Below, piece after piece: positions 1-58,454 of a DNA stretch of 58,454 nt (the stretch's first letter is position 1; each line of letters starts with the position of its first letter). Source of the DNA: Acidobacteria bacterium 13_1_20CM_3_53_8 (GTDB lineage Bacteria > Acidobacteriota > Blastocatellia > Pyrinomonadales > Pyrinomonadaceae); contig MNJR01000039.1 in the NCBI GenBank assembly GCA_001920415.1, positions 1-58,454 on the forward strand. Direction: 5' to 3'. A model generated the notes under the pieces. That model did no database searches, was not told the DNA's origin, and saw nothing but the letters and a program-made list of their open reading frames with translations. The translations under genes were made by a program, and so were the position numbers.

Positions 1-1
1 T

Positions 2-370
2 GACGGTTTTGAGCATATGGCTCAAGCCTTGAATCTAACGGACGAGCAGAAGGCGCAGGCCAAGAAGATCATGGACAGCTTTGAAGAGAGCACGAAGTCC
101 TTACGCGACCAGTTGCGTTCCCTTCACGAGAGCGAGCCTGATCCCATGAGCGGCGCAGCCTTTGACGAGGCTGCGGTTCGCAAGGCTGCGCAGGCACGCG
201 CAAACGTGCAGGTCGAATTGGAAGTGGCGCACGCGCGCGTAGCGTCGCAGATTTACAGTCTGTTGACGGCGGAACAGAAGACAAAACTCGCAGAGCTACA
301 TCAGCAGATGGAGCAAAGGCATCAGGAGTGGGAATCGCAACACCCGCATCCCGGGAACGATCAACCCTAG
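2..370 (+). CDS. Spy/CpxP-like periplasmic protein, 5' end missing
   Basis: The frame is open to the left edge and the first ATG (17) falls inside a run of sequence that already reads as protein, so this is the C-terminal part of a longer gene. About 120 residues are visible. They are charged, rich in A, Q, K and E and almost certainly helical. Two LTxxQ-type motifs occur (LTDEQ near the start, LTAEQ near residue 85), the hallmark of Spy/CpxP periplasmic chaperone-like proteins that sense envelope or metal stress. The signal peptide would lie outside the window. The tail is H/Q/P-rich. Family assignment rests on the paired LTxxQ motifs and helical composition; the exact role is unknown. Confidence 0.6.
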   Translation, partial: DGFEHMAQALNLTDEQKAQAKKIMDSFEESTKSLRDQLRSLHESEPDPMSGAAFDEAAVRKAAQARANVQVELEVAHARVASQIYSLLTAEQKTKLAELHQQMEQRHQEWESQHPHPGNDQP

Positions 371-417
371 CCCTTGAATCATCCGTTGCATTTCGTCGGA
401 TAAAGCGTCTCCCCGAA

Positions 418-552
418 GAAGGTAAAAGGCAAAAGGTAAAAGGCAAAAGGAAGGCCGCAAACCACTTTTAATAAAAAGATTGGCTTCCCCTAACTTTTAC
501 CTTTTGCCTTTTTACTTTTGCCTTCCTCTTTGCCTTTTATCTTTTGCCTTCT
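418..552. repeat. Intergenic inverted repeat, AAAGGTAAAAGGC family
   Basis: The left arm (about 419-451) repeats the words AGGTAAAAGGC and AAAAGG. The right arm (about 494-552) carries the complement (TTTTACCTTTTGCC, TTTTTACTTTTGCC). About 45 bases lie between them. The element fills the gap between two convergent genes and its right end touches the stop codon of the minus-strand gene at 553. Other copies are near 1335, 29072, 36691 and 44333. Confidence 0.85.
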
Positions 553-1206
553 TCATCTCCGTCTGTAATCGCGCGCGTAAGATGGCGGTTCTGTTCCGGG
601 TTTCAGTCGCGGGTCGGCTACGGGTTCTCCGGCCTCCAATTTCAGGGGAACTACACCAGCCCAGACTTGAAGCTCGTAATCCTCTTCATCGTCTAGCGGC
701 GGGCCTGTTCGGATTTTCGCCGAAGCCTCTTCAAGCGGCAAAGAGAGCACTAGAGTCTGATCCATCTCCTTTTTGTTAGGCTCTCGCACCTCATCCCAGC
801 GCCCCTGTATGATGTGCTCTGAAAGAGCACGCAACGCCTCAATCTTCTTCTCAGGCTCTTCCAACGCGACAGCCTTGCCGAAAACCACAACAGACCTGTA
901 GTTCATAGAATGATGAAATGCCGAGCGCGCCAGCACCAATCCGTCAAGCAACGTCACCGTCACACAAACGTCCACGCCACCTTGCAACACGCGCAGCATA
1001 CGGCTCGCAGCAGAGCCGTGAATGAGAAGCGTGTCGCCCGCGCGCGCGTAGCCTGTGGGTATCACGTAGGGCTGGCCTTCGACCACGAAGCCCACGTGAC
1101 AGATGAAGCCTTCATCAAGAATCGCGTAAACCACATCGCGTTCATAAGCTCCTCTTTTGGGAAGCCGCCTGACTCTCGTTCTCTCGGTCGAATCAAATTT
1201 TTCCAT
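553..1206 (-). CDS. Pyridoxamine 5'-phosphate oxidase-like FMN-binding protein
   Basis: A 217-residue protein of the split-barrel flavin family that includes the nitroimidazole-resistance (Nim) proteins. The N-terminal half has the typical order: RRLPKRGAYERDVVYAILD, then GFICHVGFVVEGQPYVIPTGY, then LLIHGSAASRML and a VCVTVTLLDGLVLARSAFHHSMNYRSVVVFG segment (about residues 70-115) that forms the barrel and FMN pocket. The C-terminal part is acidic and proline-rich. I chose the ATG at 1206 because family homology starts there and an AGAGAG stretch precedes it; an in-frame ATG at 1272 would add 22 unlike residues. Likely a reductase or flavin/haem-binding housekeeping protein; the substrate cannot be told. 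Confidence 0.8.
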   Translation of the reverse strand: MEKFDSTERTRVRRLPKRGAYERDVVYAILDEGFICHVGFVVEGQPYVIPTGYARAGDTLLIHGSAASRMLRVLQGGVDVCVTVTLLDGLVLARSAFHHSMNYRSVVVFGKAVALEEPEKKIEALRALSEHIIQGRWDEVREPNKKEMDQTLVLSLPLEEASAKIRTGPPLDDEEDYELQVWAGVVPLKLEAGEPVADPRLKPGTEPPSYARDYRRR

Positions 1207-1334
1207 ATTCGCTCTCTCTGAAACGATTATACTTTCGCGCCTATTATCCACGAGCGCACAGCTACTCATCAATCTGAGATGAGAGACAGACGCGCACCAT
1301 GCACTAAAGGTCAGTACCGCCTGCGGTAGCTTCG

Positions 1335-1450
1335 CAAAGGCAAAAGTAAAAAGGTAAAAGGCAAAGGCAAAAGATAGGACAAACCATTTTTAATTTTTAA
1401 TTGAAATGCTTTTAGCCTTATCCCTTTTACCTTTTTACTTTTGCCTTTTG
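1335..1450. repeat. Intergenic inverted repeat, AAAGGTAAAAGGC family
   Basis: The left arm (about 1337-1375) and the complementary right arm (about 1418-1450) enclose an AT-rich centre containing AATGCTTTTA. It lies 5' of the PNPOx-like gene and 3' of the debranching enzyme (both minus strand). The rest of 1207-1538 holds no gene; short GGCGGTACTGAC / GTCAGTACCGCC sequences at about 1308 and 1479 form a second, outer inverted pair. Confidence 0.85.
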
Positions 1451-1538
1451 ACTTCTTCACCCGCCCAGCTTAAGCAGGCGGTACTGACTGTGCCGTTAGC
1501 GTAGAAGAGCCTGCCTGTTAACTGCTTGCTCCAACTCT

Positions 1539-3566
1539 CTACGACGCCACTTCACTGCTTTCAGCGCGATTCAATTCTGTGAGGACGCGCAGCACTTCTG
1601 CCACGCTCCATGCCTGCGCTATGCATCCGCGCGGCGTGTATGGTGGCTCTGCGTCGAAGATTTCCGAGATTTGATTAAGCCCTGCGACCTTCAGATGTTC
1701 CCGCAAATGTGAGAGCCATTCACGCGCCTGCCCGCGTATATCTTCGCCATCTACGAACGCCTTCATGTAAGCTGTGATGAACGCTCCCATAAGCCAGGGC
1801 CACACAGTGCCCTGATGATAAGCGGAATCGCGCGACCTTGAATCGCCGTCATACCTCGCGCGATATTGCGGATCTTTCGGCGCGAGTGTGCGCAATCCAT
1901 AAGGCGTGAGCAGTTCACGTTTGACCACTTCCACAACCGACCGCGTACGCTCGCGCGTTAGCATGGAATGATTGAGGCTCGCCGCGAAGATTTGATTTGG
2001 ACGAAGGGACGCATCGCAGTATGAGCCATCAACAACATCATAGAGACATCCGGCACTCTCATTCCAGAACAGTTGATTAAAACTTTCGCGCGCTCGCTCT
2101 GCCATCTCCGCATAAAGATGCTGGCTTGAATCATCACCAAATTTTTGTGCCAGCCCCTCCATCACGCGCAGCGCGTTGTACCAGAGCGCCTGAATCTCTA
2201 CGGCCTTGCCCGTGCGCGGCGTCACCACCCAATCGCCTATCTTCACGTCCATCCACGTCAACTGCACTCCATCTTCGCCCGAAAACAGCAGCCCGTCCGC
2301 GTCCACATGTATGTTGTAGCGCGTGCCGCGCATATGCCATTCGATGATGTCAGTGAGAACCGTGTAGAGATTCGCGCGCACGAATTCGTAATCGAGTGTG
2401 TGTTCTAGAAAGGCGCGCACGGCCTCGAAATACCAGAGCGTTGCGTCCACCGTGTTGTATTCGGGCGCGCTGCCTGCGTCTGGGAAGCGATTGGGCAACA
2501 TGCCGCGATCAACGTGGCGCGCGAACTCTGCTAGAAGGCTTCGCGCAACATCGAAGCGGCCTGTCACGAGTGTCAATCCGGGAAGCGCTATCATAGTGTC
2601 GCGCCCCCAGTCCGAGAACCAGTGATAGCCCGCTATGATAGTTCTCTGAAGGCCGCGCGCGACTATGAATTGGTCCGCCGAAGCGGTTAGAGCGCGCAGC
2701 GTTTCATCATCAGAAGCGCACGCGGCCACAACCGTCTCGCGCCGCTCAATCTCAATCTCGCGATATTCGTACGCGCGCGCCTGCTCTCTACGCTCGGTTG
2801 AAGCGATAACGCTCGCGCTCGTGCGCGCTATTAAATCGAAGCGAAGCGCGAACGGGCTGAAAAGGTCTTCGCTGAAATCCAACCCGCGCTCTCGCTCACG
2901 TTCGTACTCGAAGTTGCGATACCAGTAACCGTTTGCATCCAACTCGTAAGCGTCGTGCGCGAAATTGAGCGGCGGCAAATCAGCATAAGGAGCAACCGTC
3001 ACCAGATTGTTTTCCGTCTGCACATGAGAGTTGAGCGCGCCGTTTTCGTGCGTGGTCGCGTGGTAATCGCGGAACGCTATCAGAGGACGAAGCTCAAGGA
3101 CAAGGGAGGAAGGAAGGGATGAGGGATGAGGGACGAGGGATGAATGTTCTTCTTCCGAAACCGATTTTTTAATCTCGTACTGAATGACCGTAGTGTTCTC
3201 GCCGTGAATCATGAAGACGCGCTTTTCCAAGCGGAAGCTTTCGACTTCATATATGAAGATTGGAAACGGGTCTAGACGAAATTCAGTTTGATATTCAAAC
3301 CCGCGCGGGTGTACGACGCCGGGATACTGGTTAGCTGAAAGTTCGTAACGCCTGCCGTCAATGACGAGCGTTTCTTCAAATTTCGAGAGCATGACGATGC
3401 GCCCGACGGGCGGCTTCGTGGCAGCGACGAGCAATCCGTGATAACGGCGTGCGTTCAGCCCAGCGATTGTTGACGAAGCGAAACCTCCAAGCCCGTTCGT
3501 CTCCAACCACTCGCGCGCCGTAGCTTCATCAAGGTCACCGCAAATTTCTCGTCCGAAACGGATCAT
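1539..3566 (-). CDS. Glycogen debranching enzyme (amylo-alpha-1,6-glucosidase family)
   Basis: A 675-residue cytoplasmic enzyme that would remove alpha-1,6 branch points of glycogen or maltooligosaccharide. The N-terminus (about 1-290) matches the bacterial/archaeal GDE N-domain (EWLETNGLGGFASSTIAG, then NARRYHGLLVAATKPP). The C-terminal (alpha/alpha)6 catalytic domain follows, with DWGRDTMIALPGL at residues 319-331 and SAYHQGTVWPWLMGAF near 590. Length is normal for the family. An oddity lies at about residues 139-156: a Ser/Pro/Leu-rich stretch (SSLVPHPSSLPSSL) is encoded by GGGATGAG-type tandem words otherwise seen in an intergenic hairpin at 49928, and it interrupts the beta-rich N-domain in frame. 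There is no neighbouring glycogen operon. Confidence 0.88.
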   Translation of the reverse strand: MIRFGREICGDLDEATAREWLETNGLGGFASSTIAGLNARRYHGLLVAATKPPVGRIVMLSKFEETLVIDGRRYELSANQYPGVVHPRGFEYQTEFRLDPFPIFIYEVESFRLEKRVFMIHGENTTVIQYEIKKSVSEEEHSSLVPHPSSLPSSLVLELRPLIAFRDYHATTHENGALNSHVQTENNLVTVAPYADLPPLNFAHDAYELDANGYWYRNFEYERERERGLDFSEDLFSPFALRFDLIARTSASVIASTERREQARAYEYREIEIERRETVVAACASDDETLRALTASADQFIVARGLQRTIIAGYHWFSDWGRDTMIALPGLTLVTGRFDVARSLLAEFARHVDRGMLPNRFPDAGSAPEYNTVDATLWYFEAVRAFLEHTLDYEFVRANLYTVLTDIIEWHMRGTRYNIHVDADGLLFSGEDGVQLTWMDVKIGDWVVTPRTGKAVEIQALWYNALRVMEGLAQKFGDDSSQHLYAEMAERARESFNQLFWNESAGCLYDVVDGSYCDASLRPNQIFAASLNHSMLTRERTRSVVEVVKRELLTPYGLRTLAPKDPQYRARYDGDSRSRDSAYHQGTVWPWLMGAFITAYMKAFVDGEDIRGQAREWLSHLREHLKVAGLNQISEIFDAEPPYTPRGCIAQAWSVAEVLRVLTELNRAESSEVAS

Positions 3567-3693
3567 CGCTCAACCTTCGCGCTTCTTAATCCAACGTTGG
3601 CTCGACGTAAGAATCTGTGGATCTGGTACAAAACTCTTCACCCGGCTCGCTCGGCCTGTAGTCTTACACTGATTACTAAGAGAGCGTTTCAAA

Positions 3694-3832
3694 ACCCGCT
3701 TTGCGCTTCTTAAGCATTTCCCTTTGCGCCTTTGCGTGAACCTTCAACTCTCTTTGATCTTGAGTATTAAGAAAGTTGCAGGTTCACGCAAAGGCGCAAA
3801 GAAAAGAGCAAAGACCGCAAAGGGTTGGACTA
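3694..3832. repeat. Intergenic inverted repeat, TTTGCGCCTTTGCG family
   Basis: The left arm has CCCTTTGCGCCTTTGCGTGAACC; the right arm has GGTTCACGCAAAGGCGCAAAG. The centre includes TCTTGAGTATTAAGA. AAGCATTTCC sits at the left edge. Sister copies lie at about 5621 and 13950, with a shorter relative near 22548. It lies between the debranching enzyme and the MFS gene. Confidence 0.85.
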
Positions 3833-3856
3833 CTCCTACAGATTTTGAAATGATTT

Positions 3857-5146
3857 CTAACTCTCTTGCCTGCCCGTCTTTCCCATCTCACGACTTCCCA
3901 TCCAGAGCAGCAGCGCGCCTAGAGCGCAGGCCACAGGACATATAAGAAGCGAATAACGCATTTCCGGCGGATTGCTGGCAACGCCGAGCCAGTCGTTGAG
4001 TTTACCAATCAGCGGCGAGCCTATCCCGTAAGCAAACAGATTAACGGTGAAGAAATAGATGCCTATGCCAAGTCCGCGAAGATGCGGGCCTGCTATGTCG
4101 TGAACGTCAGCGGCGGCAGGCCCCAACCACATCAGCGCAAGGCCTAGCAGAATGAAGTTGACTATCAAGAGCAGCGCGACCGAGTTGCTGAAGATGAGTA
4201 TGAGCCAGAGTGGAACTGAAACGAGCGCCGCGCACGAGCTAAAAAACATACGTCCACCGCGCCCCATATTGCGAAAACGATCAGAGACGTAGCCGCCCAA
4301 AATAGTTCCCGGCACACCCGCTGCGATGGAAAGTATTCCCGCTAGCAAGCCTATCAACGCCAAGCTCATGTGATGCACACGTACAAAAAACGACGGCCCC
4401 CAGATTCCAAGATTGTTCGACGCCAACCCAAAGAGCGCGTAACCCAGGTAAAGGTATCTGAGCGGCACAGACCGGAAGAGAATCTTCCAATCTTTGCCAG
4501 TGTATCGAACCGTAGCTTTTTCCGTGCGCCCGCGCGGCTGCTCTCTCAAGCTGAGCACGAAGACTGTGAGTATCAGACCGGGGAAGCCCAGCAGGTAGAA
4601 AGCCCAGCGCCATCCGAAATTCTGTCCTATCCATCCGCCAAGGAAAAACGCAACGCCGCCGCCGATTGCTATGCCCGAAGAATAGACGGCCTGCACGGTC
4701 GCGCGCATTCGCGGCGGGAAATAGTCGCTCAGAAGCGAGAGCGCCGCAGGGCCAAGCGTAGCCTCACCGACTCCTACCATCACGCGACAAAGAAAGAGCG
4801 TTAGAAAACTGTTGGCGAATCCGGTCAGCCCCGAAAACAGACTCCAAACAGCAAGGCCGCCCGCGATCAAATATTTTCTGGTTGTGCGATCTGCAAGGCG
4901 TCCGAACGGAATTCCCAGCAGCGTGTAGAAGATTACGAAGCTGGTCGTGCCCAGCAGCGCAAGCTGCAAATCCGTGAACGCCATCTCGTTCTTGATCGGC
5001 GTAAACAGAATGTAGATGAGCGTGCGGTCTAGGAAATTCAGCAGGTAGACGAGCGTAAGAACTGCGAGCGCATACCACGAATAGGCAGGCACTCTATCCG
5101 AAGCAGTCTTGATCTCTTCTGTCGCTACAGATGTTTCGCTGGACAT
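3857..5146 (-). CDS. MFS transporter (Spinster-like)
   Basis: A 429-residue inner-membrane carrier with about 12 hydrophobic helices. The inter-helix 2/3 loop reads GIPFGRLADRTTRKYL, the MFS motif A, and VGVGEATLGPAALSLLSDYFPP follows, a sequence typical of Spinster-type MFS carriers. A second A-like motif (GGYVSDRFRNMGRG) begins the C-terminal half. The N-terminus is a short Ser/Thr/Glu cytoplasmic tail. The start at 5146 has AGAGGC just upstream. It lies 27 bases after the MaoC gene on the same strand, so the two are probably co-transcribed; by context it may move a lipid-like or organic acid compound, but the substrate is not visible in the sequence. Confidence 0.88.
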   Translation of the reverse strand: MSSETSVATEEIKTASDRVPAYSWYALAVLTLVYLLNFLDRTLIYILFTPIKNEMAFTDLQLALLGTTSFVIFYTLLGIPFGRLADRTTRKYLIAGGLAVWSLFSGLTGFANSFLTLFLCRVMVGVGEATLGPAALSLLSDYFPPRMRATVQAVYSSGIAIGGGVAFFLGGWIGQNFGWRWAFYLLGFPGLILTVFVLSLREQPRGRTEKATVRYTGKDWKILFRSVPLRYLYLGYALFGLASNNLGIWGPSFFVRVHHMSLALIGLLAGILSIAAGVPGTILGGYVSDRFRNMGRGGRMFFSSCAALVSVPLWLILIFSNSVALLLIVNFILLGLALMWLGPAAADVHDIAGPHLRGLGIGIYFFTVNLFAYGIGSPLIGKLNDWLGVASNPPEMRYSLLICPVACALGALLLWMGSREMGKTGRQES

Positions 5147-5173
5147 ATGCCTCTCTTCTCCCTGGTCGTCCCT

Positions 5174-5581
5174 TCACTGCCGATTATCTTGAACCAGCAC
5201 GACCGCCTCGCCTTTGATTAACGTCTCGTCGCGCTGATTAATACAGACAGTTTCCAGCATCACGATGGGCTTGTCTTCTCTTACCTTTGTGACTGTCACA
5301 CGCGCCGTCACAGTGTCACCCAGATAAACAGGCGCGACGAACTGCAAGGTCTGGCTCAAGTAAACGGTTCCCTGACCCGGCAATTGATTCGCCAGCACTG
5401 CCGAGATAAGCGAAGCGCTCAGCATGCCATGAGCTATGCGCCGTCCAAATCTGGTCTTTTGGGCAAAATCGTCATCCAGATGAACAGGATTATGATCGCC
5501 CGTCACCTGCGCGAACGCGCGAACGTCTTCGTCCGTAATCGTCTTTGACAACGACGCCGTCTTGCCAACCTGTAAATCCAT
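5174..5581 (-). CDS. MaoC-like (R)-specific enoyl-CoA hydratase
   Basis: A 135-residue single hot-dog domain protein. The diagnostic MaoC segment FAQVTGDHNPVHLDDDFA (about residues 24-41) carries the catalytic Asp and His, and FGRRIAHGMLSASLISAVL follows. This is the PhaJ/R-hydratase type, which hydrates trans-2-enoyl-CoA to (R)-3-hydroxyacyl-CoA. Length is normal for the family. The start has AAGAGGAAC immediately upstream. It is flanked by an MFS carrier gene (27 bases downstream) and, across a hairpin repeat, by an acyl-CoA ligase, fitting a small acyl-CoA metabolism cluster. Confidence 0.88.
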   Translation of the reverse strand: MDLQVGKTASLSKTITDEDVRAFAQVTGDHNPVHLDDDFAQKTRFGRRIAHGMLSASLISAVLANQLPGQGTVYLSQTLQFVAPVYLGDTVTARVTVTKVREDKPIVMLETVCINQRDETLIKGEAVVLVQDNRQ

Positions 5582-5614
5582 AGTTCCTCTTAATTCAACA
5601 ATCCGGTTTTCAAA

Positions 5615-5747
5615 ACTCCTTAGCGAGCTTCGGTTTTATCTTTGCGCCTTTGCGAGAACCCTCAATTCACATCAATCTTGAGCATCAAGAGAATTGCAGG
5701 TTCACGCAAAGGCGCAAAGGGAAATGCTTAAGCTCGCTAAGATTTGA
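5615..5747. repeat. Intergenic inverted repeat, TTTGCGCCTTTGCG family
   Basis: The outer ends TTAGCGAGCTT (about 5620) and AAGCTCGCTAA (about 5730) pair. Inside them TTTGCGCCTTTGCGAGAACC pairs with GGTTCACGCAAAGGCGCAAAG. The centre has TCTTGAGCATCAAGA. It separates the acyl-CoA ligase from the MaoC gene. Confidence 0.88.
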
Positions 5748-5754
5748 ATGGCCG

Positions 5755-7563
5755 TTACGAGTACAACCCATGTAAAAGCTCGCCGTAGCGCTCCGTGACG
5801 ACGTTCCGTTTTATCTTCATTGTCGGCGTCACCTCGTCCGTCTCAATTTGCAAATCGTGGTCGAGGATGATGAATTTCTTGACGGCCTCGCTGGAAGAGA
5901 CACGCTGGTTGACGCGATCAACTATCTCTTGAACTAAAGAGACGATCTCTTTATTTCGCGTCAGGCTGGCGAAGTCTTCGTACTCAATTCTGCGAGCGCG
6001 CGCGTACTCTTCTGCTTCCATCTGATTGAGCGTGACGAGCGCGACCAGATAGCTCTTGCCTTCGCCGTAAACGAGCGCGTGGCTAATCAGGTGATGCTCT
6101 TTGAGAAGATTTTCTATCAGGGCAGGCGCGATGTTCTTTCCGGTTGAGAGGATTATTAACTCTTTCTTTCGACCCGTGATTTTCAAAAAACCGTCCGCAT
6201 CCATCTCGCCCAAATCACCCGTCAAAAGCCACCCGTCGCGCATCACTTCTGCCGTTTTCTCAGGCTCTTTGTAATAACCGCTAAACATCATCTCGCTTCG
6301 CACCGTGATTTCGCCGTCCGTCTCAATCCTGACTTCGCAGCCCGGCATAGGTGGGCCAACCGTTCCGAACTTGTAATTTTCGGGGCGATTGAAAGCTACG
6401 CAGATGTTTTCCGTTAGGCCGTAAGCTTGCAAGATAGGAATGCCGCAGGCGTCGAAGAACTCTGCTATCTCAAACGGGAGCGGCGCGCCGCCCGAAGTTG
6501 CGAGCCGCATGCGCCCGCCGAAGTAATCATTAACTTTGCTCAAAATCGGAAAAGCTCTTTCGTCATACTTCTTCTGCAATTCCCCAAAAACAGCTTCTCG
6601 CGCCTGTCTCAATTGACTTATCTTTCGACCAAGAGCGAGCGCTTCATGAAACCTGTGCTGCTCTTCTTCAGAGACTTTTTCAAGGTCTGCCACGACGCGC
6701 GCATGAATTTTTTCAAAGAAGCGCGGCAGGCTTGCGAAAACCGTTGGCTTCACGTCCAGCATGTACGTCCAGAGCTTAGTCAAATCGTCAACGAAGTATG
6801 CGGACGCGCCCGCGTATAGACGGTTGTATAGCCCCGAAATACGTTCGGCTACGTGGCAGTAAGGAAGATAAGAGAAGGAAACGTCTGTGTCGTAAACCGG
6901 GATGGTCTGTCGCAGCGATTCTACGCTGTTGATGATGTAGCGATGGCTAAGGCACGCGCCCTTCGGCAATCCAGTAGTGCCGGAAGTGTAGACCATAATC
7001 GCTGTGTCATCGGCCTGCGCTCCTTCGGCTCGTTCTTTAAGAAGAGAAGAGACGCGCTCTCTGTTATCACGACCGATTTGCAGGAACTCTTTATAACTCA
7101 GAACTCCTTGAGCAGAGCGCGCCGCTTCTTCATCGAGCGCGATGACGGCTTTGACCATTGGAAGCTTTTCCAGAATGCTCAGAATCTTATCAAGCTGAAA
7201 TCTGGTATCTACTAAAACAAACTCTGCGTCGGAATGATTGATGATGTACTCGCACTGTTCCGCAGAGCTTGTCGGATAAAGACCGACCCCGACTCCACCA
7301 GCGCTTATAGTGCCTATATCGCAAATGGGCCATTCCGGGACGTTGCCCATGAGGATGCAGACGGAAGCGCCCAGCGTTAACTCGGAAGCCAGCAGAGCGT
7401 AACCGAACGCGTGAGCCTCCATGTCGAAGCGATTCCACGAAACTCCCTGCCAGCGTTCCTCCTGACGAAAATAGAAGACATCGCCGCCATCACCTTCACC
7501 ATCGCGCTTGCGGTAATGCTCAACGCGGTCGCGGAAGAGTGAATAGATGTTAGGGTACTTCAT
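5755..7563 (-). CDS. Long-chain acyl-CoA ligase (AMP-forming)
   Basis: A 602-residue ANL-superfamily enzyme that would activate fatty acids via an acyl-adenylate. The AMP-binding P-loop MVYTSGTTGLPKGACLSH sits near residue 190, the A5-type segment LQAYGLTENICVAFNRP near 385, and GWLLTGDLGEMDADGFLKITGRKKELI near 445. The last keeps the ribose-binding Asp and hinge. The C-terminal lysine region follows (VTPTMKIKRNVV). Length and order fit the long-chain FadD15-like group. The ATG abuts the end of a hairpin repeat, leaving only repeat sequence and no clear ribosome-binding site upstream. The neighbouring KSIII-like gene, hydratase and hydrolase support a lipid or acyl-CoA role. Confidence 0.9.
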   Translation of the reverse strand: MKYPNIYSLFRDRVEHYRKRDGEGDGGDVFYFRQEERWQGVSWNRFDMEAHAFGYALLASELTLGASVCILMGNVPEWPICDIGTISAGGVGVGLYPTSSAEQCEYIINHSDAEFVLVDTRFQLDKILSILEKLPMVKAVIALDEEAARSAQGVLSYKEFLQIGRDNRERVSSLLKERAEGAQADDTAIMVYTSGTTGLPKGACLSHRYIINSVESLRQTIPVYDTDVSFSYLPYCHVAERISGLYNRLYAGASAYFVDDLTKLWTYMLDVKPTVFASLPRFFEKIHARVVADLEKVSEEEQHRFHEALALGRKISQLRQAREAVFGELQKKYDERAFPILSKVNDYFGGRMRLATSGGAPLPFEIAEFFDACGIPILQAYGLTENICVAFNRPENYKFGTVGPPMPGCEVRIETDGEITVRSEMMFSGYYKEPEKTAEVMRDGWLLTGDLGEMDADGFLKITGRKKELIILSTGKNIAPALIENLLKEHHLISHALVYGEGKSYLVALVTLNQMEAEEYARARRIEYEDFASLTRNKEIVSLVQEIVDRVNQRVSSSEAVKKFIILDHDLQIETDEVTPTMKIKRNVVTERYGELLHGLYS

Positions 7564-7566
7564 AAA

Positions 7567-7667
7567 ACAGTTTTCAGTTTTCAGTTTTTAGTTTTCAGTT
7601 CGTGGTTTTCAGCTAAGAGCATTTCTCTTCTTTCTGAAAACTGAAAACTAAAAACTGAAAACTGTTC
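7567..7667. repeat. Intergenic inverted repeat, GTTTTCAG family
   Basis: The left arm is tandem CAGTTTTCAGTTTTTAGTTTTCAG; the right arm is its complement. The loop contains AAGAGCATTTCTCTTC. The element occupies the whole gap between the KSIII-like stop and the acyl-CoA ligase ATG on the minus strand. Copies recur at 34724 and 49085. Confidence 0.9.
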
Positions 7668-8657
7668 TCACCATCGGAATGCAACGCAGGCCATGTTGAG
7701 GCCGCCGCCGGAGGCGCACATCACCAGATTGTCGCCGCGTTTGAGCTTGCCTTCTCGCACGGCGTCGTCCAAGACCATAGGGATGCAGGCCGAGCCTGTG
7801 TAGCCCCACTTCTGCATGATCGTGTGCGTGCGCGACATTGGAAGATTCATCTTCTTCATCACTTCCTTGATCGTAGTCAGGTTGACCTGCGTGAAAAGAA
7901 AGAGGGCTACGTCGTCAATCGTTAGCTCTGCTTTTTCCAGAACGTCGCGCACGATTGCAGGCCAGCCTTCCGTGTTCACTTCAGCAGGATATTTCTTCGC
8001 AAAGCGCACCTTCGTCCACAAGCCTTCGCGCAGCACCTCTTCGGTGATGGGCATGTGTGTGCCGCCCGCGTAGATTCCCATGTGGTCGTGGAAGCTTCCT
8101 TCGGCCACAAGCTTTGAAGCTAGAAAACCCGGCTCATCTTCGGAAGCCTCCAAGACAACTGCGCCAGCGCCGTCCGCGAAAATAGTAGCAGTCTTCTTCT
8201 CAGTCCAGTCAACGTACACGCTCATAGCATAAGCGCCTATGACGAGCACGTTTCGGTATGAAGAATCGGCTATGATGTATTTCGACGCCACGTCTAGCGC
8301 CGTGACGAATCCAGCGCACGCGCAGTTGACGTCAAACGTGCCTGCATTACTAGCGCCGAGCCTGTATTGAACGACAACGGAAGTCGCTGGCGAAATATAT
8401 TCCGGCGTGTCCGTTGCAAGAACAATAAGATTCAAATCTTCCGCGCTCACGCCTGCGGATTCCAGAGCCTTCTGGGCCGCTTCGGTCGCCAGATCAGCAG
8501 TGCTCTCATCATCGGCGCAGACATGCCGCTCCTCTATGCCTAAGACCTTAGACACAAACTCGTTAACATCCTCGCCCACCATTCGGCTCAGATCGTCGTT
8601 CGTTAAAACTTTTTCCGGCACATATGACCCCGTGCCCGTTATTCGTGCGTATCGCAT
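7668..8657 (-). CDS. Ketoacyl-ACP synthase III-like protein, catalytic His and Asn replaced
   Basis: A 329-residue thiolase-fold protein aligning end to end with FabH. The nucleophile is present (Cys114 in NCACAGF), as are the ASGGGL C-terminal loop and the IGAYAMSVYVDW region. Where FabH has HQAN, this protein has TQVN (Thr256); where FabH has GNTS, it has GYTG (Tyr286). Two of the three residues of the Cys-His-Asn triad are therefore missing. Such a protein probably cannot decarboxylate malonyl-ACP; it may act as an acyltransferase, or condense differently. It lies between a hydrolase and an acyl-CoA ligase on the same strand. The start codon follows repeat-derived sequence without a clear ribosome-binding site. 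Confidence 0.82.
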   Translation of the reverse strand: MRYARITGTGSYVPEKVLTNDDLSRMVGEDVNEFVSKVLGIEERHVCADDESTADLATEAAQKALESAGVSAEDLNLIVLATDTPEYISPATSVVVQYRLGASNAGTFDVNCACAGFVTALDVASKYIIADSSYRNVLVIGAYAMSVYVDWTEKKTATIFADGAGAVVLEASEDEPGFLASKLVAEGSFHDHMGIYAGGTHMPITEEVLREGLWTKVRFAKKYPAEVNTEGWPAIVRDVLEKAELTIDDVALFLFTQVNLTTIKEVMKKMNLPMSRTHTIMQKWGYTGSACIPMVLDDAVREGKLKRGDNLVMCASGGGLNMACVAFRW

Positions 8658-8659
8658 AA

Positions 8660-8762
8660 TTAAAAGTCTGGAGTCTGGAGTCTAGAGTCTGGAGTCCGAG
8701 GTCAAAGACAGCTTTTAGTTTTTGCCTTTGACTCCAGACTCCAGACTCCAGACTCCAGACTG
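8660..8762. repeat. Inverted repeat, GTCTGGAGTC family
   Basis: The left arm has three to four copies of GTCTGGAGTC; the right arm has matching ACTCCAGACT copies. The loop contains CAGCTTTTAG. It touches the KSIII-like start on one side and overlaps the last codons and stop of the alpha/beta hydrolase (8715) on the other. Confidence 0.9.
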
Positions 8763-9551
8763 TTTTATGAATTCCGTAACGGCGCGGTTAAACTCTTCGG
8801 CGCGCTCTATGAAAAATGTGTGGCTGCCTTCTTTAATGATAACTAGGCGCGCGTTCGGAATCCTGGCAGCAAGATTGCGCGAATTCTCAGACGGCACGAT
8901 GATGTCTTCATCGCCCGTTATGACTAGCGTTGGCGCTTTGATCTCCTTCACACGCTCTTCTGTGTTGAAAGCGATAGCCGCTTGAAGTTGACGCGTGTAA
9001 GCGTATTCGGGGACGTAGTTGGCCGCGCGCAATGCTATGAGTTGCTCGACCTCTTCCCTGTTCTCTTCAAGATATTTTTGGGAAAAGGCGAGCAGCAGAT
9101 TTTCTCGAACACGCTCATCTGAATTTAGTCCCTTGGTCGAGGCAATAGCTTGTAGCGTAGCCATTGGCGGCGGGATGTGGCGTGGGCCGCCGAAGCTTGT
9201 GCAGCAAAGTATAAGGCTGCGCGTCATCTCTGGGTAGCCGAGCGCGAACTCCTGTGCTACGAACCCGCCAAATGACGCGCCAAGAATGTGCGCCCTTTCA
9301 ATCTTGAGCGCGGCCAATAGCGCAGCCACATCATCCGCTATCATACGTATAGAGATGGCCTGGTCTGGGCTTGCGGAGCGTGCGATGCCGCGCGGGTCGA
9401 AAGTAATGGTGCGAAATTTTTGGGAGAAGGCCGGAATCTGTTTGAGCCAAATCCAGAGTCCATTGCTGAAACCAGGAATCAGCACGAGCGCATCGCCCGC
9501 GCCGTGCTCCTCATAGTAAAGCTCTATCTCTCCCGCCTGAATCTTTGGCAT
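8715..9551 (-). CDS. Alpha/beta hydrolase
   Basis: A 278-residue alpha/beta hydrolase-fold protein. LVLIPGFSNGLWIWLKQIPAF holds the oxyanion region, HILGASFGGFVAQE the nucleophile elbow (GxSxG-type, Ser in GASFG), VITGDEDIIVPSENS the acid and EGSHTFFIERAEEFN the catalytic His. It would be an esterase, lactonase or C-C hydrolase; the substrate is unknown. The start at 9551 (MPKIQAGEIELYYEEHG) is where family similarity begins. An upstream in-frame start at 9623 would only translate a GTGATGA repeat. The last about 14 residues (SGVWSLESGVKGKN) are likewise read from the GTCTGGAGTC repeat arm, so the native end was probably nearer FIKQ. Confidence 0.87.
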   Translation of the reverse strand: MPKIQAGEIELYYEEHGAGDALVLIPGFSNGLWIWLKQIPAFSQKFRTITFDPRGIARSASPDQAISIRMIADDVAALLAALKIERAHILGASFGGFVAQEFALGYPEMTRSLILCCTSFGGPRHIPPPMATLQAIASTKGLNSDERVRENLLLAFSQKYLEENREEVEQLIALRAANYVPEYAYTRQLQAAIAFNTEERVKEIKAPTLVITGDEDIIVPSENSRNLAARIPNARLVIIKEGSHTFFIERAEEFNRAVTEFIKQSGVWSLESGVKGKN

Positions 9552-9640
9552 AAGAATTAAGTGATGAGTGATAAGTGATGAGTGATGAGAAAGAGCAGAA
9601 GCTTTTCTCTTATCACTTATCACTCATCACTTATCACTGT
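9552..9640. repeat. Intergenic inverted repeat, GTGATGAGTGATAAG family
   Basis: Tandem GTGATGAGTGATAAG on the left pairs with CTTATCACTCATCAC on the right. The loop contains GAAGCTTTT. It fills the gap between the TonB receptor stop (9643) and the hydrolase ATG (9551) on the minus strand. Confidence 0.9.
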
Positions 9641-9642
9641 TT

Positions 9643-11916
9643 TTAAAAGTTGAGCTTGAATGCGAATTGTATCACGCGCGGGCCTGTGGTCGTTTGCGTG
9701 ATGCGCCCGAATGTGGCCGTGTTGGCTATGTTCACGCCGGGGTTAGCAAAGTTCGTCCAGTTGAACAGGTTGAAGAACTCCGTGCGAAACTCGCCACGCA
9801 GACGCTCGCTGAACGGGATAAACTTGATGATGGAGAAATCCACGTTCTTCTGTCCGGGGCCACGCAGGAAGTTTCGCGGCGTGTTGCCGAACGGGTTCAA
9901 TGGGTCGAACGCAGGATTGTTGGCAGTGCCAACAGCCGCGCCGCTCAAGAGCGGTCTGGAGATTACGAACGCGCCCGTGTTGAAGTATTGATTCAGGCGA
10001 TTGGTAGTGCTGCCCGTAGTCAAGATCGAACCCGTGAATGCCGTATTGAAGTTGGCGCGCTGGATTATGTTGTTGTTCGGGTTGTCAATGATTGAGAAAG
10101 GCAATCCCGATTGCAAAGTCAGTATGCCTGCCAACTCCCAGTTATTGAAGAGAGCGCGCGCGATGGCGCCGTTGCCGGACGCGACCTTCGGCAGATCGTA
10201 GATGAAGCTGTAGACTAAGCGCTGCTTGCGGTCATAATCCGATGGGCCGTAGTTTGTGCGCCAGTTGAATTGATCGCCCGCAACGGCTGTCAGTTCGTTT
10301 ATTGCCGCGCCCGAATAGAAATCGGTTGAGCGGCCTAGCGTGTAAGCAGCAAGGAATTGAAGCCCCTGACTGAAGCGCTTCGTCACGCTCACCTGCAAAG
10401 AGTTGTAGTGCGAGAGTGAGGTTGACTGAACCTGCTGAATGCCGCCCGCAGTGTTCTTCTGCGTAGAGAGCACAGTGCCGAACGGGGCTGTGAACGAATT
10501 TGTCGCAGGATTGTAAACAGGTTGATTGAGCGTAATCACCTGCAAGAGCTTTGTCCCCTTAGAGCCGACGTATCCGACCTCCAGCAAATAGTTTTTGGCA
10601 AATTCCCACTGCACGTTCGTGTTGTATTGCTGTATGTAGGGTGTGCGGACGTTTGGGTCAACGTAGATGCCGCTAATCGGCACGCCTACGAATGGAGCAA
10701 GTGGGCTTAGTGGCGATGGAACGGTCGGGACTACAGGGAACGTTGTCGGCTGCGGAACAGGTATGAAGGGATTCGAGAAGGTGCGCAGTCCTGCTACGGG
10801 AAGCGGATTAACTAATCCGACGGCGAGCGCTAAGTAAGGGAAATCAAGAAGCTGCGTGTTCGCATAGCGCGTAGAGAGGCGGTCGTAATAGATGCCGTAT
10901 CCTCCGCGCAAGACTATGCGACGCGCGTCCGAAAGCGAGTAAGCGAAACCGACGCGCGGCGCGAAATTGTTCATATCGTTCGGCACAAGAGTGTCTGCGA
11001 CGAGCGGCACGCCCGCAATAGGATTGGTCGCGTTGCCCGCCTGCACGAATCCGTTCGGCGGCCCTGCGGGCGAGGCAGTAGTTCCAGCCCTGAACTGATC
11101 CGGCAGGAAGTTAACAAGACGACCGCGTATGTCGTGCGGCAATCCGTAGAAGTCGTAACGCAATCCAAGATTGAGCGTCAGCCGCTGGTTCACTTTCCAG
11201 TCGTCCTGAACAAACGCGCTCAGATCATTTGTGCGAAGCGCTCGGTCAAAAACGCCTGAGCCAATGATGGAGATTGCGCTCGTGAGCGATGCGGCGCTGC
11301 CGCCCGTCAGGAAAGTTGCGAACGATGAGAAGGGATTGGCAGAAGTCGGCGAGAATTGAACGAAGCCGCGCGAGAATGCGTTGAAGAAAAAGTTGACCTG
11401 CGAATGACGGAATTCGCCGCCAAAGCGCAGACGATGCGCGCCAGCCACATACGAGAGCGTATCGTTCGCGCTCCATGCGTTGATGCGCGACGATTGATCC
11501 GCGAACGAAGATGAGCCGAGCGTGAATAGTCCCGCAACGGTTATAGTAGGCATTCCGGGGAAAAGATTGCTCAGGGGATTTGCGATGCCAAGGCTCTGCG
11601 CAGTGAAAGGTTCTTCAGGCGTGGAGGTAACGCGCAGTCTGCTAAAACCTATGCGCGCTTGATTCACTATGTTCGGGCTGAAGACGTAAGTATCAGTTAA
11701 TGAATCAAGAGTCTGTATGATGTCCAAATCGCCGCCGAAACCCGGAAGCTGCTGCGCCCCGTTGCCAAGGCCAGCGAAGTTGTAGTTGGCCTGATGCGTT
11801 GGGTTCGACGCGTAAAAAGTTTTCAGAGCGAGAGAATGCACGTCGCTCAGCTTGACGTCCAGATTGCCATTAAACTGGTTCTCGCGAAAAGTGGAGAGAC
11901 CGGAGATGGGAGTCAA
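9643..11916 (-). CDS. TonB-dependent receptor, C-terminal barrel part (frame-shifted from 11913-13037)
   Basis: This frame carries the outer-membrane beta-barrel of an Oar-type TonB receptor: repeated aromatic strands (HRLRFGGEFRHSQVNFFF, LTLNLGLRYDFYGLP, NFAPRVGFAYSLSDARR) and a C-terminus ending in IQFAFKLNF, with the final Phe needed for barrel insertion. It begins at a TTG whose TG is shared with the TGA of the preceding frame. Read back one frame, the junction spells AATGLTPISGLSTFRENQF, the natural continuation of the plug-to-barrel linker, so this is the second half of one about 1130-residue receptor rather than a separate gene. Either a one-base indel in the CCGCCGCC run (about 11920-11930) broke the gene or the assembly is wrong there. 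Confidence 0.8.
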   Translation of the reverse strand: MTPISGLSTFRENQFNGNLDVKLSDVHSLALKTFYASNPTHQANYNFAGLGNGAQQLPGFGGDLDIIQTLDSLTDTYVFSPNIVNQARIGFSRLRVTSTPEEPFTAQSLGIANPLSNLFPGMPTITVAGLFTLGSSSFADQSSRINAWSANDTLSYVAGAHRLRFGGEFRHSQVNFFFNAFSRGFVQFSPTSANPFSSFATFLTGGSAASLTSAISIIGSGVFDRALRTNDLSAFVQDDWKVNQRLTLNLGLRYDFYGLPHDIRGRLVNFLPDQFRAGTTASPAGPPNGFVQAGNATNPIAGVPLVADTLVPNDMNNFAPRVGFAYSLSDARRIVLRGGYGIYYDRLSTRYANTQLLDFPYLALAVGLVNPLPVAGLRTFSNPFIPVPQPTTFPVVPTVPSPLSPLAPFVGVPISGIYVDPNVRTPYIQQYNTNVQWEFAKNYLLEVGYVGSKGTKLLQVITLNQPVYNPATNSFTAPFGTVLSTQKNTAGGIQQVQSTSLSHYNSLQVSVTKRFSQGLQFLAAYTLGRSTDFYSGAAINELTAVAGDQFNWRTNYGPSDYDRKQRLVYSFIYDLPKVASGNGAIARALFNNWELAGILTLQSGLPFSIIDNPNNNIIQRANFNTAFTGSILTTGSTTNRLNQYFNTGAFVISRPLLSGAAVGTANNPAFDPLNPFGNTPRNFLRGPGQKNVDFSIIKFIPFSERLRGEFRTEFFNLFNWTNFANPGVNIANTATFGRITQTTTGPRVIQFAFKLNF

Positions 11917-13037
11917 GCCTGTGGCGGCGGATTGATTTGCGCGGCGGTCAAAGCGGCCTGCTGCTGCGCGACTGGCAAAGATGCGTTGTAAGCGTTGAAG
12001 GCTGCGACGATGTCAGCAGCCGTGCGGTTGTTATTGTTAAGGAATACCGGCAGCACGGGCGACATCAAACTGTTTATGAGCGAAGCGCCGTTTCTCTCTC
12101 TAGTTCCTTGATAAGAGGTGAAGAAGAAGAGTTTGTTTCTTACGAGTGGGCCGCCTAACGTGCCGCCGAACTGGTTGCGCGTGAGCACAGGTTTTGGCTG
12201 CCCCGCAGATTTCAGGAAAAAGTCATTCGAGTTCAGAGCGCGGTTGCGTAAGAACTCGTATATGTCGCCGTGAAAATCATTAGAACCTGATTTAGTGATG
12301 GCCTCCACGTTGCCGCCGGCGTTGCGCCCTTGCGATGCGTCGTAAAGAGAAGTCTGAACAATGAACTCCTGAATGCTGTCCGTTGCCGGGACTGCTATGT
12401 TCGGCGTGGAGTTAGTGCCGATTGAATTCGCGTCAATGCCGTTGATGCGAACGTTATTGCTGGTGGTGCGCTGGCCGTTGACAGTGATGGTCGTGTCGCC
12501 GCGTCCAAGCTCCGTGTTATTTGAAACGCTCGCGCTAGTTCCCGGCGAGAGCGTCAGTAGCTGCTGGAAGTTGCGCGTAGGCAGCGGCAATTGTCTAATC
12601 TGCGTCTCTTCGATCACGCGACCGACCTGCGAGCTTTCCCCTTGCACTAGCGGCTGTTCGGCTGTGACAGTGACGGTTCCGCCCTGCACAGCGCCTGTTT
12701 CGAGTTTCACATCAACTGTAGCCGTCTGCGTGACGTTGACGTTTATCTCTTCGACAATAGCAGTCTTAAACCCTTGCGCCGAAATCTCTGCCCTGTACTT
12801 GCCCGGCGGCAAAAGCTGTACAGCGAAATTCCCATTCTCGTCTGTGGTTACCTGCCGCTCCAGCGCCGTGTCACGATTGGTAACGCGAACGGTCGCGCCG
12901 GGCACGCGAGCGCCGTTAGGGTCAACGACCGTGCCGCTCAATTGCCCCGTCGCGCTCTGGGCGAAAGCGGCGCTTCCCACGCCAAGAATCATCATGGCGG
13001 CCAGCATCAACATCATCAATCTTCTGCTGCGAAACAT
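11913..13037 (-). CDS. TonB-dependent receptor, N-terminal plug part (frame-shifted)
   Basis: The start at 13037 has a strong GGAGGT eight bases upstream; the further-upstream ATG at 13052 overlaps this site and is unlikely. A signal peptide (MFRSRRLMMLMLAAMMILGV, cleavage after AFAQ) comes first. A carboxypeptidase-regulatory-like domain follows (GQLSGTVVDPNGARVPGATV to INVNVTQTATVDVKLETGA, about residues 30-120). Next is the TonB plug (QIRQLPLPTRNFQQLLTL, TVNGQRTTSNNVRINGIDAN, GGNVEAITKSGSNDFHG). The frame stops at NPPPQA where homologues run on into the barrel. Acidobacterial receptors of this type are thought to import oligosaccharides or other large nutrients. A palindromic operator 61 bases upstream resembles one before the divergently placed TetR gene's own start. 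Confidence 0.85.
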   Translation of the reverse strand: MFRSRRLMMLMLAAMMILGVGSAAFAQSATGQLSGTVVDPNGARVPGATVRVTNRDTALERQVTTDENGNFAVQLLPPGKYRAEISAQGFKTAIVEEINVNVTQTATVDVKLETGAVQGGTVTVTAEQPLVQGESSQVGRVIEETQIRQLPLPTRNFQQLLTLSPGTSASVSNNTELGRGDTTITVNGQRTTSNNVRINGIDANSIGTNSTPNIAVPATDSIQEFIVQTSLYDASQGRNAGGNVEAITKSGSNDFHGDIYEFLRNRALNSNDFFLKSAGQPKPVLTRNQFGGTLGGPLVRNKLFFFTSYQGTRERNGASLINSLMSPVLPVFLNNNNRTAADIVAAFNAYNASLPVAQQQAALTAAQINPPPQA

Positions 13038-13097
13038 AATCAAGACCTCCATAGCGCCCAGAGCGCTTCTAGTTATTATTCAGAGACAGAATCCAGA

Positions 13098-13119
13098 TAA
13101 AAACGAACGTACGTTTTTA
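13098..13119. promoter_or_regulatory. Probable TetR-family operator upstream of the TonB receptor
   Basis: A near-perfect 22-bp palindrome: arms TAAAAACG and CGTTTTTA flank the centre AACGTA, with 20 of 22 positions symmetric. It shares AAAACGAACGnnCGT with the site at 13870-13889 in front of the TetR gene. It sits 61-82 bases upstream of the receptor start, where a repressor could cover the promoter. Confidence 0.6.
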
Positions 13120-13173
13120 TTTCCCTTGGATAAAAGGAGCGCCAACCCTAGCGCTCTTATTGAAGTGGTTTAC

Positions 13174-13857
13174 CTACCGGACGACCCTGGCTCGCTTCTC
13201 AGACTTTACGCTGCCAGCCTTTAATCGTTTCAGCTTTTCCGGGCGTATGACGCCGCGACTGAAAATCTCCGTGAGCTTCTGTATAACCTGTTCATCGCTG
13301 ATTCCGAAGTGGCGATTGCCGCCGAAAAGTTTCTCTACCAGAAAATAGTTGAAGAACTGCATGTAAGCGGCTGTGAACCCTACGGCAGGATCAATGCCCG
13401 GGTAAAGAGCGCCGCTTCTTTCCAACTCTGTAAAATATGGGCGAAATCGCCGTCGCAAATTTTGGGAAAGCCCCTCGAACATCTTGCGAAAGTGGCGGTT
13501 CTCGAATTCTAGGACATCTATGTACATCAGGAGCCAGAAGTCGTGATGGTCGTTGACCATCTGCTTGACCAGGCGGCCAAATTTCACAAGGCTTTCCGGC
13601 TGAAAAGGCTCCTCGATCTCGTCGAAGATTGCGCGAAGTCGCGCGTCAATCACCTTCTGGTATTTTCTTATGATTGATTCTAGGATTTCCTCTTTCGTTC
13701 GGTAGTAGTTATATAGATTGCCCAGGGATGTGCCGGTGCGCGCCGCTATGTCGCGCATGGAGGTGGCATGAAAGCCCTGCTTTATGAAAAGCTGCTTGGC
13801 CGCTTCTTCAATGCGACCCTTCTTCTCCTCAATGACCTCGTGGCTGAGCTTGGGCAT
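13174..13857 (-). CDS. TetR/AcrR family transcriptional regulator
   Basis: A 227-residue repressor-type protein. The N-terminal helix-turn-helix is classical: EEAAKQLFIKQGFHATSMRDIA, then ARTGTSLGNLYNYYRTKEEILE (about residues 17-60). The C-terminal ligand-binding part is helical (FQPESLVKFGRLVKQMVNDH and following) and unlike any specific subgroup I can name. It lies upstream of the TonB receptor on the same strand (136 bases apart). A palindrome 13 bases before its start codon nearly matches one before the receptor, suggesting autoregulation and control of the receptor. Fatty-acid-type TetR regulators bind similar ACGAACG-containing palindromes, and an acyl-CoA cluster lies downstream, but the ligand is not known. 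Confidence 0.9.
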   Translation of the reverse strand: MPKLSHEVIEEKKGRIEEAAKQLFIKQGFHATSMRDIAARTGTSLGNLYNYYRTKEEILESIIRKYQKVIDARLRAIFDEIEEPFQPESLVKFGRLVKQMVNDHHDFWLLMYIDVLEFENRHFRKMFEGLSQNLRRRFRPYFTELERSGALYPGIDPAVGFTAAYMQFFNYFLVEKLFGGNRHFGISDEQVIQKLTEIFSRGVIRPEKLKRLKAGSVKSEKRARVVR

Positions 13858-13869
13858 AAACTCCCCTGG

Positions 13870-13889
13870 AAAACGAACGCTCGTATTTT
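13870..13889. promoter_or_regulatory. Probable TetR-family operator (autoregulatory)
   Basis: AAAACGAACGCTCGTATTTT lies 13-32 bases before the TetR start codon. The inner ACGA/TCGT arms are inverted and the flanks are AAAA/TTTT. Aligned with 13098-13119 it gives the shared pattern AAAACGAACGnnCGTnTTT. Confidence 0.55.
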
Positions 13890-13947
13890 ATTCTTAATTT
13901 CCAGGTTGTCAAGAAATTATTTTCTCGGAAAATTCGGGCGAGAGCAA

Positions 13948-14086
13948 ATGTCCAACCCGTTAGCGAGCTTAAGCATTTCCCTTTGCGCCTTTGCGTGAAC
14001 ATACAATTATCTCAAAGCTCAAGATTCATGAGAGTTGATGGTTCTCGCTGTAGAAGCAAAGAAAAGAGCAAAGGCCGCAAAGAAGA
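13948..14086. repeat. Intergenic inverted repeat, TTTGCGCCTTTGCG family (degenerate)
   Basis: TTAGCGAGCTTAAGCATTTCC then CTTTGCGCCTTTGCGTGAAC form the left arm. The right arm (GGTTCTCGCTGTAGAAGCAAAG) is decayed. It lies between the divergent TetR and S9 peptidase genes. The remaining 14087-14236 shows nothing else apart from the AAAAAGGAG ribosome-binding site. Confidence 0.75.
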
Positions 14087-14236
14087 TTTCGAATCGGGAA
14101 AGACAAATAGAATGGAGTTCGATTATTATGCGGTAGTATTCCTGCTGTTCCCTGTTTACAAGTTGTGATTGTGTTTGCCACAAATTAATGACGAACACTG
14201 CAATCCTAAAATCTCTTTTCCGAAAAAGGAGTCTCT

Positions 14237-16522
14237 ATGCGAGCTTTTCTCATCGGCATTCTGCTCATTGCTGTCTCAATTGTGTCCGCAGCTTCGGCGC
14301 AGACGCGCAAAGTTACTGAGCAAGACCTTTTCAATTTTGTCTGGATAGGCGACCCGCAGGTTGCGCCGGACGGATCAATCGTAGCCTTCGTTCGTGTGAC
14401 TGTGAATGCAAGGAGGACTGGTTACGATACTTCCATCTGGGCAGTATCAACACAGGGCGGCGAAGAGCCGCATCGTCTGACTATGGGGACGCGCGATTCA
14501 CAGCCTCGCTGGTCGCCAGACGGCAAGTACATGGCGTTCGTACGCGTGACAGAGCGCGACGGTAATCCAGATCAAGCGCAAATTTTCATGCTGAGCATGG
14601 CGGGCGGCGATTCCTTCCAGGTTACAGACCTGCCCAGAGGCGCCAGTCAACCTGTCTGGTCTCCAGACGGCAAGAGCATAATGTTTGCGAGCGACACTAA
14701 CCCTGATGATCTGGCAAGGCAGCGTAGAGAGAGAGAAGCTAATCGTACGGGACAACCTGCGGCCTCTCCTTCACCCATTGCTCTCGCTTCCGCTTCTGAG
14801 CAGCCAGCGGCCTCGCCTAGACCGAGCGCGCAGGCATCGCCCGAACGCCAGAGCGATGTGCGTGTAATCACGCGCGCCATCTATCGCTTCAACGGCGCAG
14901 GCTATTTAGACCCCGCTCATACGCAGCACATATGGGTTGTGCAAGCTCCGCGCACGGCGGATGAGAAAGTCACTCCAAAGCAATTAACGTCTGGCCGCTT
15001 CAACGAGGACGACTTCCTCTGGTCGCGCGACGGCTCGCGAATCTATTTCACCGCGGAGCAGATTGACGAGCCTTATTACGAGTTGCCGAAGACAACTATC
15101 TACTCCGTTTCGGCTGCAGGAGGGCAGCCCGTCAAGCTCACCACATTCGATATGGCAGGGAACGGTTTTTCATTAAGTCCTGACGGAAGACGGCTGGCCT
15201 TCGTCGCTTCAATGAACCAGCCTGTCAACTCTTACACTGAGCCAGACCTATGGGTGCTTGACGTAGCGCCGAACTCTCAACCGCGTAATCTCACTGCCGG
15301 GTTCGATTACGATGTTGGCGACCGCGTCGGCGGCGATAACGTAGCGCCGCGCGCTCTAGGCGGCAATCCTCCTGTATGGACGACGAACGGGCGCGGCATC
15401 ATTGAGAGTTACTCAAAAGAGGGAAAGACCAACATGGGACTCTTCGACGCGACGAGCGGCAACGAATCGGACGTGACACGCGGCAATCAAGCCGTAGTCA
15501 GTTTTCGCGCAACGCCCGGCACGTCGCGGCTTGTCTTCACGCGCTCTACGCCGACGCGCATCAACGACCTGTTCTGGCTGGAGCGTCCCGGCGCAGAACC
15601 CAGACAGTTGACCCACATAAACGACGAGCTTTTCTCTCATCTTAATCTCACAGAGCCTGAAGAAATTTGGTACAAGAGTTTCGACGGTCGCCGCATACAG
15701 GCTTGGGTGCAGAAGCCTCCAGACTTCGACCCGAACAAAAAATACCCGCTCATACTGGACATACACGGTGGCCCGCACACAGCATACGGATACATCTTCG
15801 ACCATGAATTTCAATGTATGGCCGCGAAAGGCTACGTAGTGCTATATCCGAACCCGCGCGGCTCTACGAGCTACGGGCAGGAGTTCGGCAACGTCATTCA
15901 GTATCACTATCCCGGTGACGACTATCAGGATTTGATGGCGGGCGTTGATGAGTTGATTCATCGCGGCTACATCGCCACGAACAAGATAGGCGTGACGGGC
16001 GGAAGCGGCGGAGGGCTTTTGACAAACTGGACAATCGGCCACACCACACGATTCGCCGCAGCAGTCTCGCAGCGCGACATAGCAGACTGGGCTGCGTGGT
16101 GGTATTCAGCCGACTTCACGCTCTTTCAACCATCATGGTTCCGCTCGCCTCCGTTTGAAGACCCTGACGACTATCGCGCACGCTCGCCCATCACATATAT
16201 CAAGAACGTGAAGACGCCGCTCATGCTCATACTTGGTGAAGCTGACTGGCGCACGCCAACAGGCGCTGGCGGCGAAGAGATGTTCCGCGCTCTAAAATAT
16301 TTGAAGATACCGACCGTTATGGTGCGCTTCCCCGGCGAATCGCACGAACTATCGCGCTCAGGCCAACCCTGGCATCGCATAGAACGCCTGCAACACATCA
16401 CGGGCTGGTTCGACCACTGGCTGATGGGCGTGCCCAAGCCGCAGTACGAAGTCGCGCCCGAACGCGAAGTTCCCATAAGGCCAGAGAACGTGCCCGGCGA
16501 GCAACGACCGCGTCCGCGATAA
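14237..16522 (+). CDS. Secreted S9 family (prolyl oligopeptidase-type) peptidase
   Basis: A 761-residue exported serine peptidase of the DPP-IV/acylaminoacyl-peptidase class. It has a signal peptide (MRAFLIGILLIAVSIVSAAS, cut after ASAQ), then a WD40/TolB-like propeller with repeated SPDGK segments (PRWSPDGKYMAFVR, PVWSPDGKSIMFAS, SLSPDGRRLAFVAS). The catalytic alpha/beta hydrolase domain begins about residue 500, with Ser590 in GGSGGG, Asp670 in GEADWRTP and His703 in GESHELS. A Pro/Ala/Ser-rich insert (about residues 174-206) interrupts the propeller. A good AAAAGGAG lies seven bases before the ATG. It probably trims peptides in the periplasm or outside the cell, like other secreted peptidases common in this group. 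Confidence 0.93.
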   Translation: MRAFLIGILLIAVSIVSAASAQTRKVTEQDLFNFVWIGDPQVAPDGSIVAFVRVTVNARRTGYDTSIWAVSTQGGEEPHRLTMGTRDSQPRWSPDGKYMAFVRVTERDGNPDQAQIFMLSMAGGDSFQVTDLPRGASQPVWSPDGKSIMFASDTNPDDLARQRREREANRTGQPAASPSPIALASASEQPAASPRPSAQASPERQSDVRVITRAIYRFNGAGYLDPAHTQHIWVVQAPRTADEKVTPKQLTSGRFNEDDFLWSRDGSRIYFTAEQIDEPYYELPKTTIYSVSAAGGQPVKLTTFDMAGNGFSLSPDGRRLAFVASMNQPVNSYTEPDLWVLDVAPNSQPRNLTAGFDYDVGDRVGGDNVAPRALGGNPPVWTTNGRGIIESYSKEGKTNMGLFDATSGNESDVTRGNQAVVSFRATPGTSRLVFTRSTPTRINDLFWLERPGAEPRQLTHINDELFSHLNLTEPEEIWYKSFDGRRIQAWVQKPPDFDPNKKYPLILDIHGGPHTAYGYIFDHEFQCMAAKGYVVLYPNPRGSTSYGQEFGNVIQYHYPGDDYQDLMAGVDELIHRGYIATNKIGVTGGSGGGLLTNWTIGHTTRFAAAVSQRDIADWAAWWYSADFTLFQPSWFRSPPFEDPDDYRARSPITYIKNVKTPLMLILGEADWRTPTGAGGEEMFRALKYLKIPTVMVRFPGESHELSRSGQPWHRIERLQHITGWFDHWLMGVPKPQYEVAPEREVPIRPENVPGEQRPRPR

Positions 16523-16555
16523 GACGGTATGCGACTACTTAAAGCGTGGTCGCGC

Positions 16556-18094
16556 CTATGAAATTTTGACTTCGGCGAAACGCAGCAAATCGGTCATGAA
16601 GAACTTTCCGTCTTGCTGAGCGCCGAACTGTCCCTGCTTTGGCTGCCAAGTCGGCTCGGCGCTCAGGAACGATGACGGGTCTCCGTCAAGTAGACCGGCG
16701 AACACCTCCGCGACTATGCGGCCACCGACCGGACCCAGCTTCTTGCCGCCGCAACGCACATCTGCTTCTTTGAGGATGTAATACCACAGCGGCGTATTGA
16801 CATTGAAAGCCGCTGCCAGATTGCGCGGCCCCTGTGGCGACGGTGCGTTCGTCGGGAGAGCCAGTTCGGCAGGCGTCAAGATGACGTTGTCTTTCGTCAT
16901 ACCCATAGCCCGTGCGACCGCCTGGCCTGATGGTAGTCCGAGCGCTTTGCCGCGCAAGAGATTGCGCTCGGCGAGCGACTTGAACATGTCAGTGATGAAG
17001 GGCAGGATTTTGAGACCCGGGGCAAGCTTCGTATCAAGCCTACGGGAATGCTGGAGTTCCACTGAAGTGCCGGAAAATTCAAAGAAGCGTGCCCATTGGA
17101 TTTCAAGCCCACCCCGTCGTTCTTTAAAGCCACGCAGGTCGCCGTCTGGCTTGGTCACATCGAAGATTGGAATATCTTGCGCCGACGCGTTGAGTTCATA
17201 ATCTCCGCGCACCATGCTGTGGCCGAAGCGGTAGGCCGCGACTGAAAATTCGACGGGGATAAACGGCTGATTCCTGTAATGGTAGAACTTCAGATCAACA
17301 TTCAAGGCTCCCTGAATATCCTTAGTGCCCCCTCCGAATGGAACTTTATATTTATCCAACTTGATGATGTCATTGATAACATCATCGCCGCCGAGAATCT
17401 TCCGCAAAAAGTCGTGAATGACCACCCACTGATAATGCCAGCGCACTATCCTGCGCGCTTCGTCAAAAAGATTGGGCGTACTGGCAGGCAGAGTTCCAAC
17501 GACTTTGTTGTGAAACTTAATGAAAGCCAGATGGAGTTGAGAAACAATCGCATTCTCGTCGTTACGAGGATCACCGATGAGCGCACGTTTCGGGTTCGCA
17601 CTGTTTCGCGGTAGGTCATCTTCATTAGCCGCGTTCTTGCCGACGATCAGCTTAAGCCCGTCAGGCTGCTCGTAAAGATAGGGATTGTTGTCTGGCCCAT
17701 CCGCATAGAGGGAATCAAGATCGAAGCGGGGCGTGCGGAAATTGCGCAGGGCGTCCGGGTCATTGTCGCGTTGGAGTTTGGAATTGGGATCGAAGGTGAT
17801 GTCATGGTCAATGAACTGACCGAAGTAAGTGAAACCTGCCGGGATATCAGGATTATCTAGCTGCGGATCATCGGCCTGATCATCTGTTTCTACAGTTGTT
17901 GCAGCCAACGCCAGAAGGTCCGCGTCTTCTGGCGCGAAGGGCGGGAGGTTGCGGAACATCCTCCCGAAACGTCCTTCGTAGAGAGCCGAGCGCGGTACAT
18001 CTTCGAGACCGCGTATTGGCTGAACGCCGTGAAAACGTTGTGGTAGGCTAGGGCTACTGTGTGGCGGCTGATTTGAGAGTTTCATGTCTGGCAT
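16556..18094 (-). CDS. Animal-type haem peroxidase family protein
   Basis: A 512-residue protein of the peroxidase-cyclooxygenase superfamily. The distal haem segment is FTYFGQFIDHDITFDP (about residues 87-102), with the Gln and the His-Asp pair. The proximal segment is FSVAAYRFGHSMVRGDYELN (about 278-297), with the His and following Arg, and LYEQPDGLKLIVG and FIKFHNKVV stretches are also typical. No signal peptide is visible; the N-terminus is Pro/Ser-rich. The start at 18094 has AAGGAG eight bases upstream. Bacterial members are scattered and probably acquired laterally; the substrate is unknown. It converges with the S9 gene and is separated by about 35 bases. Confidence 0.88.
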   Translation of the reverse strand: MPDMKLSNQPPHSSPSLPQRFHGVQPIRGLEDVPRSALYEGRFGRMFRNLPPFAPEDADLLALAATTVETDDQADDPQLDNPDIPAGFTYFGQFIDHDITFDPNSKLQRDNDPDALRNFRTPRFDLDSLYADGPDNNPYLYEQPDGLKLIVGKNAANEDDLPRNSANPKRALIGDPRNDENAIVSQLHLAFIKFHNKVVGTLPASTPNLFDEARRIVRWHYQWVVIHDFLRKILGGDDVINDIIKLDKYKVPFGGGTKDIQGALNVDLKFYHYRNQPFIPVEFSVAAYRFGHSMVRGDYELNASAQDIPIFDVTKPDGDLRGFKERRGGLEIQWARFFEFSGTSVELQHSRRLDTKLAPGLKILPFITDMFKSLAERNLLRGKALGLPSGQAVARAMGMTKDNVILTPAELALPTNAPSPQGPRNLAAAFNVNTPLWYYILKEADVRCGGKKLGPVGGRIVAEVFAGLLDGDPSSFLSAEPTWQPKQGQFGAQQDGKFFMTDLLRFAEVKIS

Positions 18095-18171
18095 GTCAGT
18101 TTCTCCTTGAAGTGTATGTTCTCTGAGGCAGAGAACAAAGAATGAAGTAAGGGTAAGATGTGAGGTAATGA

Positions 18172-18351
18172 TTTACTCATATACCTCCGAAGTCAACGCT
18201 TGATGACTATTTTGATGAACTCGCAGACAATCTTAACAAGGCAATCGTGCTCCATCTGGAAGGCGAAGACTTCAGCGAATATGAGCTTGATCCGCAGCCT
18301 TCCATCCTAGTCAGTTTTGAACTTAATCTTCCAGCTCATGCCAAAGCTTAA
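18172..18351 (+). pseudogene. Coding-like remnant without a start codon
   Basis: After a TGA at 18169-18171 this frame stays open for 59 codons and reads as plausible soluble protein (YFDELADNLNKAIVLHLEGE, then YELDPQPSILVSFELNLP), ending in TAA at 18349-18351. No ATG, GTG or TTG start with a ribosome-binding site is present. The acidic, non-repetitive composition differs from the surrounding intergenic DNA. It may be the 3' end of a decayed gene, but I do not recognise the family. Confidence 0.3.
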
Positions 18352-18656
18352 ACGTCTCCGGCAGTGAGGCAATTAAGATTAGTGAATATAAGATAGTTGA
18401 CTGAACTATTAGGCATAACAGTTATTCTGTGCCGTTCAAAATTCGACCAACTTGCGTTACTTGTTTTGTCGGCGTATGCGCTTCCGTGCCGGGAGCGCAT
18501 ACGCGGCTTGGCCGGGTCAGTAACAGTATCGGGTTTCGCTGTTATCTTCGTCTGCGCCGAGACGGCAAAACTGCTCAGAAGCAGCAGGGCCAGACAGACT
18601 AGAGCCGTGACGAATGGTCGCTTGGTACTCCAGTTCCCGTTTTTAAGAGAATTCAT
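18348..18656 (-). CDS. Small secreted protein of unknown function
   Basis: The 102-residue protein has a clear export signal: a basic N-region (MNSLKNGNWSTKRPF), the hydrophobic core VTALVCLALLLLSSF and cleavage after AVSAQ. The mature part is only about 65 residues, polar and basic, with no cysteines apart from one near the C-terminus, and it matches no family I know. The start at 18656 is chosen because AGGAG lies nine bases upstream and the signal peptide begins there; an in-frame start at 18803 would hide the signal peptide in the middle. It stands alone between the peroxidase and the BNR protein genes. Confidence 0.6.
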   Translation of the reverse strand: MNSLKNGNWSTKRPFVTALVCLALLLLSSFAVSAQTKITAKPDTVTDPAKPRMRSRHGSAYADKTSNASWSNFERHRITVMPNSSVNYLIFTNLNCLTAGDV

Positions 18657-18803
18657 TGATTCATCTCCTAGCGCAGCCGGGCGATGACTTGATGGCTGGC
18701 AGATTACTCGACGCCTAATGACCTCACAACTCGTTCCGCCAATGCGGTTCACCGGAGGGCATATTTTGATAAAGGAGTTTCCTGTCCCGCTACTCTGAAG
18801 CAT

Positions 18804-19236
18804 TAATAAGCAGCAGGGCGAGTAAAGACCAGGTTAGTTCAATTGCCTTGGCTTTCGTACATTCCGCAAAGCGTGATGAAGTCAATGTGCAGCTTTGCGT
18901 ACGAGAAAATGAATAGCCATTTATGAGACCAATGAGGTAAGACGTTCATTGGCGAAATGCGTGAAATGAGCGCCAAGATAATATTGATGGTTCCGCACGA
19001 AGTCAAGACTTTGAAATCTTGATGAGACTTTACGTGTAGACCATCAACAGGTGTTGCAAAATTCAGTTGATGGTATAACGGGACAAAACGATCCTGATGT
19101 CCCGCTCGTACGTTACTCAAGCATCAAAATTGCGAGAGAGATGTACTCCAAATATTTAGAAGCCGACTCATACATATATGTCTGGAGATGCGAAAATATT
19201 TCATACGCATGCCTTTTATCTCCGCTACTGCCTCTG
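18804..19236. other. Gene-free stretch
   Basis: No convincing gene. The open frames here lack ribosome-binding sites and protein-like composition. One inverted pair is visible: CCATCAAC (about 19037) with GTTGATGG (about 19062). Otherwise nothing was recognised. Confidence 0.5.
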
Positions 19237-22200
19237 CTAGTTCGCCTCAACCTGCGGCAGCCCTGCGTCTTGAAGCAGACGGTTAAGCGCGGGGATGTCT
19301 TGAGATTGAATGTTGCGCCAGCGTTCGATTAAGGTCTGCGAGTCGCGCAAGGTGTCTGCGACTGCGGCAGTGACAGATGGCGTGGGCGCGGCGTCCACTT
19401 CCTGAATTACGTTGAAGAGGGTTTGGAGTCTGGTCAAGACGCTGAGTGATGGCGCAGCGCCGGGGCGACGGCCTGGAGCGGCCAACTCCTGCAACTTCTT
19501 GCCGAGGGCGTCAATCTGCGCGGCGACGGGGCGTTGGCCTGCGCGCGTTTGCAGATTGGCAAGCCCTGTTGTCAGCGCGGTGAAGCGTTGGCTTATCGGT
19601 TGAAGTTGAAGCCATGCGTCGTAGAGTTGTTTTGATAGTTGGAATGAGCGCGCGAGGTCTGCGGTCGCAGTCTTGACGCGCGGGTCCATCTTGATGATGA
19701 GAGGCTGCGTGTAGTTTCTGCCGTTTGCGTTGAGCACGACTGTGTAATCGCCGGGCATGGCCCAGGGCGATGTGGGTTGAGGCGCTGTGTTTCGATAGAC
19801 GGCTGAGATTGGGTATTCGGGCGCGACACCGGGAACGGGCGCGTAGTGCATATCCCAAAGGAAGCGATGCATGCCCGGTTCTACGGAGAGCATTTGCGGC
19901 GGGCGCACCCAGTAAGTTGGAATGTTCAGCGCAGGGTCAATCTTCGGAGCAGGGTCTGCGCTAGAAAATTTTTGGACGGTCTGACCATTGCTGTCTCGTA
20001 TCTCAAGCGTGACGGGGCCTGAAGCAGGGTGACCTAAATAGTAATCAATCACTGCGCCGTCGGGCGGATTCTCTCCGGCTGCTTCGTCGGGCGGAATTGG
20101 CGTGTCCGTGTTCGTGTTCCATCGAACGCGCAACGCTGTCTGCGGTTTGAAGAGAAACGCGCGTGAATGTTCAACTTCGGAATTGATTTGTCTGAGCGGT
20201 GTGATGTCATCGAGAATATAGAAGCCGCGACCGTGCGTTGCCACAATTATATCGTCGCCCTTGATTACTAGATCGCGCACTGATGTTGCGGGCATGTTTA
20301 GACGCAAAGGCTGCCAGTGGTTGCCGTCGTCGAAAGAGACGTAAGCCGCGCGCTCAGTGCCAGCGAAGAGCAAGCCTTTGCGTTCTGTGTCCTCTCGAAC
20401 GACGTTCACGGTCTGCCCGTCTGGAATTCCGTTTGTTATCTCAGTCCAGGTCTTGCCCGCGTTGTGCGTGCGATAGATGTGCGGGCGCATGTCGTCTAGT
20501 CGAAGCGTGTTGATTGCTGCGTAAGCTGTCTGCGCATCGAAGTGGCCTGCATCAATGATTGAGATTTTCTGCCACGCTTTAATCTGCGATGGTGTGACAT
20601 CCGTCCAATGCGCGCCGCCGTCTGTTGTGAGATGAACGAGGCCATCATCAGTTCCCGCCCAGATGCGGTTGATGTCTAGCGGCGAAGGCGCGACCGTATA
20701 GATGACGCCGCGCTGCGTTGCCTGCGCAGTCTGTTGCGTTCGATACTTGCCAACAGTTGCAGGCACTTCAAAAGTTTTTCGCGTGAGGTCTGGACTAACT
20801 TGTTCCCAATTCTGTCCGCCGTCTCTTGTCTTCCATAAAGTGTTCGACGCGAAGTAAAGGATGTGCGGGTCAACGGGCGAGAAGATGACAGGCTCTGTGC
20901 GCAGCATTCTAAAATCTGCCGCGCGGAAAGGTTTCGGAAGAATGTTCTGAGCCTGAGCGGTGCGGCGATCATAACGAGAGAGCTTGCCGCCGTAGACTAT
21001 GTCCGCATCTAGCGGGTCTGGCGTGACGTAGCCGTACTCTTCCGCAGCAACCGGATGCCATTCGCGGAAAGTAATCTCGCCGTCATCGCCGCGACTTGAG
21101 ACGCAGGCGCTCCCGCTCTCCTGTTGTCCGCTGCACACGCGATAGGGAAACGCGTTGTCAGTGCCCACGTGATAAAGCTGAGCCGTAGGCTGGTTGTACC
21201 AACTGCTCCAACTCCTTCCGCCGTTGGTGGTGATGATTGCGCCCTGATCGCTTCCCAATAAAATGATCTCCGTATTCTGGGGATTTATCCAGACGTTCTG
21301 ATAATCATCGCCGCCCGGCGCGCCGCGTATCCCTGTCCAGGTTTTTCCTCCATCGGTTGATCTCCAGCAGACAATGCTCGCGGAGTAAACTATTTCGGGG
21401 TTTTTAGGATCAACTCTGAGAACGGGAAGGTCGCCGCCGCCTATGCGTGTTGCGGGGCGCGTGTCGGTCGTAACGATAGACCAGTTCTCGCCTCCGTCGT
21501 CCGAACGGTAAAGTTTTACGTCAGTCGTTGAAGCGACTGCCGCGAAGAGACGATTCGTAGAACTGGGCGCAATCGCAAGGTTGGCTTGAACGATTCCATC
21601 CGGCAGCCCTTTAGTAAGTGGTCTCCATGTCGCCCCGCCGTCAGTTGATTTTAAGATTCCGCCGCCCGTTCCATTCCAAGAGCCGTTCTCCCAAGGCCCT
21701 TCGCGCGCTTCCCACAATGAAGCGTAGACCGTCTCAGGGTTCGACGGATCAATCAACACATCCGCGCCGCCAGTGTTCTCGTCCCTGAAAAATACTCTTT
21801 TGAAATGTTGCCCGCCGTCCGTAGAAGCGTATATGCCGCGCTCTTCGTTTGGGCCATAAGGATGACCTGCAACCGCTACGAAGAGACGGTCAGGGTTGCG
21901 CGGGTCAACTGCTATCTGCGGAATCTGTTGCCCGTCGCGCAAGCCAAGATGAGTCCATGTGCGGCCTCCGTCAGTTGATTTATAAATTCCGTCTCCGACC
22001 GATAGATCAGGACGATGCAATCCTTCGCCGCTGCCCACGTAAATTATGTCAGGGTTAGAAGGCGCTGTTGCTATGGAGCCGATTGAACCTGTTGGCTGGT
22101 CGTCGAAGATTGGTGTCCAAGTGCGACCGTAGTCCGTAGTCTTCCACACGCCGCCGTTGACCTGCGCGATGTAGAAGACGTTCGGCTGAGTGGCTACGCC

Positions 22201-22362
22201 AGCGATGGCGCGCGTGCGCCCGCCCCGGAATGGGCCAATGCTGCGCCAGTGAAGTGATTTCAGAAAGTCCTGATTGAAACTTTGCGCGCGAGCCGAAGCC
22301 GAAGCGCCGATGATAGAAACGATGACCAGCATGGGCGCGAGTACGCGCTTTAACAAGTTCAT
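19237..22362 (-). CDS. Secreted BNR/sortilin-like beta-propeller protein
   Basis: A large exported protein (1041 residues). The signal peptide is MNLLKRVLAPMLVIVSIIGA with cleavage after ARAQ. At least eight Asp-box motifs follow: KTTDYGRTW, KSTDGGRTW, ASTDGGQHF, KSTDGGATW, RSDDGGENW, RSTDGGKTW, TTNGGRSW and KTRDGGQNW. They are spaced as in the double seven-bladed propellers of VPS10/sortilin-like and xyloglucanase-like proteins. The region after about residue 720 is different, with a beta-sandwich-like segment (GPVTLEIRDSNGQTVQ) and a helical C-terminus (RSFQLSKQLYDAWLQL). The start at 22362 has GGAGG nine bases upstream. Such proteins are abundant in Acidobacteriota; whether this one is a glycosidase or a binding scaffold is not decided by the sequence. 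Confidence 0.88.
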   Translation of the reverse strand: MNLLKRVLAPMLVIVSIIGASASARAQSFNQDFLKSLHWRSIGPFRGGRTRAIAGVATQPNVFYIAQVNGGVWKTTDYGRTWTPIFDDQPTGSIGSIATAPSNPDIIYVGSGEGLHRPDLSVGDGIYKSTDGGRTWTHLGLRDGQQIPQIAVDPRNPDRLFVAVAGHPYGPNEERGIYASTDGGQHFKRVFFRDENTGGADVLIDPSNPETVYASLWEAREGPWENGSWNGTGGGILKSTDGGATWRPLTKGLPDGIVQANLAIAPSSTNRLFAAVASTTDVKLYRSDDGGENWSIVTTDTRPATRIGGGDLPVLRVDPKNPEIVYSASIVCWRSTDGGKTWTGIRGAPGGDDYQNVWINPQNTEIILLGSDQGAIITTNGGRSWSSWYNQPTAQLYHVGTDNAFPYRVCSGQQESGSACVSSRGDDGEITFREWHPVAAEEYGYVTPDPLDADIVYGGKLSRYDRRTAQAQNILPKPFRAADFRMLRTEPVIFSPVDPHILYFASNTLWKTRDGGQNWEQVSPDLTRKTFEVPATVGKYRTQQTAQATQRGVIYTVAPSPLDINRIWAGTDDGLVHLTTDGGAHWTDVTPSQIKAWQKISIIDAGHFDAQTAYAAINTLRLDDMRPHIYRTHNAGKTWTEITNGIPDGQTVNVVREDTERKGLLFAGTERAAYVSFDDGNHWQPLRLNMPATSVRDLVIKGDDIIVATHGRGFYILDDITPLRQINSEVEHSRAFLFKPQTALRVRWNTNTDTPIPPDEAAGENPPDGAVIDYYLGHPASGPVTLEIRDSNGQTVQKFSSADPAPKIDPALNIPTYWVRPPQMLSVEPGMHRFLWDMHYAPVPGVAPEYPISAVYRNTAPQPTSPWAMPGDYTVVLNANGRNYTQPLIIKMDPRVKTATADLARSFQLSKQLYDAWLQLQPISQRFTALTTGLANLQTRAGQRPVAAQIDALGKKLQELAAPGRRPGAAPSLSVLTRLQTLFNVIQEVDAAPTPSVTAAVADTLRDSQTLIERWRNIQSQDIPALNRLLQDAGLPQVEAN

Positions 22363-22398
22363 GACTTCTGTCCTCCGTAGCAAAGGATAGGGCGACAC

Positions 22399-22907
22399 AT
22401 GAATAGTAGCGGCGACGACCTTAACAGATGTAGCAGCGTGTTCGCCCGAAAATAATCGCTAACTTTATACCAATCACGAGTCGAAGCGCGATAGTTTTGA
22501 GTAAGGAACAACCTCGGCATACTAACGAGATTATCTCAAACCATCTTTGCGTACTTTGCGTCTCCAGCGTGAAAAACCATTTCACGCCAAGACGCAAAGA
22601 CGCGAAGCGAGAACGCAAAGAAGTTTTTGAGAGACGTTCTTTTATTCATCGCTTACTTCAATATGACTGAACGATTAATTCAATTCATCTCAAAGTGACT
22701 TTCATCCTCCTGAAAGCGGAAAGACCCACGATAACCTAAACTCCTGTCATCGTAAGACTTCTGAAACTCCTTCCCTTCCGGCATAGACGTTGCCATAACC
22801 GAATGCGGAATGCTGTCTCTAACTTGTCAGGCATTCCCTGTACGGCGAGACGATTTCGTGTTCCGGTCTATTACTTGAACGAGATTGTTTCGATCTTAGC
22901 GACGTTT
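22399..22907. other. Intergenic region with a TTTGCGT/ACGCAAAG inverted repeat
   Basis: Divergent promoter region between the BNR protein and the S8 protease. A hairpin at about 22548-22622 pairs TTTGCGTACTTTGCGTCTCCAGCGTGAAA with TTTCACGCCAAGACGCAAAGACGC, a relative of the TTTGCGCC family. No gene or recognisable riboswitch was seen in the rest. Confidence 0.6.
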
Positions 22908-25900
22908 ATGAGAACAAGACTCAGGATCAACAGAATTCTTACAACGCTTCTCTTAAGTGCGCTTGCAATCGCGCAGGCGACAAGCGGTCTGGTTGTTCAG
23001 GCAAGCTCGAAATCAGATCACATGGACTCGAACCATAGGGAAGCGACATCCGGCGCGTCGAAAGTTCCGCCTGATCTGCGCGAGACTATAGACAATGCTC
23101 GCGCGAGGAATTTTTCCGAAACCGTCATAGTGCAGTTTAAGACAGATGCTTCACTGAACGCGTGCGAGTTAATCGCGCAGCATGGCGGAAGAATCAAGCA
23201 TAGCTTCACGAGCATAAAAGCTATGCTGGTCGAGATTCCGCTTTCCAGGATAGACGAGCTTGCCAGAGAGGATGATGTCGTTTACATCACGCCTGACAGA
23301 AAGTTGCGCGGCGCTATGGCCGCAACGAGCAAGCTTGTAGGCGCAGACCTTCTCAGACAGCAGGCTGCGAGCAAAAGTTATACGGGCACGACTTATCCTG
23401 CGGTTGACGGCAGCGGCGTTGGCATAGCTTTTCTTGACTCCGGCGCGAGTGCCGGAAACCGTGACTTCAACAACGCTTCGCAGACCGCATCCAGAATTGT
23501 CGCGGCCAGAGATTTTACCGCAAGCAATGCACCGGGAACGGACAGCGCGGACAGGTACGGACACGGCACGACTGTAACGGGCGTGGCCGCAGGAAACGGC
23601 TGGGGTTCAAGGCAATCAGACACGAACAACGTGAAGTGGTATGCGAGCAATTACGGCGATTACACCGGCATTGCCCCGAACGCGAACATCATCTCCATCA
23701 AGGTTATAGAAAGCGACGGCACTGGCAGCATAAGCAACGTCATACTTGGAATTGATTACGCTATCTCTGTCAAAGCTGCCTACAACATACGCGTGATGAA
23801 CATAAGTTTGGGCGCGCCAGTCCTTCAGAGTTACAAGACTGATCCGCTTTGTCAGGCTGTCGAGCGCGCCATTGCAAGCGGAATCGTTGTAGTCTGCTCC
23901 GCAGGTAATTTCGGACACTCCGATGTGGTCACAGGCTACGACACAAACGGGAAGCCTATTTATCAGACAGTCTATGGCGGCATCGCAAGCCCCGGCAATG
24001 ATCCTTACGTGATAACTGTAGGCGCTACGAAGAATCCAGCGCAATCAATCGAAACGTGGAACGGCCCCTGGAACAAACGACCGCCCGTCAACACTTCTCC
24101 CAATCCAAACGCTCTGCGCCGCACAGATTTGCAAGTGGCTTCATATAGCTCTCGCGGGCCTACGCTCGTTGACGGATTGATGAAGCCAGACCTTGTTGCG
24201 CCCGGCACGAAAGTCATAGCGGCGGCTACAAGGAATATCGCAGTCTTAACCGATGACGTTATACCGAACACTGTCATGCCGCTCTCTTCTACGGATAGCA
24301 ACGCCATCCCGAAGATGTACTGCCAGTTGAGCGGCACTTCGTTCGCCGCGCCCGTAGTGACAGGCACGGTCGCTCTCATGCTGCAAGCGAACCAGAACCT
24401 TACGCCCAGAGAAGTCAAAGCAATCTTGCGAATCACCGCGCAGCAACTCCCTTCTCTTTCGTCGCAGGATGAAGCTATCAAGCTGCTGACTGAAGGCGCA
24501 GGCTTACTGAACACTTACGCAGCCGTTCGCATCGCGCAAAACATCAGAGCGGACGCGAACACGGCGACCTCCGGCCAATCGCTTCTTAAAAACGGCGTCA
24601 CGTTGAGCGGACTCAGTCAAGACTTAGGATTTGATTTGAGAGACCGCGCGGGCGCTACGCTTGAGAGAGCGGTTTTAAATAGCGGGATTGTAGCGACCGA
24701 CGGAATAATCATGACCGACGGAATAATCATGACGGATGGAATCATCATGACCGACGGCATCATTATGACGGACGGAATAATTATGACCGATGGCATTATC
24801 ATGACAGACAATAGCGTCTGGCCGAGCGGCATAATCATGACCGACAGCTACGGTCGCAGCAGTTGCCTCGTTGCTTCCGGCGCGAAGCGGCTCGCATCGC
24901 AGAGCGGCGTAGCAGGAGGCATACACATTAGCGGCGCAAGATTCTACGCCGACGGCATCACGGCGACTTCGGGAAAGATGGACGGAAGGCTTATCTTCTC
25001 GCCCGTAGCGTCTGGCGTCTGGAAGAACTCAGTTCTTGATCCCAACTCGCTGCCCTCAAACGCCTCCACCGAAAGCTACGAGCTTTTGCAGAGCAACGAC
25101 GACGTGGCAATTGGCGGCATCACTTTTGTAAATAGCGCAAGCCCTTACTTCCCTGTAGCAACGCTCAGACAGTCTCCTCCTGTTTCCATCAATTTCAGCA
25201 ACAGCAGCTATTTCATCAATGAAGGCGCGGGCAGCGTGATCGTCACCGTCACACGCTCGAACACGAGCGGCGAGACGTATGTGGATTACTCAACCTCAGA
25301 CGGGACTGCCATGCAGAAGTCCGATTACGAGATGGCAAAGGGAACGCTACATTTCGCTGCGGGCGAAGCGAGCAAGTCTTTCAACGTTCTAATCACGGAC
25401 GACAATTACGTTGAAGGCAATGAGATGATAGCGCTCACGCTCACGAATCCTGTGGGCGGCAATCTGGCATCGCCTACGAGCGCAGTGATAACGATTATTG
25501 ACAACGACTCGCAGCAGCCCACTACGAACCCGGTTGAGAACGCGCAAACATTCGTGCGCCAGCACTACCTTGATTTTCTGAACCGCGAGCCTGACGCTGG
25601 CGGCCTTGCTTACTGGAGCGGAAGGCTCTCGCAGTGCGGTGTGAATCAGCAGTGCATACGTGATGCGCGGTTGAGCATCTCTGCGGCCTTCTTCATAGAG
25701 ATGGAGTTTCAGGATACGGGCTATTACGTCTATCGCCTGACCCGCGCTTCGTACAACCGGCGTCCTGATTTCACGGAGTTCATGGCCGACCGCAGCCGTT
25801 TGCACGCAAGCGTGACGCTCGAAGATGAGAAGCAAATTCTCGCGGACGATTTCGTTCATCGCGCGCCATTTCTGGTTGAATACCCGCTTTCGATGACGAA

Positions 25901-26255
25901 CGCGCAGTTCGTCAATCGCCTTTTTGACCAGGCAGGCTTAACGCCGTTCACAGCCGAGCGCCAGCAACTCATCGCCGACATGAATATAGGCAAGAGCAGG
26001 TCTCGCGCGTTGAGAGATGTAATCGAAATTCAGGAATTCAAGACGCGTGAATACAACGCGGCATTCGTCACCATGCAATATTTCGGCTACCTGCGCCGCA
26101 ACCCTGACGAGGGCGGCTACGATTTCTGGCTGAACGTCTTGAACAACCGTGTGCCCAACAACTATCTGGCGATGGTATGCGCTTTCATTACATCCAGTGA
26201 GTACCAGCAGCGCTTTAGTCCTGTGGTCACGCGCGCCAACAGCGAGTGCCGCTAA
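22908..26255 (+). CDS. Secreted S8 (subtilisin-like) protease with hexapeptide repeat, Calx-beta and DUF4214 domains
   Basis: An about 1115-residue exported protease. Numbering from the ATG at 22908, a signal peptide comes first (RILTTLLLSALAIAQATSG), then an inhibitor I9-like prodomain (ETVIVQFKTDASLNACE to DDVVYITPDRKL). The subtilase domain has Asp177 (IAFLDSG), His219 (GHGTTVTG), the oxyanion Asn in CSAGNFG and Ser478 (SGTSFAAP). Next is a run of TDGIIM repeats (about 597-632), then a Calx-beta domain (INEGAGSVIVTVTRS, DGTAMQKSDY, ITIIDNDS). Two DUF4214-type repeats end the protein (FVRQHYLDFLNREPDAGGL and QYFGYLRRNPDEGGYDFW). No good ribosome-binding site precedes either candidate start (22803 or 22908); 22908 is chosen because the signal peptide follows it. 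Confidence 0.88.
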   Translation: MRTRLRINRILTTLLLSALAIAQATSGLVVQASSKSDHMDSNHREATSGASKVPPDLRETIDNARARNFSETVIVQFKTDASLNACELIAQHGGRIKHSFTSIKAMLVEIPLSRIDELAREDDVVYITPDRKLRGAMAATSKLVGADLLRQQAASKSYTGTTYPAVDGSGVGIAFLDSGASAGNRDFNNASQTASRIVAARDFTASNAPGTDSADRYGHGTTVTGVAAGNGWGSRQSDTNNVKWYASNYGDYTGIAPNANIISIKVIESDGTGSISNVILGIDYAISVKAAYNIRVMNISLGAPVLQSYKTDPLCQAVERAIASGIVVVCSAGNFGHSDVVTGYDTNGKPIYQTVYGGIASPGNDPYVITVGATKNPAQSIETWNGPWNKRPPVNTSPNPNALRRTDLQVASYSSRGPTLVDGLMKPDLVAPGTKVIAAATRNIAVLTDDVIPNTVMPLSSTDSNAIPKMYCQLSGTSFAAPVVTGTVALMLQANQNLTPREVKAILRITAQQLPSLSSQDEAIKLLTEGAGLLNTYAAVRIAQNIRADANTATSGQSLLKNGVTLSGLSQDLGFDLRDRAGATLERAVLNSGIVATDGIIMTDGIIMTDGIIMTDGIIMTDGIIMTDGIIMTDNSVWPSGIIMTDSYGRSSCLVASGAKRLASQSGVAGGIHISGARFYADGITATSGKMDGRLIFSPVASGVWKNSVLDPNSLPSNASTESYELLQSNDDVAIGGITFVNSASPYFPVATLRQSPPVSINFSNSSYFINEGAGSVIVTVTRSNTSGETYVDYSTSDGTAMQKSDYEMAKGTLHFAAGEASKSFNVLITDDNYVEGNEMIALTLTNPVGGNLASPTSAVITIIDNDSQQPTTNPVENAQTFVRQHYLDFLNREPDAGGLAYWSGRLSQCGVNQQCIRDARLSISAAFFIEMEFQDTGYYVYRLTRASYNRRPDFTEFMADRSRLHASVTLEDEKQILADDFVHRAPFLVEYPLSMTNAQFVNRLFDQAGLTPFTAERQQLIADMNIGKSRSRALRDVIEIQEFKTREYNAAFVTMQYFGYLRRNPDEGGYDFWLNVLNNRVPNNYLAMVCAFITSSEYQQRFSPVVTRANSECR
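24696..24803 (+). repeat. Six tandem 18-bp units coding TDGIIM
   Basis: Six consecutive units translate to exactly the same hexapeptide, T-D-G-I-I-M, while their third codon positions differ (Thr ACC/ACG, Asp GAC/GAT, Gly GGA/GGC, Ile ATA/ATC/ATT). A broken seventh copy (SGIIMTD) follows at about 24826-24843. The protein sequence is therefore kept while the DNA drifts. Confidence 0.95.
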
Positions 26256-26280
26256 AGTAAGATTACCGATTCGACAGCCT

Positions 26281-26359
26281 CATTGCGCACGGCGGTCAAC
26301 CTGACTCCCCTGGTGTCAGTATGATTGAGGTGTGACTGACCGCTTCACCTTCCGCAATG
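26281..26359. other. Nested hairpin element between the S8 protease and GGDEF-EAL genes
   Basis: Three nested complementary pairs: CATTGCG (26281-26287) with CGCAATG (26353-26359), GCGGTCA (26292-26298) with TGACCGC (26337-26343), and CTGAC (26301-26305) with GTCAG (26315-26319). It begins 26 bases after the protease stop. It lacks a terminal T-run, so it is not a typical intrinsic terminator. The rest of 26256-26516 has no gene. Confidence 0.5.
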
Positions 26360-26516
26360 GACAAACAGCCAAACACCTGAACAATTAACAGGCTCTCGGA
26401 CGCCGTGCTGATGGCATAACTGTTGCCCTTGAAGCACGGGCAGGCGCGGACTATGAATTTTGTCGAGCGCCTGACTCAATCTGTCCGAAGTTTTGCGCCC
26501 CCCTCAACGAGAGCGA

Positions 26517-29069
26517 ATGAATACAGTTTCAAGAGAGCGTCTTACACGCCGTCTGATCTGGCTCGTCATCGTTTGCGGCGGCGCGTGCTTGCTAATTTCC
26601 GCCGCGCGGCTCAACGTTGCTACCCTGGACGCGCGCTTTTTTCTGCTTGCCCTGGTGACTATCACTCTGGGGTCGCGCATGTGCGTTAAGATTCCGCGCG
26701 TACGCAGCGAGATAACGGTTTCGGAAACCTTCATCTTCCTCACCATGCTCACCTTCGACGGCGAGGCTGCCATTCTCTTGAGCGCAATAGAGGCTTTCTG
26801 CACCTCCACGCGCTCGAATAAGAACAGGCTCTATCAACTCTTCAATGCCAGCGCTATGGCGTTGTCATACTCCATAACCGTCTGGACGCTGCGACTCGCG
26901 TTCGGCTCGCTGCCGCATCTTCCTCTGGGCACAGCTTCGGCCACGCTCGTCTTCGCCATATGCGTGATGGCCTCAGTCCAGTACATCACCAACTCAGGCT
27001 TGATAGCCACGTGCGTAGCCGTCAGGTCGAACCGCCCCATCTGGCATACTTGGAAAGATAACTTTCTCTACACATCCATCACCTACTTCGCTGGCGCGTC
27101 TGCGGCTGCGCTCCTTGCCAAGCTCATTGCCGAGTTCGGCTTCTACGTTATCGTCGCGGCCACCCCGTTGATAACCATAGTCTATTTCACCTACTACTTT
27201 TACCTCAAAAACGTAGAGGCGAAGACGGCGCAGGTCGAGCAGGCCGAGCGCCACGTCGCAGAGCTTTCATGCCACATAGCCGAGCAGAAACGCATCGGTG
27301 ATGCGCTTTCTGAGAGCGAGAAGCGATTCCGTAATGCGTTCGAGCGATTCCGCAGCGCATTCGATTACGCCGCCATAGGCATGGCGCTCGTGTCCGAAGA
27401 AGGCCACTGGCTTCAGGTCAATCACTCGCTCTGTAACATACTCGGCTACTCAGAAAACGAACTGCTCGGTTGTGACTTTCAGGAAATCACACACCCGGAC
27501 GACCTCGGCACATCACAGTCTAGTATATGCCAACTTCTCGAAGGCAATGTTCCGACACGCCAGATAGAGATGCGCTACATACACAAGCACGGTCACATCA
27601 TCTGGGTATCGCTGAGCGCATCGCTTGTTAACGATGCAGAGACGAACTCGCGCAGCCTCATCTTTCAAGTTCAAGACATAACTGAGCGCAAGCGCGCAGA
27701 AGACCAACTCTTACACGACGCCTTTCATGATGCGCTGACGGGATTGCCGAACCGCGCGCTCTTCACAGACCATTTGAAGATGGCTTTGCAGCGCGCACGG
27801 CGCAGCCACGAACGCCTGTTCGCTACTCTCTTTCTAGACCTTGACCGGTTCAAAGTCATCAACGACAGTCTAGGCCACATGATAGGCGATCAACTGTTGG
27901 TCGGCATCGCGCGAAGGTTGGAGGTCTGCCTCAGACCCGGCGACACAGTTGCCCGTCTTGGCGGCGACGAATTCACAATCCTGCTGGAAGACCTGCTGGA
28001 CGCCACCGACGCCATAGAGATAGCCGAGCGCATTCAGCGCGAACTCTCCGTTCCCTTCAACATAGGCGGGCACGAAGTCTTCACCACTGCGAGCTTAGGG
28101 ATTGCGCCAAGCTCAATCGGCTACGAGCGCGCGGAAGACATACTGCGCGACGCTGACACGGCCATGTATCGCGCGAAGATGATGGGCAAGAATCGCTACG
28201 AAGTTTTTGACAAGGCTATGCACGACCGCGCAATGAACCTTTTGCAGATGGAGACAGACCTGCGCCGCGCCGTTGACCGCCAGGAATTTTTCCTTGAGTA
28301 CCAGCCCATCGTCGAATTGAAGAGCGGCCAGGTTCACGGGTTTGAAGCCCTTGTGCGGTGGCAGCATCCAGAGCGCGGAATGATCTCGCCTCTGGACTTC
28401 ATCCCCGTGGCTGAAGAGAACGGATTGATAATCCCTCTGGGCAGGTGGGTATTGATAGAAGCCTGCAAGCAGCTACGGCTATGGCAGGAGCAGGTTCCCG
28501 AAAACCCCTCGTTCAATCTCAGCGTTAATCTTTCAAGCCGCCAGTTCTCTCAGCCGGATTTGGTCGAACAGATAGCAGCTATTATCAAAGAGACCGAAGT
28601 TGATGCGCGAGGGCTGAAGCTAGAGATAACAGAGAGCATGGTGATGGAGAACATTGACACGGCGGTCGGGATGCTCACACGCCTGCGCTCGCTCGGTGTA
28701 GAGATAAGCCTTGACGATTTCGGCACGGGCTATTCTTCATTGAGCTACCTGCACCGTTTCCCCATCAACACCTTGAAGATTGACCGCTCGTTCGTCAGCC
28801 GCATGACCGACAGCAGCGAGAACGCAGAGATAGTCCGCACCATAGCCACGCTCGCGCGCAGCCTTGAGATGGACGTTGTAGCCGAAGGCATTGAGACGGA
28901 ACGACAGTTCGAGCAATTGAGGGCGCTCAATTGCGAATACGGCCAAGGCTTCCTCTTCTCCGAACCCGTAGCGCACAACGAAGCATTTAAACTACTCATT
29001 GAAGCAATCAATTATCCGACACACGCAGATTTAACTATTAATCTTAACAGACAGGTTCTAGCCGCATGA
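26517..29069 (+). CDS. Membrane GGDEF-EAL protein (c-di-GMP synthesis and breakdown) with PAS domain
   Basis: An 850-residue inner-membrane signalling enzyme. About eight hydrophobic segments in residues 15-240 form a MASE-like sensor. A short coiled coil and a PAS domain with PAC motif follow (FDYAAIGMALVSEEGHWLQV to ITERKRAEDQ, about 285-400). GGDEF is intact at 482-486, and an RxxD inhibitory site (RPGD) lies five residues before it. The EAL domain keeps its metal and catalytic motifs: EALVRW (Glu610), NLSSRQF, EITES, DDFGTGYSSL, KIDRSFV and EGIE. Both activities look possible. The start at 26517 follows ACGAGAGCGA; a TTG 24 bases upstream is the alternative. No c-di-GMP riboswitch was found upstream. 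Confidence 0.93.
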   Translation: MNTVSRERLTRRLIWLVIVCGGACLLISAARLNVATLDARFFLLALVTITLGSRMCVKIPRVRSEITVSETFIFLTMLTFDGEAAILLSAIEAFCTSTRSNKNRLYQLFNASAMALSYSITVWTLRLAFGSLPHLPLGTASATLVFAICVMASVQYITNSGLIATCVAVRSNRPIWHTWKDNFLYTSITYFAGASAAALLAKLIAEFGFYVIVAATPLITIVYFTYYFYLKNVEAKTAQVEQAERHVAELSCHIAEQKRIGDALSESEKRFRNAFERFRSAFDYAAIGMALVSEEGHWLQVNHSLCNILGYSENELLGCDFQEITHPDDLGTSQSSICQLLEGNVPTRQIEMRYIHKHGHIIWVSLSASLVNDAETNSRSLIFQVQDITERKRAEDQLLHDAFHDALTGLPNRALFTDHLKMALQRARRSHERLFATLFLDLDRFKVINDSLGHMIGDQLLVGIARRLEVCLRPGDTVARLGGDEFTILLEDLLDATDAIEIAERIQRELSVPFNIGGHEVFTTASLGIAPSSIGYERAEDILRDADTAMYRAKMMGKNRYEVFDKAMHDRAMNLLQMETDLRRAVDRQEFFLEYQPIVELKSGQVHGFEALVRWQHPERGMISPLDFIPVAEENGLIIPLGRWVLIEACKQLRLWQEQVPENPSFNLSVNLSSRQFSQPDLVEQIAAIIKETEVDARGLKLEITESMVMENIDTAVGMLTRLRSLGVEISLDDFGTGYSSLSYLHRFPINTLKIDRSFVSRMTDSSENAEIVRTIATLARSLEMDVVAEGIETERQFEQLRALNCEYGQGFLFSEPVAHNEAFKLLIEAINYPTHADLTINLNRQVLAA

Positions 29070-29071
29070 AG

Positions 29072-29188
29072 AAGGCAAAAGTAAAAAGGTAAAAGGCAAA
29101 AGTGAGGCTGAGAGCATTTTAAATTTTTAATTGAAATGCTTTTCGCCTTATCCTTTTTGCCCTTTGCCTTTTTACTTTTGCCTTTAAG
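29072..29188. repeat. Intergenic inverted repeat, AAAGGTAAAAGGC family
   Basis: AAGGCAAAAGTAAAAAGG on the left pairs with CCTTTTTACTTTTGCC-type sequence on the right. The centre has GAGAGCATTTTAAATTTTTAATTGAAATGCTTTTCG, itself a hairpin (AGCATTTT/AATGCTTT). It starts three bases after the GGDEF-EAL stop. Nothing further is seen up to the next start at 29321 except GGAAGGAAG. Confidence 0.88.
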
Positions 29189-29320
29189 CCCTCTTCCGTG
29201 AATCGGACTCTCTTTAACCAACGCTTTCGGAGAGATGTAAGACAGGTTCGGCATAGGTTTGTACCACGATGATAATATACAATTGACTCAATCGCCCGTT
29301 CACATTAGGAAGGAAGCGCT

Positions 29321-30304
29321 ATGAAAAACTCTTCAGTGTTTTTAGCCGCGATGTTTTCCTTCATCATTCTCGTCTCGATCTCTCAAGCTCAAACGGATCA
29401 ACACGAACGATGGGAGAATGGAGTCAGCAATTCTTGGACTTTACCTCAAGCGCCAAAAGTAGAACTTGATGAGCTTAAGTCGCGTTGGAAGTTAATTGAA
29501 GAAGAATTGAAGTCCACCACGAACGAGTACGCGGGAACTTATTGCATTGGCGGCGATATGCGCGGAAGTATTGTGCGTTGGGCGCCGAAGAGCGGTTTCG
29601 TTTATGTTTATACTTATGAGTGGCTTGACCTGATTGGTTTTAGCTATGGCAAGGTCATTATCAATCCATCGGAAATTACTTTCACGTTTGAGCGTGGTCA
29701 ACAGTTCAAAAACGAGTTTGGTGATACTATAACTATTCCTCAACATTGGATTCCGGCAAGATGGAAACGAAATAATTATCTTATTCCGACAGATGATATT
29801 GCGGAATTTGGAAACTACGTCGCTGGCTTCGGCAAGTATAACGATTTCAACGGCCCTTGCTGCGAATTTACTCCTTTTTTTGTTGATACAGCTAAATCCG
29901 GTTCACAAGAATCCGAGAGACCTATAGTGCCTAGTGAATACGAACATCTTATAAAGCAACCGATTGAAACAACGATTAAATCTGTCGGTCGTAAGAAGCT
30001 GGTGAAGAATTATGGGTCTGAGGGTGAGCTTTACAGTAATCTTCATCTGAAGGCATCGCTACTACCAGTCCAAATCAATGCGGGTAAAAAGCAGGGCGTC
30101 AAACGAGGACTACTCTTTCATCTAGTGGATGCTCCTATCGGTCAATATTTAAAGATTATTCGGGTCGGCCTCGCTTTCTCAGAAGGTGTTATAGTGAGGG
30201 ACATTGATGAGAATGGGGAGAGGTGCTTCGATTTAGAGACAGGCGAGAGCAAACAATGTCCACCTGTTTTAGCTGGCACGAAAGTAACTACAAGTCCTCT
30301 TTAA
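29321..30304 (+). CDS. Secreted protein of unknown function
   Basis: A 327-residue protein with a signal peptide (MKNSSVFLAAMFSFIILVSI, cleavage after SQAQ) and a GGAAGG ribosome-binding site. The mature region is mixed alpha/beta with many aromatic residues (RWAPKSGFVYVYTYEWLDLI, IPQHWIPARWKRNNYLIP) and a Cys pair in a GPCCEF motif. I recognise no family. Codon use is more AT-rich than the neighbours (many AAT, TTT and GAA codons), which may mean recent arrival. It is followed four bases later by a duplicated copy of the dnaG start. Confidence 0.7.
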   Translation: MKNSSVFLAAMFSFIILVSISQAQTDQHERWENGVSNSWTLPQAPKVELDELKSRWKLIEEELKSTTNEYAGTYCIGGDMRGSIVRWAPKSGFVYVYTYEWLDLIGFSYGKVIINPSEITFTFERGQQFKNEFGDTITIPQHWIPARWKRNNYLIPTDDIAEFGNYVAGFGKYNDFNGPCCEFTPFFVDTAKSGSQESERPIVPSEYEHLIKQPIETTIKSVGRKKLVKNYGSEGELYSNLHLKASLLPVQINAGKKQGVKRGLLFHLVDAPIGQYLKIIRVGLAFSEGVIVRDIDENGERCFDLETGESKQCPPVLAGTKVTTSPL

Positions 30305-30307
30305 TCT

Positions 30308-30391
30308 ATGCGCTTCCCACAGACTTTCATTGATGACCTTAGACGGCAGGCGGACATCATGCGCTGGCTCTCGCGTTTGATAGAATGGTGA
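30308..30391 (+). pseudogene. Truncated duplicate of the dnaG 5' end
   Basis: The first 19 codons (30308-30364) match the true dnaG start at 31058 closely: 51 of 57 bases are the same. Four differences are silent (TTC/TTT, CAG/CAA, CTT/CTC, CGG/CGA), and codon 18 is ATG instead of GTC. The frame then runs through eight unrelated codons to TGA at 30389-30391. It marks the left side of the inserted toxin-antitoxin pair. Confidence 0.85.
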
Positions 30392-30407
30392 TGAAGGAGC
30401 CGAGGCT

Positions 30408-30635
30408 ATGACACGTGAACAACTGATTGAAGAAATCCGTCAGCTTCCGCTAGAGCAGAAGGTGGCGTTACTTGAAGCAATCTCGCGCAGCGTGCAAGAA
30501 GAGATGCGCTTGCGCGAACGCAGAGGGGCGGCGGTCAATCGGTTGCGCGGCATTGCCAAGCCTGACGGCCCACCTCCGTCGGACGAAGAACTCAAAGAAG
30601 ATTATATAGACTACTTAACCAAGAAGTATTCCTAA
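30408..30635 (+). CDS. Putative antitoxin (VapB-like partner of PIN toxin)
   Basis: A 75-residue protein, mostly helical and charged (MTREQLIEEIRQLPLEQKVA, then LLEAISRSVQEEMRLRERRG), with an acidic C-terminal tail (SDEELKEDYIDYLTKKYS) of the kind that wraps a toxin. It is preceded by GAAGGAG and its TAA overlaps the ATG of the PIN gene (TAATG), the usual coupling of antitoxin and toxin. The exact antitoxin family is not recognised; the role is inferred from size and position. Confidence 0.7.
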   Translation: MTREQLIEEIRQLPLEQKVALLEAISRSVQEEMRLRERRGAAVNRLRGIAKPDGPPPSDEELKEDYIDYLTKKYS

Positions 30636-31057
30636 TGCGCGTTCTGTTCGACACGGATGTGGTGCTCGACTTAGTGCTGGATCGTGAGCCGTTCGTCGAG
30701 GCTGCTGTGTCCCTTTTCGCGCTGCATGACCAAGGCCGCATAGACGGCTATGTTTCTGGCATTACTCTTATCAACGTTTTCTACGTAACACGTAAATTCA
30801 AAGGAATGGAGAGCGCAAGACGGGCAGTCGAAGAGCTTCTGACCACATTGTTCGTGTGTTATCTAGATCAATTCGTTCTTGAAAACGCATGTGGGCTTCC
30901 ATTCACCGATTACGAAGACGCGACGCAACATGCTAGCGCGACAGCAAATCGCTTGGATGTTATCGTCACGCGCAATCTTAACGATTACAAAAATGCTACA
31001 CTGCCCGTCTTTTCACCGATAGACTTTCTTAATCAACTGAAATCAGAAAATCCATAA
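30635..31057 (+). CDS. PIN-domain toxin (VapC-like ribonuclease)
   Basis: A 140-residue PIN-domain protein. The acidic active-site set is visible: Asp6 and Asp8 in VLFDTDVVLDLVLDREPFVE, the central Glu region, and the C-terminal Asp cluster in LPFTDYEDATQHASATANRLDVIVTRNLNDY. This is the standard order for VapC RNases that cleave tRNA or rRNA. It overlaps the antitoxin gene by one base, and its TAA ends directly against the dnaG ATG (0 bases). The pair lies between two copies of the dnaG start, so it looks like a recent insertion. Confidence 0.85.
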   Translation: MRVLFDTDVVLDLVLDREPFVEAAVSLFALHDQGRIDGYVSGITLINVFYVTRKFKGMESARRAVEELLTTLFVCYLDQFVLENACGLPFTDYEDATQHASATANRLDVIVTRNLNDYKNATLPVFSPIDFLNQLKSENP

Positions 31058-32890
31058 ATGCGCTTTCCACAAACTTTCATTGATGACCTCAGACGACAGG
31101 CGGACATCGTCCGCATCATCAACGACTACGTGACGTTGAAGAAGAAGGGCGCAAACTGGATGGCTTGCTGCCCTTTTCACAGGGAGAAGACGCCGTCGTT
31201 TTCTGTCAATCCGTCGAAAGAAATTTACTATTGCTTCGGCTGCCACCGGGGAGGCTCGGTGTTCAATTTCGTGATGGAGATTGAAGGCGTGTCGTTTCCC
31301 GAAGCCGTGAAGACTGTTGCCGAGAAATCTGGCGTATCTCTGCCCGTGATGGTGGATGACAGGAAGTTTGAGACGAAAAAGAAAGAGGCTGATGAAGTTA
31401 TTGAACTAAACGCGTGGGCGCTCGAATGGTGGGAGCAGCAGTTGGAACAGGCTGAGGGGAGAACTGCACTAGAGTATCTTGCCAAAAGAGAGATTCTGGA
31501 TGAGACGCGAAAGGCTTTTCGTCTGGGTTATGCGCCAGATCGTTGGGATGCGCTCTCGTCTTATCTGAAGCAGCGTGGGGCTTCTGCCGGAAAAATTGAG
31601 CGAAGCGGGCTGGTTGTTAAAAAGGATTCCGGGGGATTTTATGACCGTTTCCGAGGCCGTCTGATTTTTCCCGTTATGGATGCGCAAGGGAGACCTGTGG
31701 CCTTCGGCGGAAGGATTTTGCAGGATGGCGAGCCGAAATACTTGAACTCGCCGGAAACTGCTGCGTATACGAAAGGTCGCCATCTTTACGGGCTGAACTG
31801 GGCGCGCGATGAGATAAGGCGGAAAAAATTCGCTATCCTGGTCGAGGGCTACCTGGATTTAATCGTCCCTTTTCAGGCCGGAGTGAGAAATCTGGTCGCA
31901 TCTTTGGGGACGGCCTTGACGCCGGAGCAGGCGAAACTCATGGGAAGGTTTGCGCGTAAAGTTGTAGTGAACTATGATGGTGATAAGGCGGGCATACAGG
32001 CAGCTAAAAGGGCTATAGAAACGCTTCTGGCAGAAGAGTTTGAAGTGAAGGTGCTGGTTCTGCCGGACAACGCAGACCCTGATGAATTCATCAGACAGTA
32101 CGGCGTCGAAGAGTACCAGAAGCGTCGAGGGCTTGCATTCCCCCACATACAATTTGTGCTGGAAGAGGCGGTACGGGATCGCAATCTTCATCGCCCGGCT
32201 GATAAAGCGGCGGCGGTAGAGGAGGCGCTCCCGTTTGTTCGCGTTGTCCGAAACTCGATTCAGAAGCGCGAATACTTTGACATCGTGATGGACACGCTCC
32301 GCGTAGAAGAAGCCCAGCTTCGCAAGGAGTTATGGCAGACGGTCAAGGCGGGCGCAAGCCTGGATGCCAGAAGCGTTCACCAGAAAGTGACGCGAGCCAC
32401 AGGGGCGCAGCCGACGATTGCGGAACAGAAGCTTCTGGAACTGCTTTTTACGGACGAAGAGCTGCGGGAGACGGTCGTCGCTCGATTGGAAGAGCAGGAT
32501 TACGAGGATTTGCCGACCGCAAATGTTTTCCGTGCGCTAGTTGAAATCGAAAGAGAAGGCGGAACGGTTGATTTCGCCACTTTGAGCGCGAAGACTGAAG
32601 GAGACGCGGTTGCGGCAGACCTGGTGCCGCTGCTTCTGATGAGCGAGACGATGCGCGCAGAAGGCGAAGCGGTTGACGACACTTTGGCGGTCGCGGAAAG
32701 CTGCTTGAACGCTTTGCGCATGATGGCTGTTGACCGCCGCATCAACGAATTGAGCGCGGAGATCGCTACGGCTGAGCGCGCGGGCGACAATGAGCGGCGC
32801 GACCGTCTGGCGCTGGAGCATCTTGAGTTGGCACGCAAGCGCAACGCGCTTCTTCCTCGCACAGAGGCGGCAACGAATTTTGGATTTTAG
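31058..32890 (+). CDS. dnaG: DNA primase
   Basis: A 610-residue DnaG that makes RNA primers at the replication fork. The N-terminal CHC2 zinc finger is complete (CCPFHREKTPSFSVNP and YYCFGCHRGGSVFNF, residues about 35-70). The catalytic core follows, with the RFRGRLIFPVMDAQGRPVAFGGR motif and the TOPRIM signature (ILVEGYLDLI; VVNYDGDKAGIQAA). A helical DnaB-interacting C-terminus ends the protein. The last codons (NFGF, TAG) are read from the start of a TTTTGGATTTTAG repeat, so the native tail may have been different. It precedes rpoD, the common dnaG-rpoD macromolecular-synthesis order. Confidence 0.97.
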   Translation: MRFPQTFIDDLRRQADIVRIINDYVTLKKKGANWMACCPFHREKTPSFSVNPSKEIYYCFGCHRGGSVFNFVMEIEGVSFPEAVKTVAEKSGVSLPVMVDDRKFETKKKEADEVIELNAWALEWWEQQLEQAEGRTALEYLAKREILDETRKAFRLGYAPDRWDALSSYLKQRGASAGKIERSGLVVKKDSGGFYDRFRGRLIFPVMDAQGRPVAFGGRILQDGEPKYLNSPETAAYTKGRHLYGLNWARDEIRRKKFAILVEGYLDLIVPFQAGVRNLVASLGTALTPEQAKLMGRFARKVVVNYDGDKAGIQAAKRAIETLLAEEFEVKVLVLPDNADPDEFIRQYGVEEYQKRRGLAFPHIQFVLEEAVRDRNLHRPADKAAAVEEALPFVRVVRNSIQKREYFDIVMDTLRVEEAQLRKELWQTVKAGASLDARSVHQKVTRATGAQPTIAEQKLLELLFTDEELRETVVARLEEQDYEDLPTANVFRALVEIEREGGTVDFATLSAKTEGDAVAADLVPLLLMSETMRAEGEAVDDTLAVAESCLNALRMMAVDRRINELSAEIATAERAGDNERRDRLALEHLELARKRNALLPRTEAATNFGF

Positions 32891-32970
32891 ATTTTAGATT
32901 CTCATTTTGGAATTAGCTCAAACAGCTTGGTGGCGGCTGGAGCAATCCAAAATCGAAAATCGAAAATCTC
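32876..32970. repeat. Intergenic inverted repeat, TTTTGGATTTTAGATTTT family
   Basis: TTTTGGATTTTAGATTTTAG on the left pairs with CCAAAATCGAAAATCGAAAATC on the right. The centre contains AGCTCAAACAGCTTGGTGGCGGCTGGAGC. It overlaps the dnaG stop and lies before the rpoD ribosome-binding site. Copies are at 43185 and 44200. Confidence 0.85.
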
Positions 32971-32988
32971 TTGAGGTGAGCTAAAAAA

Positions 32989-34719
<1,731 letters not shown>

Positions 34720-34723
34720 AGCA

Positions 34724-34800
34724 GTTTTCAGTTTTTAGTTTTCAGTTTCAAGCCAAAAGCTTTTTCTGAAAACTAGAAACTGAAAACTGAAAACTGTTTT
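34724..34800. repeat. Intergenic inverted repeat, GTTTTCAG family
   Basis: CAGTTTTCAGTTTTTAGTTTTCAG on the left, its complement on the right, and CCAAAAGCTTTTTC at the loop. It runs from four bases after the rpoD stop to the base before the next gene's ATG. Copies are at 7567 and 49085. Confidence 0.9.
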
Positions 34801-36690
34801 ATGCGTATTGCCGAAAGTTACAAACAGAAACTAGCCAGCGAGGAAGGGTACGTGGTGAAGCGCGGCGCTCAATTGCGCGTGGCGCTCTGCTATCCGAACG
34901 TTTATTCAATCGGCATGGCTAACTTAGGCTTTCAGGCGATGTACGAGATTTTCAACAACATCCCTGAAGTCTCGTGCGAGCGTGTGTTTCTGCCGGACGC
35001 TGCGGAGATGCGCGAGTACGAGAAATCGCGCACGCCTCTGCTTTCGCTTGAGACGCAGACGCCTGTGCGCGCATTCGATGTCGTGGCATTCTCCATTTCG
35101 TTCGAGACGGATTATCTGAACATGGCGCGCATGCTAGATTTGAGCGGCGTGCCGGTCTGGGCTAAAGACAGAACTCGGCATGATCCGCTCGTTGTGATGG
35201 GCGGCGCTTCTTCATTCCTGAATCCTGAACCTATCGCGGAATTCACAGACGTAATCGGCGTGGGCGAGGGCGAGATTCTTGGGCCACAGTTAATTGATGC
35301 AATCCTGGAGAACGGCACGAAGGAAGAGATTCTTCTTGCTCTGGCTCGCAAGGGCAGAGGCTTTTACGTTCCTTCGCTGTACGAAGTCGCTTACAACGAA
35401 GACGGAACTGTACGGGCTTACACGCCTGTGGCCGAGGGCGTGACCGCGCGTGTGGGGCGCGCTATTGCTGCTGAGAATCCGAAGGAAGGAAGTCTGCGCC
35501 GTGCAATGCGTCGCGGCGAAATTGAGATCGCCGAAAAATTGCGCGAGGGTGGAGTCTTCGCTCCTTCTACGATTATCTTCGCTCCAAAGGCAGAGATGGG
35601 CGAGCGCTTTCTGGTTGAAATTTCCAGGGGCTGCTCGCAAGGTTGCCGCTTCTGCTGGGCGGGTTTTAACTATTGGCCGCCGCGCGTAGTGCCTGCTCGT
35701 GACATTCTGGCGAAAGCCCAAAAATGGCGCGAGAAGACGGATAAGATTGGTCTGGTTTCGACAGCCGTTTGCGACCATCCTGAGATAAGCGAAATTCTCC
35801 AAGGGTTGCGAGCGATGAATTATCGCATCTCCGTCTCTTCTCTTCGCCTGGATCAAATCTCTGACGAACTTCTTGATGCTCTGGTCGAATCGCGTGACCA
35901 GCAGATTGCCGTCGCTCCCGAAACAGGCTCAGACCGTTTGCGCAAAGTCATCAATAAAAATCTGACGAACGACGAGATTGTTGACATCTGCGGCTCTGTG
36001 TTTGATCGCGGGATGCTGACGGTAAAGCTCTATTTGATGGTTGGCTTGCCGACCGAGACTGATGAAGATTTGGAAGAGATGATTGTTCTGGTCGAGCGAA
36101 TCAAGGATCGTATGCTCGAAGCCGGAAGACGATTCGGGCGCGCAGGCAAAATCATTCCTTCCTTGAACGGCTTTGTGCCGAAACCTAACACGCCTTTGCA
36201 GTGGGATGCTATTTGTCCTGAAAAGGAGTTGAAGCGTCGTTTGAAGTGGGTATCGAAAAATCTGGCGCGCATACCGAACGTCGAGGTGCGTGCGATGAGC
36301 GCTCGGATTGCGCACGAGCAGGCGCTTTTTTCTTCGGGCGATAGACGGGTTGCGCGCGTTATCGAACGGGCTGCGCGCTTCAATGGAGATTTAAATCGAG
36401 CGTTGCGCGAATCGGGCGTTGACGCTCACTTTTACACGAGCCGCGACCGCTCTTACGATGAAGTCTTACCCTGGGAGGTAGTGGACTCCGGTCTTTCGCG
36501 CGAGTTCATGCAGCGCGAGCACGAGCGAGCGCACATTGCACGCTCATCTGCGCCTTGCCCATCTGTTGATTCATGCACGCGCTGCGGCGTATGCCCGACC
36601 ACATGGCTTGCCAACGCGCCCGAAGGTTTCATTCAATTACAAGGTCTCTCAAAAGCCGCCGCACAAGTTCTAGCCGCTTACGCCACATAA
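34801..36690 (+). CDS. B12-binding/radical SAM protein (TIGR03960-type)
   Basis: A 629-residue protein. The N-terminus has a cobalamin-binding-like Rossmann region (LRVALCYPNVYSIGMANLGF). The 4Fe-4S cluster motif CSQGCRFC (C-x3-C-x2-C) lies near residue 280, followed by the TIM-barrel strands of radical SAM enzymes (VAPETGSDRLRKVINKNLTN). A C-terminal Cys cluster (CPSVDSCTRCGVC) could hold a second iron-sulphur centre. In many bacteria this family lies beside a TIGR03936 (DUF2344) partner that is not seen here. The ATG directly follows a hairpin repeat and has no ribosome-binding site of its own. Its reaction is not established. Confidence 0.87.
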   Translation: MRIAESYKQKLASEEGYVVKRGAQLRVALCYPNVYSIGMANLGFQAMYEIFNNIPEVSCERVFLPDAAEMREYEKSRTPLLSLETQTPVRAFDVVAFSISFETDYLNMARMLDLSGVPVWAKDRTRHDPLVVMGGASSFLNPEPIAEFTDVIGVGEGEILGPQLIDAILENGTKEEILLALARKGRGFYVPSLYEVAYNEDGTVRAYTPVAEGVTARVGRAIAAENPKEGSLRRAMRRGEIEIAEKLREGGVFAPSTIIFAPKAEMGERFLVEISRGCSQGCRFCWAGFNYWPPRVVPARDILAKAQKWREKTDKIGLVSTAVCDHPEISEILQGLRAMNYRISVSSLRLDQISDELLDALVESRDQQIAVAPETGSDRLRKVINKNLTNDEIVDICGSVFDRGMLTVKLYLMVGLPTETDEDLEEMIVLVERIKDRMLEAGRRFGRAGKIIPSLNGFVPKPNTPLQWDAICPEKELKRRLKWVSKNLARIPNVEVRAMSARIAHEQALFSSGDRRVARVIERAARFNGDLNRALRESGVDAHFYTSRDRSYDEVLPWEVVDSGLSREFMQREHERAHIARSSAPCPSVDSCTRCGVCPTTWLANAPEGFIQLQGLSKAAAQVLAAYAT

Positions 36691-36783
36691 GGAAGGCAAA
36701 AGGTAAAAGTAAAAAGGCAAAAGTGAAGAAGGATGAATCCCTTCCTACCTTTTGCCTTTTACCTTTTTACTTTTGCCTTCTTC
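36691..36783. repeat. Intergenic inverted repeat, AAAGGTAAAAGGC family
   Basis: GGAAGGCAAAAGGTAAAAGT on the left pairs with ACCTTTTGCCTTTTACCTTT on the right. The loop has GAAGAAGGATGAATCCCTTCC. It lies between convergent genes and reaches the stop codon of the minus-strand gene. Confidence 0.88.
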
Positions 36784-37183
36784 AGTGCACTATCACTTCT
36801 CTGCTCTTCGCAGTGTGGTCGAATTCGTACTGGTAGGTGTATCCGGGCAGAAGTGGAATGTCGCGCGTGAACTGCACACGGACTTCCGCGTGGCTGCCGT
36901 CCGATTGCGACGGTGTGATTTTAGCGGTCTGCGGAACGCCGTACTCGCCAGCGCTTTTTGATAGCTGCTCTCTGACCCAGTCGCCGTTATGATTGAGCGC
37001 GACGGCCTTGTCAACGCTCTCCTGCATAAAGTCTCTGAACAGGTAAGCGTTGTAGGCCACAGGAACATATTGATAACCGGCGTAAGCCGCTGTCGCAATC
37101 AGCGCGGCGACGATTAAGAATTTCAGACGCGCTCCGCCTCGCTCGCCGTGTCGAGCGGCACACGCGCTCGGGTCTCTATACAT
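36782..37183 (-). CDS. Membrane-anchored protein of unknown function
   Basis: A 133-residue protein (or 143 from a TTG at 37213) with one N-terminal membrane helix (LKFLIVAALIATAAYAGYQY) and a periplasmic part resembling DUF4845-type proteins (FRDFMQESVDKAVALNHNGD, then EVRVQFTRDIPLLPGYTY). The ATG at 37183 has GGAGG twelve bases upstream. The TTG alternative overlaps the aroB stop (TTGA) and would allow translational coupling. It sits directly downstream of aroB on the same strand, so the two probably share a transcript. The function is unknown. Confidence 0.65.
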   Translation of the reverse strand: MYRDPSACAARHGERGGARLKFLIVAALIATAAYAGYQYVPVAYNAYLFRDFMQESVDKAVALNHNGDWVREQLSKSAGEYGVPQTAKITPSQSDGSHAEVRVQFTRDIPLLPGYTYQYEFDHTAKSREVIVH

Positions 37184-37209
37184 CTTAAAAAACTTCCTCC
37201 GTCTTCTCT

Positions 37210-38370
37210 TCAAGAACTTTTGTGCAGAACAGCGCGGAGTGAGTCGCGCAAAATTTCAGGTGGAATGTCTCGCCCGTCAACTACCCTAGCGCGCCCGATT
37301 CTTTCCAGCAGCACCCACTTAAGAGAGCCGCCAACTCGTTTCTTATCATGCGCGAGAGCCTCTTCTATCAGGGCGATGTCAAGGTCATCTGTGCGGGGCG
37401 GGCGTCCGCAGAGGCAGACAGCACGGCTTAAAGATTCTAACTCAGAAATGGCGAGCATGCCTAGTCTTTTTGAAATCTCGCACGCTACGAGCAGGCCATA
37501 GCCTACGGCCTCGCCGTGCCGGAAGCGCCTGTAATCGGTTACAGCTTCGAGCGCGTGAGCAGTCGTGTGGCCGAAATTCAAGACGCGGCGCGAGCGCGAG
37601 TCCATGCGAGCTAAATCCTCGCGCTCATCGCCCGCGACGATTGACGCTTTGAACTTCACATGCGCCGCGATTAGTTGGGACAAGCCTGCTGCGAAAGAGT
37701 TCTGTTTTGGCGAGACAGCTTCGGAAGATTGCTTTTCAAGAAAACTAACCGTCTCTTCAAAAAGCTTTCGGCTTGCGACAGCCGCTTGCTTGACGCATTC
37801 GCACAGGCCGGAGGTCAGTTCTCTTCGCGGCAGAGTTGCGAGCGTGTTGATGTCAATCAGAACAGCGCGCGGCTGGTGAAAAGCGCCCACCAGATTTTTT
37901 CCTACAGATGTATTGACGGCCACTTTGCCGCCGACCGATGCATCAATCTGTGCGAGCAGCGTGGTAGGGACTTGTACGAAAGCCACGCCGCGCATGTAAA
38001 CCGCAGCAGCAAATCCCGCAAGGTCTCCGACCACTCCGCCGCCGAGCGCTACAACGGCATCGCTTCTTTCCAATTTAACCTCAGAAAGAAACTCAAGCGC
38101 ACGCTCCAACGTTTTAAGGGATTTGTGGCGCTCGCCATCGCTCATAAGCCAGTGCGCGACTTCGAACCCTGCTTCGCTTAAACTTCTCGCAGCACGTTCT
38201 CCGTAAAGCTTGAAAACTGTTCTATTGGAGATGAGCGCAACACGGCGAGCCGCTTTATCCAGACACAGCGCGCTTTCCGCGCCCAAGCGAACGAGCGCTC
38301 CTTCTTCAATCAATATTTCATACGAGCGCGCACGCGCGGGCAGTCTTACTCTTATTCTCTCCACTTTCAT
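37210..38370 (-). CDS. aroB: 3-dehydroquinate synthase
   Basis: A 386-residue enzyme of the shikimate pathway that cyclises DAHP to 3-dehydroquinate using NAD+ and a divalent metal. The NAD-binding motif is ALGGGVVGDLAGFAAAVYMR (about 107-127), followed by VQVPTTLLAQIDASVGGKVA and NLVGAFHQPRAVLID. The metal ligands are Glu in SGLCECVKQA and His in LNFGHTTAHALE and RHGEAVGYGLL. Length is close to normal. Its ATG overlaps the stop of the upstream peptidase gene (ATGA), indicating a shared operon. A small membrane protein follows. Confidence 0.95.
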   Translation of the reverse strand: MKVERIRVRLPARARSYEILIEEGALVRLGAESALCLDKAARRVALISNRTVFKLYGERAARSLSEAGFEVAHWLMSDGERHKSLKTLERALEFLSEVKLERSDAVVALGGGVVGDLAGFAAAVYMRGVAFVQVPTTLLAQIDASVGGKVAVNTSVGKNLVGAFHQPRAVLIDINTLATLPRRELTSGLCECVKQAAVASRKLFEETVSFLEKQSSEAVSPKQNSFAAGLSQLIAAHVKFKASIVAGDEREDLARMDSRSRRVLNFGHTTAHALEAVTDYRRFRHGEAVGYGLLVACEISKRLGMLAISELESLSRAVCLCGRPPRTDDLDIALIEEALAHDKKRVGGSLKWVLLERIGRARVVDGRDIPPEILRDSLRAVLHKSS

Positions 38371-39890
38371 CCTTCGTTCATAGCGGCTACCAGCGAATCG
38401 GCCAGAAGATCAAAACTGATTTCGCCGAAGCCTGCGAGCCGCGCCAACTCTTCGACCGAATAACGCGATGCAGTGCTCCATAGATCAATCAACTCGTCGC
38501 CCGCACGCCGATTGGCCCACCATCGCCGCCCGTAACGCGTGCGAAGATACTCTCGCAGCCCGGCCTCGAACGCCCACGCGCGCAGGTAAGCCGCAGAGTA
38601 AAAGCCGTCGTCAACGTCCATTAGATACTGCGTGGCGCTTCGCTTGAAACCTGTGGCCTGCTCCTGAAGCGTTCTGTAATTTTCGGCCAATTGCTCCGAG
38701 CGAAACTGCGCACTGTCGTGTAGCTCTATTTCGTACTTCAGCTTGGCTGAGTAGCGGCGCACCTGATGCGTCGTTATAAACGCCAGGTCGCGCACGATGC
38801 CGCGTGCAAGAGTCTCATTCAGGTTCGGCCTGTGCTCAAGAAGCCACGAGGCGTCCAAAAAAAGATGGTTTAGTAGAAACGCATAACCTTCTGTGGTCGC
38901 GTAGTCTGGGCCGAAGATGAATTCAGGATGGCGGCTGGCAAGCGAGCGCGACACCCAGCCGAAGTGCTGCGCGTGCCCTGCCTCGTGAAAGAGCGTAGTG
39001 TAATCGTAAACGCCGCCCGTAGGAGCTATGGTGAAGCGCACATCGTCGGGCGGGTTGATGATGAAACAGGCCGCGCGCGGATATTTCGACGGGCGCGGCT
39101 CGGCGTCTATGTAAATGTTCTTCTGCTTCTCCGCGTTGATGCCCAGATTGCTCATGGCCGCAGCGTAAGTGCGCATCAAGTCCTGCGCTGTGAAGATTGG
39201 GTCGAGTCGAAACATGCGCTGCAAGTACAGGTAGTCGCCCTGTGCCAGTTCATTGAACGCAACATCGGGCAGATCGAGCGCCGCAAGGCGCGCCAGAGCC
39301 GACGTGTAAGCCGCTTCGGTGCGCTCCAGCAATCCGTCAGTCAATGAGGCAAGGCGTTCGTAGTTCGTGCCGGTGATGTGCGAGTAGAGAGCGCGATAAG
39401 AATCGAAGCCAAGAACTTTTGCCGATTCATGAAATGATTCCAGGCGCGCGGCGCGCAGGTCGTCGCACACTTCAGAAGCGTCCAGCCAGCGCGCGGTCAA
39501 CTCGCGCCGCAAGTAAGCATCCGGCTCGTTGGCGATCAATTTGGTAACGCCGAACGCCGGGACAGTTTCGCCGCGCCACTCTATACGCGCTGCGGATTCG
39601 CAGCGTGCGCGCTCTTCGGTCAACTCGCGCGCCTGCGCTTCCAGAAAACCCGTGCGTGCAGCGCTCAGTAGCGCGTGAAGCCCCGCACGCTCGGTCTCGA
39701 AATTTTCAGGCGTATCAGCGAACGCACTCTTGAGCGAGGCTATAGCATCAGGCGTGAAGAGATCGCCGTACCGATCAATTATAGGCTCAAGGCGCAAGCT
39801 TTCTTCAAACCCTGCGCGATACTTGTAATAGGCCAGTTGAATGGCCGAATTGTACGCGGCGAAATCGCGGCGATAGTCGCTTAGATTCAT
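38367..39890 (-). CDS. M3-like zinc metallopeptidase
   Basis: A 507-residue helical gluzincin. The zinc motif HEAGH lies at residues 302-306 (TLFHEAGHAQHFGW), and the third ligand is probably Glu in TTEGYAFLLNHLF about 27 residues later, an arrangement like M3 oligoendopeptidases. No signal peptide is present, so it is cytoplasmic. I start at ATG 39890 (MNLSDYRRDFAAYNSAIQLA). An in-frame start at 40091 would add 67 hydrophobic and low-quality residues unlike the family. No strong ribosome-binding site is visible. It overlaps aroB by four bases. Confidence 0.85.
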   Translation of the reverse strand: MNLSDYRRDFAAYNSAIQLAYYKYRAGFEESLRLEPIIDRYGDLFTPDAIASLKSAFADTPENFETERAGLHALLSAARTGFLEAQARELTEERARCESAARIEWRGETVPAFGVTKLIANEPDAYLRRELTARWLDASEVCDDLRAARLESFHESAKVLGFDSYRALYSHITGTNYERLASLTDGLLERTEAAYTSALARLAALDLPDVAFNELAQGDYLYLQRMFRLDPIFTAQDLMRTYAAAMSNLGINAEKQKNIYIDAEPRPSKYPRAACFIINPPDDVRFTIAPTGGVYDYTTLFHEAGHAQHFGWVSRSLASRHPEFIFGPDYATTEGYAFLLNHLFLDASWLLEHRPNLNETLARGIVRDLAFITTHQVRRYSAKLKYEIELHDSAQFRSEQLAENYRTLQEQATGFKRSATQYLMDVDDGFYSAAYLRAWAFEAGLREYLRTRYGRRWWANRRAGDELIDLWSTASRYSVEELARLAGFGEISFDLLADSLVAAMNEG

Positions 39891-40084
39891 GGCTCGTGAG
39901 GAGATAGCTTTACTCCCTTCCCTGAATTTGACCGCAAGCTTAGCGGAGAGATTAGAGAATCGGCAAACGATTTTCGATAAGGCCAAATAGGAAAGTAATC
40001 CTGCTTTGAATATTTTTATCGGGGAGAAGCTGATAATTAACGTGAGTTCTATAATAAGAGAGAGAAGGAGGAAAGAGAGAGGAC

Positions 40085-40158
40085 TATCCACTAAATCACA
40101 CTAAAAGGACACGAAGAGAACAGATCATTTCGTGTCGTTTCGTGTGGTTTCGTGGATA
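40085..40158. repeat. Intergenic inverted repeat, TTTCGTGTG family
   Basis: TATCCACTAAATCACACTAA with AAGGACACGAA on the left pairs imperfectly with TTCGTGTCGTTTCGTGTGG and TTTCGTGGATA on the right. The region 39891-40534 also holds two intrinsic-terminator-like hairpins but no gene. Confidence 0.75.
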
Positions 40159-40236
40159 ATTCATTCGCTCTTATCTTCCTCATGGCTCATATCCAATTCA
40201 CGCTAATTAAGAAGATGCGCTGAATTTTTTTGACTG

Positions 40237-40282
40237 AAAAAGCGAATGGGCGCGTCAGCGTGGGAGTGCGACGCGCCCATTC
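40237..40282 (-). terminator. Intrinsic terminator for the cdaA-cdaR-glmM operon
   Basis: A perfect 13-bp stem: GAATGGGCGCGTC (40244-40256) and GACGCGCCCATTC (40270-40282). On the minus strand it is followed by GCTTTTT, the expected T-run. It lies about 250 bases after the glmM stop and before the M3 peptidase gene. Confidence 0.7.
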
Positions 40283-40480
40283 ATTTTCGTGGTTACTGTC
40301 CTCACCCCAGCAACCACTGAGACGGAGGATTCACCAACCGTCTCTCTTGCCCCACAATATACATCGCAAGGCTTATGCCGCGCAAGTGGTAATTTATTGT
40401 TCGGCCAACTTTCCCGATTTTCTTAGAATTTTGACATGAGCCGGAAGAAAAAGAGCAAGAGCGCGCTCAGTAAAACTTGT

Positions 40481-40505
40481 CCCGGCGTGTAAGAGTTACA
40501 CCGGG
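40481..40505 (-). terminator. Short hairpin just after glmM, possible first terminator
   Basis: CCCGG(C)GTGTAA pairs with TTACACCGGG across a GAG loop. On the minus strand a weak T-run (AGTTTTAC) follows about seven bases later. It lies 30 bases after the glmM stop. Confidence 0.4.
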
Positions 40506-40534
40506 CTTCGAGTAAAATTTTCTCTAAGCCAAGC

Positions 40535-41864
40535 TCAGGCATCGCCTTCTCCAAGCTCTGTTCTGATAATTGCTGCAAGCCTGCCAGCGTAACTCTCAAT
40601 CTCCTCCTGTAGCTCGCCTTCTATCATCACGCGCGCAAGCGGCTCAGTGCCGGAATAGCGAAGCAGCAGACGACCGCGCGCGCCCAACTTTTCCCTGACC
40701 TCGCGCGCCGCGTCGCCAATCCGCTCGACATCTTCAAACGGGCGCTTCTCGCGCACACGTACGTTGACGAGAATTTGCGGGTAGCGCGTGAACCCTGCGG
40801 TCAACTCGTCTAGCTTTCTACCGGTTTCGCGCACGGCGCGCAGAAGGTTGAGCGTCGTTATCATCCCGTCGCCCGCCAGACTCTGTTCGGGAAAGATTAT
40901 GTGGCCGGACTGCTCTCCGCCCAGAGTAGCGCCTGTTCGCAGAAGTTCTTCAAGAACGTACTTATCGCCAACGTCCGTGCGCAGCAACTCGATTCCGCGC
41001 GAGCGCATGGCAATCTCCAGCCCTACGTTGCTCATCACGGTTGCGACCACTGTACTGTCTTCCAAAAGCCCGCGCTCCTGCATAAATTGCGCCAACACCC
41101 AGAGCGTCGCATCGCCATCAACAAAATGCCCGCGCGCGTTTACGAACAGAGCGCGGTCGGCATCGCCGTCATAAGCCACACCCAGATCAGCCGACTCCTC
41201 CCTAACCTTTTTTTGCAAGCCTTCTATATGAAGCGAGCCGCAATCGCGGTTGATGTTGCGACCGTCGGGCTGATTGTTGATTGCGACTACGCGCGCTCCT
41301 AATTTTTGGAAAAGTTTTGGAGCGAGTTCGGAAGCCGCGCCGTTTGCGCAGTCAAGGACAAGGCTTGTGCCTTCGAGCGACAGCTTCGCGCCAATTTCAT
41401 AGGCAAGATAATCCAAATAATGCGCTCTTAGTTTGTCGGCGCGCGACGAATTAATTTCTAACGTAGTAACTTCAAAAAAACTTCCGGGCGATTGCGCCCA
41501 TGCTCTATCTTCTGCTTCGGCGGCGATGTCAGCTTCAATCAATCGTTCCATCGTGTCGCTTATCTTCCGACCCGAAGGCGCGAAGACTTTTATGCCGTTA
41601 TCCTCAAACGGATTGTGCGAGGCGCTGATGACTACGCCAGCGTCTGCTGGAAGCGTACGCGCTAGATATGCAACGCCCGGCGTTGTGATAACTCCGGCAG
41701 ACTCGACTTTTGCTGTCGCGCCCTATGACTAGCGTTGGTGCGCTCCCCTTCTGCCGAGCTAAATGGCGAGCAAGAGAGCGCCCGGCGACGTACACCGTTA
41801 TAGAGTCTAGCGGAAACTCTCCTGCTCGACCGCGCATTCCATCCGTTCCGAAAAGCTTTTTCAT
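40535..41864 (-). pseudogene. glmM: Phosphoglucosamine mutase, frame broken by a short internal deletion
   Basis: GlmM converts glucosamine-6-P to glucosamine-1-P for peptidoglycan. The N-terminus (MKKLFGTDGMRGRAGEFPLD to LVIGRDS) is intact from ATG 41864. At about 41705-41715 the frame shifts and the sequence resumes at VESAGVITTPGVAYLARTLP, then the catalytic phosphoserine loop VISASHNPFEDNG, the metal loop DGDADR and the sugar/phosphate motifs GGEQSGH and RYSGTEPLARVMIEG. Compared with E. coli GlmM about 20 residues after GRDS are missing, with a length not divisible by three. The long downstream frame has an internal ATG (41551) but starting there would lose the phosphoserine. This gene is normally essential, so a real lesion requires another copy, otherwise it is an assembly error. 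Confidence 0.85.
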
Positions 41865-41865
41865 A

Positions 41866-42182
41866 GGTTTCAAGTTAGAAAAGCTTCTAACTCACATTAC
41901 ACAGCCAAAATTTCAGCCGTCGAAGACGGCGACAGAGTAAAGCCCGGTGCGTGAGCGCCGGGAACAAATAGCAAATAAGATTACCGAAGCCCGCGAGAGC
42001 GGGCGAGCGTCGCATGATAATCACAGGGCTGTCGCTATCTTCGATAGCTCTATTAATATTCTTCTTGCTCTTAACGAGAGCGCTAACGCACTGGGCTTTA
42101 TGCTATCGCCCGCTTGCGCGGGCTTAAATGTAACCTTCGCGTAAGGTGAGCTTTCCTAACTTGAAACTTGAAACTTGAAACC
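41866..42182. other. Train of six hairpins between cdaR and glmM
   Basis: Perfect or near-perfect small hairpins: GCCGTCgaaGACGGC (41916-41930), CCCGGtGCgtgaGCgCCGGG (41943-41962), GCCCGCgagaGCGGGC (41989-42004), GCTATCttcGATAGC (42034-42048), GCCCGCttgcGCGGGC (42108-42123) and ACCTTcgcgtAAGGT (42133-42147). The block is framed by TTTCAAGTTAG at 41868 and tandem TTGAAACTTGAAAC at 42155-42181, which pair with each other. There is no gene inside. Confidence 0.8.
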
Positions 42183-42188
42183 CGAAGC

Positions 42189-43163
42189 TTATCTGTTAAT
42201 CGAAAATCCTGCGGGTTTCGTTGAGCGTAATTCGACGCGACCCTGCATGCCGGGCGGCAACACCAGGCGCGGCGTGATTGAGCCGTCGTCGGCTACGTTC
42301 AGAACTATCTGAATGTTCTGTGCGTTCAGCCCGTCCAGCGCAGACCGCTCGCCAAAAAGTGTGACGCTCGCCGTAGAGGGTCGCGCTGCCGCGCCTGAAT
42401 TGTCGCGCACAGCTACGCCGTTGAAAGTTCTCTCCACGCGTTCTTCGCCTATCTCTAATTGGACGCGCACGACGGTATCAATCACGTCAATCTTCGTATC
42501 GGGGACGCTGACGGCGACCTGCTGCATGGTGAAATCTCCTCGGTGCCCTTCGAGTTGAATCGGCTCGGTCGAAGCTTTTTGCAGGGCGTTGACGTGGCTC
42601 TCAGGCCCGCGCACGCGCACCCTTTCGGGCGTGACGATTAACCGCCGAAGCTCAAAGCCGTCGGGCAGCTTGCCATCGAACTTCGGCTCGACTTCGACCG
42701 TTCGCTCAACGCGCGGCTCAAGCTGTAGCGGGATAGCATTCGGTTCAATATCATCCACGCGCACGCCTTCCGGCAGAGACATAGTGATGGTGTCGGGCGT
42801 GAGATAGATTACGCGGTCGCCCGGTTGCGAGCTGGCTATGTCAACGTAAACGACTAGATCATTCTTCTTTATCTGGTTGAGCGCGCGGTTGCTGCCCGTC
42901 AAAGTCACCTCGACTTCGTGGCGCGGGTCGTTGACTATTTCCAGATCGGGCGGCAGGCGAAAGCTCAACTGCACGCCGCGCATGGGGATAGTCCTGGCTG
43001 TGCGTTGCCCTGTGACCGCGTACCAGAGGCCTAGCGAGATGACGAGCGCCATCAATTTAAGATTCCAATCAACGATGAAGATTTCGCGCAGCCAGTATCG
43101 CGCGCTACGACGCTGTGCTACACGCGCGCCCTGCAAATCTTTTTTAAGATCGGTGAAAGGCAT
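42189..43163 (-). CDS. cdaR: YbbR-domain protein, regulator of the diadenylate cyclase
   Basis: A 324-residue membrane-anchored protein: a basic N-terminus, one membrane helix (NLKLMALVISLGLWYAVTG) and an extracytoplasmic series of YbbR repeats (VQLSFRLPPDLEIVNDPRHE, PEGVRVDDIEPNAIPLQLEP, FDGKLPDGFELRRLIVTPER, GEERVERTFNGVAVRDNSG). CdaR is known to bind and regulate CdaA in other bacteria. It lies between cdaA and glmM in the order found widely, which supports the call. The ATG is within TTCAATG without a clear ribosome-binding site, directly after a repeat. Confidence 0.85.
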   Translation of the reverse strand: MPFTDLKKDLQGARVAQRRSARYWLREIFIVDWNLKLMALVISLGLWYAVTGQRTARTIPMRGVQLSFRLPPDLEIVNDPRHEVEVTLTGSNRALNQIKKNDLVVYVDIASSQPGDRVIYLTPDTITMSLPEGVRVDDIEPNAIPLQLEPRVERTVEVEPKFDGKLPDGFELRRLIVTPERVRVRGPESHVNALQKASTEPIQLEGHRGDFTMQQVAVSVPDTKIDVIDTVVRVQLEIGEERVERTFNGVAVRDNSGAAARPSTASVTLFGERSALDGLNAQNIQIVLNVADDGSITPRLVLPPGMQGRVELRSTKPAGFSINR

Positions 43164-43184
43164 TGAAGAACAGATGCTAATAAA

Positions 43185-43316
43185 AAGTCTGGAGTCAGAC
43201 TGATTTTCGATTTTGGATTTTAGATTTTCGATTTTAGATTGGAAGAAGCGGAGTGCTTTTAAATCGCAAATCGCAAATCCAAAATCGAAAATCAGTCTGA
43301 CTCCAGACTTATTTCA
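43185..43316. repeat. Compound inverted repeat (GTCTGGAGTC outer, TTTTGGATTTTAG inner)
   Basis: The outer AAGTCTGGAGTCAGACTGATTTTCG (43185-43210) pairs with the end at 43298-43312 (AGTCTGACTCCAGACTT). The inner GATTTTGGATTTTAGATTTT pairs with CGCAAATCCAAAATCGAAAATC. The centre has GGAGTGCTTTTAAATC. Two word families are thus joined in one hairpin, between cdaA and cdaR. Confidence 0.88.
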
Positions 43317-44195
43317 GATGTCTGTGACTCTGACTCCGAGCGCGTCTTCCGTGTCGTCCGTCTTGACCGGCATAGTAGAGCGAGCGGGTCGCTCCTCCTC
43401 CGCTTGCGCGCGCGGAGCTTCTAGCGCTTCGAATATAGCCGCGCGCAATTTTGTAGCGTCAAGCCCGCGCCTTATCTGCCCGCCCTGTACGAAAGAGATC
43501 AGTCCGGTCTCTTCGGAAACGACGACGGCAACGGCGTCTGTGTCTTCGGTGATGCCTATAGCCGCGCGGTGGCGTGTGCCAAGGTCTTTCGACAATCGCG
43601 GATTCAGAGTGAGCGGAAGGAAGCAGGCGGCTGCTGCTATGCGATGGCGACGAACGACGACCGCGCCGTCATGCAGCGGAGTCGTGGGATTAAAAATCGT
43701 AACGAGCAAGTCGTAGCTTAGTTCCGCCTCAAGCTTCACGCCTCCGTCCGTAACGTTCTTCAATCCTACGCCGCGCTCAATCACAATCAGCGCGCCCGTC
43801 TTCGTTGAAGCGAGCGTCGTCGCTGCCAACACAATCTCGTCGTAAACGCCTTCGCCAAACTGCCCGTGATGGCGGCGCGTGAAAGGCATTCGCACGCGGT
43901 TGCCGAACGAGGTTAAGGCCTGACGGATTTCCGATTGGAAGAGGACGACTATGGCTACGCCTATGTAGAGGAGGCCGCCGCGCAAAACGAATTCAAGGGT
44001 GGCTAAATCCTGATTGACCGCGAGCCAGTAGAGAAGAGCGAAGGCCGCTAAGCCTGCGGCCATTGGCGCGGCGCGCGTTCCACGCACAAGCTTCAGAATG
44101 CCGTACACGATGAGAAAGACCAGCGCTATGTCCGCGAGATTGCGCGGCTCGCCTAGCCTTCCCAAGTATTCCGTGTATGGCAACAGAAGCAACAT
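43314..44195 (-). CDS. cdaA: Diadenylate cyclase (c-di-AMP synthase)
   Basis: A 293-residue CdaA. Three hydrophobic helices occupy residues 1-90 (YLGRLGEPRNLADIALVFLI; MAAGLAAFALLYWLAVN; GGLLYIGVAIVVLFQ). The DAC domain has both active-site motifs: DGA at 176-178 (PLHDGAVVVRRHRI) and RHR at 208-210 (GTRHRAAIG). It makes c-di-AMP from two ATP. The C-terminus is a charged tail. It is the first gene of cdaA-cdaR-glmM, linking c-di-AMP with cell-wall precursor supply. Confidence 0.93.
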   Translation of the reverse strand: MLLLLPYTEYLGRLGEPRNLADIALVFLIVYGILKLVRGTRAAPMAAGLAAFALLYWLAVNQDLATLEFVLRGGLLYIGVAIVVLFQSEIRQALTSFGNRVRMPFTRRHHGQFGEGVYDEIVLAATTLASTKTGALIVIERGVGLKNVTDGGVKLEAELSYDLLVTIFNPTTPLHDGAVVVRRHRIAAAACFLPLTLNPRLSKDLGTRHRAAIGITEDTDAVAVVVSEETGLISFVQGGQIRRGLDATKLRAAIFEALEAPRAQAEEERPARSTMPVKTDDTEDALGVRVTDI

Positions 44196-44199
44196 AGTA

Positions 44200-44325
44200 T
44201 ATTTGCGATTTTGGATTTTAGATTTTCGATTTTAAGATTGTATGTCGGAAGATTCGGTTTCAGCATTTCGGAGATCAACTTTCGCAAAGCAATCAATCCA
44301 AAATCGCAAATCTAAAATCGCTTCT
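44200..44325. repeat. Intergenic inverted repeat, TTTTGGATTTTAG family
   Basis: GCGATTTTGGATTTTAGATT on the left pairs with AATCTAAAATCGC-type sequence on the right (CCAAAATCGCAAATCTAAAATCG). The centre has CAGCATTTCG. It lies upstream of cdaA, immediately next to a second, unrelated repeat at 44333. Confidence 0.85.
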
Positions 44326-44332
44326 AATTCAA

Positions 44333-44455
44333 GGCAAAAGTAAAAAGGTAAAAGGCAAAAGTGTGGACACGCCTTGCAGGCGTGAATTAAAAATTAGAGA
44401 TGAAAGCTTTCGTCTTACCTTTTGCCTTTTACCTTTTTACTTTTGCCTTTCTCCC
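44333..44455. repeat. Intergenic inverted repeat, AAAGGTAAAAGGC family
   Basis: AAGGCAAAAGTAAAAAGG (left) pairs with CCTTTTTACTTTTGCCTT (right). The centre holds CACGCCTTGCAGGCGTG and GAAAGCTTTCG palindromes. Its right end encodes the last seven residues and stop of the CDF gene (44429). Confidence 0.9.
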
Positions 44456-45367
44456 ACGCTTGCTCGGCGGCGCGGTTTCCAGGAAAATCTCGTCCACGTC
44501 AGGCTCTGCTTCGCGTATAGCGCTCTCTATCTCGCCGATGGTTTTCTCTATGTCATCTGTCGTCAGATGGTCACGCAGGTTTATGTGCGCGTTGACGAGA
44601 ATCTGCTTCGGCGCAAGATGCATTGTCAAAAGCTCTATCACTTCGGCGACGTTATCGTGGTCTTGAATCGCCTTCCTTATCGCCGCGACCGTTCTGGGCG
44701 ACGCAGCCTCGCCTATGAGAAGAGCGCGAGAAGTTCGAGCGAGCGCGAAAGCGACCACTGCGAGCACCAGCCCGATTAACATAGAGGCCGCGCCGTCCCA
44801 GAAAGCTCCGCCCCTTGGCCCAACATGATGCTCGGTCAGATAAAGCCCTGCGGCGGCGATTAGTATGCCGATCAGAGCCGCAGCATCTTCAAAGATAACG
44901 GTCTTCGCCGTAGGGTCTTTTGATTCACGCAAATACTCAAAGAACGGTATCTCTTCGCGGCGCGATTCTCTCAACTCCTCGCGTATGGCAATTCCTATTG
45001 ACGCGCCTTCGAGCAGAAAGGAGATTCCCAGCACCCAGTAAGCCACAGCCAACCGTTCGGGCGCGTGCGGGTGCGAGAGTTTCTCAAAACCCTCGTACAT
45101 GGCATAGGTCGCGCCGACGCCGAAGATGAAGATGGCCGCGATGAAAGACCAGAAGAAACGCTCCTTGCCATAGCCGAACGGGTGACGCCGCGAGGGCGGC
45201 TTTTTGTGAAAGCGCAATCCCAGCAGCAGAAAAATCTGGTTCGCCGTGTCGGCCACAGAATGCAGCGCTTCTGCCATCATTCCAGAAGAACCCGTGATGA
45301 CGGCGGCCACGAACTTCAAGATCGCAATCAGACAGTTGGCAAAGAGCGCGCCGATGACTGTCAGCAT
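44429..45367 (-). CDS. Cation diffusion facilitator transporter
   Basis: A 312-residue inner-membrane efflux protein of the CDF family with five to six helices. The metal-site motif in helix 2 is HSVADT (HxxxD) in GMMAEALHSVADTANQIFLL. The partner site in helix 5 is FEDAAALIGILIA. The C-terminal cytoplasmic domain is a ferredoxin-like fold (VAEVIELLTMHLAPKQILVN, then IEKTIGEIESAIRE). The exchanged ion (Zn, Fe or Mn) cannot be fixed. The last residues (RKAKVKR and the TAA) are encoded by the AAGGCAAAAGTAAAAAGG arm of a hairpin repeat, so the tail is repeat-derived. Confidence 0.9.
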   Translation of the reverse strand: MLTVIGALFANCLIAILKFVAAVITGSSGMMAEALHSVADTANQIFLLLGLRFHKKPPSRRHPFGYGKERFFWSFIAAIFIFGVGATYAMYEGFEKLSHPHAPERLAVAYWVLGISFLLEGASIGIAIREELRESRREEIPFFEYLRESKDPTAKTVIFEDAAALIGILIAAAGLYLTEHHVGPRGGAFWDGAASMLIGLVLAVVAFALARTSRALLIGEAASPRTVAAIRKAIQDHDNVAEVIELLTMHLAPKQILVNAHINLRDHLTTDDIEKTIGEIESAIREAEPDVDEIFLETAPPSKRGRKAKVKR

Positions 45368-45492
45368 CTACAGTCTCCCCTCAACCCCAGTGAAACGATG
45401 CTCCGTATGGATTATGAAGGAAAAGAGGGTGGAGAGGCAATGCGGAGGGAGAAGATAGAGCTTCCCAGCTTAGAAGTTTGAGGGAGAATATT

Positions 45493-45840
45493 TCACCTTG
45501 AATATTTGCCGGGAGACTTAATAGATTTCACATCCTTTGATTCAGGCTTGTTCCGAATCTTTATCCAATATTCTTCTCTAATGTCGTCATCAATCTCAAC
45601 TGTTGTTGAGTACAACGCATCCGTTCCATCTTTTTTGCAGCCTGAAATCCAGTATCGCTCTCCGGTCTCGCTATCTGCGTAATTTGCTTTGAATCCTCTT
45701 CCGTCTAAAGTTACAAACTCGCGCCCTTTGTAAGATAACGACTTCCCAGACTTAGAGAAAATGATTCTCCCAATTCGAGCGGGGCCTACTATTCCATCAA
45801 GCTTATGCTCAATGTACATTATCCGTGTTCGATGTGCCAT
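45493..45840 (-). CDS. Small soluble protein of unknown function
   Basis: A 115-residue, likely beta-rich protein (YIEHKLDGIVGPARIGRIIF, then SYKGREFVTLDGRGFKANYA). Its central segment RYWISGCKKDGTDALYSTTV contains one Cys. Homologues are common in genome annotations as short uncharacterised proteins; no function is known to me. It follows the M50 peptidase gene by four bases on the same strand and so probably shares its transcript. Confidence 0.7.
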   Translation of the reverse strand: MAHRTRIMYIEHKLDGIVGPARIGRIIFSKSGKSLSYKGREFVTLDGRGFKANYADSETGERYWISGCKKDGTDALYSTTVEIDDDIREEYWIKIRNKPESKDVKSIKSPGKYSR

Positions 45841-45844
45841 TTGC

Positions 45845-47023
45845 TTATAAACCTAGCGGCTTCGGATTTTCAACTTTCTGCTTCTGAGTTCTCTTCTTAC
45901 GAACCCTCTTTCTCACGCCCTGCTGAAGAAAGCCTATCAACTGGCCTGCGCCATCAACGACGGCGAGTGCGCCTATACCGTTTCGTCGCATGAGTTCGTC
46001 TGCATAGTCCAGCGCCGCGTTCTGCTCTACGAAGAGCATCTGGCTGATTGGGCGCATGATGTCGCGCGCATGCGTCGTGCGCCATCGTTCGCGCGGCAGT
46101 TTCTTCAAATCAACGAGCGCAAGTATTCCGTGAAGCCTGCGATCTTTCGCAACCGGAAAACTCGTCTGACGGTACATTGGCAGAATCTGGTCAACAAAGT
46201 GGCTCATCAACACATCAGGCTCAACTGCAACAGTCGCGCTCATAGCGTCTGCAACAATTCCCTGCCTTGGGTTGCTCGCGTGCCTGACAACTCTAATCGC
46301 CGCGTCTAGCAGAAACAGTCCGACCATCACAGTCCATAATCCTGTGAGACGCGCGAACGTGAATGACATATAGATGCCGAAGATTATGAGCGCGCCTGCG
46401 ATGAGTATGCCGCAGAATCCGGCTATGCGCGTGGCTACGACTATGTTGCCGCTACTGCGCCAGAGCAACGCACGCAGCACGCGCCCGCCGTCTAGCGGAT
46501 AGCCGGGGAAGAGATTGAAGACCGCCAGAAGAATATTGCCGGAGCCAACCAGAGCAAAGACCGCCACAGCGATTGTGAAGCGGTTGGCTGAAGCAGCATA
46601 AGCAGCCATGAACGAGAGCACGCCGAAAATAAAGCTGGCCGCAGGGCCTGCTATGGCTATGCGAAACTCAGCGCGCGGGTTATCCGCCTCGCGCTTCAGT
46701 CTGGTGAATCCGCCGAAAGGATGAAGGACTATCTCTTCAATCTCAATCCCTTCGGCTCGCCCCATCAGTGCGTGCGAGAGTTCGTGGCCGAAGACAGAGA
46801 AGAAGAGCAGCAGAGTCGTGATGACGCCAACAGACCAAGCGGTCATCAAGTCTAGCGCCGGAAGCACCATAGTGCTGAACCGGTGCGGCCCCAACTGAAG
46901 GCTATGGCCTATCAACCAGACGCTCAAGCCGAAGACCGCGAACCAGCGATAATCAATGCGCACAGGAATGCCGTAAACGCGCGCGACTAAGATTTGTCTT
47001 CTGAAAAAACCCGATAGATTCAC
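45845..47023 (-). CDS. Site-2-protease-like M50 metallopeptidase with CBS pair
   Basis: A 392-residue intramembrane zinc peptidase. HELSH lies at residues 80-84 (SVFGHELSHALMGRAEGIE), and the third ligand motif is NLFPGYPLDGGRVLRALLW near residue 175. Several membrane helices surround both motifs. The C-terminal part holds two CBS domains (DAMSATVAVEPDVLMSHFVD and RDIMRPISQMLFVEQNAALD), which often bind adenine nucleotides and could gate activity. The substrate is unknown; S2P-type enzymes commonly cleave anti-sigma factors or other membrane proteins. Confidence 0.9.
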   Translation of the reverse strand: MNLSGFFRRQILVARVYGIPVRIDYRWFAVFGLSVWLIGHSLQLGPHRFSTMVLPALDLMTAWSVGVITTLLLFFSVFGHELSHALMGRAEGIEIEEIVLHPFGGFTRLKREADNPRAEFRIAIAGPAASFIFGVLSFMAAYAASANRFTIAVAVFALVGSGNILLAVFNLFPGYPLDGGRVLRALLWRSSGNIVVATRIAGFCGILIAGALIIFGIYMSFTFARLTGLWTVMVGLFLLDAAIRVVRHASNPRQGIVADAMSATVAVEPDVLMSHFVDQILPMYRQTSFPVAKDRRLHGILALVDLKKLPRERWRTTHARDIMRPISQMLFVEQNAALDYADELMRRNGIGALAVVDGAGQLIGFLQQGVRKRVRKKRTQKQKVENPKPLGL

Positions 47024-47061
47024 AAAACCTCAAAACCGGATGGCACTGTGGTAGGAACGTG

Positions 47062-47271
47062 CTACGCCGCTTCGACATATTCAACGAGGCTTGTAGGCTC
47101 TGGAATCAGCAGCCCGTCCTCGCGCATGCCGCGAAGGTGCAGTTCGACGGCTTCACTCATACGCTGCTTCACTTCTTCGAGGGTCTTGCCGGTGGCGATG
47201 CAGCCCGGCAGGTCTGGTAAATAAGCCGAATAATTCCGTTCGCCTTTCTCTATAATCATGGCGTAGCGCAT
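47062..47271 (-). CDS. HicB-like antitoxin family protein, no HicA partner
   Basis: A 69-residue protein matching the short HicB core: MIIEKGERNYSAYLPDLPGC, then GKTLEEVKQRMSEAVELHLR and EDGLLIPEPTS. HicB normally inhibits the mRNase HicA encoded next to it. No HicA-like frame (short, with a GSH motif) is seen on either side, and no added DNA-binding domain is present. It is therefore an orphan, as is frequent. It lies 12 bases after the adenylate cyclase stop, on the same strand. Confidence 0.8.
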   Translation of the reverse strand: MRYAMIIEKGERNYSAYLPDLPGCIATGKTLEEVKQRMSEAVELHLRGMREDGLLIPEPTSLVEYVEAA

Positions 47272-47283
47272 ATCCGCTTTTTC

Positions 47284-48963
47284 TTACTGCTCATCATGCA
47301 AACTTGTGCCCTGCTGCCACTCTACCTCGAAGAGCGGGACGGGCTGAACGCGATTTTTGACGTAGATAGGGTCGCGCGGTGTCAGAGGATAGCGCGTCTT
47401 TGCAGCGGTGGATGTCGCTTCGCTAATCAGAATCTGCCCTCCCTGCGAGTTCTTCTCAAGCCGCGAGGCTGTGTTCACAGTGTCGCCAATCGCCGTGTAT
47501 TCGCTTCTGCGCTCGCTTCCTATGTAGCCTACGGTCGCAACGCCCGTGTGCATTCCTATTCCGATTGCGACCTCCGGCAATGCTTCGCTACGAAGATCAT
47601 CATTGATTGCCATGACGCGGCGCTGCATGGCTACGGCAGCGTCCAGCGCGTTTGAAGCGTCCTGCGGCGTCGCGGTCGGAGCGCCAAAGAGCGCCATCAA
47701 CCCATCGCCTAAAAATTTATCGAGCGTTCCGCCGTGCGCGAAGATTATGTCGGTCATCGCCGTGAAATATTTGTTGAGAAGCTGCACGACTTTTTCGGGC
47801 TGCGCGTATTCAGAAAGCCTTGTGAAGCCGCGTATGTCTGCGAAGAGCACTGTGATGGTCTGGTTGACGCCGCCCAGTTTGAATGACTCAGGATTTTCGA
47901 GCATCTGCTTGACGACGTATTCGGGCAGGAAGCGTCCGTAATTTGCGCGCGCAACCTCTTCGCGCGCCAGTCGCTCGTGCGTGCGTACGTTTTCGACGGC
48001 GACTGCGGTTTGCGCCGCGACTGCCGTGACCAGTTCCAGATCGTCCGAACGGAAAGAGGCGAATTGGTCAAGGCGGTCTGCGTAGAGAGCGCCGTGAACG
48101 CCCGATTCAGCAATGAGCGGGGCGCAGATGGTAGAGCGCACGCCCTGCATGACGATTGATTCGACGCTCGCAAACTCTTCGTCGGCGGCCGCGTCCTGCG
48201 AAAGCAGAGCAACGCGATCCTTCATCACCTTTCGTGTGATAGTGCGGCCTATCGTTAATCGTTTGGCGTGCGCTTCCAATTTCTCGTCGCGCGTTCGCAT
48301 GGCTATGGGATGAAGCGGGACTTCATCCTGATTGCTGCTCGATGAATTTTCTGCAAGCAGAGCGACAACGCGGTCGGCTGGAGTGACCCGAAAAATTATG
48401 TCGCAAGCTTTATCGAAGATTTTTTCCAGATCGAAGACGGAGCCGAGCGTCTTGCTCATCTCGTAAAGCTCCGCGAGGATGTTTGCCTTGCGCTGCAACG
48501 CCTCCATCTCTTTGTCGCGCGCCATGATGCCGGATGTCGTCGTGGTAGGCTTTTTGAGCACCGTTGACATCACATCGTTTGCTGAAATCAGAAGCTGCGT
48601 GTGACCCAGAGGCTTATCATCATAGCGCATGTCCGTCGCGCGCTCTTGCGGCGGCTGCTCGAAACGCATGCTGCTCGCGCCTATGGTCACGCGGTCGCCG
48701 TCCTTGAGTTCGTGGCTCAAGCCAGGCTCGCCGTTGATGAGAACCTTGTTGGCGCTGCGCTTTAACTGGCCGCCCACGACGACGCCGTCAACGATTGTGA
48801 ACGTGCCTTCTTCGGCGGTGATGTGCGCGTGATGGCGCGAGGCGCGAGGGTCGTCCAGCACTACGCAGTTGTCCGGCGCACGACCGATTGTGCAAACCGC
48901 CTTTGGGTTCAAGGGGTACTGCCATTGACGCCCGCTCGCGTCAGTGATCTTCAGTAAGGCCAT
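47284..48963 (-). CDS. FHA-GAF-class III adenylate cyclase
   Basis: A 559-residue cytoplasmic signalling enzyme. An FHA domain comes first (CTIGRAPDNCVVLDDPRASR, then HHAHITAEEGTF), binding phospho-Thr. A GAF domain follows (LAELYEMSKTLGSVFDLEKI to AVENVRTHERLAREE). The class III cyclase domain has both metal Asp motifs (FADIRGFTRLSEY; FLGDGLMALFGAP), the substrate-selecting Lys in DKFLGDG with Asp in AIGDTVNTASRLE (ATP-type), and the transition-state Asn/Arg. It should make cAMP. The FHA domain suggests control through a Ser/Thr kinase. Confidence 0.92.
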   Translation of the reverse strand: MALLKITDASGRQWQYPLNPKAVCTIGRAPDNCVVLDDPRASRHHAHITAEEGTFTIVDGVVVGGQLKRSANKVLINGEPGLSHELKDGDRVTIGASSMRFEQPPQERATDMRYDDKPLGHTQLLISANDVMSTVLKKPTTTTSGIMARDKEMEALQRKANILAELYEMSKTLGSVFDLEKIFDKACDIIFRVTPADRVVALLAENSSSSNQDEVPLHPIAMRTRDEKLEAHAKRLTIGRTITRKVMKDRVALLSQDAAADEEFASVESIVMQGVRSTICAPLIAESGVHGALYADRLDQFASFRSDDLELVTAVAAQTAVAVENVRTHERLAREEVARANYGRFLPEYVVKQMLENPESFKLGGVNQTITVLFADIRGFTRLSEYAQPEKVVQLLNKYFTAMTDIIFAHGGTLDKFLGDGLMALFGAPTATPQDASNALDAAVAMQRRVMAINDDLRSEALPEVAIGIGMHTGVATVGYIGSERRSEYTAIGDTVNTASRLEKNSQGGQILISEATSTAAKTRYPLTPRDPIYVKNRVQPVPLFEVEWQQGTSLHDEQ

Positions 48964-49084
48964 AATGGTTTCCAGAGAAAAGAACGAAATCGCTGCTCTC
49001 CGTCTTGCAGCTTCAGCAGTCTAGAACAAGTCCTCACAGTTGGCGTAGAGGCAGAATCATTTTACAGTCAAACGGCGAAACATG

Positions 49085-49175
49085 AAAAGCAGTTTTCAGT
49101 TTTTAGTTTTCAGTTTTCAGAAATGAAGCGCAAAGCTTTTCACTGAAAACTGAAAACTAAAAACTGAAAACTGCT
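49085..49175. repeat. Intergenic inverted repeat, GTTTTCAG family
   Basis: AGCAGTTTTCAGTTTTTAGT on the left pairs with AACTAAAAACTGAAAACTGCT on the right. The loop has GCGCAAAGCTTTTC. It lies between the divergent cyclase and CarD genes, upstream of the CarD promoter. Confidence 0.9.
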
Positions 49176-49215
49176 CTTTCATCTTCCTTTCGTTCACCTT
49201 ACTTCCGCACAAAGC

Positions 49216-49245
49216 TTGACGCTTGATGAGAGTGCTTGTTACACT
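49216..49245 (+). promoter_or_regulatory. Probable sigma-70 promoter of the carD-like gene
   Basis: TTGACG (49216-49221) is separated by 18 bases from TACACT (49240-49245), close to sigma-70 consensus. A 130-base leader follows before the ATG at 49377, which has GGAGGAG just upstream. Confidence 0.5.
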
Positions 49246-49376
49246 TTTGTGAGAATTCAGAAAATGCCCGGCGCTGTTTCCTGCGTCGCGTCAAACAGAC
49301 CAACAAAGGGTTATCCCCATAGACCCGCGCGTGCGGCGCAGTCTAATTTGTTTTTTACAAAACCGATGGAGGAGTT

Positions 49377-49925
49377 ATGGTAGGCTTTAAAGTCGGCCAG
49401 AAAGTTGTTTACCCCAACCACGGAATCGGAATCATCGAGCAGATAGAGCAGAAACAGATCGGAACGAATTCGCTCCCCTTCTACACGCTCCGTCTAGCAG
49501 CAACTAATTCGCTTGTACTCGTTCCCGTAGCAAACGCATCGGAAGTGGGACTTCGCCACCCGATAACTTCAGGCGAGTGCGAGATGCTGCTCAGAAATCT
49601 CTCGGACGATTTCTCTGCCCCCGCCAACGACTGGAAGGACCGTTTCAAAGAGTTTACAGAAAAGATGCGTACGGGCGACATATTTGAGGTCGCAGACGTT
49701 TTGAAGAATCTCACTTACCTGAGCCGATTCAAGCCGCTCTCTTTCCGCGAGCAGCGCATGCAGGAGCGCGCGCGTTATCTGGTCGTATCGGAGCTAGCAG
49801 CCGTCTGCCGTCAGCCCGAATGCAACATAGAGCCGCGCGTTGACCTGGCTCTCTCGCGCGCCTGCGAGAAGCATGAACGCCGCCCAGCGCGCGCACGCGC
49901 AGCCGGTGCGGCAGCCGGGCACTGA
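49377..49925 (+). CDS. CarD family transcriptional regulator
   Basis: A 182-residue RNA-polymerase-binding protein. The N-terminal Tudor-like RID domain is clear (FKVGQKVVYPNHGIGIIEQI; FYTLRLAATNSLVLVPVANA), binding the polymerase beta subunit. The C-terminal helical domain follows (DWKDRFKEFTEKMRTGDIFE, then VADVLKNLTYLSRFKPLSFR), which contacts DNA at the -10 region and stabilises the open complex. The tail (RPARARAAGAAAGH) is a low-complexity basic extension. It has its own strong ribosome-binding site and promoter and appears monocistronic. Confidence 0.93.
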   Translation: MVGFKVGQKVVYPNHGIGIIEQIEQKQIGTNSLPFYTLRLAATNSLVLVPVANASEVGLRHPITSGECEMLLRNLSDDFSAPANDWKDRFKEFTEKMRTGDIFEVADVLKNLTYLSRFKPLSFREQRMQERARYLVVSELAAVCRQPECNIEPRVDLALSRACEKHERRPARARAAGAAAGH

Positions 49926-49927
49926 GA

Positions 49928-50044
49928 AGGGATGAGGGCGGAGGGATGAGGGATGAATAAGAAGGAGTAATTGCGTCAGCATGCAATTAGCTCAATTCCT
50001 ATTCATCCCTCATCCCTCCGCCCTCATCCCTTCCATCATCCCTT
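49928..50044. repeat. Intergenic inverted repeat, GGGATGAGGG family
   Basis: GAAGGGATGAGGGCGGAGGG then ATGAGGGATGAAT on the left pairs with ATTCATCCCTCATCCCTCCG and CCCTCATCCCTTC on the right. The centre has GCATGCAATTAGC. Related GGGATGAG words occur inside the debranching-enzyme gene at about 3105-3150. Confidence 0.92.
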
Positions 50045-50050
50045 CTTTTC

Positions 50051-50980
50051 TTACCCGGCAGGAGCGTGGGCTTGCGGCGTGCCTTGATGGAAGACGGCCA
50101 GCCATCTGTCGCCGCGCTTGACCCAGATAGAGCTATGGCGTTCTGTGTCTGTGGACGGCGCGGGCGCATGAACCACGTAAGTGACTACGGCTGCGTCCGC
50201 GTCCAGCTTCACGACTCTGAAATCGCTTAACACAAAGTTGCTTAGATCAGCCTGCTTGACCCCGTTGATTGATCCTGCCTTGTCGTAAACACCGTCAGGC
50301 TCTACCTCTACGAAATCATTTGCCAGAAAATTACCAAAGGCTGTGTAGTCTCTATGCCTGAGCGCATCCCAGACCTGGTTTTCAAGCGCAATGGGATCGG
50401 TCGCGGGCGAAGGCGATGCGGTCGCGGTAGGCTGAGCCGAAGCGCTTGGACTCGCGGCAGGCGAACCTCCGGGCGATGGCGAGGCGGAAGTCATAGGCTT
50501 GACCTCGCTCTCCTGATGGTAAACAGCCAGCCACTTGCCGCCGCGATTGACCCAGGCGGAACTCGAACGCGCAGGCGTTGGCGGAATGTCGTGCCCCTGA
50601 TACGTTCCTTTCACGGTTGTGGTGTAGGTTATAACGTATGCGTCCGCGTCAGCGTGAATAACCTTCCAGTCTGTATGCGTGACATCCGTCACAGCCATAC
50701 TCTTAATTTCGTTGATCGAATCCGCCTTGCTATTGACACTATGGTCTGTGACCTCTATCTGGTCTTCGGCCAGAAAAGCAGCGAAGCCGTCATAGTTCTT
50801 GCTCTTGATTGCGTCCCAGACCTTCTGCTCCTGAGCTATAGCGTCTGCATCAGAGATGGCTGCGGCTTTGGGTGTAGCAGCCGTGTTGGCATTGGTCGTC
50901 ATGTTGGTATTGGCTGGACCCTGCGCGGTGCACGCCGTCGCTGCCAGCAACAGCGCGGCGCAGAAAAGCGTTCGCCTCAT
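50051..50980 (-). CDS. Lipoprotein with two NTF2-like (DUF4440) domains
   Basis: A 309-residue protein. The N-terminus is a lipoprotein signal (MRRTLFCAALLLAATAC, with lipobox ATAC), so it should be lipid-anchored. Two homologous NTF2/DUF4440-type domains follow: KVWDAIKSKNYDGFAAFLAE (near residue 50) and QVWDALRHRDYTAFGNFLAN (near 200). Each ends in a VNRGGKWLAVYHQE / VKRGDRWLAVFHQG strand, and a Pro/Ser/Ala linker lies between. The tandem is an internal duplication. Such domains bind small ligands or assemble complexes; the function is unknown. AGGAG lies about ten bases before the ATG. Confidence 0.82.
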   Translation of the reverse strand: MRRTLFCAALLLAATACTAQGPANTNMTTNANTAATPKAAAISDADAIAQEQKVWDAIKSKNYDGFAAFLAEDQIEVTDHSVNSKADSINEIKSMAVTDVTHTDWKVIHADADAYVITYTTTVKGTYQGHDIPPTPARSSSAWVNRGGKWLAVYHQESEVKPMTSASPSPGGSPAASPSASAQPTATASPSPATDPIALENQVWDALRHRDYTAFGNFLANDFVEVEPDGVYDKAGSINGVKQADLSNFVLSDFRVVKLDADAAVVTYVVHAPAPSTDTERHSSIWVKRGDRWLAVFHQGTPQAHAPAG

Positions 50981-51084
50981 AATCTAAAACTCCTGCAAAA
51001 GGGAATATGTGTGTAGCGGCTGGTTTCTACGCTAAATCGTGCTGACAGTCAACTAAATTCGGACTTCAGTAGCAGGTCAATTTC

Positions 51085-51239
51085 ACTATTGAACAAAATA
51101 TCCATGAGCAAACACTCAGCCATTTGCGCTCTCTTGATGAAAATGTCCCGCCACACAGACTTCGGGTGTCGTTATTTTGCAGAATACGAATAGCATGAGA
51201 AGAGTGCTATCGAGACATCGGGTTCAATAGTTGTTGGGC
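51085..51239. other. attC-like inverted structure, downstream of the GNAT gene
   Basis: ACTATTGAAC (51085-51094) pairs perfectly with GTTCAATAGT (51222-51231). The outer end reads GTTGGGC (51233-51239), which on the minus strand is GCCCAAC, fitting the RYYYAAC core site of an integron attC. A clear matching GTTRRRY partner at the other end was not found. It shares GGGTTCAAT-AGTT-TTGGGC with 51835-51855. Confidence 0.45.
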
Positions 51240-51246
51240 AAAAAAC

Positions 51247-51702
51247 TCAAAGCTCTCTTGTCATAAATACGCTGTACGGGTCTTCAACATAATCCGCAAA
51301 CGGTTCGCAATATGTGAAGCCAGAATTAGCATATAGCTTTCGAGCAGGCTCGAAAACTTCCATTGATCCCGTTTCTAAACTTACACGGCTGTAACCACGG
51401 CGCACGGCTTCTTCAAGTATGTGATTAAGAAGATATTTCGCAACGCCCTTTCTAAGATGCAGCGAAGATGTCCGCATAGATTTGATTTCGCCATGTTGAG
51501 AGTCCAGTTCTTTGAGTGCTCCACAGCCAAGTAGCTCACCACTTTCCCATACAGTCCAAAACGTAATTTCCGGTCTGCGTAATGCCTCAATTTCCAGAGC
51601 ATGCACACTCTCAGGCGGCGAGTGTAGTCTCATACTCTGAAGATGTTCTTGCAACAGTTCATATATCTCTGAACCTTTTAGATCGTCAATTTTAATATTC
51701 AT
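51247..51702 (-). CDS. GNAT-family N-acetyltransferase, possibly a cassette gene
   Basis: A 151-residue acetyltransferase. Motif A is seen as EIKSMRTSSLHLRKGVAKYL then LNHILEEAVRRGYSRVSLET, including the R-K-G-V-A acetyl-CoA pyrophosphate loop, and motif B as FEPARKLYANSGFTYCEPFA. It acetylates an amine by transfer from acetyl-CoA; the substrate is unknown. It is flanked on both sides by attC-like inverted sequences, and the gap between the upstream site and its ATG is only about 40 bases. This is the layout of an integron gene cassette, whose cargo often includes GNATs. No integrase is in the window. Confidence 0.85.
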   Translation of the reverse strand: MNIKIDDLKGSEIYELLQEHLQSMRLHSPPESVHALEIEALRRPEITFWTVWESGELLGCGALKELDSQHGEIKSMRTSSLHLRKGVAKYLLNHILEEAVRRGYSRVSLETGSMEVFEPARKLYANSGFTYCEPFADYVEDPYSVFMTREL

Positions 51703-51744
51703 GAGAAACTCAATTTATTGTGTGGAGAATTTTAATTGCACAAC

Positions 51745-51855
51745 ACCTAACGCTCGGATTAACCCGCCGCCCGACAAGAGCGACAACACAGATGAAATCA
51801 GCAAACGAGGATGAAAGGCAAGCGGAGGGTGGTTGGGTTCAATGAGTTATTGGGC
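51745..51855 (-). other. Integron attC-like recombination site
   Basis: On the minus strand this 111-bp element begins GCCCAATAACTCATTGAACC and ends GGTTAATCCGAGCGTTAGGT. The two ends pair imperfectly (TAAC-CTC, AACCC and CACCC/GGGCGG), with a long variable loop. The terminal GTTAGGT fits the GTTRRRY core of attC; the other core (GCCCAAT) is one base off RYYYAAC. It lies directly upstream of the GNAT gene. Confidence 0.6.
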
Positions 51856-52593
51856 GTGGCTTAGATTTCAATTAACAACTTTGCCGACGCATTCGGATAC
51901 CTACCAATGGCTCTTATTCAGCAATCAGGCAATCCTCGCAAAGATAGTTAGCACGCGCGGCAACCAGCCGCCGAAGCTACGAACCTTCTCCTTCTAGCCA
52001 TAAAAGATTCTCTATGGTCATTGACCTTACAATCTATTTATACGACACTCGGACGCGCCGCGCCTGAATAGCAAGATTGCCGATAAGATTGCTGTACACT
52101 CACTCTCTTGATGTAGAAACGGCGCACTGCTTTATGCCGCTATCTCAACATCAGAGGGGCAGGAAGTAAGGTGGCGCAGGATAGGAGAGATAAAAGCAGC
52201 CCAAGATGTTGTAGGCGTGAGGGAGACCGGATTCAGAATATTGTTATTCGAGGTTCGCACAACCTTAAGTAGAGACGCCAAACTATCATCCGCTTCCGGC
52301 AAACATCGTAACGGCCAGAAGTTAAGAGAATTTTTCCTATGTTCAAGAATGCGGTGCGAACCCAAGCGCAAAATGGCACAGGTGAGACCGAACTTGACTG
52401 GCAAGAGCATGAGACAACAAGAGATGGGCTATAACGTGAGTTATAGATAACGCCTTGAGGTTCGCACTGATTGAAACCGTTGACTTTATGAAAGAAAAAG
52501 AGGATAAAATGCACCACCCTGCACCACCGCGAGCAGGGGTACGGCAAACAGCCATTGTAAATTCAAGTGAGCAATGGTATTAGAGAGGCGACA
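51856..52593. other. Gene-free region ending in the CRISPR leader
   Basis: No gene is convincing. A 9-base word GGTTCGCAC occurs at 52252-52260 and 52459-52467, and inverted (GTGCGAACC) at 52354-52362. The last about 120 bases before the first repeat are A-rich (ATGAAAGAAAAAGAGGATAA at about 52487) and probably form the CRISPR leader and promoter, given the array's orientation. Confidence 0.5.
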
Positions 52594-53051
52594 GTGAGAA
52601 TGAACGCCGCGACTAAAGCGGATTGAAACAATTGCCGCCTGCTCCCCCCATGGCGTTGTTCACGTGAGAATGGATGCCGCGACTAAAGCGGATTGAAACT
52701 TCAACATCTAGTAGAAACCTCGCCGGAATCGTGAGAATGAACGCCGCGACTAAAGCGGATTGAAACGTAGCCGTAGGGCCTCCCTTCTATAACTTGACAT
52801 CCCGTGAGAATGAACGCCGCGACTAAAGCGGATTGAAACTAATGGAGAAGAGCGCGAACATCTGCTGGAATATGTGAGAATGAACGCCGCGACTAAAGCG
52901 GATTGAAACTTTTCTCGAACTTCCATGACAGATACGTTGCGCGTGTGAGAATGAATGCCGCGTTGAAAGCGGATTGAAACTCAGCGACCTTTTCTGACTC
53001 ATCTTCTGAATGGTGGTGAGAATGAATGCCGCGCTCAAAGCGGATTGAAAC
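52594..53051 (+). CRISPR. CRISPR array, seven 36-bp repeats
   Basis: Repeats start at 52594, 52664, 52731, 52804, 52874, 52945 and 53016, each 36 bp, beginning GTGAGAATG and ending GCGGATTGAAAC. Spacers are unique, 31 to 37 bp. The ATTGAAAC end is the usual type I/III crRNA 5' handle, so the array reads to the right. The first five repeats carry GACTAAAGCGG; the last two vary (GTTGAAAGCGG, GCTCAAAGCGG). The stem CCGC/GCGG is kept while its loop varies. After spacer 7 (52... to 53095) decayed copies follow at 53096-53124 and about 53176, consistent with a trailing end. Confidence 0.97.
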
Positions 53052-53308
53052 TAGGCCGAATTCTGTTTCTAAATAATCATCTATCCGAGTCGCTGGTGAG
53101 ATTGCGTTGAAAGCCAGTTGAGACGAATAAGGATCGGCTGTGTGAGGTCAAAAACAGAAGCTGACTTCTGGACTGGTGAGAAGCAATGCAAGCTGAGAAG
53201 GGTAGATGAGGCGAACGGGTCAACGCACGTGGCGCATAGCTGCCGCGCATGCTACAAAATAGGTGATGCTTTATTGATCGCGCACCATTGAGCGCAAGAT
53301 GTTATGGC

Positions 53309-53683
53309 TCAAGATGCGCGGTACGTCTGTAGAGACTTGCCTCGCACGGAGACGACAGCGCCCATACGTGAACGCTTCGTCCGAAATTCTTCAAGACTAA
53401 ACACCCGGCGCAGCAATTCAGAAATCAAGTACATTTCGTTGGCGGACAATTTGAAACAGATGATGCAGTAGTTATTAGAGGCGGGCGCGACTTTCCAAAA
53501 ATCCGTATAGTTAATGGTGACAAAGATCGGCTGCTTTATGGTGCGCAGTAGCGTTGGGATTGCATCATCAAAGATGCGTGTGTGCGGGCGCAGTTGCAAT
53601 ATGTTGATGACCGCACCCTTGTACCAGCGGGCAATATCGCGCGCAATCTGCGCGTCGTTCAATTGCTCGTCGAGCACGATCAT
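53309..53683 (-). CDS. DUF5615-type PIN-like putative toxin
   Basis: A 124-residue protein starting MIVLDEQLNDAQIARDIARW, the N-terminal pattern of DUF5615/Mut7-C-like PIN proteins, where an early Asp-Glu helps bind metal. The segments IFDDAIPTLLRTIKQPIFVT and INYTDFWKVAP contain further acidic residues. Its ATG overlaps the stop of the DUF433 gene (ATGA), a typical antitoxin-toxin order. Both genes lie inside the CRISPR locus, between the main array and a remnant array. Toxin activity is inferred from family pairing, not shown. Confidence 0.72.
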   Translation of the reverse strand: MIVLDEQLNDAQIARDIARWYKGAVINILQLRPHTRIFDDAIPTLLRTIKQPIFVTINYTDFWKVAPASNNYCIICFKLSANEMYLISELLRRVFSLEEFRTKRSRMGAVVSVRGKSLQTYRAS

Positions 53684-53991
53684 ACGTAGCTTTTCTCATA
53701 ATCATACGCGGATTGGAGTTTAACTACTTCATGAATGGCTTCAACGGGGACGCCGTGCGCCGCAGCTAAATCCTCAGCGGTTCTTCCCAGTTTTAAGTAA
53801 CCGATCACCCAACGCGCATCCATGCGTGTGTATTTCGGTGTGGGGCGACCGCCACAGACACCACGCGCGGCCACGACGTATTCACCTAAAGGGTAATACT
53901 CATAGACTTTGCCCTCATAAATTTCGCGCACCATCTCGTGAGTTGACGGATTACCTCTCTTTGTCTTGATGCTCGGTTTTCGCTGTGCCAT
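53680..53991 (-). CDS. DUF433-family putative antitoxin
   Basis: A 103-residue protein. The C-terminal half matches DUF433: VVAARGVCGGRPTPKYTRMD, then ARWVIGYLKLGRTAEDLAAA and HGVPVEAIHEVVKL, a small helix-turn-helix-like fold. The N-terminus is a basic extension of about 35 residues (MAQRKPSIKTKRGNPSTHEM). DUF433 proteins are commonly paired with DUF5615 PIN-like proteins as a predicted toxin-antitoxin system, and that partner overlaps here by four bases. Confidence 0.8.
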   Translation of the reverse strand: MAQRKPSIKTKRGNPSTHEMVREIYEGKVYEYYPLGEYVVAARGVCGGRPTPKYTRMDARWVIGYLKLGRTAEDLAAAHGVPVEAIHEVVKLQSAYDYEKSYV

Positions 53992-54030
53992 ATTCGACCT
54001 CTAGGCCGATTATAACATAGCACTGAAAGG

Positions 54031-54136
54031 TTGCTGTTAAGACCCGCGATTAGAGCGGATTGAAGCCGTACCAGAGTGTTACTAACTCGTTCGCCACCAA
54101 GTGAGAATGAATGCCGCGCTGAAAGCGGATTGAAAC
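54031..54136 (+). CRISPR. Remnant CRISPR array, two repeats and one spacer
   Basis: A degenerate repeat (54031-54066, ending AGAGCGGATTGAAGC) is followed by a 34-bp spacer (54067-54100) and one good repeat (54101-54136, with GCTGAAAGCGGATTGAAAC). Orientation is the same as the main array. It is separated from the main array by the DUF433/DUF5615 pair. Confidence 0.85.
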
Positions 54137-54732
54137 TGCTGCTGAGATGTTTCGCTTCGCATGGTCCTCAGGTAAGTCTCAAAGCCATGTCTGAAGTGAA
54201 TCTAAACTCTACATCGGCGGATGCGATAGCATCTTCATATATAGGTCTGGCTGACACGTTTGGGAGCGCAAGCAAATTCTCTTGCTCAGTGGATTCCTGC
54301 TAAAACCGTTGTTCTCAGAAAAAGCTTGCGTCTGTGGAATCTACGGGATTATAGTGTGCCCGATTTCGACGCAATAACTTTTTGGTCTTTAAAGTTCTAC
54401 TACGTTATCAAGTATCTTCACTGATCTTGGCACAGGGTTGAGCGAACAATAGGAACATCCGTTTTATCAGGTAAAAGCTTCTTGAATGTGGGCGCGGCGT
54501 AGAGAGAGACAGGTCGCCTTTCCGTTGTAGAATGAGATCGTATCTCTTGCCCGCTTCGACAGCCAGATTTAGTTCCACGTTTCGGCCTCTCACATTCATC
54601 ATCGCAGCACAAGCAGACAGTAAGCGCGCACCTCTTTATCATTGCGCGCCATTGAACAGGCAGAAATCTAAAGCGGCAGGTTGGCTGCGGTAAGCGTCAT
54701 TCCTCGTCAAAGGTCGCCCCCGCCAAGCGGTA
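54137..54732. other. Gene-free region between remnant array and cas6
   Basis: Two short minus-strand frames (about 54408-54642) have no ribosome-binding site and no family resemblance; I do not call them. The phrase TTTATCATTGCGCGCCATTGA (about 54634) resembles TTTATTGATCGCGCACCATTGA (about 53271) left of the DUF5615 gene. The cas6 promoter should lie near the right end. Confidence 0.4.
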
Positions 54733-55824
54733 GTGCTTGACCGATTGACTATGGTCTGCTTGACACTTGAACATCTGAAAGCTCTCTCTTTAGCGCAGTA
54801 TGAGTTCCGACTGGCGGTGCTGGCGGAAGGCGAACTGCCGCCGTTCCTCGGTTCAACATTTCGTGGCTCGTTCGGCTACGCGCTGAAGGCTGTGGCATGT
54901 TCAATGCCGCATCAGGATTGCTCGCGCTGTTTTTTGGTAGAACGCTGTCTATACCCGCGCCTGTTCGAGCCGCGCGTCCAACAGACTGACGGTCTTCTCA
55001 AGCAGCAACAGAACGCCCCACGCCCTTTCATCTTCGAGCCGCCGCTTCCCGGCCAGAAATATTCAGCGAGTCTTTTAAGCACGGAGATCGGACGCGCGCA
55101 AGCAAACGGCGGAAAATCCAACGGACAAAAGAGACTGTTTGCCGAACCATTGCGCTTCGCTGCCGGCGACGAACTGCGTTTCGGCCTGACGCTCATCGGG
55201 CCAGCGATTGAAGAGTTACCTTACATCATCTATGCCATCAGCCTTATGGCGCGGCACGGCTTCGGAGCGCAACGCACGCCGTTCGCTCTCCTACAGGTAT
55301 CGGCGTTTGATGGGTCAACAACACGCCTGAAGGTCTACACACCGGAAATGGCGCGCATAGCACCGCACGACGCGCGTAGAAATTTGAGCGAGATGGTGAA
55401 AGATAGGCTGGCGCAACTTGATTTGGAGGACACGCTGCGGCTTCTATTCCTAACGCCGACGCGCATACGCTTCCAAAAGAACGTGCAAGAACGACTATGC
55501 TTTGAACAATTGGTAAAAAGCCTCTCGCTGCGCCTCACTATGCTGGCGCAAACATACAGCGCGGACAAATTCGATTACGACCATCAAGCCCTGCTCGCGC
55601 AAGCGCGCACGGTAACGACTCAGGCAGAGAGCCTTTGGCAACAGGAACTCAAACGCTACTCGAACCGCCAGGAGAAGCAGATAGAACAGGACGGCTTCAT
55701 GGGCGAAGCAGTTTTCACAGGCAAAGCCATATCTGAGCTACTGCCCCTCCTCGTCGCCGGAGAATTCCTACACGTCGGCAGCGGCACGGCCTTCGGGCTG
55801 GGGCGTTACCACATCGCGGAGTGA
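54733..55824 (+). CDS. cas6: CRISPR pre-crRNA endoribonuclease Cas6
   Basis: A 363-residue Cas6 of the larger RAMP type seen with type III systems. The N-terminal RAMP fold opens with LAQYEFRLAVLAEGELPPFL and GSTFRGSFGYALKAVACSMP. A Cys cluster follows (CSMPHQDCSRCFLVERCLYP, about residues 56-75), probably zinc-binding. The C-terminal RAMP domain ends in the Gly-rich loop HVGSGTAFGLGRYHIAE, the usual Cas6 signature. It would cut repeats upstream of the ATTGAAAC handle. The GTG at 54733 and ATG at 54751 are both possible starts; neither has a clear ribosome-binding site. It is followed directly by cmr2. Confidence 0.93.
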   Translation: MLDRLTMVCLTLEHLKALSLAQYEFRLAVLAEGELPPFLGSTFRGSFGYALKAVACSMPHQDCSRCFLVERCLYPRLFEPRVQQTDGLLKQQQNAPRPFIFEPPLPGQKYSASLLSTEIGRAQANGGKSNGQKRLFAEPLRFAAGDELRFGLTLIGPAIEELPYIIYAISLMARHGFGAQRTPFALLQVSAFDGSTTRLKVYTPEMARIAPHDARRNLSEMVKDRLAQLDLEDTLRLLFLTPTRIRFQKNVQERLCFEQLVKSLSLRLTMLAQTYSADKFDYDHQALLAQARTVTTQAESLWQQELKRYSNRQEKQIEQDGFMGEAVFTGKAISELLPLLVAGEFLHVGSGTAFGLGRYHIAE

Positions 55825-55838
55825 AAGAGGGAAAGGAT

Positions 55839-57695
55839 ATGAAACACTTAATAACAATTGCTGTGGGACCTGTACAAGTATTCATCGCCAGCGCACGCCG
55901 TAGCCGCGATTTGTGGTTTGGCTCTTGGCTCTTGAGTGAGCTTTCAAAAGCTGCCGCTAACGAAATAGTTGTTGTTCATAACGATAAAGAACGACTTATT
56001 TTTCCCGCGACAGATAACCCTAATGCTCTAATTCCCGATTCGACATTCAATGTGGTCAATAAAATTTTGGCAGTAGTTGATGACCCAAAGGCTACCGGCG
56101 ATGCCGTGTTGAAGGCTATGAAAAAGCGGTTGCTTGATATTAGCAAAATCCCTTTCGATAAAATCGAAAAGGATGATGCCGGTTACTCCTATTTCCGCAA
56201 AGACATTGCAGAAAAACAGGTCGAAGACATGATCGAATTTTTTTGGGCAGCTTATGAATGGAAAAATGAAAACGAGTACGCTAAAGCAAGAGAGAACGCA
56301 GAACTTCTCCTTAACGCCCGCAAAGCCACACGAGATTTCAAATCCTCCACCGCCTGGGCATCAAACGCGCCTAAGTCCGCGCTTGATGGTCAACGCGAAT
56401 CCGTAATTCACGAAGACGCTTTTGAGAAGTTGGATGCTAAGAAGTTGAGAACGATTTACCGCGTGCGTTCTGGGGAGAGACTTTGCGGTGTTGGCTTACT
56501 TAAGCGCAACGGCAATCGCGGTGATGATAGCTTTTTCAGCACTTCGCATGTTGCGGCTTTGCCTTTGATTGAAAGATTGAAGACGCAAGAGCATAGAGAT
56601 TTGATTGAAAAATATGTTGATGACCTCTGTATAGCACTTCGTCTCGATAAAGAATCATCCGACTTAGGCAGAGTTCCCTTCAAAGCGCCTTACAAACCGC
56701 ACAATGTTTTTTCACGCATAGTCAACGGTCAGAAAATCAGCTACGACGGGCATATCCTATTTGCAGAACGCCTTGACGACTTAATTGAAGGCAAAAACAA
56801 CAAAGCAAAAGACGATCTGGATAAAGCGAAAGATAAACTGAACAAGTTTTTGAAAGCCGCTCTCAATGATGAGAAGCCTCTGCCTTACTATGCTCTACTA
56901 TTAGCAGATGGCGACAATATGGGCAAAGCCATTGACAGCATCAAAGACATCAATCGTCACCGCGAGCTTTCAAAAGAACTTTCGGCCTTTGCCAAGAGCG
57001 TTTCCGACGTGGTTATCAACAATCACAATGGCTCCCTCGTTTATGCGGGTGGCGATGACGTGCTTGCGTTTGTTCCACTCCACACGGTTTTGCAATGCGC
57101 TAGAGAGTTAGCGAATGAGTTCAAAGGTAAATTAAAAGGTTTTGCTCTCAAAGATAACGGCAAAGATTATCAACCAACATTATCAGTCGGAGTCGTCATC
57201 GCGCATCACTTAGAGCCTTTGCAAGATGCCCTGACGCTTGTTCGCAAGGCGGAGAAAACTGCAAAGACAGTCGAGGGCAAAGAAGCACTCGCAATCATCT
57301 TGAGCAAGCGCAGCGGCGTTGATAAAACGATAAAAGGCAGTTGGCAAAAAATAGACGATTATGAGCCGCTTGACCAACGCCTTCTTAATTTCATTCGACT
57401 TCATCGTGCGGGCGAGATTCCTGACGGAGCGGCTTACGAACTGCGCGATCTATTTCTGCGTTTGAATTGCGAAAAACACGAACCTGAATACAAAAAGCTT
57501 CAAGAAGCAATGAGAAAAGAAGCCGTGCGAATCTTGGGACGTAAGAAAATAAAAAACAAAGACATCTTAGACGCGCTGGCAAAAGACATTGAAAGCGAAA
57601 AGGCTTCAGTTGAAGATTTGGCTAACGAGTTAATTGTTGCGCGTATTTTCGCAAACGCATTCGATCAAGCGTTTGGGAAGGTGGCGCAAGCATGA
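55839..57695 (+). CDS. cmr2: Type III-B Cas10 (Cmr2) without HD domain
   Basis: A 618-residue Cas10. It opens almost at once with the Cmr2 core (ITIAVGPVQVFIASARRSRD, then LWFGSWLLSELSKAA, residues about 5-40). The N-terminal HD nuclease domain found in many Cas10 proteins (an HD motif before this point) is absent. The cyclase/palm motif GGDD is intact at 404-407 (LVYAGGDDVLAFVP), so synthesis of cyclic oligoadenylates on target binding is likely. A single ERLCGVGLLKRNG segment replaces the usual Cys-rich region. The ATG at 55839 has GAGGG upstream; a GTG at 55821 overlaps the cas6 stop. Its stop overlaps cmr3 (ATGA). Confidence 0.92.
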   Translation: MKHLITIAVGPVQVFIASARRSRDLWFGSWLLSELSKAAANEIVVVHNDKERLIFPATDNPNALIPDSTFNVVNKILAVVDDPKATGDAVLKAMKKRLLDISKIPFDKIEKDDAGYSYFRKDIAEKQVEDMIEFFWAAYEWKNENEYAKARENAELLLNARKATRDFKSSTAWASNAPKSALDGQRESVIHEDAFEKLDAKKLRTIYRVRSGERLCGVGLLKRNGNRGDDSFFSTSHVAALPLIERLKTQEHRDLIEKYVDDLCIALRLDKESSDLGRVPFKAPYKPHNVFSRIVNGQKISYDGHILFAERLDDLIEGKNNKAKDDLDKAKDKLNKFLKAALNDEKPLPYYALLLADGDNMGKAIDSIKDINRHRELSKELSAFAKSVSDVVINNHNGSLVYAGGDDVLAFVPLHTVLQCARELANEFKGKLKGFALKDNGKDYQPTLSVGVVIAHHLEPLQDALTLVRKAEKTAKTVEGKEALAIILSKRSGVDKTIKGSWQKIDDYEPLDQRLLNFIRLHRAGEIPDGAAYELRDLFLRLNCEKHEPEYKKLQEAMRKEAVRILGRKKIKNKDILDALAKDIESEKASVEDLANELIVARIFANAFDQAFGKVAQA

Positions 57696-58454
57696 AGACT
57701 TGGATTATTGAGCCGCGAGATTCTTTGATCGTACGCGACGGAAGACCTTTCGGGTTAGGCGCAGGAATGCGCGCAACGTCGCTAGATTTCCCTTTCCCTT
57801 CGACGACGACTGGTGGCGTTCGCACACGCGCAGGCTTAGACGCACAAGGTATCTTCGACACGAATCTGATTAGCGCGGTCAAAGGAATCGGCATTAAAGG
57901 CCCACTACTTGTTGAGTTGGATAACAACGGCGAGATTTGTGATTGGCTTATGCCCGCGCCATCGGATGCTCTATTGATGCGTGTTGAGGGCGATGATAGG
58001 AGAGCCAAAATCAAACGCCTCGCACCGATAAGTGTTGCACAGGATTTGATGAATCTTGAAAACGGTTTGCTTCCTATTGGCATAGTTGATCCACTAAAAG
58101 GCAAGCCGCTTGATGAAGCCCCGCGTTATTGGTGTTGGGATAGATTCAGAGATTGGTTGATTGAATCACGGGATCAATCAATCGATTTGAAAAATTTAGG
58201 ACACAGTGGGCCTGAAAAGGATTCTCGCGTTCATGCAAGCATTAACGATTCATTAACTACGGGCGAAACAGGCGAGAACAATCTGTTTCAAACTCGCGGA
58301 CTGGAGTTTCGACGCATCTTGAGCGAGGAAAAATTAAAAGATACAAAACGCCTCGCGTTGGTCGTGTTCATTGAAGACAACGCGCAAGCGCAAAATGTCG
58401 AAGAAGGCATTGCTCCGCTCGGTGGTGAACGTCGCCTTGTCGTTTGGCGCGAAG
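57692..58454 (+). CDS. cmr3: Type III-B Cmr3 (Cas5-group RAMP), 3' end missing
   Basis: The frame from ATG 57692 stays open to the window end (254 codons). It starts WIIEPRDSLIVRDGRPFGLG, the classical Cmr3 opening (Asp-Arg-Pro-Phe), followed by MRATSLDFPFPSTTTGGVRT and LISAVKGIGIKGPLLVELDN. Cmr3 caps the crRNA 5' handle in the Cmr effector. It overlaps cmr2 by four bases, so the cmr operon is tightly coupled. The remaining cmr genes and any CARF-domain effector would lie to the right, outside the window. Confidence 0.92.
   Translation, partial: MKTWIIEPRDSLIVRDGRPFGLGAGMRATSLDFPFPSTTTGGVRTRAGLDAQGIFDTNLISAVKGIGIKGPLLVELDNNGEICDWLMPAPSDALLMRVEGDDRRAKIKRLAPISVAQDLMNLENGLLPIGIVDPLKGKPLDEAPRYWCWDRFRDWLIESRDQSIDLKNLGHSGPEKDSRVHASINDSLTTGETGENNLFQTRGLEFRRILSEEKLKDTKRLALVVFIEDNAQAQNVEEGIAPLGGERRLVVWRE

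Follow-up and report, generated by a model that had tools for sequence, protein, structure and literature searches.

Why should an enzyme carry a run of perfectly repeated hexapeptides whose codons vary from copy to copy? The question is raised by a subtilase gene in the window (the whole stretch of DNA that was analysed, 58,454 nucleotides), in which six TDGIIM units follow one another in tandem from position 24696, at 18 bp per unit, and end at 24803. The gene and its parts are as follows.

22803..26255, + strand: open reading frame of 1150 aa (S8 subtilase, hexad array, Calx-beta, DUF4214)
23409..24449, + strand: Peptidase_S8 domain, aa 203-549 (Pfam PF00082, 153 bits)
24684..24845, + strand: hexad array GIVATD-(GIIMTD)x6-NSVWPS-GIIMTD, aa 628-681
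24696..24803, + strand: six TDGIIM units, identical as peptide and differing by synonymous codons
24846..25178, + strand: post-array segment, aa 682-792 (blastp similarity to sister C-terminal segments)
25179..25508, + strand: Calx-beta domain, aa 793-902 (Pfam PF03160, 84.3 bits)
25509..26252, + strand: C-terminal module with DUF4214, aa 903-1150 (Pfam PF13946)

Each of the three Pfam domains scores above its cut-off (Peptidase_S8 against 21.8 bits; Calx-beta against 27; DUF4214 at 62.3 bits against 23.2, with its best stretch at aa 1077-1138). These matches bear out the proposal of an earlier note on this DNA that the array sits between the protease and Calx-beta domains: it lies between the S8 domain and the Calx-beta/DUF4214 tail, with about 110 aa from the array to Calx-beta. 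The catalytic residues D212 (DSGAS), H254 (GHGT) and S513 (GTSFAAP) all stand in canonical motif contexts and are invariant in alignment A1. Fervidolysin_NPro-like and Inhibitor_I9 matches, both below the Pfam cut-off, are candidates for a prodomain, which this subtilase probably has, as in the S8 family. The start codon is likely the ATG at about 22908 (M36), and the stretch after it resembles a signal peptide when judged by eye; an N-terminus read in this way suggests that the enzyme is exported. Beyond the array, aa 683-800 were compared by blastp with 89 family sequences and weakly resemble the C-terminal segments of L045-L047, L026 and L027, which are sister hexad proteases (best E 1.7e-4, L046); the post-array segment, aa 682-792, is probably a solenoid cap. 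At the far end, residue 1141 or beyond is reached by 45 of the 88 non-self matches of the protein in its own genome. By this count the DUF4214 module (about 245 aa) recurs at dozens of other sites in that genome, mostly at 44-61% identity, and such a recurrent C-terminal module may possibly serve in sorting or anchoring. The protein falls below the equivalog cut-off for the anti-phage protease IetS (NCBIfam NF042956, 26.7 bits against 900), its NF042956 and PADLOC matches are confined to the S8 part, and the Plasmid collection gave no match.

The array is longer than had been noted. The six units and a later copy stand as described, but a degenerate GIVATD unit precedes them, and the extra SGIIMTD copy lies beyond an NSVWPS break (GIIMTD codons from 24828), giving eight hexads and one break in all. 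Its TRF scores (149 at period 18, 168 at period 54) are the highest within the window. Elsewhere in the window, many arrays of 7-bp tandem units are set in apparent inverted pairs (AAGGCAA and CTTTTGC, for example) that may form long hairpins: 419-450 with 494-550, 7568-7600 with 7634-7664, 8665-8696 with 8730-8761, 29072-29102 with 29139-29185, and 43202-43240 with 43261-43293. Across the 15 pairs of TDGIIM units every difference is a synonymous change at a third codon position, which confirms six identical peptides with drifting codons; one correction to the earlier note is that units 1 and 2 are the same DNA (18/18), so that the six units have five DNA spellings. Unit pairs differ at a mean of 2.87 codons, against 2.99 expected under free codon choice at the gene's own usage. 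When codons were permuted among equal residues, neither the longest identical run (p=0.156) nor the identity of neighbours (p=0.515) stood out, and the copies are therefore as mixed as chance would make them. Values of 0.06 for pN and 0.84 for pS over the seven contiguous hexads support the claim that selection, of the purifying kind, acts on the peptide.

The window protein is one of many of its kind. Its S8-plus-array part was matched at E ≤ 1e-60 in 25 of 40 genomes, its own included, and in a scan of named genomes 80 loci were retained out of at least 424 confirmed. Among the matches listed, the scanned loci belong to Pyrinomonadaceae, other Blastocatellia, Bryobacterales, Terriglobia, Acidobacteriaceae and a few Abditibacteriales or Armatimonadetes bins; in these same matches the tails of Pyrinomonadaceae and other Blastocatellia are mostly G-x-x-x-[SGAT]-D arrays and those of the remaining groups mostly [SAN]-V-V-W-G-[DTSN] types. 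By its best named matches, the window genome itself is most likely a Pyrinomonadaceae. A stretch of at least four hexads is present at 58 loci among the 89 proteins examined. Seven paralogues in the protein's own genome have hexad tails of equal period, with the words GILITD, GDGILMS, GVVIGD, GIIIGD, GVLLGD and GVLVSD, and elsewhere in the family words such as GIMLSD, GVLIGD, GYILGS and AVVWGN occur, one per protease. Across the family we counted 160 different words, with the successive position preferences G/N/S, I/V/A, L/V/M/I, L/W/M/I/V, G/S/A/T and D/S/T/N, the outer limits of which are fixed by the regular expression that defined a hexad in the search. No dedicated Pfam or NCBIfam family was found for the hexad C-terminal region in the proteins scanned. 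Among the papers listed in literature searches on hexapeptide repeats of S8 or subtilisin-type proteases, and on the hexad words, none described such tails, nor are they described in the literature found on DUF4214 with Calx-beta, the Pyrinomonas protease, solenoid repeats or codon scrambling.

Across 119 genomes of the family, no complete orthologue of the protein turned up. The closest candidate, in genome G024, is a 141-aa open reading frame with linker and array and without the S8 domain (L130 1483-1908, minus strand); it has a signal-like start and a short GILMSD array, and it stands next to the GGDEF-EAL gene that is orthologous to the window's, in a relative orientation opposite to that in the window. 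Separately, a long N-terminal extension occurs in some of the hexad S8 proteins in the 850-915 aa size class; in L013 (1529-4273) and L115 (3374-5920) it resembles AAA/ClpA ATPase domains (Pfam AAA at 19.3 bits, below the cut-off; NCBIfam ClpA at 1.6e-8). Six other proteins of this size class (L030, L031, L036, L076, L088 and L102) gave no Pfam AAA match at E ≤ 0.01.

The arrays of these relatives allow residues and codons to be followed apart. In most of the 26 arrays with at least five consecutive identical hexapeptides, codon variation is near the free-choice prediction, and a few, for example L037, are clearly younger. Recent identical DNA copies, which the earlier note would have taken as a sign of slippage, occur in a part of the family: long identical runs are in excess (p ≤ 0.01) in five of 55 arrays, neighbour identity is in excess in five, and 15 of 255 adjacent peptide-identical units are also identical in DNA, against 7.8 expected. 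Copy number in orthologues, the comparison that the note had proposed, can be read from L049 and L050, in which 504 of 540 aligned pre-array residues are identical and 149 of 495 comparable codons differ. Their arrays hold 27 and 35 hexads, with the interruptions conserved and in equal order, and unit number therefore changes by whole units. Given this difference, the identical DNA of units 1 and 2 in the window and the five arrays with excess runs, unit turnover is a trait of the family. The assertion that the repeat is not a recent DNA expansion thus holds for synonymous sites, which are near saturation, but has to be qualified for units 1 and 2 and for the family's turnover of units.

Within an array the residues are alike, with a mean identity of 0.73 over the family. 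Among proteases with 70-80% identical cores a different uniform word is often present, and residue identity is 0.74 within arrays against 0.57 between them; for codons at shared residues the two values are 0.51 and 0.43. This class comprises 12 pairs drawn from 14 proteins; the pairs are not independent. Residues are more alike within than between in 10 of these 12 pairs, in 65 of 68 pairs with 60-70% identical cores and in 365 of 372 with 50-60% (again non-independent pairs), and in just one of two pairs at 80-90% and none of one at 90-100%. The clearest case is that of L046 (GITIAS) and L047 (GYILGS), in which residue identity is 0.90 within and 0.29 between arrays and codon identity 0.41 within and 0.45 between. 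Matching is not absolute, because some arrays (L022, L024, L053) mix two or three words. Recent copying does not suffice to explain the likeness within arrays, because most of the DNA identity has been lost, and neither does a requirement for fixed residues, because sisters use other words.

The reading that fits best, which we put forward tentatively, is a need for each unit to match its neighbours. Selection would act on matching and not on any given residue, allowing many words but one word per array, with whole-array switches of word between relatives; the DNA identity of copies would be lost to synonymous drift, or avoided as identical copies recombine. The main rival, which we regard as somewhat unlikely, is older, ordinary turnover, in which a word is re-seeded by unit duplication and then held by plain purifying selection, so that uniformity would date from the last expansion and no matching would be needed. 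Such turnover is consistent with the whole-unit gain and loss between L049 and L050, with the excess of identical runs and of DNA-identical neighbours, and with the slightly higher codon identity within arrays than between them. Against it, the codons of most arrays, the window's too, are mixed like a random permutation, so the residues have stayed matched long after DNA identity was lost; sister arrays also tolerate other residues, and yet the residues stayed matched within each array.

A need for neighbours to match would probably come from units that stack. The tails were compared with known repeat folds. The Pfam Hexapep cut-off (27 bits) is passed by six of 20 full-length sisters (L013, L014, L115, L076, L088 and L102), while the window's array segment gave no Pfam match and stays below that cut-off. 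The tandem hexapeptide pattern [LIV]-[GAED]-x2-[STAV]-x, as quoted in the excerpted text of PMC12081914, fits 0 of 6 hexads in the window array and 68 of 567 in the family, with a fit of at least 80% in six of 50 arrays. A profile built from nine tails and searched against the PDB returned 45 rows at E ≤ 1, of which 44 are left-handed beta-helix proteins by their names (best 8.8e-6); the window array alone retrieved three chains at E ≤ 10, all of them left-handed beta-helix by name and none significant. The match was lost with a scrambled-word control, and a reversed tail outscored the real one against left-handed beta-helix chains (3e-9 against 1e-4). Because the reversed tail scored better, the sequence likeness to these proteins was rejected as proof of homology or descent; it is a likeness of pattern. 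We consider that the window array probably works like a left-handed beta-helix segment, without filing it as a member of that family.

Structure prediction gave low confidence throughout. AlphaFold2 models of the window's S8-plus-array part have a mean pLDDT of 49.3, with about 30 in the array, and strands about every six residues. For the L050 tail the mean is 48.8; the best model reaches 50-61 in most of the array and, at this low confidence, has over part of its length a strand period of 18 residues, equal to three hexads, and the other four of the five models average near 30. A Foldseek search with the low-confidence tail model found nothing at E ≤ 0.001; its best rows, beta-helix proteins of other kinds with TM of 0.15-0.2, were taken as uninformative. 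The beta-solenoid suggested by the earlier note is the most plausible fold by pattern, but it is not demonstrated by these predictions. Low pLDDT in both predictions would also suit a flexible, unstructured or adhesive low-complexity linker with no defined fold. We think this quite improbable, since neither the residue conservation of the window stretch (pS and pN as above) nor a hydrophobic hexad pattern kept over 160 words would be expected of a free linker, and AlphaFold had very shallow alignments to work from (16 sequences for the window's S8-plus-array part, nine for the L050 tail).

The order of units within arrays bears on the kind of stack. No three-hexad period was found in word order (z about 0 at lag 3), and a two-hexad period is present by residues (z about 3 at lag 2). 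A two-rung or cross-beta stack with a 12-residue repeat, or another beta-solenoid that is not left-handed, possibly with strands pairing between molecules into a fibre, would agree with this weak lag-2 periodicity in word order and codons, with three consecutive hydrophobic residues, which would turn one side chain outward, and with L023 and some others that stop exactly at the repeat and lack a cap. We hold it to be unlikely, as the codon signal at lag 2 is carried by few arrays (z falls from 3.2 to 1.1 without the five strongest) and several sisters score above the Hexapep cut-off. A tendency of adjacent units to avoid identical codons was considered and set aside, as its z of -2.2 to -2.4 shrinks to -0.3 without five arrays. 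In the L115 array (aa 779-843) the codons have a period of two hexads (36 bp) and not of one, as would be expected from copying of units in pairs.

Our proposed explanation, to which we give roughly even chances, is that the array forms a beta-solenoid of the left-handed hexapeptide type in an exported subtilase, with residues matched by stacking, and acts as a spacer between the enzyme and a surface module. Each hexad would supply one short strand (I-I-M) and one turn (T-D-G), and parallel stacking of hexads would build a prism in which like residue lies on like residue of the neighbouring rung. Stacking of this kind would account for a word that is free between proteins and uniform within an array while the codons drift. 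As judged from sequence, the most likely role of the tail is that of a rigid spacer or cap between the catalytic domain and the Calx-beta/DUF4214 module, which would probably hold the enzyme at the surface.

The C-terminal region of many Acidobacteriota subtilases now has a description. If the matching rule is true, the family is a natural experiment on beta-solenoid stacking, carried out in dozens of related enzymes each with its own largely uniform word; designers of beta-helices would gain a table of words accepted by nature, and evolutionary study a case of constraint that is relative to neighbours and not absolute.

Several known systems can be set beside it. The window protein resembles subtilase family S8 (PF00082) in its domain, catalytic residues and probable prodomain, and differs by its C-terminal hexad array, Calx-beta and DUF4214. 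With the Hexapep or left-handed beta-helix proteins (PF00132; LpxA, LpxD, QdtC, gamma-carbonic anhydrase) the hexad tails share a period of six, with three hydrophobic residues and a D/G turn per unit, as well as the sister tails above the Pfam cut-off and PDB profile matches that are nearly all left-handed beta-helix. The window array differs from them in its departure from the pattern and score below the cut-off, in units that are uniform within the protein, and in sitting on a protease, Pfam having matched no transferase domain in the window protein. SaBeH, a self-assembling beta-helix peptide derived from galactoside acetyltransferase, has, according to the excerpted text of PMC12081914, hexapeptide rungs of three strands and ladders of like residues, as would be expected here; SaBeH was designed, whereas the hexad array is a natural tail. 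A study of 'horizontal' repeat evolution also set repeats within proteins against their orthologues and, as far as the excerpt of PMC5120217 goes, found a faster divergence among the units of a protein than between orthologous units; in the hexad family, differences are greater between related arrays than among the units that one array contains.
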